DNA from: Candidatus Poribacteria bacterium
GTDB taxonomy: Bacteria; Poribacteria; WGA-4E; WGA-3G
Assembly (NCBI GenBank): GCA_028821605.1
Contig: JAPPFM010000060.1
Coordinates: 1-35,328, forward strand
Direction of reading: 5' to 3'
DNA length: 35,328 nt
Below the pieces are notes generated by a model. That model was not told the DNA's origin. It searched no databases and saw only the letters and a list, made by a program, of their open reading frames with translations. Shown here one piece after another: positions 1 to 35,328 of the stretch. Made by a program: the position numbers and the translations under genes. Positions within the stretch are counted from its first letter, which is position 1, and each line of letters begins with the position of its first letter.

Positions 1-54
1 ACCGTGTGAGCGGTTCAGCTAACTGGTACTAATAAGCCGAGGGCTTGATAACTT
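1..54 (+). rRNA. 23S ribosomal RNA, 3' end (partial)
   Basis: The stretch reading AGCTAACTGGTACTAATA, then GCCGAGGGCTTGA, is the conserved 3' terminus of bacterial 23S rRNA. Only about the last 50 nt are inside the window, so the gene begins outside it. A 5S gene follows on the same strand after a spacer of about 57 nt, as in a normal rrn operon. The exact 3' end is estimated. Confidence 0.93.
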
Positions 55-111
55 CCTTTCTTCTACCGACCCCTCATATTCTATACAATTGTCAAATATT
101 CTTATACACCT

Positions 112-230
112 TTCCGGTGGCTATAGCGAAGGGGACCCACCCGTACCCATCCCGAACACGGTAGTTAAGCCCTTCAGCGCTGATGATACTTCGGGGGCGA
201 CCCCGCGGGAAAGTAGGTCGCTGCCGGGAA
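112..230 (+). rRNA. 5S ribosomal RNA
   Basis: About 118 nt with the canonical 5S core: CCCATCCCGAACACGG at about 148-163, GTTAAGC shortly after it, and GCGGGAAAGTAGGTCG near the 3' side. The ends (TCCGGTGG and CTGCCGGGA) pair to close helix I. It lies between the 23S end and a strong intrinsic terminator, so this is the last gene of the operon. The ends are accurate to a few nt. Confidence 0.95.
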
Positions 231-240
231 ACCTCTTGAA

Positions 241-274
241 GGGCAGGTTATAAAACCTGCCCTTTTTCTTTTTT
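241..274 (+). terminator. rrn operon intrinsic terminator
   Basis: GGGCAGGTT and AACCTGCCC form a 9-bp perfect stem with a 4-nt loop, followed at once by a T-rich run (TTTTTCTTTTTT). It sits 11 nt after the 5S gene, as expected for the end of an rRNA operon. Confidence 0.95.
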
Positions 275-384
275 AAAGGCTTCTTTGAATTTCCTTTAGC
301 AGCGGACTTGAAGAGGAAATCCGTAAGTCCTAAGTAAACTATTTCTCACGCAAATCGTTTCTATACGACAGGAAGGACGGAATT

Positions 385-620
385 ATGAAACACAATCTGT
401 TTTTTCACGAAAGGTTGGTCACGCATTACTTACGGAGTCCCATATTCAGCCCTTCCGTCAAATCCTATGCTTGCGCGTGCCAGATGTAGATGGAAAACTA
501 TCTTATCTATTCTGTGAAACTGACACAGAAGATGATTTATAAAGATTATGTAAACAAATCTGGCAAGCAATCGTTGAAGGGATAAAGCAATCGGATGAAG
601 ATTACAACACTATCCTTTAG
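385..620 (+). pseudogene. Decayed reading frame of unknown function
   Basis: An ATG at 385 with a good ribosome binding site (AGGACGG) opens a frame that stops at 487. The protein-like reading continues in another frame from about 471 (LRVPDVDGKLSYLFCETD), meets TAA at 540, and resumes in the same frame (RLCKQIWQAIVEGIKQSDED) to TAG at 618. One frameshift and one stop would restore a frame of about 78 residues. I do not recognise the family. The reading is inferred from composition and could be chance. The rest of the 275-750 stretch shows no gene. Confidence 0.35.
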
Positions 621-752
621 CAGATAGATTATATTACTTCATACAACGTATATTTTTACACGCAATTAGAACGCACACCAAATTGATGTAAGGTTTCAGA
701 CTTCGTCAACAAATACGGAAGGTGTGTAAGTCGAAAGAAAAGGAAGCATATC

Positions 753-1271
753 ATGAATAGCCATTTGAGAATTCTGACAGCAATCGCTTTTACGCTGATA
801 TTGATAGCTGGTATTACTGGATGTTCAAGTGATGAAGAAAATTCCATTACAACAAATCCAGTCGCTGCTGACGCAAGTGACGAAGAGTCATCAGTCCGAT
901 ACGGTCTTGCCGATACTTATGATAATGTCCGAAACGGTGCCCGTCTGGTTATATCCTATGATGCGGCGACGGATGCCTTTACAGGTACTGTTACAAATAC
1001 GACGGGTGCGATTTTAACGCAAGTTCGCGTCGAAGTTCATTTATATGACGGTGCGGTCACGGTTGATGAACTCGGTCCCACACCGAACGTTGACCTTCAA
1101 CCCGGTGAATCGCACTCTGTCACACTTCCGGTCGGAGGCCACTCCTTTACCGAGTGGGTAGCACACCCTGAAGTCGGTCCCAGCAGTGGCGGCGGTGGTG
1201 AAGGTGGCGAAGGTGGCAACGAAGGCGGTAATGAACATGGGCCAGGTGGCGAAGGTGGCGGCGGTGGTTAA
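753..1271 (+). CDS. Putative lipoprotein, paralog 1 of 3 (FxLYD-like domain, Gly-rich tail)
   Basis: 172 residues. An N-terminal signal peptide ends in the lipobox ITGC with Cys24, so the product is expected to be lipid-anchored after Sec export. Residues about 50-140 form a beta-rich domain (NGARLVISYD, then TVTNTTG and VRVEVHLYDG) resembling FxLYD-type extracellular domains; this assignment is by eye. The last ~27 residues are a low-complexity Gly/Glu/Asn/His tail. AAGGA lies 9 nt upstream of the start. It is the first of three tandem paralogs. Its 3' flank copies the flank of paralog 2 but lacks the right arm of that terminator, so transcription probably runs on into paralog 2. The function is unknown. 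Confidence 0.85.
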   Translation: MNSHLRILTAIAFTLILIAGITGCSSDEENSITTNPVAADASDEESSVRYGLADTYDNVRNGARLVISYDAATDAFTGTVTNTTGAILTQVRVEVHLYDGAVTVDELGPTPNVDLQPGESHSVTLPVGGHSFTEWVAHPEVGPSSGGGGEGGEGGNEGGNEHGPGGEGGGGG

Positions 1272-1451
1272 GCCAACCACTTCAGCACTGATGAAACCGA
1301 GGACGCTGTTAGCAGATGCCTCCAAGGGAGCAATATACCAATCACCGCTCTTCTGTAGAGGCAAACGATAGTAGATTACATTTTATCTTTCATTAATTCA
1401 TACGATTCATACCAATTCATACAATTCATACTTTTAGAAGGGAGCATACTC

Positions 1452-2039
1452 ATGAAACGCAATTTTGGAACCCTCACGCTACTGGTTGTCATATTGATGG
1501 CAATGACTATCGGTTGTGATCGGGCAGACCGACAAATGATACCCATCGGGCCAGCACCATCAGATGAGACGATGCCCATGGGACCAGCAAGTGACGAAGA
1601 ATCCGCAGTTCGACTTGCTCTTACCGATACTTATGATAATATCCGAAACGGTGCACATCTGATTATATCCTATGACGCGGCGACGGATGCCTTTATAGGC
1701 GGTGTTACAAATACGACGGGTGCGATTTTACGCCAAGTTCGCGTCGAAATTCATTTATTTAACGATATGGGTACCGTTGGGGAACTCGGTCCAACACCGA
1801 ACGTTGACCTTATGCCCGGTGAAGTGCACGACATCGTACTTCCAGCCATGGGTCTATCCTTTAACACATGGACGGCTCATCCCGAAGTCGGTCCCAGCAG
1901 TGCTGGCGGCGGTGAAGACGATGGTGAACACGGCCAAGGTGCCGCTGGCGAAGGCGGCGGTGAAGGTGCCGGTGAAGGCGGCGAAGGCGGTGGTGAACAC
2001 GGCCAAGGTGGCGAAGGTGCTGAAGGCGGCGGTAACTAA
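1452..2039 (+). CDS. Putative lipoprotein, paralog 2 of 3 (FxLYD-like domain, Gly/Glu/His tail)
   Basis: 195 residues. The signal peptide ends at TIGC with Cys22. The mature part has a short Pro/Met-rich spacer, then the same ~95-residue domain as its neighbours (NGAHLIISYD, VRVEIHLFND, WTAHPEVGPSS). The ~40-residue tail is built from GEHGQGGEG-like units. GAAGGGAG lies 8 nt before the ATG. Identity with paralog 1 is high across the domain and continues into the 3' untranslated flank, which shows a recent tandem duplication of the whole unit. The perfect terminator at 2099 ends this transcript. The function is unknown; it is probably an outer-membrane or periplasmic lipoprotein. Confidence 0.86.
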   Translation: MKRNFGTLTLLVVILMAMTIGCDRADRQMIPIGPAPSDETMPMGPASDEESAVRLALTDTYDNIRNGAHLIISYDAATDAFIGGVTNTTGAILRQVRVEIHLFNDMGTVGELGPTPNVDLMPGEVHDIVLPAMGLSFNTWTAHPEVGPSSAGGGEDDGEHGQGAAGEGGGEGAGEGGEGGGEHGQGGEGAEGGGN

Positions 2040-2098
2040 GCCAGGCACTTCAGTACTGATGCAACTTCAGAGAGGACTCTGTTAGCAGACTCCTTCAA

Positions 2099-2127
2099 GG
2101 GAGCAATACACCTATTGCTCCCTTTTT
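2099..2127 (+). terminator. Intrinsic terminator after lipoprotein paralog 2
   Basis: GGGAGCAATA and TATTGCTCCC form a perfect 10-bp stem with a 4-nt loop (CACC), followed by TTTTT. Around 1320-1345, downstream of paralog 1, only the left half of the same structure remains (AAGGGAGCAATA). Confidence 0.93.
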
Positions 2128-2208
2128 CGTCTATATATTTGCTAACCCCGAATGTGTTGTTTAAAAGATAACGTTTACAATTCCTATTTTTCACAGAGAG
2201 GTGCATTC

Positions 2209-2715
2209 ATGAATCCGATTTATGGCGTTCTTGCCGCAAGTGCCATCATATTGGTGGCTACTATAAGTGGGTGTTCAAAAAAAGAAGAGTTGTCTGTTGA
2301 CGATGGCGGTGAGGAATCTAACGTTGAATTCGCATTGAATGAGCAATACGATAAGGTTCGTAACGGGGCCCGGCTCATTTTAAAGTACAACTCACAAAGC
2401 AATGCCTTCAAAGGCACCGTCGAAAACACCACAGACGAAACTTTGAAGCAGGTTCGGGTTGAGGTCCACTTATCAAACGGCGTGGAACTCGGTCCAACAA
2501 TCCCAGGTGACCTTGCTCCCGGTGAAAAAAGAGAAATCCTACTCACTGCGACAAGCACGAACTTCGACGGATGGACTGCGCATCCTGAAGTGGGCGAAGG
2601 TGAGCACGGTCATGGAGGAGAAGGTGGTGAGCATGGTAGAGAGGGCGAAGGTGAACACAGTCATGGAGGAGAAAGTGGCGAGCATGACAGAGAGGGAGAG
2701 GGTGAACATGACTAA
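2209..2715 (+). CDS. Putative lipoprotein, paralog 3 of 3, with 17-residue His/Glu repeats
   Basis: 168 residues from the ATG at 2209, chosen because GAGAGGTG lies just upstream and a clean signal peptide follows, ending in ISGC with Cys22. The domain matches the two upstream paralogs (NGARLILKYN, VRVEVHLSNG, WTAHPEVG) but has diverged more. From residue 131 the tail holds two tandem 17-residue repeats (GEHGHGGEGGEHGREGE and a close variant) and the start of a third, with pairs of His and many Glu. Such tails can bind metal ions; that is inference. The stop codon overlaps the start of the next gene by 8 nt, which suggests translational coupling. Confidence 0.86.
   Translation: MNPIYGVLAASAIILVATISGCSKKEELSVDDGGEESNVEFALNEQYDKVRNGARLILKYNSQSNAFKGTVENTTDETLKQVRVEVHLSNGVELGPTIPGDLAPGEKREILLTATSTNFDGWTAHPEVGEGEHGHGGEGGEHGREGEGEHSHGGESGEHDREGEGEHD
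2599..2712 (+). repeat. 51-bp tandem repeat coding for a His/Glu-rich tail
   Basis: Two full 51-bp units (2599-2649, 2650-2700) and a 12-bp partial unit (2701-2712) in frame in the third lipoprotein gene. Each unit encodes a 17-residue block beginning GEH. Confidence 0.85.
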
Positions 2716-3340
2716 GGGATTTTCGGTGTGCATCTGTTCATTTGTATTGATATGGTTGTTCGGATTCGCAACGCTTGCTTATGGCGAGAAACCTCCCGAA
2801 AATATCCTCAAAAACGGCGATTTCGACCTCAACCTTGAAGGGTGGCACCATTGGACACATGCTGATGCCGCTGCGCTTTTCCAAACCGAGGGCAAAAAGG
2901 CGGAACCGATCGCCGGAAAGAAAGTCGTCTATGTCAAAATTAGCAAAGCGGGCGCGCTATGGCATATCCAATTCTATCAGCAACCGTTTACACTGGAGAA
3001 AGGTACGACCTATACTTACAACTTGTGGGCGAAAAGCGAAAAGCCGAGAACTGTTGTAATGCGTATTCTGCATCAAGGTGCGCCGTGGAATGAGTATGCA
3101 AGGCAGACAATCAATCTGTCTGAAGCGTGGAAAGAATTCTTCATCACGTTCAAAATGACAGCAGATGATGTGAATTCGCGCGCTGGCATAATCATGGGCG
3201 AACAAAAAGTGGATGTCTGGCTCGATCATATCCGTCTCTACGAAGGCGAACATGTAAGCGACATCGAAGGTGCTAAACCACAAGTCGTTGACCCCTCAAA
3301 TAAATTGACAACAACGTGGGCTGCACTTAAAGAGTTGTAG
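2708..3340 (+). CDS. Secreted carbohydrate-binding-module (CBM4/9-like) protein
   Basis: 210 residues from the ATG at 2708, which overlaps the preceding stop (ATGACTAA). A longer in-frame opening upstream only shadows the lipoprotein gene. Residues 1-26 are a Sec signal peptide (LIWLFGFATLAYG). The mature protein begins with the CBM4/9 hallmark ENILKNGDFD...GWHHW and continues through the beta-sandwich (YTYNLWAKSEKPRTV, VWLDHIRLYEGE). It has no catalytic domain, so a sugar-binding or surface role is inferred. It ends in VDPSNKLTTTWAALKEL, a tail shared with the proteins at 3684 and 32358. Confidence 0.83.
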   Translation: MTKGFSVCICSFVLIWLFGFATLAYGEKPPENILKNGDFDLNLEGWHHWTHADAAALFQTEGKKAEPIAGKKVVYVKISKAGALWHIQFYQQPFTLEKGTTYTYNLWAKSEKPRTVVMRILHQGAPWNEYARQTINLSEAWKEFFITFKMTADDVNSRAGIIMGEQKVDVWLDHIRLYEGEHVSDIEGAKPQVVDPSNKLTTTWAALKEL

Positions 3341-3683
3341 GATGGATCTCCCAATTCCGACTGCTAACCCTTAATGGATAAAGGTTCTGGAAACCCGTTG
3401 TCACTAAGAGTTTGTTGGGTAAATCGAATAGCAATGCAATTAAGCAAAGCGAACTTTTTGTTTTCTAATACGTCTAATCCGATAACAGAGCAATTCACTT
3501 GTTGCCTACATCGGCAAGTCTGAATGCTTTCTTTAAAGGTAGTCAAACGCAAGAAATTAAGGCTACTGAGGAATTGAGCAGCTTTGCTGTGTACATCAGT
3601 GTTGATGAAATCAGTGGACGTTTTGTTTCCACCGAACGAATACATTGCACATCATGGGTTTACAATACCCAGGAGGTGAACAG
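3341..3683. other. Gene-free stretch before the LamG-like gene
   Basis: About 340 nt with no convincing gene on either strand. A 93-codon opening exists on the minus strand (3364-3645) but has no ribosome binding site and no recognisable domain. The only clear signal is the strong Shine-Dalgarno sequence AGGAGGTG at 3671-3678 for the next gene. Confidence 0.5.
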
Positions 3684-4466
3684 ATGAAATTCGGTCTATA
3701 CTTTACGCTCTTTTGCGCGGCGGTCCTTGTCTTTGCAGCCGCGTATACAGGGATAGCACACGCACAATCGATTGAAGACGGATTGGGAGGGCATTGGACT
3801 TTTGATAAGGGCGATACCGATGCTAAGGTGGCCAAAGATGCCCTTGGTGAAAACGATGGAGAGATTAAAGGTGCCCCCAAAATTGTGGAGGGCATTGTTG
3901 GCGATGCGCTCAGTTTCAACGGTAAAGAGGATTATGTCGTCATGGGTCCAGCCACAACGGGACAGGATCTTACCTACGCAATGTGGATTAAACCCGTAGC
4001 ACTGCCCGCTGGTCCGAAGGTCATCATTTGGGACGATGATCCACAAGGTGGCGGCGATTCATGGTTGGAACTTTTAGCGGATGGCACAATACAAACCCAG
4101 AGAGGGGGCGATGGGTTCGGTGTCTTCAAAACTAAGACGGCTGTCGAAGCCGGGGAATGGACGCACGTCACGTTTGTGGCTGCTGGCAAGGACGAGAAAA
4201 AGTTCCTCTACATCAATGGTGAACTCGATGCCGAGGCGGATGGAAAGATAAACAGTCGCGACACGCGCAGCCATGTCGTTGTCGCTGTTGGGCATGACCG
4301 CAACGCTTTTATCAAGCCTTTTTATTTTGAAGGTGAGATTGATGATGTTGCTGTCTACCATCGTGTTTTAGATGACAAAGAGGTTATGGAAAATTACCAA
4401 ATCGCCTTTGATGTTGAACCGGCAGGGAAACTTGCACTCACATGGGGTGCCATCAAAGCGCATTAA
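3684..4466 (+). CDS. Secreted LamG / concanavalin A-like lectin domain protein
   Basis: 260 residues from the ATG at 3684, set by AGGAGGTG six nt upstream; an opening from 3645 lacks such a site. A Sec signal peptide ends at AHA-QS (cleavage after residue 27). Residues ~30-245 form one LamG/laminin-G-3 domain: GHWTFDKGD at the start, ALSFNGKEDYVVMG, YAMWIKP, EWTHVTFV, LYINGELDAEADGK and FEGEIDDVAVYHRVL. No catalytic residues are evident, so carbohydrate or matrix binding is likely. The C-terminus VEPAGKLALTWGAIKAH is the shared tail motif seen in two other secreted proteins here. The short spacing to other exported-protein genes suggests a surface-protein cluster. Confidence 0.88.
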   Translation: MKFGLYFTLFCAAVLVFAAAYTGIAHAQSIEDGLGGHWTFDKGDTDAKVAKDALGENDGEIKGAPKIVEGIVGDALSFNGKEDYVVMGPATTGQDLTYAMWIKPVALPAGPKVIIWDDDPQGGGDSWLELLADGTIQTQRGGDGFGVFKTKTAVEAGEWTHVTFVAAGKDEKKFLYINGELDAEADGKINSRDTRSHVVVAVGHDRNAFIKPFYFEGEIDDVAVYHRVLDDKEVMENYQIAFDVEPAGKLALTWGAIKAH

Positions 4467-4471
4467 ATTCT

Positions 4472-4501
4472 TTGTATAAGCGGTCGGGTGTATGGTATAC
4501 T
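4472..4501 (+). promoter_or_regulatory. Sigma70-type promoter for the PPOX-like gene
   Basis: TTGTAT (4472-4477), an 18-nt spacer and TATACT (4496-4501), about 47 nt before the ATG at 4548. It starts right after the stop of the LamG-like gene, so the PPOX-like gene can be transcribed on its own. Confidence 0.55.
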
Positions 4502-4547
4502 ATATCTATATTCCGGCCGCTTTCTCAAATGGGAGAATTTTATAACC

Positions 4548-5087
4548 ATGGCGAAGTTATACACTCAAATTCCTCAAAAACTACAGCAATTTATCAAGGA
4601 TCAAAAAATCTTCTTCGTCGCGACTGCAACAGCCGATAGCAGAATCAATCTGTCGCCCAAAGGTATGGATTCCTTACGCGTCCTTGATGCAAACCGCGTC
4701 GCTTGGTTAAATGTAACGGGGAGTGGGAATGAGACCGCCGCGCACGTTCAAGAAAACCCACGAATGACGCTTATGTTTACCGCTTTTGAAGATAACCCCA
4801 TGATCCTCCGCCTCTATGGTACTGCAAGGGCTGTCCACAAAAACGATGCTGAATGGCAGCTGCTCTTTCCGTTGTTCCAACCGCTGCCTGGGGCAAGACA
4901 GATTTTCGATCTGACCGTTGATCTCGTGCAAACCTCTTGTGGGATGGCGGTACCACTTTATGACTACATCGGTGAAAGAGAGCAGCTCAACGCATGGGCA
5001 GAGAAGAAGGGTGACGAGGGTGTAAAGGCGTATTGGAAAGAGACCAACCACACCAGTCTTGATGGAAAGCCTACCCACTTTGCTTGA
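4548..5087 (+). CDS. Pyridoxamine 5'-phosphate oxidase family (FMN-binding split barrel) protein
   Basis: 179 residues from the ATG at 4548, with GGGAG 12 nt upstream. The 60 nt before it in the same frame lie over the promoter and are not counted. The fold is indicated by FFVATATADSRINLSPKGMDSLRVLD (residues ~21-47), the NETAAHVQENPRMTLMF segment and LRLYGTARAV, all typical of the PPOX-like flavin family. This sub-family (often annotated simply as pyridoxamine 5'-phosphate oxidase family) is not the vitamin B6 enzyme PdxH; its substrates are mostly unknown. A cytoplasmic FMN- or F420-type reductase role is inferred. Confidence 0.83.
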   Translation: MAKLYTQIPQKLQQFIKDQKIFFVATATADSRINLSPKGMDSLRVLDANRVAWLNVTGSGNETAAHVQENPRMTLMFTAFEDNPMILRLYGTARAVHKNDAEWQLLFPLFQPLPGARQIFDLTVDLVQTSCGMAVPLYDYIGEREQLNAWAEKKGDEGVKAYWKETNHTSLDGKPTHFA

Positions 5088-5117
5088 AACAACAAAACTT
5101 CAACCTAAAGAAAAAAG

Positions 5118-5250
5118 GAGAGTTATCGGTACGGTTTTTCTACGAAAAACCTTTCGGTTATCAGTTAAAAGAAAGACTTGATGAATTTAGGTTTCCCTCT
5201 TAACCGATAACTCTCACTGCGAGGAGAACCAACCGATAACCGACAACCAT
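5118..5250. repeat. Composite of heptamer-array repeats with a 13-bp inverted repeat
   Basis: GAGAGTTATCGGT (5118-5130) is repeated perfectly in inverse orientation as ACCGATAACTCTC (5203-5215). Inside are a hairpin GGTTTTTC-TAC-GAAAAACC (5133-5151) and heptamers of the form CRGTTWT. A further inverted run (AACCGATAACCGACAACC) reaches 5250, two nt before the next start codon. It belongs to the same family as 7871-7905, 8730-8762, 9006-9045 and 19372-19403. Confidence 0.75.
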
Positions 5251-5252
5251 TC

Positions 5253-7859
5253 ATGAAATTGTTGTTTATTTTTATCATCGCGCTCTTTGTAGTATTCTCA
5301 TCCGTTGCATACACGCTTCCACCGGATTCCGAACTCCAAAATGCTATCCAAACGGCTCGGCAATTCGCCAACCTCAAACCGAGGTATACCCCAAGCGAGA
5401 TCACAGAATGTGCAACCGATAGTTTTGTCACCCTCGCCAAGAATTGGCAAAACTTGCCCTCCGTGCATCGACAGCAGCTAAAAGGGATTTTCCTTCGACC
5501 CGGACTTCCCGGTAGTTTCTTCGGTGAGGTGGAGCTGCCAGAAAAATTCAACACACCACATTTCAGGTTCCATTACACACGTATCGGTCCACATGCCCCA
5601 CCGCTTGAGGATTTCCATCCACGCAATGGGGTTCCCGATTATGTTGATCTCTGTGCAGATGCGATGGAACGGGCGTACCATGTCCAAATTGATTTGATGG
5701 AATTCAAGGTTCCTTATATCGATTTTTGGGCAGCGCAGAACGGTGGCAATCATAAATATGATGTCTACCTCTTTACTTTTCCTGCGCTCGGTATCACGAC
5801 GGCAGATTGGTTTGAAGGACGCGTCTTGTCTACTGCCCTAACTGTTGCGCCCTATTTCATGATTAACTCTCGTATCTACGATTACGTCGGGAAAGCCGAG
5901 GGGATTCGCTATCTTGAGACAACCTGTACGCATGAGTTCCTGCACGGTGTCCAGTTTGGATATAATGCCTATATGCCGACATGGTTCATGGAAGCGTCCG
6001 CAACTTGGATAGAGGTGATGACATATGATGGTGGGGTTATTGACGATGGTGATACACTTCCCGATCCCGATGAACCGAACGAAACCAATTCCTATAACTA
6101 CTACATCCATCAACTTCGTCGCTGGTTTCTCATTCCCGATATTTCCCTTGAGAGTCGCATCGGTGACCACGAGTACGGTTCGGTTATCTGGACCTTGTAT
6201 ATGGCGGAGCGTTTCGGATACGATATTGTCCGGCAGTTTTACGGAAACACCACCGATGGCAGTTATCGCGAGATGGGCAATTTCTACGATGTATTTACGG
6301 ACAACGGCACCACGCTCGCGGAGGCATTCAAGACCTTCACGGTGTGGAATTATTTTACGCATACCCGCGCGAATACGGCAACTGGAATGTCGGGCTATAG
6401 GAATGCCCATCGCTTTCCGCCGATCGCTATTCATCCTAACGATGTCCACACGAGTTACCCAGTTCATGCCGATTTTGATTCAGAGTCGATGCCTGAGCAT
6501 TTCTCGTCACGGTATATTGTCTTCCGTCCGGCAGGTATTATACCGGAATTCGCAATTAAAATTGATGGGGCAGACCTTGCACCGATGAATCTTGGTCGTC
6601 TCCCACTTGACGATCAGCAGAACATTCAGAGTGAACTACAGCGGCACAGAAGTACAGGTTTGCGTGGGTGGGCTGCCAAATTTATTGTTAAGAAACGGGA
6701 TGGGACTACTGACATCCGGGAGGCGTTCACCTATCAACGTTCCCAAGAAGCGCAGATGATCTTCAAAGATTTCGGGGGCGACATTCAGGAGATTGTTCTC
6801 ATCTTAATTAATATGCACCCTGATGTCGAACGCGTCGTAATTCCGGGTGGCAGTTTTGGGGGATCTGTTAGTTATACCGCTGGCGCACCGTCAGCTGGAA
6901 CGCTTTCAAACGCGCAGGTCTCTCAAGGTACTAATGGACTGGTCGTAACGTGGGATGTTGAAAACCCGACGGGTATTCGGGAAGTCGTAATCGTCAGAAA
7001 ACGCTCTCTACTGCTGCGCGAAACAGATGTACCTCAACCTTTTGAGAATCCTGATGAGGTGCACACCGCTGCCGATAGCAATGGCGACGGCATCCCTGAA
7101 GACGATATAAATATCGTCGGACGTGTTGATGTGACGCAAAATCGGTTTGAGGACCCCACTATCTTTGAGGGGATTGATGTTGAGAGCGAGTTCTTTGATC
7201 CAAACAACCTTCACTATTACTATGCTGTTGTGCCTATTGATGCGATGGGGTTTATGGGCACGCCAAGCATTGCGCCGGCCGGTATTATCGCAAGCGTGGA
7301 TACCACAAGCGCAGCACCTGCTTTCTTTATTGATACCCAACCACACGGCACGGGTGAATGGCAGGTTGAAGTCCAAAGCACGCGACCGCTACAAGCCGCA
7401 CCTGACTTGATAGTGGAGAGTCCTGATAATAACGATTATACTGTCGTTTTAACACAGGAAACCGAGACGAAATGGCTTGGAACGCTCCGTACACACGGAT
7501 TTCCGCCGACGGGTATCTATCTCTATAAAATTCGTGGACAAACCGCTGCTGGCGTGACGGGTACCCAAATCTGGCAGGGACGAACCTTCAACTATATTGC
7601 GAACAGCGCGAATCGGAATGTTATGGTGGCACCGAACCCGCTTTATGCGGGGCAGGGTAAACACCTCACCTTCTATCCGAAGGGATTGACCGTTGAAATC
7701 TACGATGCTTTGGGAAATTTAATCAAAGTGCTAAATAGTGCATCTGAATGGGATTGCACAAACGCACGTGGCGAAATGGTCTGTACCGGACTCTACTTCT
7801 TCCGGGCAACCGATGGGAACGGATTCCAGAGTACCGGCAAATTTTGTATAGTAAAATAA
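5253..7859 (+). CDS. Secreted MXAN_6640-type putative metalloprotease with T9SS-like C-terminal domain
   Basis: 868 residues. A signal peptide spans residues 1-19. Residues ~90-260 hold the zinc protease core: H227-E228-F-L-H231 (HEFLH) followed by WFMEASATW with E247, the layout of a gluzincin and of the MXAN_6640 family. A middle region of beta-sandwich domains follows, with a DxNGDGxxxDD calcium-like loop (DSNGDGIPEDD). The last ~80 residues (VAPNP, VEIYDALGNLIKVL, GLYFFRATDGNG, GKFCIVK) match type IX secretion C-terminal sorting domains. It is therefore probably exported by Sec and then across the outer membrane; whether this organism has T9SS cannot be seen here. A purine-rich GAGGAGA lies 25 nt upstream, separated from the ATG by repeat sequence, so the start is less certain than usual. 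Confidence 0.85.
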   Translation: MKLLFIFIIALFVVFSSVAYTLPPDSELQNAIQTARQFANLKPRYTPSEITECATDSFVTLAKNWQNLPSVHRQQLKGIFLRPGLPGSFFGEVELPEKFNTPHFRFHYTRIGPHAPPLEDFHPRNGVPDYVDLCADAMERAYHVQIDLMEFKVPYIDFWAAQNGGNHKYDVYLFTFPALGITTADWFEGRVLSTALTVAPYFMINSRIYDYVGKAEGIRYLETTCTHEFLHGVQFGYNAYMPTWFMEASATWIEVMTYDGGVIDDGDTLPDPDEPNETNSYNYYIHQLRRWFLIPDISLESRIGDHEYGSVIWTLYMAERFGYDIVRQFYGNTTDGSYREMGNFYDVFTDNGTTLAEAFKTFTVWNYFTHTRANTATGMSGYRNAHRFPPIAIHPNDVHTSYPVHADFDSESMPEHFSSRYIVFRPAGIIPEFAIKIDGADLAPMNLGRLPLDDQQNIQSELQRHRSTGLRGWAAKFIVKKRDGTTDIREAFTYQRSQEAQMIFKDFGGDIQEIVLILINMHPDVERVVIPGGSFGGSVSYTAGAPSAGTLSNAQVSQGTNGLVVTWDVENPTGIREVVIVRKRSLLLRETDVPQPFENPDEVHTAADSNGDGIPEDDINIVGRVDVTQNRFEDPTIFEGIDVESEFFDPNNLHYYYAVVPIDAMGFMGTPSIAPAGIIASVDTTSAAPAFFIDTQPHGTGEWQVEVQSTRPLQAAPDLIVESPDNNDYTVVLTQETETKWLGTLRTHGFPPTGIYLYKIRGQTAAGVTGTQIWQGRTFNYIANSANRNVMVAPNPLYAGQGKHLTFYPKGLTVEIYDALGNLIKVLNSASEWDCTNARGEMVCTGLYFFRATDGNGFQSTGKFCIVK

Positions 7860-7870
7860 TGGAAAGTTTT

Positions 7871-7905
7871 CAGTTTTCAGTTTTCAGTTTTCAGTTAAAG
7901 AGGGA
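7871..7905 (+). repeat. Heptamer-array repeat, copy B
   Basis: Three tandem CAGTTTT heptamers and one CAGTTAA, followed by AGAGGGA. It lies between the metalloprotease stop and the lipoprotein start; its terminal GAGGGA is the only candidate ribosome binding site for the lipoprotein. Confidence 0.85.
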
Positions 7906-7909
7906 TCTG

Positions 7910-8725
7910 ATGTGTATCAGGAGTCTCTTACCGAAAACCATTATATTCCTTTTACTTTTTCTCGTGGGTTGTGGAGATGAAGGTTTGGTTGATCCGCACG
8001 GTGAAACAACGCTGCCACCCCCTGAGACAACAGGTTTCCATGCTGTCGATTTCCCAACGGCTACAGGCACCGCGTGGACTTATGTCAATGTTGATACCAA
8101 TCAGGAATTTACAGTCCGGGTTGAAGGCACGCGCGATATCAGTGGCACAACGCATCGACAGATGACGATTAGCGCACTTACGACTGAGAAGCCGGACGAG
8201 TTCACCCTTGAGGCTGTTGACCACTTGTCAGCGAATGCCTATTATTTGCGTTTGGACACCGAGTTTCATGAAGACTTCCCGTATCCGCTTTTAGCCACCT
8301 ACTTTTTCAAAACCCCGCAGGCGTTGATAGAATCCGCTTTCGACATTGTTCTTCCTATTGATAATCCGATATATCACCAAAAGCATTTCCCGCCGCGCCG
8401 TCTATGGGATTTTCCGCTGGAAGTCGGGAAAGAATGGGTCGTTTTTGAAAAGACCGTTGGCATACCTGTCACGGTCACACGCTATGTAGCCGGCAAAAAC
8501 GAACAGGTCACCGTTCCAGCGGGTAGTTACACTACTTATGTCGTTCATGAAGAGGTGGTTTACGGGGATAGCCCGGAACCGTCGGCTTTCTTGATTAGTC
8601 CGCCCGCAATTTATTGGATCGCGCCATCTGTTGGGATCGTCCAGTATCGTTACAGCCGTTACCGTGCCACTGCTGAACTTTTCTCACAAACCTTCGCTTT
8701 GAAGAGTGTTTATCTGCCTGAATAG
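7910..8725 (+). CDS. Putative lipoprotein of unknown function
   Basis: 271 residues from the ATG at 7910, chosen because a lipoprotein signal follows directly (KTIIFLLLFLVGC, Cys21) and GAGGGA lies 4 nt upstream. An earlier ATG at 7859 would translate the repeat sequence (ESFQFSVFSFQ) ahead of the signal peptide and is unlikely. The mature part starts with a Pro/Thr linker, then a beta-rich region opening with FPTATGTAWTYVN and ending in WIAPSVGIVQYRYSRY. I recognise no named family, although such segments occur in bacterial surface lipoproteins of similar size. It follows the metalloprotease by 50 nt and may share its transcript. Confidence 0.82.
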   Translation: MCIRSLLPKTIIFLLLFLVGCGDEGLVDPHGETTLPPPETTGFHAVDFPTATGTAWTYVNVDTNQEFTVRVEGTRDISGTTHRQMTISALTTEKPDEFTLEAVDHLSANAYYLRLDTEFHEDFPYPLLATYFFKTPQALIESAFDIVLPIDNPIYHQKHFPPRRLWDFPLEVGKEWVVFEKTVGIPVTVTRYVAGKNEQVTVPAGSYTTYVVHEEVVYGDSPEPSAFLISPPAIYWIAPSVGIVQYRYSRYRATAELFSQTFALKSVYLPE

Positions 8726-8729
8726 TTGT

Positions 8730-8762
8730 CAGTTATCAGTTTTCGGTTTTCAGTTATAAGAG
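8730..8762 (+). repeat. Heptamer-array repeat, copy C
   Basis: Four consecutive heptamers (CAGTTAT, CAGTTTT, CGGTTTT, CAGTTAT) followed by AAGAG, four nt after the stop of the lipoprotein gene. Same pattern as copies B and E. Confidence 0.85.
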
Positions 8763-8770
8763 ATTTCAGA

Positions 8771-8892
8771 TTTATAGTAAAACCCATAATTACCTATACA
8801 TCAACAAGAGGGCGAGGATACAATCCTCGCCAGCGGCGGTGGGTGTTTTGTGTTTTTTAAAGTGACCTCTTACTTTCGGGGTTTACTATAAT
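8771..8892. mobile_element. MITE-like palindromic element, copy 1
   Basis: About 122 bp bounded by TTTATAGTAAAA and GTTTACTATAAT, which are near-perfect inverted repeats. Inside is a hairpin GGCGAGG-ATACAAT-CCTCGCC (8811-8831) followed by AGCGGCG. A second element at 34826-34941 has the same ends, hairpin and AGCGGCG. It has no coding capacity. The 8726-9031 gap is otherwise filled by heptamer repeats. Confidence 0.7.
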
Positions 8893-9005
8893 CACACGTC
8901 TCTTGCTGATGATAGATGACTGATAGTTGATGACTATGAAAAGATACTTCACAACAATATATCCAAACTTGGCGTACTCCAGAAAGTGGTAAATTGTTAC
9001 AGCGT

Positions 9006-9045
9006 CCCTCTTAACCGATAACTGATAACCAATGACTGATAACTA
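9006..9045 (-). repeat. Heptamer-array repeat, copy D, covering a start codon
   Basis: On the minus strand this reads as a run of GGTTATC/AGTTATC-type heptamers ending in GGTTAAGAGGGA. The following gene takes its ATG (9032) and first codons (Met-Thr-Asp-Asn) from the array. Confidence 0.75.
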
Positions 9046-10264
9046 TTTGGCACATCGGAACGTTCCAATTACCATCATCGGTGGCGGAATACACGGTGTA
9101 GCGATTGCCATTCGACTGCTCCGTGACATGCCGACAGCAGCGAAATACCTCGCAATCCTTGACCGGCATCCGCAACCTCTGACCCAATGGCGATGTAAAA
9201 CGGAACGCCAAGGCATGACCTTTCTCCGTTCCCCTGCTGTTCATCACATTACGCCTGATGCGCTGGGTATCGTTGAATACGCGGAACGCCACAACCGAGC
9301 AAGCGAATTGGCACCGCCCTATTCACAGCCTTCTACCCAGCTCTTTTGGGATTTCTGCAACGGTGCGCTTTCCGAATTGGAGACGCGCAAGGTCTATTAT
9401 CGGTTTGATGTGGCAAAATTGCGATGGGACAAAGGCGCGGGAAAATTTCCGTTCCGCCTCATCTCAACGAATAATCAAGGGTTTCGGAGTCGTTGTGTTA
9501 TCCTTGCTATCGGGGCGGATGACTGTGCATACATGCCACCCGAATTCGCCCAATGGCAACGTCGGTATCCCGATAGGGTTTTACACGCCTCCCAGTTTAC
9601 AGTGAATTGTGAGGATGCGCGAGATAGTAAAGACAAAATTGTTATTGTTGGTGGTGGATTGACGGCAGGAACACTTGCGAAGAGCCTCAGCACACGCGGG
9701 CATAGTGTGGCACTAATTGCTCGGAAGCAGTTAAAAACGGAGCAATTCGATTTTCCGCCGGTGTGGTTAGGTCCGAAGGCACTCGCCGAGTTTGCGAGCG
9801 AAACCGATTTTCGGCAACGTTACGAGATAATTCAGCAGAACAGAGGGGAAGGGAGCATTACGCCTGATATTATGGAGGTGTTGCTGGATACTCCGAATGT
9901 TGACATCTATCCTGAGACCTATGTCCGCAATATCGTTGCGATGGGAGCGCGTCCGCAAACACAAAGGCTGCGGGTTGAGACAACGTGTGGTGTCATCGCT
10001 GACGTATCTCGCGTTATTCTCGCAACGGGATATCGATTTGACCTTCGTCGTTATGGATTTTTAAGAGAATTAATCACACAGCATCAAGTTCCACTTGTGT
10101 GTGGACTCCCGCGACTTGATACCGCTTTGCAACTCCAGCCAATTGAGAATCTATTCGGCTCCGGTACTATCGCGCAGCTCCAAATAGGTCCGGCTTCAGG
10201 CAACATCGCTGGTGCGAATCTTGCGTATGAACGCCTCCGGGAAAGACTATTTTCTCTGTTGTAG
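9032..10264 (+). CDS. FAD/NAD(P)-binding oxidoreductase (N-hydroxylating monooxygenase-like fold)
   Basis: 410 residues. An N-terminal dinucleotide fold carries GGGIHG (residues 17-22) for FAD. A second one has IVIVGGGLTAG from about residue 203 for NAD(P), and an ATG-type motif VILATGY lies at residues 329-335. LFGSGTIAQLQIGPASGNIAGANLA near the C-terminus closes the flavin site. This order matches the FAD-dependent family around lysine/ornithine N-monooxygenases and related uncharacterised flavoproteins; the substrate cannot be read from the sequence. The ATG lies inside a dispersed repeat and has no Shine-Dalgarno sequence, so a later start cannot be excluded, although GGGIHG is so near the N-terminus that the start must be close. 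It converges with the next gene, 22 nt apart. Confidence 0.8.
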   Translation: MTDNYLAHRNVPITIIGGGIHGVAIAIRLLRDMPTAAKYLAILDRHPQPLTQWRCKTERQGMTFLRSPAVHHITPDALGIVEYAERHNRASELAPPYSQPSTQLFWDFCNGALSELETRKVYYRFDVAKLRWDKGAGKFPFRLISTNNQGFRSRCVILAIGADDCAYMPPEFAQWQRRYPDRVLHASQFTVNCEDARDSKDKIVIVGGGLTAGTLAKSLSTRGHSVALIARKQLKTEQFDFPPVWLGPKALAEFASETDFRQRYEIIQQNRGEGSITPDIMEVLLDTPNVDIYPETYVRNIVAMGARPQTQRLRVETTCGVIADVSRVILATGYRFDLRRYGFLRELITQHQVPLVCGLPRLDTALQLQPIENLFGSGTIAQLQIGPASGNIAGANLAYERLRERLFSLL

Positions 10265-10286
10265 GAGCGATCTCCTGATTGCAACG

Positions 10287-11192
10287 TTACCTTGTTAGTG
10301 CATACGCGACAACGTTCATCCCCTGTTCAAATGCCCATTTTTGTTGCGCTTTATGATCAGGTTCGCAAATTCTACCTTCCCACGCGCAATTCAGGTCGCT
10401 CGGACAGAAATAGACAATTACGCGATCGTCGTCCATGATCGCCTCGTCGTAATCGGATACGTTGGGGATGCGCTTATCACCACCGAGGTACTCATCGTGT
10501 GCGTAGAGTGTGTGATAAATAGGGTGGCTCATCTCCAAGCGTTCAAATTTCTTTTCTGGATAGACCTGTCGCATCATCTGGTAGACATGCGGACGCAAGC
10601 CGCCGCGATAATTGTTGAGGCGTGCATCACAATCTTCAACATGGAGAAAGCCGCCACGTTCAAAATAATCTCTCAACTTTCGTATCTGTTCGGGAGAGAG
10701 CCGAATCCCGGTATGCCCCGTCATAAAGAGGAAAGGATAGGCGAATAACCCCTCATCGTCAATGTCAACGTATTGTGGATGCTCGCGCACTTCAACATCA
10801 ATCGTCGTATTTTTAGCGAGCTCTTTGGAGAACTGCAAATCCGATTGCCAGCGGTAATGGTTAACGATGTTCGTATACCAATCACCACCCGGATACTTGA
10901 GACGCACGAACGTGAACTTCTCGCCTGTCGGATTCATTTCAGGGTAATGATGTTCAATTATCCCGTATTGCGTGCCGTAGTGGAAATCTCGCGTAGCATC
11001 GTAAGGGATGTACTCTCGGAACCTCCATTGGGCATCTGCAGGCAGAATCACCTTACCTGCGGCGAGCGCGGAGGCAGCAAGTCCAACGGAGCCTTTGAAA
11101 AAGGAGCGTCTTGATAATAAATCTGACTTCGGTTCTACGCCAGATATAGGTTTCTTTTCGGTAGATTCGGGGATTCTACTGTTGTTTAACAC
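10287..11192 (-). CDS. DUF4159 domain protein with Tat signal
   Basis: 301 residues starting at GTG (11192), supported by GGAGGAG 8 nt upstream. A twin-arginine motif SRRSFFKG (R28-R29) and a hydrophobic Ala-rich segment form a Tat signal ending near ADA. The rest is a DUF4159 domain: FTFVRLKYPGGDW, PFLFMTGHTGIRLSPEQ, LRDYFERGGFLHVEDCD and HPIYHTLY. In other bacteria DUF4159 proteins are secreted or membrane-linked and often lie near AAA/MoxR and vWA genes; no such genes are adjacent here. The function is unknown. Tat export suggests it folds before export, perhaps with a cofactor (inference). Confidence 0.88.
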   Translation of the reverse strand: MLNNSRIPESTEKKPISGVEPKSDLLSRRSFFKGSVGLAASALAAGKVILPADAQWRFREYIPYDATRDFHYGTQYGIIEHHYPEMNPTGEKFTFVRLKYPGGDWYTNIVNHYRWQSDLQFSKELAKNTTIDVEVREHPQYVDIDDEGLFAYPFLFMTGHTGIRLSPEQIRKLRDYFERGGFLHVEDCDARLNNYRGGLRPHVYQMMRQVYPEKKFERLEMSHPIYHTLYAHDEYLGGDKRIPNVSDYDEAIMDDDRVIVYFCPSDLNCAWEGRICEPDHKAQQKWAFEQGMNVVAYALTR

Positions 11193-11276
11193 GGTTTTTT
11201 CTCCTCCTATTCCGACCTATTCGTTTCGTTGTTAGGCGTATTCATCGTGCTGGAGGCGGGGTCTCAGATTTCTGCC

Positions 11277-11735
11277 TCAATCTTCCTGCTCAATTTTTCG
11301 CACTTGTTCAATTTGCTTTATGATCATATCAATACTTGGCATCGGACGTTTATGTCGATCTACAGAATAATCGCCGGTAAGCGGTTCGCATTGTGAGAGA
11401 AACCGCGAGAAACCAACGGGACCAAGTTCATCTTTAAGATATGCAATGCCGAGTTCATAAACCTCAATATCTGTCATCTTTTGAGTAGTCCCTTGACAAG
11501 AAGCAACTGCCCATTTTTTCCTGCGTGGCTGTTCTGTCTCTTGGACCTTCTGGATTTCTTTTATGATCGTATCCATATCTGGTTGGGATAGTTTATGCCG
11601 ATTTACGGAGTAATTACCCTCGCCCGGATCGCTTTGCCAAAAGAAACGCATCATTCCAGCGGGACCGAGTTTATCGATGAGGAGTTCAATACCGAATTCA
11701 TAAATTTCGAGGTCTGTCATTTCTCGCACGTCCAT
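11277..11735 (-). CDS. Small protein with two tandem ~60-residue repeats; possible antitoxin-like
   Basis: 152 residues made of two copies of one module: residues ~7-65 (DLEIYEFGIELLIDKLGP, GNYSVNRHK, DTIIKEIQKVQ) and ~87-146 (DIEVYELGIAYLKDELGP, GDYSVDRHK, DMIIKQIEQVR). Single-module relatives of this kind occur beside PIN-domain toxin genes in cyanobacteria and similar bacteria (from memory, not checked). Here a broken PIN frame overlaps its 5' end, which supports an antitoxin or partner role. A weak GAGGTGAGG precedes the ATG. The doubling suggests fusion of two tandem copies. It is probably cytoplasmic. Confidence 0.75.
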   Translation of the reverse strand: MDVREMTDLEIYEFGIELLIDKLGPAGMMRFFWQSDPGEGNYSVNRHKLSQPDMDTIIKEIQKVQETEQPRRKKWAVASCQGTTQKMTDIEVYELGIAYLKDELGPVGFSRFLSQCEPLTGDYSVDRHKRPMPSIDMIIKQIEQVRKIEQED

Positions 11736-12003
11736 TTCTAATTACCTCACCTCGCAATTCTTCTGTTTCAGTCAGTAGAACGGTCTGATTTGCGCGAGTT
11801 AATAGCGATTTTATTTTTAGATATTGGGCAAAATTAAGGTTTCTGCCAACTTCAATTTCTAAAACTTTACTAACAACCCACTCCCATTGACCAGACCGAA
11901 AAGTGTCAAGAATTGTATCAATAGCTTCCGTTTCACGGCAGACTCGAGTTTGCGTTTGGTCGTCAAAAAAACGGCTCAGGCAGCATGTATCAAGATAGAT
12001 TTT
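11698..12003 (-). pseudogene. Broken VapC-like PIN-domain toxin gene
   Basis: Read on the minus strand from about 12003, the frame gives KIYLDTCCLSRFFDDQTQ, then CRETEAIDTILDTF, WEWVVSKVLEIEV, SLLTRANQTVLL and TEELRGEVIR, and stops at 11698. This is the N-terminal two thirds of a PIN ribonuclease, with the first catalytic Asp (YLDT) and the Glu of ETEAI. No ATG, GTG or TTG lies in frame between the upstream TAG and the domain, and the C-terminal part with the conserved ALDALH-type Asp is missing. The break joins the frame to the duplicated small gene downstream, which it overlaps by 38 nt. It is very likely inactive. Confidence 0.75.
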
Positions 12004-12133
12004 CCAAATTTGAGTGCCAATTTGCCCGCTTTTTGTCCCTAATCCGCTTTTTTCATTTTGAAGAATGTAGATTTTTTCGATATCTATCTACGATAATCAA
12101 TTGTGTCTGAAGTATCCTTAACTCTATTATAAC

Positions 12134-13537
12134 TCAAAACTTTGAAAAAATCAAGATTGCATCCGAAATTGCGCGTCCTTGTTGTCTTGGCATTGGGCGA
12201 ACCCGACGATTTCCGCGGGCAGACCTCGTATTCCGCCCTGCTCGTGCCCTTTCTGGTATCGGTTTGCCACGCGAAACCCGTTGCGGTTGATCTCTTTCTG
12301 GTATCGGTTTGCCACGTGAAATCTGTTGTGATTTATCCCCAGGACGAGGCTTGGTGGAGTCCTCCTGCTTGACACTCACGATCTCGTCTCGAATGACTAA
12401 CATTGATGAACCACCGCCATCAAGATTAAGCGCATCCGTGGCACCCCATTCCAAAAAGAGTTCGGCGAGCCGCGGTAGCATAACGCCGCGTCGAACACCT
12501 GCTCCTGCTGCTGTTATTGTCACAAAGAGGAGTGTCCCATCTGCCTTTTTACCGACTGCCGTGCGCGGATGCCAAAAACTGTGAAAGGCTTGATCAAACC
12601 CTTCACGCTCGTAGGATGCCGTTGAAGGCGCAAACCCATCCTGCAGTAGCAACGGACCGCCGCCGATAATATGCGCAAAACTCGCCCATAAATCACTATC
12701 CCCGACGCGTTCAGGAACAATTGTCTCACGAATCTGAACTGAATCACCTTCTGCTGTATGTGATAAGAGTTCACCGCGCTTTCTACCACTTGCAGAGAGG
12801 ACATAACCATCTGCAGGGATACGCGAACTGCCCTGTCTATTGTTTATGCCGGTTACTTTATCATTTCTCACAACGACTTCTGCGCCGTCCGGCATTGTCA
12901 AGGTCACTACGTGGAAATGCGGACGATAAATCACCAATTCGTTTCTACCGCGTTCCCTGTTCATACCGTCAATTGGCAATGTGCTTCCGTCCGGTAAGAC
13001 GAGTTCTTGCCGTAGAGCAATCCTATCAATGTACGCTTCGATTTTTCCGTCAACAGTTCGGAGTCCAATCACTGCTCTACCTTGTTCCGGTTCGCTGACC
13101 CATTCTCCATCAATTTTCAACGCGCCAACAGACTCTCCACGGAACGTCCCTGACATCTCAAAGAAACCACCATTTATCGCTGCGAGTGCCTTGTGCCGCC
13201 GCGCAAGCGATACCAACGATTCTGTCCCGATACCCGCGCTCAGCGCACGGTATGGACGGATGTCTACAGCATCTGGTGACACCGCAAGGATATTCGTTAG
13301 CACACCGTTGTCTTGTATCTGTTGATGTACAATCCCTCGCGCAACGGATTTTGTCACATCCGTCCGTTCGGGATCCGCAAAGGAACGGAAATAGTCGGTT
13401 ATTTTGCTGAACTGAACTGTTTGTCCTAACCGAATACCGATACCGAAGATCAGCAGAAAGCCAACGATTGTCCATGTGCGCGGATAGCGTTTGATGAAAC
13501 GGAAACATCGCCGTCCTAAATAGGTAATATCAAACAT
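12134..13537 (-). CDS. Phosphodiester glycosidase (NAGPA-domain) family protein, membrane-anchored
   Basis: 467 residues. A short cytoplasmic N-terminus with Arg/Lys precedes one membrane segment (about residues 23-39, WTIVGFLLIFGIGIRLG). The outer part is an NAGPA domain (DUF2233 type) with AINGGFFEMSG at about residue 120, IIGGGPLLLQDG, HPRTAVGKKADGTLLFV and the signature ALNLDGGGSSMLV near residue 373. Members hydrolyse exposed N-acetylglucosamine phosphodiesters or related exopolysaccharide and wall structures. The last ~75 residues are a basic low-complexity tail with SRGKPIPER twice and many Arg, unlike normal family ends. The stop lies within this odd region, so the tail may be a later extension. 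It could bind nucleic acid or anionic polymer (inference). Confidence 0.84.
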   Translation of the reverse strand: MFDITYLGRRCFRFIKRYPRTWTIVGFLLIFGIGIRLGQTVQFSKITDYFRSFADPERTDVTKSVARGIVHQQIQDNGVLTNILAVSPDAVDIRPYRALSAGIGTESLVSLARRHKALAAINGGFFEMSGTFRGESVGALKIDGEWVSEPEQGRAVIGLRTVDGKIEAYIDRIALRQELVLPDGSTLPIDGMNRERGRNELVIYRPHFHVVTLTMPDGAEVVVRNDKVTGINNRQGSSRIPADGYVLSASGRKRGELLSHTAEGDSVQIRETIVPERVGDSDLWASFAHIIGGGPLLLQDGFAPSTASYEREGFDQAFHSFWHPRTAVGKKADGTLLFVTITAAGAGVRRGVMLPRLAELFLEWGATDALNLDGGGSSMLVIRDEIVSVKQEDSTKPRPGDKSQQISRGKPIPERDQPQRVSRGKPIPERARAGRNTRSARGNRRVRPMPRQQGRAISDAILIFSKF

Positions 13538-13625
13538 TTTTTAATTATTCCTTGCGGTTCGGTGAGGTGGGTTCTGGGGTTTGACGTTGATTTCCGTAGA
13601 GCTGCAGAAACGCCCAAGCAAACCC

Positions 13626-13742
13626 CTCCACTACGTTACGGACTACGCGATTAGGTTTAAGATTCTTCACAAGTTGGATAATTGATGTTGTGTGAGTCCT
13701 ATCTAAAAAGTTTCAAAAACCGTAGCACGTAACGAAGTGGAG
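13626..13742. repeat. 22-bp imperfect inverted repeat, 117 bp overall
   Basis: The arm at 13626-13647 (CTCCACTACGTTACGG then ACTACG) is matched in inverse orientation by 13721-13742 at 19 of 22 positions. The loop is ~73 nt with no coding signal. It may be a small non-autonomous element or a structured RNA between purB and the NAGPA gene. Confidence 0.55.
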
Positions 13743-13785
13743 TGCGGATTTAAGGAACGCACGCTAAAGTCTAAACGCATGAAGT

Positions 13786-15189
13786 TTAACCGCAAGGTAA
13801 ATTAAAAATCCGTTTCTCCCATTCATCGCATGTCGCGTGGGTACGCCGGACCGAGGCACCGATGTAATTCGTTGGATCACGCAGTGCTTCGCGCTGTGGT
13901 TCTGTCAACTTGTTGAGGAATGGACGGAACGTCTCATCTTCCCACAGCAGCGTTGTCAGACTCTTTCCGGTTTGGTGTACTTGTCCGATTAACTTCCGAG
14001 TATGATCATAGGCATCGGGAAATCCGTAATACGCCATCAGTAAATAGATAGGTTCCGCAATCGTGTCCTCTGCACTCAGCGCGAGGTTGTGCTGCATGTT
14101 ATCTGCCTTCACATCCATCTCCTCCAATGCACGTTGAAGTCGATAGATTGAATAATCGAACGCCGTAAACAGTTCCGTCAGGAAACGACTTGATGCCGAA
14201 TTCGTCAGGTCGCGTTGATGTTCTAAAATGCTATCCATAAAAACGGTCTGCATACGTGGCACAAACGCTTTCCACAGGCTTTTGATGTTCTCATAAGCCT
14301 CTGGATTTACTTTGTGGGGCATTGTCGATGAACCGACTAACTGTGGGTTATATTTCCTGCCGACCTCTGCGATTTCGGTGCGGTAGAGGTGACGCATATC
14401 GTCTGCGAAGTTCGCAAGCACGGTGTACGCTGCTGTAATCTGATATGCCAGATCAGAGATGAATTCCGGTTCGACACACTGTGTTGACGTATGCGTATCG
14501 GACGGCTTCAAACCGAGCAGTGCGAGGAAATCTGCTTCAATTTGTTCGGGGTGTTCGTGAATCAGTGTAAGTCCGTTGAATGCGCCGACTGCCCCTGAGA
14601 ATTGTCCACGGAGGTTTTGCCCTGCTTTATGAATCTCTTCAATTCGGGTGCCGAGACGACTGATGTAGAGTGCCAGCGAATAACCGAAGGTTGTCGGTTC
14701 TGCGTGTTGACCGTGTGTCCTACCAATTTGTACCGTGTCTGCATGCTCGCGCGCCAGTGCAATGAGTTGCTGCTCCAAAGCAACCAGATCGGGAATGATG
14801 ACGTTTTCGGTGAGTGCTTTGAACCGCAACGCGGTGGCGGTATCCAAGATGTCCGCAGAGGTGGCAAACAGATGGACATACGGACGTGCTTCGGGACTAA
14901 TCTTCCGCCGAATTACATTGACGAGCGAACGGATGTTATGTCGAATGCGAGACTGTTCTTCGTAGACCTCTTCTGCTGTTACGAGGTCCACCGCTGCTTC
15001 TACCTCATCAGCGATAGCAGAATCGCAGACACCGTAGTTTGCCAAAGTGCGTACCAGTGCCGCCTCCACTTTTGCCTGAGACGTGACGTAACCTGCCTCA
15101 GAGACATAGGGCAGCAACCGTTTCATAAAGTCTGGATCGCTGCCGTAGTATCTAAAGTCCAGTGGACTGACGGCTTCGTAAAGTTCCAT
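13786..15189 (-). CDS. purB: Adenylosuccinate lyase
   Basis: 467 residues, near the usual size of 430-475. It catalyses two steps of purine synthesis: release of fumarate from SAICAR to give AICAR, and from adenylosuccinate to give AMP. It is a homotetrameric cytoplasmic enzyme of the fumarase/aspartase superfamily. The superfamily signature GSSTMPHKVNP (residues 286-296, with the flexible catalytic Ser loop) is intact. QIGRTHGQHAEPTTFG (around residue 158) carries the active-site His, and the N-terminal DFRYYG segment is typical. AACGGAG lies 10 nt upstream of the ATG. It has its own promoter at 15251-15279. No other purine genes are nearby. Confidence 0.96.
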   Translation of the reverse strand: MELYEAVSPLDFRYYGSDPDFMKRLLPYVSEAGYVTSQAKVEAALVRTLANYGVCDSAIADEVEAAVDLVTAEEVYEEQSRIRHNIRSLVNVIRRKISPEARPYVHLFATSADILDTATALRFKALTENVIIPDLVALEQQLIALAREHADTVQIGRTHGQHAEPTTFGYSLALYISRLGTRIEEIHKAGQNLRGQFSGAVGAFNGLTLIHEHPEQIEADFLALLGLKPSDTHTSTQCVEPEFISDLAYQITAAYTVLANFADDMRHLYRTEIAEVGRKYNPQLVGSSTMPHKVNPEAYENIKSLWKAFVPRMQTVFMDSILEHQRDLTNSASSRFLTELFTAFDYSIYRLQRALEEMDVKADNMQHNLALSAEDTIAEPIYLLMAYYGFPDAYDHTRKLIGQVHQTGKSLTTLLWEDETFRPFLNKLTEPQREALRDPTNYIGASVRRTHATCDEWEKRIFNLPCG

Positions 15190-15250
15190 AAAATATCTTC
15201 TCCGTTAGAATAGAGAGAGCTCCACTCTTTCATCGTTATTTTTATTTTCA

Positions 15251-15279
15251 ATTATACATGCGATTTAGGGCGATGTAAA
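15251..15279 (-). promoter_or_regulatory. Sigma70-type promoter for purB
   Basis: On the minus strand: TTTACA (15279-15274), 17-nt spacer, TATAAT (15256-15251), about 62 nt upstream of the purB start. No purine operator or riboswitch was recognised in the leader. Confidence 0.75.
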
Positions 15280-15338
15280 GCGTTTTGTTTTCTTATAGTG
15301 GCGGTTTCCAAATTTCTGCTTATTTAGTAAACCCTTAA

Positions 15339-15722
15339 GTCGAACTCACGTTAAATTGCATACTTGATTGGATGCAAACTGCGGACCTCCTTCATAGTAG
15401 ACTTTTAGAGAAGTTTGATACCATTGTCCTTGAAACATTGAACCTTGATGGCATGAAACGGCTTTGGGGTCGTAAAGTCTCCGATCTTGGGTTCTACCAG
15501 CTCGTTGAGATATTGAAGTATAAGTGCAGTAAACATAAGCGTCTCCTCATTCAAATCGGTCAGTGGACGGCTACAACGAAACCGTGTAGCGATTGTGGAA
15601 ACCACAACGAAACTCTAACACTCTCTGATAGGCAGTGGACATGTTCCGAATGTGGCTCTCACCACGATCGAGACATCAACGCTGCGATAAACATTTTGCG
15701 GGCAGGGATAGCCACAACATAA
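15339..15722 (+). pseudogene. tnpB: IS200/IS605-type TnpB (OrfB), C-terminal remnant
   Basis: The frame is open from 15339, with the first ATG at 15372. It keeps only the C-terminal ~116 of about 400 residues of TnpB, the RNA-guided nuclease of IS605-like elements. FDTIVLETLNLDGM holds the RuvC-II Glu, CSDCG and CSECG form the intact zinc finger, and HDRDINAAINI is RuvC-III. The N-terminal recognition lobe and RuvC-I Asp are absent, and no left IS end or tnpA was found, so the element is 5'-deleted and cannot cut DNA. Its right end survives to about 15851. Confidence 0.87.
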
Positions 15723-15851
15723 ATGTGATATGCCTGAGACTCGACTCAGAATTTCAGGGAAATGCCCGCAGGTGGAGCAGACGTAAGACGTTCAACCTCT
15801 GGAAGAATGCTAACTGCTACGAAGCCGAAGCCCCTACCTTTAGGTAGTGGG
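15640..15851 (+). ncRNA. Candidate omega-RNA region and right end of the IS605 remnant
   Basis: In IS605-type elements the TnpB guide RNA comes from the tnpB 3' end and the transposon right end, with the guide just beyond the end. Here the sequence after tnpB shows GAAGAATGCTAACTGC, GAAGCCGAAG and a terminal hairpin CCCCTACC-TTTA-GGTAGTGGG (15831-15851), the expected layout. Bases from about 15852 on would be the guide. Whether it is transcribed is unknown. Confidence 0.4.
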
Positions 15852-16287
15852 TGCTATCACCACTCCAAATGCTGTCACTCGCCGTTCGCTTGAAAAGACC
15901 AGAAACCTGCTAAGAGGTGTAGAAGAACAGGAAGAACTTCGTTTATTGGATCAGTTGAGAATGGAAGATCCTGAGGCTTGGGTAAACGGTATGCGTGCCG
16001 TACTCATTGAAAGGCATGGGGACATTCCAGAAGTTAAAACGATTATCAATTTTATGCGAAAATTGGAACTGGAGTTACCGAGAACAGACAAGGAGTGCCA
16101 CGCTTATATTAAGGCATACGAAGTTATCCACGGTCGTACCGGTAATTCCTTGCCTTACGTATTCTATGCTATGCTTGAAGCGGTGAACCAAGTAAGGCGT
16201 TTGGGGTCGCTCCAGAGGCTGGAAAAATACCGGGAGGCAAGAGAAAATGGTATTTCGTTCTATGATATAGACTGGGATGATGAGTAG
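15847..16287 (+). CDS. Hypothetical protein whose open frame begins inside the IS605 right end
   Basis: 146 codons are open from a GTG at 15847 within the terminal IS hairpin; in-frame ATG codons follow at 15961 and 15991. The product is charged and helical (EEQEELRLLDQLRMEDPEAW, then MRKLELELPRTDKECHAYIKAYE) and ends in YDIDWDDE. I do not recognise a family; it has no signal peptide or membrane segment. No good Shine-Dalgarno sequence precedes any candidate start. Either the IS insertion removed the native 5' end, or the true gene starts at 15961 and is intact. The even amino acid composition suggests a once-functional gene. Confidence 0.5.
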   Translation: MGAITTPNAVTRRSLEKTRNLLRGVEEQEELRLLDQLRMEDPEAWVNGMRAVLIERHGDIPEVKTIINFMRKLELELPRTDKECHAYIKAYEVIHGRTGNSLPYVFYAMLEAVNQVRRLGSLQRLEKYREARENGISFYDIDWDDE

Positions 16288-16419
16288 CACGCAATTTTTG
16301 AGTTGAACCAATTTAGAATCCAAAAAAGGACCTACCAGTTACTTATCTAATCAGGGCGAATCCAAAAAGCGCGCCTACCTGTAGAGGTCTGCAAGTCTTT
16401 ATATTCACTACAACCCATT

Positions 16420-18825
16420 TCACTCGGAAGTGTCAGATGACGGGGCCGCTTCGGTATCCTGCTGGGATGGCGTGCTTTTTGAACAACGAAATCCGAGCCA
16501 ACTGTTTGTGTTGGTAGGTGTATCATCGCCGCGACTTGCCGCATGTGCAGGTCCAGGCGTATTCCAAGAACCGCCGCGCGACACGCGCTCTGTTTGAACG
16601 CTCGTGAAGTTCTCCATCAACGCCTCAATGTCGGGAACATCAGCGATCGGATTTTTCTTTGGAGAATCTTTATAAAAGTTCTTGTCAAACTGGTCCAAGC
16701 AGTGTTCCCATACGTTCCCACCCATGTCATGCAAGCCGTACCCATTCGGTAAATAACTGCCGACAGGCGAGGTCTTTCGTCCATAATACCCGTAGTTTGC
16801 TTTACCTGGATCCCGAGAATCTCCCCATACATAGCGTTCACCTACTATGCCACCGCGTGCCGCTTTTTCCCATTCCGCCTCCGTGGGAAGCCGCTTGCCT
16901 TTCCACTTTGCGTACGCCATCGCTGCGTACCAACTCACATAGACGACAGGGTGATTGGCTTTTCCGTCAGGGTAGTCGTTCCCATCCCAAAGTTGGAGAT
17001 AGTTACCGTTATGGTATTCGCTGGGAATATTTTCTTTGCTCCACTCTGGATTGGCATCAACGAACGCCTTGAATTGAGCATTTGTTACCTCATAAGGATC
17101 AATATAGAACGCGTCAAGATAGACAGTGTGTATAGGCGTCGCGTACATGCATTCCTTGCTACCCATCTGAAACTCGCCTGCAGGAATTTTCACCATTTCA
17201 GTCGCAGCTTTTTCCAATTCCTGTGCTGATATAGTGCCGTGACCTAAACATTGCATCGCTCGCGTAAAGTCTATTGCTGCTGCTTCATGTTGTCCAAGTC
17301 TCTCTTTCGTTTTCCCACGACTCTCATAGGCTTCGGTGAAATCAGATTTGTATTCTATGGCTGTATTAAAGTTTTCTATTGCGTTGTTATACTCACCAAG
17401 CACCTTTTTTGTAACACCGCGAGTGTAATAGGCGAAAGCGTTATCTGGTTTTAGTTGAAGTGCTTTATCAGTGTCGGCGATCGCTGCGTAATAGTGTTTC
17501 TGTGCTTCGGCGGTTTTTCGTTGTTCCATTTTTAGTTGTCCGAGAAGGTACTTCGTCCATCCGCGCCCATTGTAATTTGAACTATCGTTCGGATCTAACT
17601 CAATGGCTTTGGTATAGTCCTCTGTCGCTGCTTGACACTGTTTTTGTGCCTTGCTGAATTCTCCTTGTTTCATGTTCAATTGTCCAAGAAGGTGCTTCAC
17701 CTGTCCGCGCCCGTTATAATTCGTGTTATCGTCTGAATCTAAGTTGATGGCTGTGGTATAATCCTCTATGGCTGCTTGATACTGTTTTTGTGCTTCTGTT
17801 GTGTTTCCTTGCTTGGCTTCATATTTACCATAGAGGGACCGCGCATACCCGCGCTCGTAGTAATTTTCATCATCTTCAGAATCTAATTCGATGGCTGTGG
17901 TATGGTTCTTTATCGCTGCTTGATGCTGTCTCCGAGCTTTAGCGATGTTCCTCTCGTACTTGCCTATAGCTTCAGCGTAGTGGGATATCATGTACCCGCG
18001 CACCCTATAGGTATAAGCAAATTCTGGATCCAACTCAACGGATTTATTGAGTTCAAATATTGCCCCTCTATCGTCATTGTCAAAAAATTTGTGTTGTCCT
18101 CGAGCGTAATAGGTATAGGCACGTATACGTTTTTGCTTATACCACTTCGTCAACGGTTCAATTTGGTCGGATTGAGAGAGCAGTGTTTTAAGCGCGTCTG
18201 AAGGGACAGCGTAACTGTAGAAATCACTCACGCGGGAACTGATGCCGATAACTTCGCCTCTATCGTTTAGGATAGGACCGCCGCTATTCCCTTTGACAGT
18301 GTCTGCTGTTGTTTGTATCCATATATCTCTATATCGGCTGTTCCATACGATTCCTTCCGTTAGTTTGTATTCTTCACCGCCGGGATAACCTATGGCGTAA
18401 ACAGTCTCACCTTTCGTAACGGTGCCGCTATTCCCGAGAGGGAGCGGCACACCTTCGCCTGCGATTTTTAAAATGACGAGGTCGTTTTCTATATCAAATG
18501 CGGCGACTCCTTCAACCGTCCAGATTGTTTGATTGTCGCTGAGTTTTGCGAAGATAACACCGGGACTTGAAACAACGTGCATGTTCGTCACAATCTTATC
18601 AGGCTCCACAAAAAAACCACTCCCTGCCCCGATGCTCCACCGATTTATACTTTTGGGTAAACTACCGCTTGTAATACGGACTACAGACGCTTTTCCTTTC
18701 TCGGCTGCGGTGTCTGCCGTCAGCGTTGGTAGTTTTTCCGAAAGGTTTTGCTGGGGTGTCCGCGCCCCTAAAAGGAAAATCACTAAAGCGAAAAGACAGA
18801 ATAAACATTTTTTGTTATATTTCAT
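16420..18825 (-). CDS. Trypsin-like protease - TPR - formylglycine-generating-enzyme (SUMF1) domain fusion
   Basis: 801 residues. An N-terminal signal or membrane segment spans residues 7-20. Residues ~40-215 are a DegP/HtrA-like serine protease with triad H83 (TNMHVV), D115 (DIENDLVIL) and S181 (GNSGGP). Residues ~235-535 hold about seven TPR units, several nearly identical (EDYTTAINLDSDDNTNYNGR and similar), with unusual lysine/gln-rich inserts between helices. Residues ~544-785 are an FGE-sulfatase (SUMF1) domain: MVKIPAGEFQMGS, YEVTNAQFKAFV, RLPTEAEWEKAARGG, GLHDMGGNVWEH, RVSRGGSW and GFRCSK. The tail is Ser/Thr-rich. No PDZ domain is present. SUMF1-like domains in such proteins are often binding modules and not true FGEs. 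The role is probably envelope stress or signalling (inference). Confidence 0.88.
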   Translation of the reverse strand: MKYNKKCLFCLFALVIFLLGARTPQQNLSEKLPTLTADTAAEKGKASVVRITSGSLPKSINRWSIGAGSGFFVEPDKIVTNMHVVSSPGVIFAKLSDNQTIWTVEGVAAFDIENDLVILKIAGEGVPLPLGNSGTVTKGETVYAIGYPGGEEYKLTEGIVWNSRYRDIWIQTTADTVKGNSGGPILNDRGEVIGISSRVSDFYSYAVPSDALKTLLSQSDQIEPLTKWYKQKRIRAYTYYARGQHKFFDNDDRGAIFELNKSVELDPEFAYTYRVRGYMISHYAEAIGKYERNIAKARRQHQAAIKNHTTAIELDSEDDENYYERGYARSLYGKYEAKQGNTTEAQKQYQAAIEDYTTAINLDSDDNTNYNGRGQVKHLLGQLNMKQGEFSKAQKQCQAATEDYTKAIELDPNDSSNYNGRGWTKYLLGQLKMEQRKTAEAQKHYYAAIADTDKALQLKPDNAFAYYTRGVTKKVLGEYNNAIENFNTAIEYKSDFTEAYESRGKTKERLGQHEAAAIDFTRAMQCLGHGTISAQELEKAATEMVKIPAGEFQMGSKECMYATPIHTVYLDAFYIDPYEVTNAQFKAFVDANPEWSKENIPSEYHNGNYLQLWDGNDYPDGKANHPVVYVSWYAAMAYAKWKGKRLPTEAEWEKAARGGIVGERYVWGDSRDPGKANYGYYGRKTSPVGSYLPNGYGLHDMGGNVWEHCLDQFDKNFYKDSPKKNPIADVPDIEALMENFTSVQTERVSRGGSWNTPGPAHAASRGDDTPTNTNSWLGFRCSKSTPSQQDTEAAPSSDTSE

Positions 18826-19014
18826 GGGTGATATATCTCCGACCTCATTTCGATATGCAAGGTTTCCTAACCTCGCCGGTCCATTTGGGTGTTTGCGGGT
18901 TTCCGTATTTCACTGTAGGTTATACACCTTTTGTTTCACTGGGATTCGGGAATCTTCGGTAAAAATTCTCTTATATCGGTTATGCCCTGAATCTCGCGCT
19001 TTGTGAAGAAATAT
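18826..19014. other. Intergenic region with a decayed palindrome, upstream of the ileS promoter
   Basis: Between the divergent protease-TPR-FGE gene and the ileS leader. It holds a damaged copy of the GGTTTCC-AACC palindrome (18861-18877, left outer arm lost) and a GGAG 13 nt before the minus-strand ATG. No gene was found. Confidence 0.5.
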
Positions 19015-19043
19015 TTGACATCCCCCGTGGAATATGGTATTAT
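19015..19043 (+). promoter_or_regulatory. Strong sigma70-type promoter of the ileS leader
   Basis: TTGACA (19015-19020), a 17-nt spacer and TATTAT (19038-19043). The start is expected near 19050, giving a ~430-nt leader before ileS, which contains a leader peptide and a terminator. Confidence 0.8.
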
Positions 19044-19186
19044 AATTAGGAAGTACAGGTTCTAAAGCAAGTTTTCGCTAAGTCTGGCGAGGCTTGCGTA
19101 GCATTTACAACGACATCACACGCCGTTTAAACCATATAATGGACAGGAAATCGCTTACCACACTGACATCGCAAGATAAGGAATTT

Positions 19187-19288
19187 GTGCGCTACAACAC
19201 CCCAAATCAAGACTGCCTTCGTGCTGTCACGGGTTTGCGCGCCATATCCATTATTATTATTGCTATTCGTCGTGCTGTGGTGGGTTAA
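19187..19288 (+). CDS. Isoleucine-rich leader peptide for attenuation of ileS
   Basis: 33 codons from GTG (19187), preceded by AAGGA at 4 nt spacing. An in-frame ATG at 19139 and a TTG at 19094 lack a ribosome binding site. Codons at 19244, 19250, 19253, 19256, 19259 and 19265 are Ile (peptide AISIIIIAI). The stop is TAA at 19286. The size and composition resemble the E. coli leader peptides IlvL (32 residues) and IvbL. The last codons before the stop (GTG GTG GGT) can pair with the left arm of the terminator at 19319. A ribosome stalled for lack of Ile-tRNA would leave that segment free, giving antitermination. This role is inferred from layout; the peptide itself probably has no other function. 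Confidence 0.7.
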   Translation: MRYNTPNQDCLRAVTGLRAISIIIIAIRRAVVG

Positions 19289-19362
19289 TCACGAACAGAT
19301 AAGAAATTTCTATTACAACGCCCATCACTGAGCAGACGATTTCAGTGAGGGTGTTTTTTTTT
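19277..19362 (+). promoter_or_regulatory. Transcription attenuator: mutually exclusive antiterminator and terminator
   Basis: GTGGTGGGT (19277-19285) can pair with GCCCATCAC (19320-19328) over nine positions including two G-U pairs. The same GCCCATCAC is most of the left arm of the intrinsic terminator at 19319-19362, so the two structures exclude each other. The first segment is the end of the leader reading frame and would be covered by a ribosome that reaches the stop codon. Confidence 0.65.
19319..19362 (+). terminator. Intrinsic terminator (attenuator) upstream of ileS
   Basis: CGCCC-A-TCACTGA (19319-19331) pairs with TCAGTGAGGGTG (19342-19353), 12 bp with one bulged A and one G-U pair, a 10-nt loop, then nine consecutive T. 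It lies 31 nt after the leader peptide stop and about 120 nt before the ileS start, so ileS needs read-through or a second promoter. Confidence 0.9.
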
Positions 19363-19371
19363 AAGAGTTTT

Positions 19372-19403
19372 CAGTTATCGGTTATCGGTTTTCAGTTAAA
19401 GAG
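19372..19403 (+). repeat. Heptamer-array repeat, copy E
   Basis: CAGTTAT, CGGTTAT, CGGTTTT and CAGTTAA in direct succession, then AGAG. It lies between the attenuator terminator and ileS. Confidence 0.85.
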
Positions 19404-19482
19404 TCACTCTGTCATTGCCGAATTAAATTTTTGACTTCATACTGAACACACAATTTAAGTTAGGATCATGAGGGAATTTCGT

Positions 19483-22400
19483 ATGTTTGGAGAAGTATCA
19501 TCTCAATTCACGTTTGCTGAAAAGGAAAAACAGATATTGGAGTTCTGGCGTGAAAATGACATCTTTCAGAAGAGTATGGAGATGTATAAAGACGCACCGC
19601 CGTTTGTTTTTCTGGAGGGACCGCCGTTTGCGAATGCGCCTCCTGGTGTGCATCACGTCCTTGCACGCGTCATGAAAGATGCCGTCTGTCGCTACAAAAC
19701 TATGACGGGGCATTACGTCCATCGTAAGGCGGGCTGGGATACGCACGGACTTCCGGTTGAATATCAGGTTGAGAAACAACTCAATATTACAAACAAAGCG
19801 GAACTGGAAGCCTACGGCGTTCAGAACTTTATCGAAAAGTGTAAGGAAAACGTCTTCCAATACGAGCAGGATTGGCGGCAGATGACGGAACGCATCGGAT
19901 TCTGGGTCAACTTAGATGATGCCTATATCACGTTGTCCAACGATTACATTGAAAGTGTCTGGTGGGTCCTCCGGCAAGCGTGGGAAAAGGAACTGCTCTA
20001 TCAAGGACATAAGGTACAACCGTATTGCTATCGGTGCGGTACAACCTTAGCAAGCCACGAAGTCGCGCTCGGTTACCAAGAGGTTGCCGATCCGTCTATC
20101 TTTGTCCGTTTCCGACTGAAACACAAAGAGAATGCTTACCTGCTCGTCTGGACGACGACTCCGTGGACCTTACCTTCTAATGTCGCTGTCGCTGTTGGTG
20201 AGGATTACGATTACGTTGCCGTTGAGGAACAGAACGGGCAGCACCTCATCCTCGCAAAGGAATGCATACCGAGCTTATTCGGCGATGAATCTCCGCAGGT
20301 TGTCGAAAACTATAACGGGAGCGACCTCCAAGCGTGGGAATACGAACCCTTGTTTGATAGCGGGCAGCATCCGGAAAAATCACACTACATCGTCACTGGT
20401 GATTTTGTAACGACGACAGAGGGAAGCGGTTTGGTTCACATCGCTCCCGCCTTCGGACAAGATGATTACGAGATTGGGCAAAAATACAACCTACCGCTCG
20501 TGCAGTTGGTGGGTCCTGATGGCAAATTTGTTTCAGCGGTTAAAGAGTCGTGGGCAGGCGAATACGTCAAGGAGGCCGATCCGCAAATCATCGAAAACTT
20601 GGACGAGCGTGGGCTGTTGTTCAAGGCGTCCGAATATACGCACCAATATCCGTTCTGTTGGCGGTGTGATACTCCGTTGCTCTATTACGCACGCGAATCG
20701 TGGTTTATCCGGACGACGGCTATCCGAGAACAGATGCACCAGAATAATCAGCAAATCAACTGGTACCCGGAGCATATTAAAAACGGACGCTTCGGCAATT
20801 GGTTGGAAAATAATATTGACTGGGGATTGAGCCGTGAACGTTATTGGGGAACACCCTTACCCATCTGGGTATGTGACGACTGCGGGCATCAGCATTGTGT
20901 CGGTAGTATCGCCGAATTGAAAGAACTCGGTCCCGATGTGCCGGATGATATTGAACTGCACCGTCCATACGTAGACGATATTGCTCTCGCGTGCGGCGAA
21001 TGCAGCGGCACGATGCATCGTGTGGAAGACGTAATTGATTGCTGGTTTGACTCTGGTTGTGCGCACACGGCGCAGTGGCACTATCCCTTTGAAAACAAGG
21101 AGATGTTAGAGCAGGCGTATCCGGCAGATTTCATCTCTGAAGCTATTGATCAAACCCGCGGTTGGTTCTATAGCCTCTTGGCAACCGGCACACTTCTCTA
21201 TGATAAGCCAGCTTACAAAAACTGCCTTTGCCTTGAACTCATTATGGGACCCGACGGTCAAAAGATGAGTAAGAGCCGGGGAAACACGGTGGATCCGTGG
21301 ACAATTCTCAACAAGCAAGGTGCAGATGCGATGCGCTGGTATATGTTCACCGCAACCACACCGTGGACACCACGCGCTTTCACACTTGACGGCATTGACG
21401 AGGCGTTGAAAAAGTTCATGGGGACTCTCCAGAACGTCTATAGCTTCTTTGTTATGTATGCCAACTTAGAGCAGATTGATGTCTTGCCAGATGCACCACC
21501 TGTCTCGGAACGTTCCACAGTGGACAAATGGATCCTGTCGCGTCTCCACACCCTCATTGAAAATGTGCGCGATGAGATGGAGAATTACCATCTCACGAAT
21601 GCCCCGCGTGCCATCGAGGCGTTTGTGGACGACCTCAGCAACTGGTACGTTCGTCGTTCCCGCGATCGTTTCTGGGGCGCGGAAGCGGGACCCGACAAAC
21701 ATGCTGCTTATGCCACGCTTTATGAGGTACTGGTAACCGTTGCGAAACTCTCGGCGCCTTTCGTTCCATTTTTGGCGGATGAACTCTACCGAAATTTGGT
21801 GTGTTCGCTGGATGCCAAGGCACCTCTGAGTGTTCATCTTGCGGAATATCCGGTTGCAGATGCTGCTCTCAAAGATGTTCAGTTGGAAACCGATATGGAT
21901 TTCACACGCGATGTAATCAGTATGGGACACGCGGCACGCAACCGTTCCGGCATCAAGACGCGCCAACCCCTTGCGGAGCTTACGCTTGGTGGACTTTCCG
22001 AGGCAGAGAAAGCAACCGTTGAGCGTTTAGCGGAACTCGTCCACGATGAACTCAACGTCAAAGGGGTTGCCTTTACAGAAGCGTTGGACGCTTTCGCACA
22101 GGTGACGCTCAAACCCAACTTCAAGGTATTGGGACCCAAGTACGGTAAGGGCGTGCAAGCCATCGCTAAAACACTCGCTGCTGGAGATGCAATAGCACTG
22201 AAGGCGGAGTTGGAAGCTGCTGGCAGCTTACAGGTTGAGGCATCGGGAGAGACTTATACGCTTGAGTCGTCTGACCTTGAAGTCCAGACGCAGAGTCGAG
22301 AGGGATTCTTTGTAGAGATGGATGCAAAGAAATTCGTTGCCTTGTCAACGGAATTGACGCACGAATTGACGCTTGAAGGCTTGGCGCGCGAGTTCGTCAA

Positions 22401-22629
22401 TAAGATTCAAAATATGCGGAAAGAGGCTGATTTTAACGTCTCCGATCGGATCAAACTCAGTCTTGACACGACCTCCCCACTTTTAGATGAGGCGTTTCAG
22501 GCGCATCAAGACTACATCCTCCGTGAGACACTCACGACAACGGTTGTAGACACACCTGGTGAGAATGCCTTTACCCTCGCACAGAAACTCAACGGAGAAC
22601 CCGCAACCTTGAGCGTTGAGCAGGTTTAG
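19483..22629 (+). CDS. ileS: Isoleucyl-tRNA synthetase, type 2 (eukaryote-like), with altered HIGH motif
   Basis: 1048 residues from the ATG at 19483 (MFGEVSSQF), chosen because GAGGGA lies 7 nt upstream and family members begin MFxEV; the ATG at 19468 would add five residues and has only a poorly spaced AGGA. It charges tRNA-Ile with isoleucine in the cytoplasm. The class I signature reads GVHH at residues 55-58 (19645-19656) in place of HxGH; KMSKS is intact at 594-598 (21262-21276). The editing domain (CP1, WTTTPWTLPSN and beyond) and anticodon-binding domain (NWYVRRSRDRFW) are present. The C-terminus lacks the zinc finger of type 1 enzymes and ends in an IleRS2-like domain. It is controlled by the upstream leader peptide and attenuator. 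No second ileS is in the window. Confidence 0.96.
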   Translation: MFGEVSSQFTFAEKEKQILEFWRENDIFQKSMEMYKDAPPFVFLEGPPFANAPPGVHHVLARVMKDAVCRYKTMTGHYVHRKAGWDTHGLPVEYQVEKQLNITNKAELEAYGVQNFIEKCKENVFQYEQDWRQMTERIGFWVNLDDAYITLSNDYIESVWWVLRQAWEKELLYQGHKVQPYCYRCGTTLASHEVALGYQEVADPSIFVRFRLKHKENAYLLVWTTTPWTLPSNVAVAVGEDYDYVAVEEQNGQHLILAKECIPSLFGDESPQVVENYNGSDLQAWEYEPLFDSGQHPEKSHYIVTGDFVTTTEGSGLVHIAPAFGQDDYEIGQKYNLPLVQLVGPDGKFVSAVKESWAGEYVKEADPQIIENLDERGLLFKASEYTHQYPFCWRCDTPLLYYARESWFIRTTAIREQMHQNNQQINWYPEHIKNGRFGNWLENNIDWGLSRERYWGTPLPIWVCDDCGHQHCVGSIAELKELGPDVPDDIELHRPYVDDIALACGECSGTMHRVEDVIDCWFDSGCAHTAQWHYPFENKEMLEQAYPADFISEAIDQTRGWFYSLLATGTLLYDKPAYKNCLCLELIMGPDGQKMSKSRGNTVDPWTILNKQGADAMRWYMFTATTPWTPRAFTLDGIDEALKKFMGTLQNVYSFFVMYANLEQIDVLPDAPPVSERSTVDKWILSRLHTLIENVRDEMENYHLTNAPRAIEAFVDDLSNWYVRRSRDRFWGAEAGPDKHAAYATLYEVLVTVAKLSAPFVPFLADELYRNLVCSLDAKAPLSVHLAEYPVADAALKDVQLETDMDFTRDVISMGHAARNRSGIKTRQPLAELTLGGLSEAEKATVERLAELVHDELNVKGVAFTEALDAFAQVTLKPNFKVLGPKYGKGVQAIAKTLAAGDAIALKAELEAAGSLQVEASGETYTLESSDLEVQTQSREGFFVEMDAKKFVALSTELTHELTLEGLAREFVNKIQNMRKEADFNVSDRIKLSLDTTSPLLDEAFQAHQDYILRETLTTTVVDTPGENAFTLAQKLNGEPATLSVEQV

Positions 22630-22646
22630 CCTATTCCTTCTCCACT

Positions 22647-22668
22647 GGCGAGGTTTCCCAACCTCGCC
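22647..22668. repeat. REP-like palindrome after ileS
   Basis: GGCGAGGTT-TCCC-AACCTCGCC, a perfect 9-bp stem with a 4-nt loop, 18 nt after the ileS stop. The core is shared with the MITE-like elements and with the decayed copy near 18861. There is no T-run, so it is a poor terminator. Confidence 0.75.
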
Positions 22669-22765
22669 AAGGTATTTATAGAGAAAGCGAAAATGAATAG
22701 AAGATGTTGCTTTCAGTCTTTATATGTTGGAACAGCACAACATTTCTCTTGGGAATTTTGATATT

Positions 22766-23713
22766 ATGTCTATCAATTTTGTCACAGCACTGTCCACAGA
22801 TAATCTAACGGCTATGAGGGCAGCCCCTAAAACTGACGTTCATTCCCACGCATTCTTGAGTACACGGTTGGAGAATCTGGAACACTGGGTGGGTCATCCC
22901 CTAAAGCACCCTCCTTTTAAGATGAGAGGACTTGAGGGAATGATGGAATACATAAACGAAGTCTTATCTCACCACATAATAACCGCCGACAGTTTTAAGT
23001 TTGTCGCATCCTCAGGAGTGCAAGAGGCAATACAAGATGGCATTGTTGTGCTCGAAATGAGTTTTGACATTCGGATGGCTGAATACTATCCAGATGAGTT
23101 AGTTGGCGCGCAGGTGTTTCTTGAGGCGTTAGTTGAACAATATGAAACACAGGTTGATCTGCGTCCGGAACTGGGTTTTCCGCGGACACATGCTAACGAT
23201 CCCAAGTTGATGGCGTTGGCGCACGAAGCCGTAGAATTAGGTATATTTCAATCAATTGATCTGTATAGCTATCAAGAGGCGTGTGCTCCTGAAGCCGTGA
23301 AGCCTTTATACAAAAAGGCACGTGAAGTGGGGATGAAGCTCAAAGCACACGTTGGAGAGTTTGGCGGTGGAGAAGAAGTCCGGCGGACTGTCGAAATCCT
23401 TGACTTAGACGAGGTTCAACACGGCATCGGTGCTGCAGAATCAGTTGAAATTATGCGTTGGCTTTCGGAGAATCAGATCCAATTGAACGTGTGTCCAACA
23501 AGCAACGTGATGTTAGATGCTGTGCCAGATCTCACCTCACATCCGATCCGTCTCTTATTTGATAACGGTGTATCAGTAACAATTAATACAGACGATCTGA
23601 TGGTATTCGGTCAGAGCGTCTCCGAGGAATATCGGAATCTCTACCGATCGGGTGTCTTCAGTGCTGAAGAGTTGGACAGTATTCGGTGCGCGTCCCTTGA
23701 AGTTCTTGATTGA
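22766..23713 (+). CDS. Adenosine deaminase-like metal-dependent hydrolase
   Basis: 315 residues from the ATG at 22766 (MSINFVTAL); an in-frame ATG at 22724 would add 14 residues. Neither start has a strong Shine-Dalgarno sequence. It is a TIM-barrel amidohydrolase of the ADA family: zinc ligands H26 and H28 (TDVHSH), KAHVGEFGG with His and the catalytic Glu, VQHGIGA with His, the NVCPTSN segment and NTDDLMVFG with the zinc-binding Asp. Typical ADA enzymes deaminate adenosine to inosine, but many relatives use other purines or nucleosides, so the substrate is open. The C-terminus (EELDSIRCASLEVLD) stops a little before the usual ADA end and may be slightly truncated. It is probably cytoplasmic. 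Confidence 0.82.
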   Translation: MSINFVTALSTDNLTAMRAAPKTDVHSHAFLSTRLENLEHWVGHPLKHPPFKMRGLEGMMEYINEVLSHHIITADSFKFVASSGVQEAIQDGIVVLEMSFDIRMAEYYPDELVGAQVFLEALVEQYETQVDLRPELGFPRTHANDPKLMALAHEAVELGIFQSIDLYSYQEACAPEAVKPLYKKAREVGMKLKAHVGEFGGGEEVRRTVEILDLDEVQHGIGAAESVEIMRWLSENQIQLNVCPTSNVMLDAVPDLTSHPIRLLFDNGVSVTINTDDLMVFGQSVSEEYRNLYRSGVFSAEELDSIRCASLEVLD

Positions 23714-24033
23714 AATCAGGCATTAGGGTTGGAAGTTCTAACAGTAACCTAAGTTGCTACCATCTGTTAGATTGGGTTTCGCATGCGTGCGCAAATTCAG
23801 TGAAGTTTCATGAAATATTTCGGTAATCCTGTAAGCGCGATTCTCAATCAAGAAGCATATCCCATCACATAAATCGCATAATCAGAGAAATCACGGTTCA
23901 GGCGATGTTCCCTCCACATTACTAAATTAAATTCTTGATTTTCATACAGTTTGTGCTACGAAACTTCAGGGTATGTTGAGTGTTGAGGAGTCGTTTTTCA
24001 GAAATCCGGGTGCTCATGCTGTACAGAGGAAAA
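23714..24033. other. Non-coding stretch before the AAA ATPase promoter
   Basis: About 320 nt without a supported gene, terminator or repeat. The promoter and operator repeats of the next gene begin at 24034. Confidence 0.5.
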
Positions 24034-24101
24034 ACGCTACTATATGCAAGTGGACTTGACAAATAGTTCTACTATATGCAAGTGGACTTGACAAATAGTA
24101 G
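24034..24101 (+). promoter_or_regulatory. Tandem palindromic operator repeats
   Basis: A unit running CTACTATATGCAAGTGG then ACTTGACAAATAG occurs twice in direct order, at about 24034-24065 and 24068-24100. Each unit is itself an imperfect palindrome (CTACTAT with ATAGTAG, CAAGT with ACTTG). Each contains a TTGACA; the second is the -35 box of the downstream promoter. The arrangement suggests binding sites for a dimeric regulator, possibly the product of the downstream gene or an unlinked factor. Confidence 0.65.
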
Positions 24102-24117
24102 AGTTGTATGCTAATAT
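24088..24117 (+). promoter_or_regulatory. Leaderless promoter of the AAA/DUF4143 gene
   Basis: TTGACA (24088-24093), 18-nt spacer, TAATAT (24112-24117). The expected start, about 7 nt downstream, falls on or next to the ATG at 24124, and no Shine-Dalgarno sequence is present. Confidence 0.7.
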
Positions 24118-24123
24118 AAGTGT

Positions 24124-25272
24124 ATGGTAGATAGACAATTTTGGCACAACCGCATCGAAAATGCTTGGAAACGCCGTTCAATCGTATGGTTGTCCGGAGT
24201 ACGGCGTGTTGGCAAAACGTGCTTGTGCCAGACACTTTCCGATATTGAATACTTTGATTGTGAATTGCCGCGTGTCAGGCGATTGATGGAAGACCCACAG
24301 GCATTTCTGGATAGCATCGGTAATGGACGGATTGTACTTGATGAGATCCATCGGTTACCGAATCCATCAGAATTGTTGAAAATCGCAGCGGATCACTATC
24401 CACAAATTCAGATTGTCGCGACCGGTTCATCAACGCTTGGTGCGAGTACTAAATTTCGAGATACGCTCGTTGGACGGAAATCTGAATTATGGTTGACTCC
24501 CCTTATAAAGGCAGACCTTGAGGATTTCAACCGAATGGACCTTCATCATCGTCTGTTGCACGGTGGATTACCCCCGTTTTTCCTTGAACCTGAACTTCCA
24601 GAACCTGACTTCCAAGAGTGGATAGATGCATATTGGGCGAAAGATATCCAAGAACTTTTTCGACTTGAACGCCGCTACTCGTTTCAGAAATTCACTGAAC
24701 TCCTTATGGCACAGAGTGGTGGCGTTTTTAAGGCATCAAGTTTTGCGCGTCCATGCGAGGTAAGTCGGACGACTATATCAACCTATCTTTCCATTCTGGA
24801 GGCGACTTTCGTGGTGCATGTTGTCCGTCCGTTCAGTTCTCGTCGCGCGACGGAAATTGTCGCTGCCCCCAAAGTGTACGGATTTGACACTGGATTTGTC
24901 TGTTATCATCAAGGTTGGTCGCAACTCCGACAGGAAGACCTTGGTTTGCTTTGGGAACACTTTGTTCTCAATGAAATTATGGCGCATACGCAATCCCGCG
25001 ATATACATTATTGGCGTAATAAGAGCGGACAGGAAGTTGATTTTGTGCTCACACGCGTCCGTAATGTGCCGATTGCTATTGAGTGCAAGTGGACTGCCTC
25101 CGGATTTTCGCCGCGTGCTCTACTCGCGTTCCGCAGACAATATCCAGACGGTGAGAACTTCGTCGTGGCACACGATGTGGATCGCTCTTTCACAAATAAT
25201 TACAACGGAATCCAGGTTAAGTTTGTGAATTTGGACGAATTGATTGCTGAAGTACACCTTCCCCAAAGATAA
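24124..25272 (+). CDS. AAA-family ATPase with DUF4143 domain
   Basis: 382 residues. The N-terminal ATPase (AAA_14) has Walker A GVRRVGKT (residues 25-32), Walker B IVLDEIHR (D73, E74) and a sensor-like VATGSSTLG. The middle has a winged-helix-like FARPCEVSRTTISTYLSIL. The C-terminal DUF4143 region carries WRNKSGQEVDFVL and IAIECKW, a PD-(D/E)xK nuclease-like pattern (D in EVDF, E-C-K). Proteins of this family are widespread, often horizontally moved, and of unsettled function; a link to DNA or defence has been proposed for some. It is cytoplasmic. The leaderless promoter lies under duplicated palindromes, so regulated expression is likely. No cognate partner gene is adjacent. Confidence 0.87.
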   Translation: MVDRQFWHNRIENAWKRRSIVWLSGVRRVGKTCLCQTLSDIEYFDCELPRVRRLMEDPQAFLDSIGNGRIVLDEIHRLPNPSELLKIAADHYPQIQIVATGSSTLGASTKFRDTLVGRKSELWLTPLIKADLEDFNRMDLHHRLLHGGLPPFFLEPELPEPDFQEWIDAYWAKDIQELFRLERRYSFQKFTELLMAQSGGVFKASSFARPCEVSRTTISTYLSILEATFVVHVVRPFSSRRATEIVAAPKVYGFDTGFVCYHQGWSQLRQEDLGLLWEHFVLNEIMAHTQSRDIHYWRNKSGQEVDFVLTRVRNVPIAIECKWTASGFSPRALLAFRRQYPDGENFVVAHDVDRSFTNNYNGIQVKFVNLDELIAEVHLPQR

Positions 25273-25421
25273 AAACTTGCTTTAAAAGCGAATTTTTGCT
25301 ATAGTAAGGTTTGAAATAGATATCTTTAAAAACTTATCTCATAAACTGATTTCTGTGGCGGGGTCTCCGCGCCTCAGCCTCTTCCAAATCCCAGTTATAG
25401 AAATGAAAGGAGATTCCGGTC

Positions 25422-26288
25422 ATGCAAGATTTTTCGTATGTTTCCGCGCAAACGGTGCCGGAAGCCGTTGCCCTACTTGATGAAAAGGGAGAAAAAGCTC
25501 GCATTTTGGCGGGTGGGACTGACCTCATCGTTCAAGTCCGGGAAGCACGCCGAGACGTTGACTTGATGATTGATGTCAAATCCATTCCAGAGGTAAACGT
25601 CTTAAATTACGATGCTAACGCTGGCTTGGTGCTTGGTGCCGCAGTCGAGTGTTATAAAATTTACGCCGTTGATGCTATCTGCCGTGCTTATCCCGGTTTA
25701 GTCGATGCGACCAAAATTATCGGTGGCACCGCGATCCAAGGACGCGCCGGTGTCGGCGGTAATTTGTGTAATGCTTCACCCGCTGCGGATTGCATACCAC
25801 CACTAATTGTGCTAAATGCCACTTGTGTCATTGCCGGTCCAAACGGCGAACGTGAATTGCCTGTTGAACAATTCTGCACGGCTCCGGGACAGACTGCTCT
25901 CGCAAAAGGTGAGATGCTTGTCTCTCTGAAGATACCAGCACCTGCAAGCAATTCGAGTTCCTTCTATCTCCGGTTTATCCCGCGCAATGAGATGGATATT
26001 GCTGTCGTTGGTGCCGGTGCATCTGTAACACTTGATGCTGCGAAACAGACAATTGTCTCTGCACGTATCGCACTCGCTGCTGTTGCACCTACGCCGCTCT
26101 TTGCTGAGGAAGCGAGTGCACTGCTCGCCGGTCGCGAGGTCTCTGATGCCGCAATTGACGAAGCTGCACAAGCTGCACAAGCGATCGCCCGTCCGATTAG
26201 TGATATGCGTGGTACTGCGGAGCAGCGAACTCATCTCGTCGGTGTGCTGACTCGGCGCGCACTCAACGGTGCAATTCAGAGGGTTTGA
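25422..26288 (+). CDS. Molybdenum hydroxylase, FAD-binding medium subunit (XdhB/CoxM-like)
   Basis: 288 residues, the normal size for the flavin subunit of the xanthine dehydrogenase family. It passes electrons from the iron-sulfur subunit to an acceptor. The FAD-binding motif AGGTDL (residues ~31-36) and the second motif TAIQGRAGVGGNLCNASPAAD, with IGG just before it, are both typical; the C-terminal CO-dehydrogenase flavoprotein domain follows. GAAAGGAGA lies 8 nt before the ATG. It is the first gene of a four-gene set with 2Fe-2S, molybdopterin and MoaD-like genes (25422-29577). Cytoplasmic. Confidence 0.92.
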   Translation: MQDFSYVSAQTVPEAVALLDEKGEKARILAGGTDLIVQVREARRDVDLMIDVKSIPEVNVLNYDANAGLVLGAAVECYKIYAVDAICRAYPGLVDATKIIGGTAIQGRAGVGGNLCNASPAADCIPPLIVLNATCVIAGPNGERELPVEQFCTAPGQTALAKGEMLVSLKIPAPASNSSSFYLRFIPRNEMDIAVVGAGASVTLDAAKQTIVSARIALAAVAPTPLFAEEASALLAGREVSDAAIDEAAQAAQAIARPISDMRGTAEQRTHLVGVLTRRALNGAIQRV

Positions 26289-26439
26289 AACGCAGCATAA
26301 ATTTTGTTGATTTTCTTACGGCAATTTTTAAGGGTTAATCATCCATGGATATTCTTGAGACTTGTCGAAGAACCATTTAGAGTTATGGACGAAACGGAGT
26401 GAAAACTGAATTGTTATAAAGAACGAAAGGAATTATACT

Positions 26440-26916
26440 ATGGCGAGAAAATCGCACGTTCAAACCACTATCAATGGTGAAACGGTGGAATTTCTCTGCG
26501 AATCCCGTCAAAGCCTCCTCGAAGTCCTCAGAGATGAACTCCATCTTACGGGTGCTAAAGAGGGATGTAACAACGGAAATTGTGGGGCTTGCAGTGTCAT
26601 CCTTGATGGCAGACTTGTCAATTCATGCCTTGTCCTCGGTGTGGAGACTGAAGGCAAATCTGTGGAAACCATAGAAGGTCTCGCGGAACCTGACAAGCTG
26701 CACCCGATCCAAGATGCCTTCTTGGAAAACGCCGCGCTCCAGTGCGGTATTTGCACACCCGGCTTTATTATGAGTGCTAAGGCACTGCTGGATAGCAATC
26801 CGAATCCAACTGAACATGAAGTTCGGTACTGGTTGGCGGGTAACCTGTGTCGCTGTACCGGCTATGATAAAATTGTCAAAGCAGTGATGGATGTTGCTAA
26901 GGAAACCTCTGCTTAA
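26440..26916 (+). CDS. Molybdenum hydroxylase, 2Fe-2S small subunit (XdhC/CoxS-like)
   Basis: 158 residues. Two [2Fe-2S] clusters are bound: the plant ferredoxin type by C43, C48, C51 and C63 (EGCNNGNCGACSVIL), and the helical type by C102, C105, C137 and C139 (CGICTPGF, NLCRCTGY). All eight ligands are intact. It carries electrons from the molybdenum site to FAD. An AAAGGA sequence lies about 8 nt before the ATG. It follows the FAD subunit after 151 nt and precedes the large subunit by 42 nt, so it is probably cotranscribed. Confidence 0.95.
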   Translation: MARKSHVQTTINGETVEFLCESRQSLLEVLRDELHLTGAKEGCNNGNCGACSVILDGRLVNSCLVLGVETEGKSVETIEGLAEPDKLHPIQDAFLENAALQCGICTPGFIMSAKALLDSNPNPTEHEVRYWLAGNLCRCTGYDKIVKAVMDVAKETSA

Positions 26917-26958
26917 CTTCACACAAACCGAGTTTCATGAATCGGAGGTATATGCGTA

Positions 26959-29217
26959 ATGGCAACCGAAAAGAAAGAATATAAAGTTATCGGTACTCGG
27001 CCCATCCGCCATGACGGTGTCGACAAAGTCACCGGTCGTGCACTTTACGGGGCAGATTTTCAAATGGCTGGACTCTTACACGGTAGAGTCCTTCGAAGCC
27101 CACACGCCCATGCGCGGATTATATCGATTGATACCAGCCGTGCCGAAGCCTATCCCGGGGTTAAAGGCGTTGTTACCGCGAAAGATTTGCCTGATGCTGG
27201 GGACAAAGTCGCGGATCTCGGCGAAGGTGCTGTTAATCTCAAACATCTCTGCGATAACATCTTGGCAAGCGATAAAGTGTTGTACAAAGGGCACGCCGTT
27301 GCCGCTGTTGCTGCGACGAGTCCACACATCGCAGAAGAGGCTTGCACACTTATTGATGTCGAATACGAGGTGCTGCCACCTGTCTTAGAGGTCCGCCAAG
27401 CGATGGAGCCGGATGCACCGCTCCTGCACGAACACTTGAAAACTACCTCAATGGGTGAGACGGCTGATGAACCGAGCAACGTTGCAAGTCATATCCAGCA
27501 TCAGTTGGGTGACCCTGAAAAGGGATTCGCCGAAGCGGATATCATTGTTGAGCGTGATTTTGTTACAGGCACCGTCCATCAAGGTTATATTGAGCCGCAC
27601 AACGCCACAGCACATTTCAACCAAGATGGTCAACTGACTATTTGGTGTAGCACGCAAGGTGCGTTTACTGTTCGTGAACAGGTCGCCGAAATTCTCCAAT
27701 ACCCCATTTCCAAAATTAAAGTCGTTCCGATGGAAATTGGCGGCGGTTTTGGCGGTAAGATTAGTGTTTACATCAAACCTGTCGCCGCATTGTTGGCAAA
27801 GAAAACAGGTAAGCCTGTCAAAGTGCTCATGAACCGTGCTGATGTATTTGAAGGCACAGGACCGACACCTGCCTCCTACATTCGCGTCAAGATGGGTGCG
27901 ACGAATGAAGGTAAGATAACTGCCGCTGAGGCATATCTCGCTTTTGAAGCGGGTGCCTACCCCGGTTCCCCCGTTGGACCTGGCGCGATGTGTATCTTTG
28001 CACCCTACAGCATTGAAAACGTTATAATTGACGGCTACGATGTCGTTGTCAATAAACCGAAAACTGCGCCTTACCGCGCCCCCGGTGCACCAAACGCTGC
28101 TTTCGGTTCTGAGACAGTTGTTGACGAGATCGCGGAAAAACTCGGCATTGACCCACTTGAGATCCGATTGCTCAACGGTGCAAAAGAGGGCGACCGGCGT
28201 GCAGATGGACCCATTCACCCCCGCATCGGCTGTATTGAAACGCTTGAAGCGGCGAAAGCGCATCCGCACTATACCGCACCGAATGGCAAGAAACACCACG
28301 GGCGCGGTGTCGCTTCCGGTTACTGGTTCAATATCGGCTTGGAGTCGAGTGTGACGATTAATGTCAATGCCGATGGTACAATTAACCTCGTTGAAGGTTC
28401 CACAGATATCGGTGGTACTCGCGCTTCGATCGCTATGCAGGCGGCAGAGGTTCTCGGTATCCCAGCTGAATCGGTCAACCCAAGTGTTGTTGATACCAAT
28501 TCTGTTGGTTACACCGCTGTAACGGGCGGTAGCCGTACAACCTACGCGACCGGTTACGCTGCTTATGAAGCCGCACAAGAGGTCAAGCAGAAGATGATCG
28601 CTCGCGCTGCGAAACTCTGGGAAGTTGACGAAGCCAACGTGCAGTTCGCGGATGGTGAATTTTCATGCATCAACGGCAAAGAGGAGCAAATTAGTTTCCG
28701 CGACCTCTGTGGCAGGCTCGGTGAAACTGGCGGTCCTATTGTCGGCAGCGGAACCGTGAATCCTGGTGGTGCCGGTGGTGCCTACGCAACTCATGTGGTA
28801 GATGTAGTAGTGGACGAGGAGACGGGTAAGATCGAGATTCTCCGCTATACCGCAGTCCAGGATGCAGGAAAAGCCATCCATCCGAGTTATGTTGAGGGAC
28901 AAATACAGGGCGGTGCTGTTCAGGGTATCGGTTGGGCGTTGAATGAAGAGTACATCTACAACGCCGAAGGCGAAATGACCAACGCCAGTTTCCTTGATTA
29001 CCGGATGCCGACCTGTTTAGATTTACCTATGATTGATACTGTCATCATTGAAGTCCCGAATCCGGGGCATCCGTATGGTGTGCGTGGGGTCGGTGAAGTG
29101 CCGATTGTGCCACCGATGGCTGCCATCGCCAATGCTATCTACGATGCAATCGGTGTTCGGATGACGGAACTCCCGATGTCGCCTGATCGGCTTCTGAAAG
29201 CTATGGGCAAAATTTAA
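26959..29217 (+). CDS. Molybdenum hydroxylase, molybdopterin-binding large subunit (XdhA/CoxL-like)
   Basis: 752 residues, typical of the separate large subunit. It holds the molybdopterin cytosine dinucleotide or similar cofactor and hydroxylates an aldehyde, purine or other ring substrate. The N-terminal hammerhead domain (VDKVTGRALYGADF) is followed by GGGFGGK, PYRAPGAPNAAFG and the C-terminal GVRGVGE with the catalytic Glu713. The active-site loop is neither AYxCSFR of form I CO dehydrogenase nor AYRGAGR of form II, so CO oxidation is unlikely; the true substrate cannot be named. The start is an ATG after AATCGGAGGT. A 376-codon opening on the opposite strand is a codon shadow. Confidence 0.93.
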   Translation: MATEKKEYKVIGTRPIRHDGVDKVTGRALYGADFQMAGLLHGRVLRSPHAHARIISIDTSRAEAYPGVKGVVTAKDLPDAGDKVADLGEGAVNLKHLCDNILASDKVLYKGHAVAAVAATSPHIAEEACTLIDVEYEVLPPVLEVRQAMEPDAPLLHEHLKTTSMGETADEPSNVASHIQHQLGDPEKGFAEADIIVERDFVTGTVHQGYIEPHNATAHFNQDGQLTIWCSTQGAFTVREQVAEILQYPISKIKVVPMEIGGGFGGKISVYIKPVAALLAKKTGKPVKVLMNRADVFEGTGPTPASYIRVKMGATNEGKITAAEAYLAFEAGAYPGSPVGPGAMCIFAPYSIENVIIDGYDVVVNKPKTAPYRAPGAPNAAFGSETVVDEIAEKLGIDPLEIRLLNGAKEGDRRADGPIHPRIGCIETLEAAKAHPHYTAPNGKKHHGRGVASGYWFNIGLESSVTINVNADGTINLVEGSTDIGGTRASIAMQAAEVLGIPAESVNPSVVDTNSVGYTAVTGGSRTTYATGYAAYEAAQEVKQKMIARAAKLWEVDEANVQFADGEFSCINGKEEQISFRDLCGRLGETGGPIVGSGTVNPGGAGGAYATHVVDVVVDEETGKIEILRYTAVQDAGKAIHPSYVEGQIQGGAVQGIGWALNEEYIYNAEGEMTNASFLDYRMPTCLDLPMIDTVIIEVPNPGHPYGVRGVGEVPIVPPMAAIANAIYDAIGVRMTELPMSPDRLLKAMGKI

Positions 29218-29245
29218 GTGAGAGGGGTTTGAAACCTCGATTCCG

Positions 29246-29272
29246 TAGGGGTAGGTCTTGTACCTACCCCTA
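29246..29272. repeat. Perfect hairpin after the large subunit gene
   Basis: TAGGGGTAGGT-CTTGT-ACCTACCCCTA, an 11-bp perfect stem with a 5-nt loop and no T-run. It separates the large-subunit gene from the MoaD-like gene and may be an mRNA-stabilising or REP-like palindrome. Confidence 0.7.
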
Positions 29273-29295
29273 TGATCTCTAATAGCCACGAAAAA

Positions 29296-29577
29296 ATGCC
29301 AACCATAGTCATTCCACCCCTCATGCGTAAATTCACAGACGGTGAAGAGAACGTTGCGCTCCCTGGTGCGACTGTTCGTGAAGTGATTAATAATTTAGAA
29401 AGTCGCCACCCGGGTATGAAAGAGCGGTTGTGTGAAGAGGACCGTCTTAAGCCCGGCATCGCCGTATATATCAATGGTCTCCTTACTCGGGGATCCCTCC
29501 TTGAACGCGTTGACGCGGACGCAGAAATTCATTTCCTTCCTGCTATCGGTGGCGGTATGGCAGAACCTTCTAACTGA
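29296..29577 (+). CDS. MoaD/ThiS-like ubiquitin-fold sulfur carrier
   Basis: 93 residues from the ATG at 29296; an in-frame ATG at 29272 sits inside a hairpin arm and is less likely. The beta-grasp fold is shown by IVIPPLMRKF, ALPGATVREVINNLE, VYINGLL and the C-terminal HFLPAIGGG. Sulfur carriers of this family are thiocarboxylated at a terminal Gly-Gly. Here MAEPSN follows the glycines, so a protease would have to trim it before activation, as in some ThiS-like and CysO-like systems; this is inference. Its place behind the molybdenum hydroxylase suggests help with molybdopterin synthesis or cofactor sulfuration. Confidence 0.85.
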   Translation: MPTIVIPPLMRKFTDGEENVALPGATVREVINNLESRHPGMKERLCEEDRLKPGIAVYINGLLTRGSLLERVDADAEIHFLPAIGGGMAEPSN

Positions 29578-29693
29578 ACCTCTATAACATTTGGAACATT
29601 TTTACTTTGTAAGGGTGTCTTTGCTTAACTGCTATATTTTGCGCTCTTAGGGGTGTATCTGTTGAAGATTAACCGTTTTAAGAGGGAAACACA

Positions 29694-30377
29694 ATGTTAG
29701 AGCGATTTACTATGAGAATGCTCGGTGTCGCGTTCGTAATTGTTGTACTGCTCTGTGCGGGGATCTATTTTTACGCGGAGTGGAGTAACAAGCGTTTTAT
29801 GTCGGAGTTAGGGGCGCCACCCCAACCGCCTGTGGCATCTGAACTCACTGTTGAGATAGAAAGCGAGGAAGTGTCGACGACTCTTGTTGAACCGACGAAA
29901 TTTGTAAGCGAAGATCCGAATCAGGATGCTGTAGTGTCTGAACCGGAGTCTGTGGATGTTCCAGAACTCATGGACGAGGATGTGCCGGTTGAGGCGACAG
30001 AATTATCTGAACCCGCATCTGAATTTGACGCGATGCCGCTGCTTTCAGCGTTTGGATTACCTGAGGAAGTTACCACCCTCTTTGATGAAGGTGCCGACGA
30101 AGCGGATTTTGAAGAAGCCGAGGCGTATCTTGTTGAAGAATATGGTCAATCTCCAGAAGTTGAGGTGATAATTGACAGACTGAAACAGTTGTCCGGCGGT
30201 CCGGTTGAACTTGATACTTTAACAGGACTCTTTGAAGCGTGGATCCAAGTTTTACCGGAGGAAGATCGAGAGAACCGCCGACAATTGATGAATGTCATCA
30301 CACAACTCAATCAAGCGAAGGCTCTGGGAGCCGATGCTGAAGTAAGTGTTGAGGTCCATGTTGTTGGTGATGATTAA
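29694..30377 (+). CDS. Hypothetical single-pass membrane protein, acidic
   Basis: 227 residues. A short N-terminus is followed by one hydrophobic segment (about residues 9-27, MLGVAFVIVVLLCAGIYFY). The remaining ~195 residues are highly acidic and low-complexity (many Glu, Asp, Val, Pro). They carry no recognised domain; a helical C-terminal half includes FEEAEAYLVEEYGQSPEVEV and LTGLFEAWIQVLP. GAGGGA lies 6 nt upstream of the ATG. The topology would place the acidic part outside the cytoplasm if the segment is a signal anchor. The function is unknown. It stands alone between the molybdenum operon and the IS607 element. Confidence 0.78.
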   Translation: MLERFTMRMLGVAFVIVVLLCAGIYFYAEWSNKRFMSELGAPPQPPVASELTVEIESEEVSTTLVEPTKFVSEDPNQDAVVSEPESVDVPELMDEDVPVEATELSEPASEFDAMPLLSAFGLPEEVTTLFDEGADEADFEEAEAYLVEEYGQSPEVEVIIDRLKQLSGGPVELDTLTGLFEAWIQVLPEEDRENRRQLMNVITQLNQAKALGADAEVSVEVHVVGDD

Positions 30378-30467
30378 CGAGATTGAAATAGATTTGGAAT
30401 GATCTTTGATTGGTAGTTTATGCCATAGAAGGAGCATTTCCTAAATAGTTAATTATCTATGTTTTTC

Positions 30468-30496
30468 TTGTTTTTTCTGTGTTTTTGTGGTATACT
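30468..30496 (+). promoter_or_regulatory. Promoter of IS607 tnpA
   Basis: TTGTTT (30468-30473), 17-nt spacer, TATACT (30491-30496), 7 nt before the tnpA ATG, so the transcript would be leaderless. It begins at the edge of the left 12-bp inverted repeat. Confidence 0.6.
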
Positions 30497-30502
30497 TATA
30501 GT

Positions 30503-31108
30503 ATGAAACACTATAAAACACCACGAGAAACATCGGAGATTCTCGGTATTTCGATAGATAGGCTCCGACGCTTGGCAGAGAATGGCACAATCTCTACCAT
30601 TAGAACGCCGGGTGGACAAAGGCGTTATGATGTGCAAGGATATTTAGATGCACAAACCGGAACAGATATTACTACCGTTGGATATTGCAGGGTTAGTAGA
30701 AAAGGGCAAGCAGACGATCTTGCGTGCCAAGTCGCCTACTTGCAAAAACACTATCCGGACGCAGAAATCATCAAAGACTTCGGCAGTGGTATCAACTTCA
30801 AACGGAAAGGGTTTAGAACCTTACTGGAACGCATCTTGCGAGGTGATAAACTCCGCATTGTTGTTGCCTATTGGGATCGACTCGCCCGATTCGGTGGCGA
30901 AGTCATACAGTTCTTGGTCGAACAAAACGGTGGAGAAGTCGTGGTTCTTGACAAAACAGTTTATAGTCCGGAAGAGGAACTTACTGCCGATCTCCTCGCA
31001 ATTCTGCATGTCTTTTCCTGTAGGATGTCCGGACTCCGTCGATACCGTGACCAAATCAAAGAAGATAGAAATCTTTCCCACGGAGGCACAGAAAGCGATT
31101 CTTTATAG
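30503..31108 (+). CDS. tnpA: IS607-family serine recombinase (TnpA)
   Basis: 201 residues, normal for IS607 TnpA. The N-terminal MerR-like helix-turn-helix (residues 1-48, TPRETSEILGISIDRLRRL, then GGQRRYD) precedes a resolvase-type catalytic domain. The nucleophile S65 lies in GYCRVSRKGQ, and DRLARFG carries conserved Arg residues. It would excise and insert the element by double-strand breaks through a serine-DNA intermediate. The ATG at 30503 (MKHYKTP) is favoured; an upstream opening to 30479 would overlap the promoter. The stop overlaps tnpB by 62 nt. The coding part is intact. Confidence 0.92.
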   Translation: MKHYKTPRETSEILGISIDRLRRLAENGTISTIRTPGGQRRYDVQGYLDAQTGTDITTVGYCRVSRKGQADDLACQVAYLQKHYPDAEIIKDFGSGINFKRKGFRTLLERILRGDKLRIVVAYWDRLARFGGEVIQFLVEQNGGEVVVLDKTVYSPEEELTADLLAILHVFSCRMSGLRRYRDQIKEDRNLSHGGTESDSL

Positions 31109-32237
31109 ATGGTTTGGCACATCTCGGTATGTCTACAATGAATCTGTGTCTGCCTTAGAAGCGAAAGATACCCCGAAAAACTTCAAAGGGCTTGTCCCGA
31201 TTGTTTTTGACCAACTCCCCGAATGGCATGTAGAGATCCCCCGTCAGATCAAAGTGGGCGCGGTGATGGATGCGTGTCAAGCCGTTAGCAATGCGAAGAT
31301 AAAAGCAAAAGCAACCGGGCAGCGTCAAAATGTTAAGTTTCGGTCAAGAAAGACCCCTCGACAGACGCTCTATCTTCGTGCGGATTCCCTGAAGAAAAAC
31401 GGATTCTATGTGCGATTTTTAGGTGAGATGAAGATGTCAGAAGCATTGCCAGCCAAACCGCAAGACACTGGTAAGGTTTCAGAACGTGATACGGATGCGG
31501 AAGTCAAGGATTCTCAACTCATCATGGAAAACGGAAGATATTTTCTGTGTGTGTCTTATGTTGAGAAGAAAAAGACGCGAGAACCAAGCGGTAGAATAGT
31601 AGCACTTGACCCCGATGTTCGTGATTTTATGACGTTTTTCTCTGAAGATTGCTTCGGTTGGTTAGGTCAGCAGTGTATCAACCGTATTCAAAGGCTTTGT
31701 CAACACTGCGATAATCTCTACTCACGCGCAACGCAAGAGAAACGCCCGCTACGGCGCACTCTGCGCAAAGCAGCAAACAGAATCAAAGTCAAAATCCGTA
31801 ACCTTATTGATGAACTTCACAAGAAGATTGCCCACTTTCTCGTAACCAACTTTGACATCATTTTGCTCCCGACTTTTGAGACGAAGCAGATGACAAAGCG
31901 CGGTGGGAGAAAGCTGCGTAAGAAGTCTGTTAGGCAGATGCTGACGCTCTCACATTATCGTTTCAAAGTTTTCTTGAAACAAAAAGCGAAAGAATATGGT
32001 GTCCAAGTGATAGATGTGTGTGAAGCGTATACTTCCAAAACGGTGTCTTGGACTGGCGAAGTTATCACGAACCTTGGGGGTTCTAAAATTATCAAGTCAT
32101 CGGAAGGACATCAGATGGATAGGGATTTGAACGGCGCACGTGGGATATTTATTAAGAATGTTGCACGTGCTTTGACGGTTCGTCCTTGCACCGCGACCCT
32201 TGGTGCAAGCAAGTCGCTTATACCTTCTGCCACGTAG
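31047..32237 (+). CDS. tnpB: TnpB of IS607 type, RuvC nuclease lacking zinc-finger cysteines
   Basis: 396 residues from the GTG at 31047 (MTKSKKIEIFPTEAQKAIL), the usual TnpB start region; the open frame goes further back but overlaps tnpA. RuvC-I D188 (ALDPDVRDF), RuvC-II E278 (LLPTFETKQM) and RuvC-III D358/D360 (MDRDLNGARGI) are all present at the expected spacing. The region that normally holds the zinc finger (YTSKTVSWTGEV, NLGGSKII) has no cysteine, which is a naturally reduced form in some IS607 TnpB. TnpB is the transposon-encoded RNA-guided DNA nuclease related to Cas12. It overlaps tnpA by 62 nt. Confidence 0.9.
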   Translation: MTKSKKIEIFPTEAQKAILYRWFGTSRYVYNESVSALEAKDTPKNFKGLVPIVFDQLPEWHVEIPRQIKVGAVMDACQAVSNAKIKAKATGQRQNVKFRSRKTPRQTLYLRADSLKKNGFYVRFLGEMKMSEALPAKPQDTGKVSERDTDAEVKDSQLIMENGRYFLCVSYVEKKKTREPSGRIVALDPDVRDFMTFFSEDCFGWLGQQCINRIQRLCQHCDNLYSRATQEKRPLRRTLRKAANRIKVKIRNLIDELHKKIAHFLVTNFDIILLPTFETKQMTKRGGRKLRKKSVRQMLTLSHYRFKVFLKQKAKEYGVQVIDVCEAYTSKTVSWTGEVITNLGGSKIIKSSEGHQMDRDLNGARGIFIKNVARALTVRPCTATLGASKSLIPSAT

Positions 32238-32326
32238 CAGGTTGAGTTGGGTGTAGGCAGGCTAAGACACTGACGAGTGTCGTAACAGGGGATTAAGGAC
32301 CCTTTAAGAATGCTATGGATTTCTTC
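32100..32326 (+). ncRNA. Candidate omega-RNA / right end of the IS607 element
   Basis: By analogy with other TnpB systems, the guide RNA should derive from the tnpB 3' end and the non-coding right end. The region after the stop at 32237 contains the hairpin GACACT-GACG-AGTGTC (32266-32281) and other G-rich pairs. The exact end is not determined. Confidence 0.3.
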
Positions 32327-32357
32327 AGAAAAACATAGGTTTTTAAGAACAGCAATC

Positions 32358-33035
32358 ATGAGATACCGCATCTTTGCTTTGTTTTTATTTATACTCATCT
32401 CAGTATATGCGCCCCTTTGTGTTGGTGAAGTACTGTTTGAAGATGACTTTAATAAGAAGGCAATTGACAAAGGTAAATGGGCACCTACAGGAACCTGGTC
32501 CGCGGATGGCGAGGAACTGACGGTTAACGGTGGAGAAGTCGGGATTACTGTAAAAAACGACTTTACTGACTTTGAATTCTATGTTGACTTTCATATGATA
32601 AACCCGCTATGGGCATCGAATTGGGTCATGCGGGCAAAAGACTCAAATAATTGTACACTGGTTCAAATTGTGGCAGATAATCGGGATCAATTTTGGTGGT
32701 TTACAAGAGTGGGTGGTAATTATATCGTTAAGGATGAGGATAAGTTGGACAATGAATCGGGTGTACACGCTGAGTTGGGCAAATGGTACACGATAAAAAT
32801 CGTTGCGGAAGGTGATCGTTACGACCTCTACCTTGCTGAACGTGGCAAAGAACTCAAATTGTGTTGTACATGGGAAGATGATACCAATGACAAAGGCGGT
32901 ATAGGTTTCAGAGCTGGTGGCGGTGAACATAGCCTATATGACAATGTGTTGGTTACAACTGTGGGGCACAGTTTTGCAGTGAACCCTGAAGATGCCTTGC
33001 CGGTCACATGGGGAAAACTCAAGGCTGTCCCATAA
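32358..33035 (+). CDS. Secreted concanavalin A-like (DUF1080/LamG-type) protein
   Basis: 225 residues from the ATG at 32358 (MRYRIFAL), the first residue of a clear signal peptide that ends near VGE (LFILISVYAPLCVGE). The mature part is a jelly-roll beta-sandwich like DUF1080 or LamG domains: LFEDDFNKKAIDKGKW, LTVNGGEVGITVKNDF, WVMRAKDSNN, GKWYTIKIVAEGD and GIGFRAGGGEHSLYDNVLV. No catalytic residues are obvious. The C-terminus (VNPEDALPVTWGKLKAVP) carries the tail motif shared with the proteins at 2708 and 3684. A weak ribosome site precedes the start, and the IS607 element ends ~20 nt upstream, so its native promoter may have been displaced. It is followed by PhyH and deacetylase genes at 21 and 8 nt. 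Confidence 0.83.
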   Translation: MRYRIFALFLFILISVYAPLCVGEVLFEDDFNKKAIDKGKWAPTGTWSADGEELTVNGGEVGITVKNDFTDFEFYVDFHMINPLWASNWVMRAKDSNNCTLVQIVADNRDQFWWFTRVGGNYIVKDEDKLDNESGVHAELGKWYTIKIVAEGDRYDLYLAERGKELKLCCTWEDDTNDKGGIGFRAGGGEHSLYDNVLVTTVGHSFAVNPEDALPVTWGKLKAVP

Positions 33036-33056
33036 AGTTAAGAGGAAACAATTTGA

Positions 33057-33947
33057 ATGCACGCCGAATTGCCATTTGTGGACTGTACAGACTTGGTGAA
33101 AGACCGGGACAGACTTCTTGAGCACGCCCACCAGAATGGGTATCTCTTCTTTCCCGGGCTGCTTCCTGTGGAGCCGGTGCTTGCGTTACGTCGACAGGTG
33201 CTTCGTGTGGCAGAGCAGCACGAGCTTCTTGAAACAGGTACCCATTCGGATGCGGGTATTCGCAGAAAAGGCGTTTTCATCTGCGAACAGGATGGTTCCG
33301 AGACTTTCAGAAATTTTTACGTTGATGTCCAGAAACTCCGACTTTTCCACGAACTTCCCCACCACAAGCACATCGTGCGTGTTTTGGAAGTCCTGTTTGG
33401 GGCATCTGTTTTCATCCATCCCCGTCATATCTGTCACGTTATCTTTCCAGGAGAGCATCAGTATACTACGCCGCCGCATCAGGACTTCAGTCCGGTTCGT
33501 GGTTCGCAGGAAACATGGACCGTGTGGACACCTTTAGGAGACTGTGATGCTGAGTTGGGTGGCTTGGCGATTGCCCGTGGATCAAACCGTCATGGGTTGT
33601 TAGAGGACGGCGGTGTCCGTTCCTGGGAGTTGATCGAAGACAATACTGAATGGGCATGTAATCCCTTTAAGTCCGGTGATGTCCTCATGTTTCATAGTTT
33701 AACGATTCACCGAGGTCGTGACAACGTGACCGAGGATCGCATCCGACTCGCAACGAGTGCCCGCTACCAATCGGTCAATGAACCCGTTGATGAAGACGCT
33801 CTCACCGTTCATCTGGGCTGTGCGAAATGGGAAGAAGTCTATTCTGAGTGGGAAGCCGACGATCCGTTGAAGTATTACTGGGACTCAATTGATATGGATG
33901 TTCAACCGGCTTACCATCGCCGCTGGAGAAAATCTGCAAATCGTTAG
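33057..33947 (+). CDS. Phytanoyl-CoA dioxygenase (PhyH) family Fe(II)/2-oxoglutarate enzyme
   Basis: 296 residues. The double-stranded beta-helix has the iron-binding facial triad: H141 and D143 in PPHQDFS, and H218 in FHSLTIHRGRDN, with R230 (RIRLATS) as the likely 2-oxoglutarate contact. The N-terminus YLFFPGLLPVEPVLALRRQV is typical of PhyH proteins. Such enzymes hydroxylate or halogenate diverse substrates; the true one is unknown. AGAGGAAAC precedes the ATG. It lies 21 nt after the lectin-like gene and 8 nt before the deacetylase gene, so one operon is likely. PhyH genes are numerous in poribacterial genomes. Cytoplasmic. Confidence 0.91.
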   Translation: MHAELPFVDCTDLVKDRDRLLEHAHQNGYLFFPGLLPVEPVLALRRQVLRVAEQHELLETGTHSDAGIRRKGVFICEQDGSETFRNFYVDVQKLRLFHELPHHKHIVRVLEVLFGASVFIHPRHICHVIFPGEHQYTTPPHQDFSPVRGSQETWTVWTPLGDCDAELGGLAIARGSNRHGLLEDGGVRSWELIEDNTEWACNPFKSGDVLMFHSLTIHRGRDNVTEDRIRLATSARYQSVNEPVDEDALTVHLGCAKWEEVYSEWEADDPLKYYWDSIDMDVQPAYHRRWRKSANR

Positions 33948-33955
33948 GTGCAAAA

Positions 33956-34744
33956 ATGGAAAAAGAAAATCAAGAATTGTCTGAAACTGAAGCTCTACAA
34001 CCCATCCCCGATGGATTGATTGTCCTTACCTTTGATGATGGTAACAAATCAGATTATACTTATGTCGGACCGCTATTGAAGCGTTACGGTTTTGGGGCGA
34101 CGTTTTTCATTACTGAAGGTCTAAATTTCCTCAATAACAAGGCACACTATGTCACATGGGAAGAGATCCGTCAATTGCACGACGAGGGTTTTGAGATAGG
34201 TAACCATACCCGTCATCATACGCATGCCAACACACAATCGAAAGAGGAATTGCTGGCAGACTTGATACACATTGATGAACGGTGCGAAGAATACGGTATC
34301 CCCGTTCCTGAAACCTTTGGCTATCCGGCGGATTGTCGCGGACCGGAAGCGATAGAGGCGTTGTCAGAAAAAGGATATCGTTTCGCGCGGCGTGGCATTG
34401 GACCGGAGTTTCCATTTCATCCAGAGGGTGGACGTGGACCGGTTTACGATCCGGATGTCTATCACCCGTTGGTCATTCCGTCAGCAGGTGTCCCCGGTCC
34501 GAACTACGGATTTGAGGATTTGGTCTGGGCGGTTGAACAGGCGAAAGACGGAAAAATCGCTGTCCTGACGTTTCACGGTGTGCCCGCACTTGAACATCCG
34601 TGGGTTGATGTCCCTCCCGAACAGTTTGAGACGTACATGAATTACCTTCGGGACACCGGTTGTACTGTTGTTGCATTGCGGGATCTGGCTAAATACGTTG
34701 ATGCCTCAGAAACAACCGGAAAAAGCATAACATACTGGCCATAA
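33956..34744 (+). CDS. Polysaccharide deacetylase (NodB-homology) family protein
   Basis: 262 residues, no signal peptide. It is a carbohydrate esterase family 4 domain: motif 1 TFDDG with D27-D28, and motif 2 GNHTRHH with H84 and H88 as metal ligands. FGYPADCRGPEAIEALSEKGYRFARR corresponds to motif 3, and LTFHGV near the end to the final His motif. Members remove N-acetyl groups from chitin-like or peptidoglycan sugars or act on small molecules. AGGTG overlaps the end of the upstream gene, 5 nt before the ATG, indicating coupling with PhyH. Without a signal peptide it probably acts in the cytoplasm, which suggests a small substrate or precursor. Confidence 0.92.
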   Translation: MEKENQELSETEALQPIPDGLIVLTFDDGNKSDYTYVGPLLKRYGFGATFFITEGLNFLNNKAHYVTWEEIRQLHDEGFEIGNHTRHHTHANTQSKEELLADLIHIDERCEEYGIPVPETFGYPADCRGPEAIEALSEKGYRFARRGIGPEFPFHPEGGRGPVYDPDVYHPLVIPSAGVPGPNYGFEDLVWAVEQAKDGKIAVLTFHGVPALEHPWVDVPPEQFETYMNYLRDTGCTVVALRDLAKYVDASETTGKSITYWP

Positions 34745-34825
34745 AAAGCGTCAAGTACCTATAATCTTGTCCATCCTTCAATCCTGCAAACCCTGATTCA
34801 GATAATGGATACTGCACATTACCCA

Positions 34826-34941
34826 TTTATAGTAGAAGGGGCGAGGTTTCAAACCTCGCCAGCGGCGATTAGGGTGTTTTGCTTGGGGGTTTCCCTCCTT
34901 CACTGACCGACTGTCCATATATTTTTGGATTTTACTATAAA
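34826..34941. mobile_element. MITE-like palindromic element, copy 2
   Basis: 116 bp with ends TTTATAGTAGAA and TTTTACTATAAA (11 of 12 paired), an internal palindrome GGCGAGGTTTC-AAACCTCGCC (34840-34860) and AGCGGCG. Same layout as copy 1 at 8771-8892, with divergent interior. No coding potential. Confidence 0.75.
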
Positions 34942-35133
34942 TTTTCCTAATCTTCAAATATGTCCCTGTTCGCGTTTTATTCATATCTGCTTGTGTTATG
35001 GAACCGCGCAGAGGGGCGGAATTGCGTAAAAATTAGGCAGAAACATTGAAGTGCCTCGAAAAAGGACTTGAGCAGAAAAAAAAGTGATGAAATTCTGGGA
35101 ATTGGGTCTTTTTTTGCTAAAATTATGCATTTT
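34942..35133. other. Spacer between the MITE and the rrn promoter
   Basis: About 190 nt, AT-rich, with no gene or clear terminator. A poly-T/poly-A rich part just upstream of the promoter (35100-35135) may act as an UP element. Confidence 0.4.
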
Positions 35134-35176
35134 TTTGACAAATTAATTTGACAAAGTAATTTGTAAAGTGTATAAT
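35134..35176 (+). promoter_or_regulatory. rRNA operon promoter with 13-nt direct repeats
   Basis: TTGACA (35148-35153), 17-nt spacer, TATAAT (35171-35176): an exact sigma70 consensus. The element TTTGACAAATTAA (35134-35146) is repeated as TTTGACAAAGTAA (35147-35159), giving a second -35-like hexamer 13 nt upstream. It drives the 16S gene at the window end. Confidence 0.9.
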
Positions 35177-35207
35177 TAACATTACCTTTTGACAAGAAAG
35201 GTGAGTT

Positions 35208-35219
35208 TGTTCTTTGAAA
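35208..35219 (+). promoter_or_regulatory. boxA-like antitermination site of the rrn leader
   Basis: TGTTCTTTGAAA resembles the rrn boxA element (TGCTCTTTAACA) that recruits the Nus factors. It lies between the promoter and the 16S start, as usual. Confidence 0.55.
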
Positions 35220-35295
35220 GTTAAATAGTGAACGTGACGTGCCTATTAATAGCTTGTGAGTGCACTTCGATTCTTTGAAGATGTACTTCAATACT

Positions 35296-35328
35296 TTTGT
35301 GGAGAGTATGATACCGGCTCAGGACGAA
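35296..35328 (+). rRNA. 16S ribosomal RNA, 5' end (partial)
   Basis: AGAGTATGATACCGGCTCAG (35303-35322) followed by GACGAA is the conserved 16S 5' end (E. coli positions 8-27). The mature start is placed about 7 nt upstream by analogy. The gene continues outside the window. It differs from the usual sequence at three positions. Confidence 0.95.

Follow-up and report, generated by a model that had tools for sequence, protein, structure and literature searches.

Evidence for a leader-peptide transcription attenuator with a run of isoleucine codons at ileS in Candidatus Poribacteria

The isoleucyl-tRNA synthetase gene ileS of a Candidatus Poribacteria MAG is very probably controlled by ribosome-mediated transcription attenuation in response to charged tRNA-Ile, as judged from sequence comparison and modelled RNA folding. 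The evidence consists of the anatomy of the element, its conservation, its covariation and the agreement between codon run and regulated gene across several such elements, and the strongest support comes from related leaders of other amino-acid genes, which carry matching codon runs. Poribacteria are an uncultured phylum of mostly sponge-associated bacteria. We analyzed a contig of 35,328 nucleotides (the window) together with a phylum genome set of 85 genomes. A comparison of ileS upstream regions, proposed with an earlier sequence-only reading of this DNA, showed that region 2, region 3 and the terminator are kept together with the Ile run: upstream DNA was readable at 74 Poribacterial ileS loci, and 70 of these have the full layout, in eight families of the phylum (f1, f2, f3, f4, f5, f6, f7, and f10). 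The features of the window are listed in Table 1.

Table 1. Features of the predicted ileS attenuator, in positions of the window
Feature	Positions	Strand	Remarks
Sigma-70-type promoter, TTGACA-17-TATTAT	19015..19043	+	TTGACA 19015-19020, TATTAT 19038-19043; 11/12 matches
Leader peptide ORF, 49 codons, MDRKSLTT...AISIIIIAIRRAVVG, stop	19139..19288	+	ATG start (likelier); GTG 19187 is the in-frame alternative
Candidate region 1, GCTTACCACA	19153..19162	+	Complementary to region 2; from the minimum-energy fold
Regulatory codon run ATA TCC ATT ATT ATT ATT GCT ATT, six Ile codons	19244..19267	+	Conserved
Region 2, antiterminator left arm, TGTGGTGGGT	19276..19285	+	Overlaps the last leader codons
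Region 3, terminator left arm	19318..19332	+	GCCCATCAC (19320-19328) pairs with region 2
Region 4, terminator right arm	19341..19354	+	
T-run of the intrinsic terminator, T9	19354..19362	+	
ileS, isoleucyl-tRNA synthetase	19483..22629	+	Likely start ATG 19483; in-frame ATG 19468 not conserved

The sequence-only reading had proposed a TTGACA-17-TATTAT promoter, Ile codons at 19244, 19250, 19253, 19256, 19259 and 19265, an intrinsic terminator at 19319-19362 and ileS as the gene downstream, and all of these were found in place. The promoter pattern TTGACN-15/19-TANNNT occurs 5' of 63 of 69 related leaders, with about 2 expected from shuffles, and ileS was identified by a TIGR00392 score of 965 bits against a cut-off of 621. 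ATG 19483 is the likely start of the gene, because nearly all same-genus relatives share the protein start MF.EVS.QFTF there and few have ATG 19468. For the leader itself, the earlier claim of a 33-codon frame from GTG 19187 to TAA 19286-19288 stood as to the frame and gave way as to the start: comparison with relatives makes ATG 19139 the more likely one. We prefer the resulting 49-codon leader because almost every member of two genera has the equivalent ATG (MD.KSLTT or MFYQSLTT; the exceptions are L008 and L009, with an ATG a few codons later, and L005, with GTG) and the GTG position is variable, being CTG, TTG or ATG in several same-genus relatives and no start in the sister genus. GTG 19187, preceded by AAGGA, is a possible alternative start.

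At the local Ile frequency, a single peptide would have 6 or more Ile among 17 codons with a probability of about 2e-4, and the run is found again in nearly all relatives. At least 4 Ile lie within the 17 codons before region 2 in 59 of the 70 ileS leaders. These leaders contain 235 ATT, 62 ATA and 20 ATC codons; since all three Ile codons are used, the enrichment does not merely reflect AT-richness. The leader frame stays open among relatives, with indels of whole codons only. Within the genus, the run too varies by whole codons only, and its Ile codons are replaced by other Ile codons or, rarely, by Met (L022 and L025). At one locus (L036) the Ile run lies in a frame without a start.

The 3' end of the leader is constrained differently from the codons before it. 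Codons just 5' of GTGGTGGG change their amino acid freely (CGT to CAC or TAT, GCT to ACT or GGT), and GTGGTGGG is invariant among same-genus relatives even at third codon positions; this third-position invariance beside changing codons points to a constraint on the RNA. The finding bears on the proposal that the frame is not a codon-sensing leader but codes for a functional micropeptide or a sequence-specific arrest peptide, with a conserved ...AIRRAVVG end. Family f1 does have a near-invariant C-terminal AVVG, but the region 2 RNA accounts for this conserved end, and other families read the same RNA in different frames and end in DGG, VVG or MVG. Moreover, dN/dS is about 0.7 to 0.9 over the upstream leader codons, and beside the run Arg, Ala and Ile are replaced by His, Tyr, Thr, Gly or Met. 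A functional peptide reading of the conserved end was thus rejected, the RNA being what is kept, and an arrest peptide or micropeptide is a most improbable account of the element.

At the RNA level, GTGGTGGGT (19277-19285) at the end of the frame is predicted to pair with GCCCATCAC (19320-19328) in the left arm of the terminator, as the sequence-only reading had suggested, with an energy of -12.7 kcal/mol. The terminator hairpin (19318-19354, followed by T9) has an energy of -19.4 kcal/mol and a z score of -4.4, and 0 of 200 shuffles were as good. Folding with region 2 free or occupied, which had been put forward as a check, gave the two mutually exclusive states that the reading predicts: the 2:3 pairing formed in nearly all sequences when region 2 was left free and region 4 was still absent, and the 3:4 pairing formed in all families when region 2 was masked. 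In full-length equilibrium folds, the terminator 3:4 nearly always beat 2:3; antitermination would therefore have to be kinetic, as it also is in other attenuators.

When naked RNA was folded up to region 3, region 2 often paired with GCTTACCACA near the leader start. The minimum-energy fold of the window sequence contains a long hairpin (19153-19285) in which 19153-19162 pairs with 19276-19285; a 1:2 hairpin, which the sequence-only reading could not place, thus now has a predicted position. The complement to region 2 has a shuffle p of 0.01 for the window sequence. In all f1g1 and f1g20 representatives tested it lies at +14 from the leader start; its place is +7 in f4 and +11 to +14 in f6. 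Most of these matches exceed shuffles, and none was found near the leader start in f2. About 10 of 35 same-genus relatives have one mismatch in region 1. The 1:2 pairing is predicted here and in most f1 leaders and is weaker or absent in f2 and f5.

An alignment of 33 same-genus upstream regions showed conservation of the promoter, the leader, GTGGTGGG, CGCCCATCACTGA and the terminator. Covariation, another check named earlier, was counted in an alignment of 25 sequences and was seen across families. For the 2:3 pairing, 94% of cells were paired, with 3 pairs doubly changed and 13 double-change cells, including G-C to A-U, and 36 to 68% paired in the sliding control; several antiterminator pairs never vary, which limits this evidence. 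For 3:4, 90% of cells were paired and 5 pairs were doubly changed, and sliding the partners dropped pairing to 28 to 68% for 2:3 and 3:4 together. The sequences of regions 2, 3 and 4 change in concert: besides GATGGTGGGC / GCCCATCATC / GATGATGGGC, f10 has CAATGGTGGG / CCCATCATTG / CAATGATGGG, f7 has GGTGGTGGGC / GCCCATCACC / GGTGATGGGC, and L145 and L147 have GTGGTGGGT / ACCCATCAC as regions 2 and 3.

Loci with an altered layout bear on whether the terminator merely shields ileS from upstream transcription, with the gene's own promoter downstream of 19362. The distance between terminator and ATG varies widely and the spacer is often repeat-filled, as such shielding would allow. However, in one relative (L020) only about 15 nt separate the end of the terminator T-run from the ileS ATG, which leaves no room for a downstream promoter, so that ileS must be transcribed through the terminator. 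A promoter found only downstream of the terminator had been named beforehand as evidence against attenuation, and this locus leaves no space for one. Moreover, the promoter is conserved 5' of the leader, and at two loci that have lost leader and terminator (L047 in G044, on one contig, and L148 in G063) the same promoter type stands directly 5' of ileS. A shield with a separate promoter is accordingly highly improbable. Elsewhere, L049 (G038) has the terminator only, and the leader of L031 (G001) lies on another contig (L209).

Retention of the terminator with loss of the Ile codons was the other observation held to count against attenuation. Ile-poor leaders were seen in the early-branching families f5 and f6, where the RNA core is kept with few Ile codons (L038, L043, L154, and L159), and most leaders keep the run. 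The f6 leaders are aromatic-rich (FLFWLSYFYAL and RFWPFFYAS at L038 and L043). In f5 and f6, either Ile sensing was lost, or single codons suffice, or something else is sensed.

Taken together, the attenuator would work as follows. RNA polymerase would start near 19015, and a ribosome would at once translate the nascent leader. With ample Ile-tRNA the ribosome would reach the stop codon at 19286 and cover region 2, whereupon 3:4 would pair and transcription would end at 19354-19362. With scarce Ile-tRNA it would stall at the Ile codons (19244-19267), 10 to 30 nt 5' of region 2, and the free region 2 would pair with region 3 ahead of the synthesis of region 4, allowing read-through into ileS. 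In an untranslated leader, region 2 would pair with region 1, which should again favor the terminator. We infer stalling, read-through, the kinetic nature of antitermination and the part of the 1:2 pairing as the default state. The earlier proposal that low charged tRNA-Ile stalls the ribosome, frees the antiterminator and raises IleRS is supported by conservation, covariation, the L020 locus and the codon swaps described below.

A different possibility is that a ligand other than the ribosome controls the terminator, be it tRNA-Ile at a T-box, another riboswitch ligand or IleRS itself, with the small frame incidental. Many bacterial ileS genes have T-boxes, and the Rfam T-box model (RF00230) matched two outgroup ileS loci and, in the window's own genome, the region 5' of an ilvB-like gene (L317, G000:C59 near 219073; also L311). 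By contrast, neither the window nor any of the Poribacterial ileS leaders searched gave an Rfam T-box match, and this absence is a real difference, because the same model matches the outgroup ileS loci and the ilvB-like gene. Nor did any Rfam amino-acid leader family match at the gathering threshold, 5S rRNA being the only match in the window, and no Ile-rich stretches were found 5' of the outgroup ileS genes. Furthermore, the frame stays open among relatives with whole-codon indels only, and in the sister elements the codon run follows the amino acid of the gene downstream. We thus consider a ligand-bound element very unlikely. A leader peptide 5' of ilvB, suggested by the frame search, was ruled out, that element being the T-box. 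The own genome carries both T-box and leader-peptide control.

Attenuators resembling the ileS element were found at other amino-acid genes. A covariance model of the segment from region 2 to the terminator, built from the ileS leaders, was run on the phylum, and besides ileS its matches had tyrS, DAHP synthase, leuS, cimA, metG or argD as the next gene (names confirmed by NCBIfam for examples). Example leaders read PYFYYTYQYVYSLL before tyrS (L202), YFFYLYLFLLYL before DAHP synthase (L194), LSALALRLRLLGLLRLK before leuS (L199), VIAIIIIIRIAAP before the citramalate synthase gene cimA (L204) and AIIMIFMMVEL before metG (L220); the argD leader (L227, FIRVRRSRSG) is a single case that failed the frame rule and was read by eye. 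With frames chosen regardless of amino acid, the cognate residue was the most enriched one in 6 of 6 scored groups: Ile at ileS (4.7x) and cimA (4.1x), Tyr at tyrS (5.5x) and DAHP synthase (4.7-7.8x), Leu at leuS (3.9x) and Met at metG (9.4x, a single leader). Thus, apart from the ileS leaders of f5 and f6, the leader codons at ileS, tyrS, DAHP synthase, leuS, metG and cimA correspond to the regulated gene's amino acid.

Leaders with such codons plus a terminator were recorded at many loci: Tyr/Phe-rich ones before DAHP synthases of two types (L194, L197, L200, L203, L206, L207, L211, L212, L195, L196, L225, L228, and L242-L253, with L247 in the own genome), Tyr-rich ones before tyrS (L198, L202, L223, L195, and L196) and Leu-rich ones before leuS (L199, L213, L214, L217, L219, and L224), as well as Met codons before metG (L220 and L271), Ile before cimA (L204, L205, and L222) and Arg before the argD-like gene (L227). 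In the own genus, VFVFYLYLYLYLYGNDRW-type leaders precede another DAHP synthase, the G000 version being GVFGLYLYVYFYFYGNKRW; it was a terminator-plus-leader scan that found these, not the covariance model, and the sequences of their pairing segments are different. Separate from the covariance-model set is a trp leader, NHWHWWGS, with a terminator in the own genome (L306, G000:C59 near 397143; also L304, L305, and L307), followed by a small gene and then trpE. The own genome thereby holds Ile, Tyr and Trp versions. The scan found no attenuator at own-genus tyrS (except in G011), leuS or metG, nor at pheS. The weakest model matches (E above ~1e-3) include chance matches (L226, L229, and L230), and L221 (E 3e-4) also looks like one. 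A second match of the ileS-leader model in the own genome (L191, G000:C5:13972-14076), together with L192 and L193, precedes a protein of 717-732 aa without an NCBIfam match and has a leader with Cys codons (NCLC...MC).

On balance, we lean toward the view that one core (GATGGTGGGC, GCCCATCATC and terminator) was copied before many amino-acid genes and re-coded by codon swap (Ile, Tyr, Leu, Met, and Arg). The sister cores may either descend by copying from one ancestor or have been invented repeatedly around a favored terminator. If copying is the right view, a leader-peptide family would have the place here that T-boxes have in Firmicutes, in genomes that have kept T-boxes as well.

The mechanism is classical; what is new is the gene (ileS), the phylum and the way in which a similar core is reused with other codons. 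The element resembles the attenuators of E. coli pheST (pheM), trpL, hisL, ilvL and ivbL in its promoter, its short leader with a cognate codon run, its alternative 2:3 and 3:4 pairings and its intrinsic terminator, and it shares with pheST an aminoacyl-tRNA synthetase target. It differs from these proteobacterial systems in its target, ileS, in its phylum, in lacking a sequence match to an Rfam leader family and in the placement of region 1, which lies at the leader start, about 100 nt 5' of the control codons. Leader-peptide attenuation of pheST is known in gamma-proteobacteria. T-boxes, which control ileS by a terminator in many bacteria, also sense tRNA-Ile charging, yet they bind the tRNA directly, need no translation and were not found at the Poribacterial ileS loci searched. 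Transcriptional T-boxes have also been described for ileS.

Outside the Proteobacteria, classical attenuators have been predicted before the synthetase genes leuS and trpS of Streptomyces in a study that reported translational T-boxes for ileS (PMC1262725); those are isolated cases, whereas in Poribacteria several genes have a similar core, with the codons changed. In Bacillus, His leader peptides at hisS and hisZ provide a leader-peptide attenuator that replaces a T-box at a synthetase gene, earlier leader-peptide systems having been shown, according to that study, only in Proteobacteria and Actinobacteria (PMC2965389); amino acid, gene and phylum are all different here. We found no paper on a leader-peptide attenuator at ileS in the open-access literature, and none relevant on attenuators or leader peptides in Poribacteria. 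The element would thus add ileS, and an uncultured, mostly sponge-associated phylum, to the range of classical leader-peptide attenuation. The sister elements suggest a phylum-wide set of attenuators that have an RNA core in common and differ in the codon run, which is swapped to suit the gene. Such a set is a natural experiment for asking how RNA sensors acquire new specificities and why leader peptides or T-boxes are used among lineages or among the genes of one genome.

The surroundings of the element provided further observations. The distance from leader stop to ileS ATG ranges from 88 to 698 nt among relatives, the spacer often being repeat-filled. Because the spacer between terminator and ileS differs so greatly among relatives, sequence comparison suggests that repeats insert there frequently. 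In the window, short CAGTTATCGGTTATCGGTTTTCAGTTA-type repeats lie at 19370-19400. The divergent neighbor of ileS (16420-18825, minus strand) encodes a protein with trypsin-like, TPR and FGE-sulfatase domains, and a short ORF at 15372-15722 that matches a Cas12f1-like TNB domain (PF07282) is probably a TnpB remnant.
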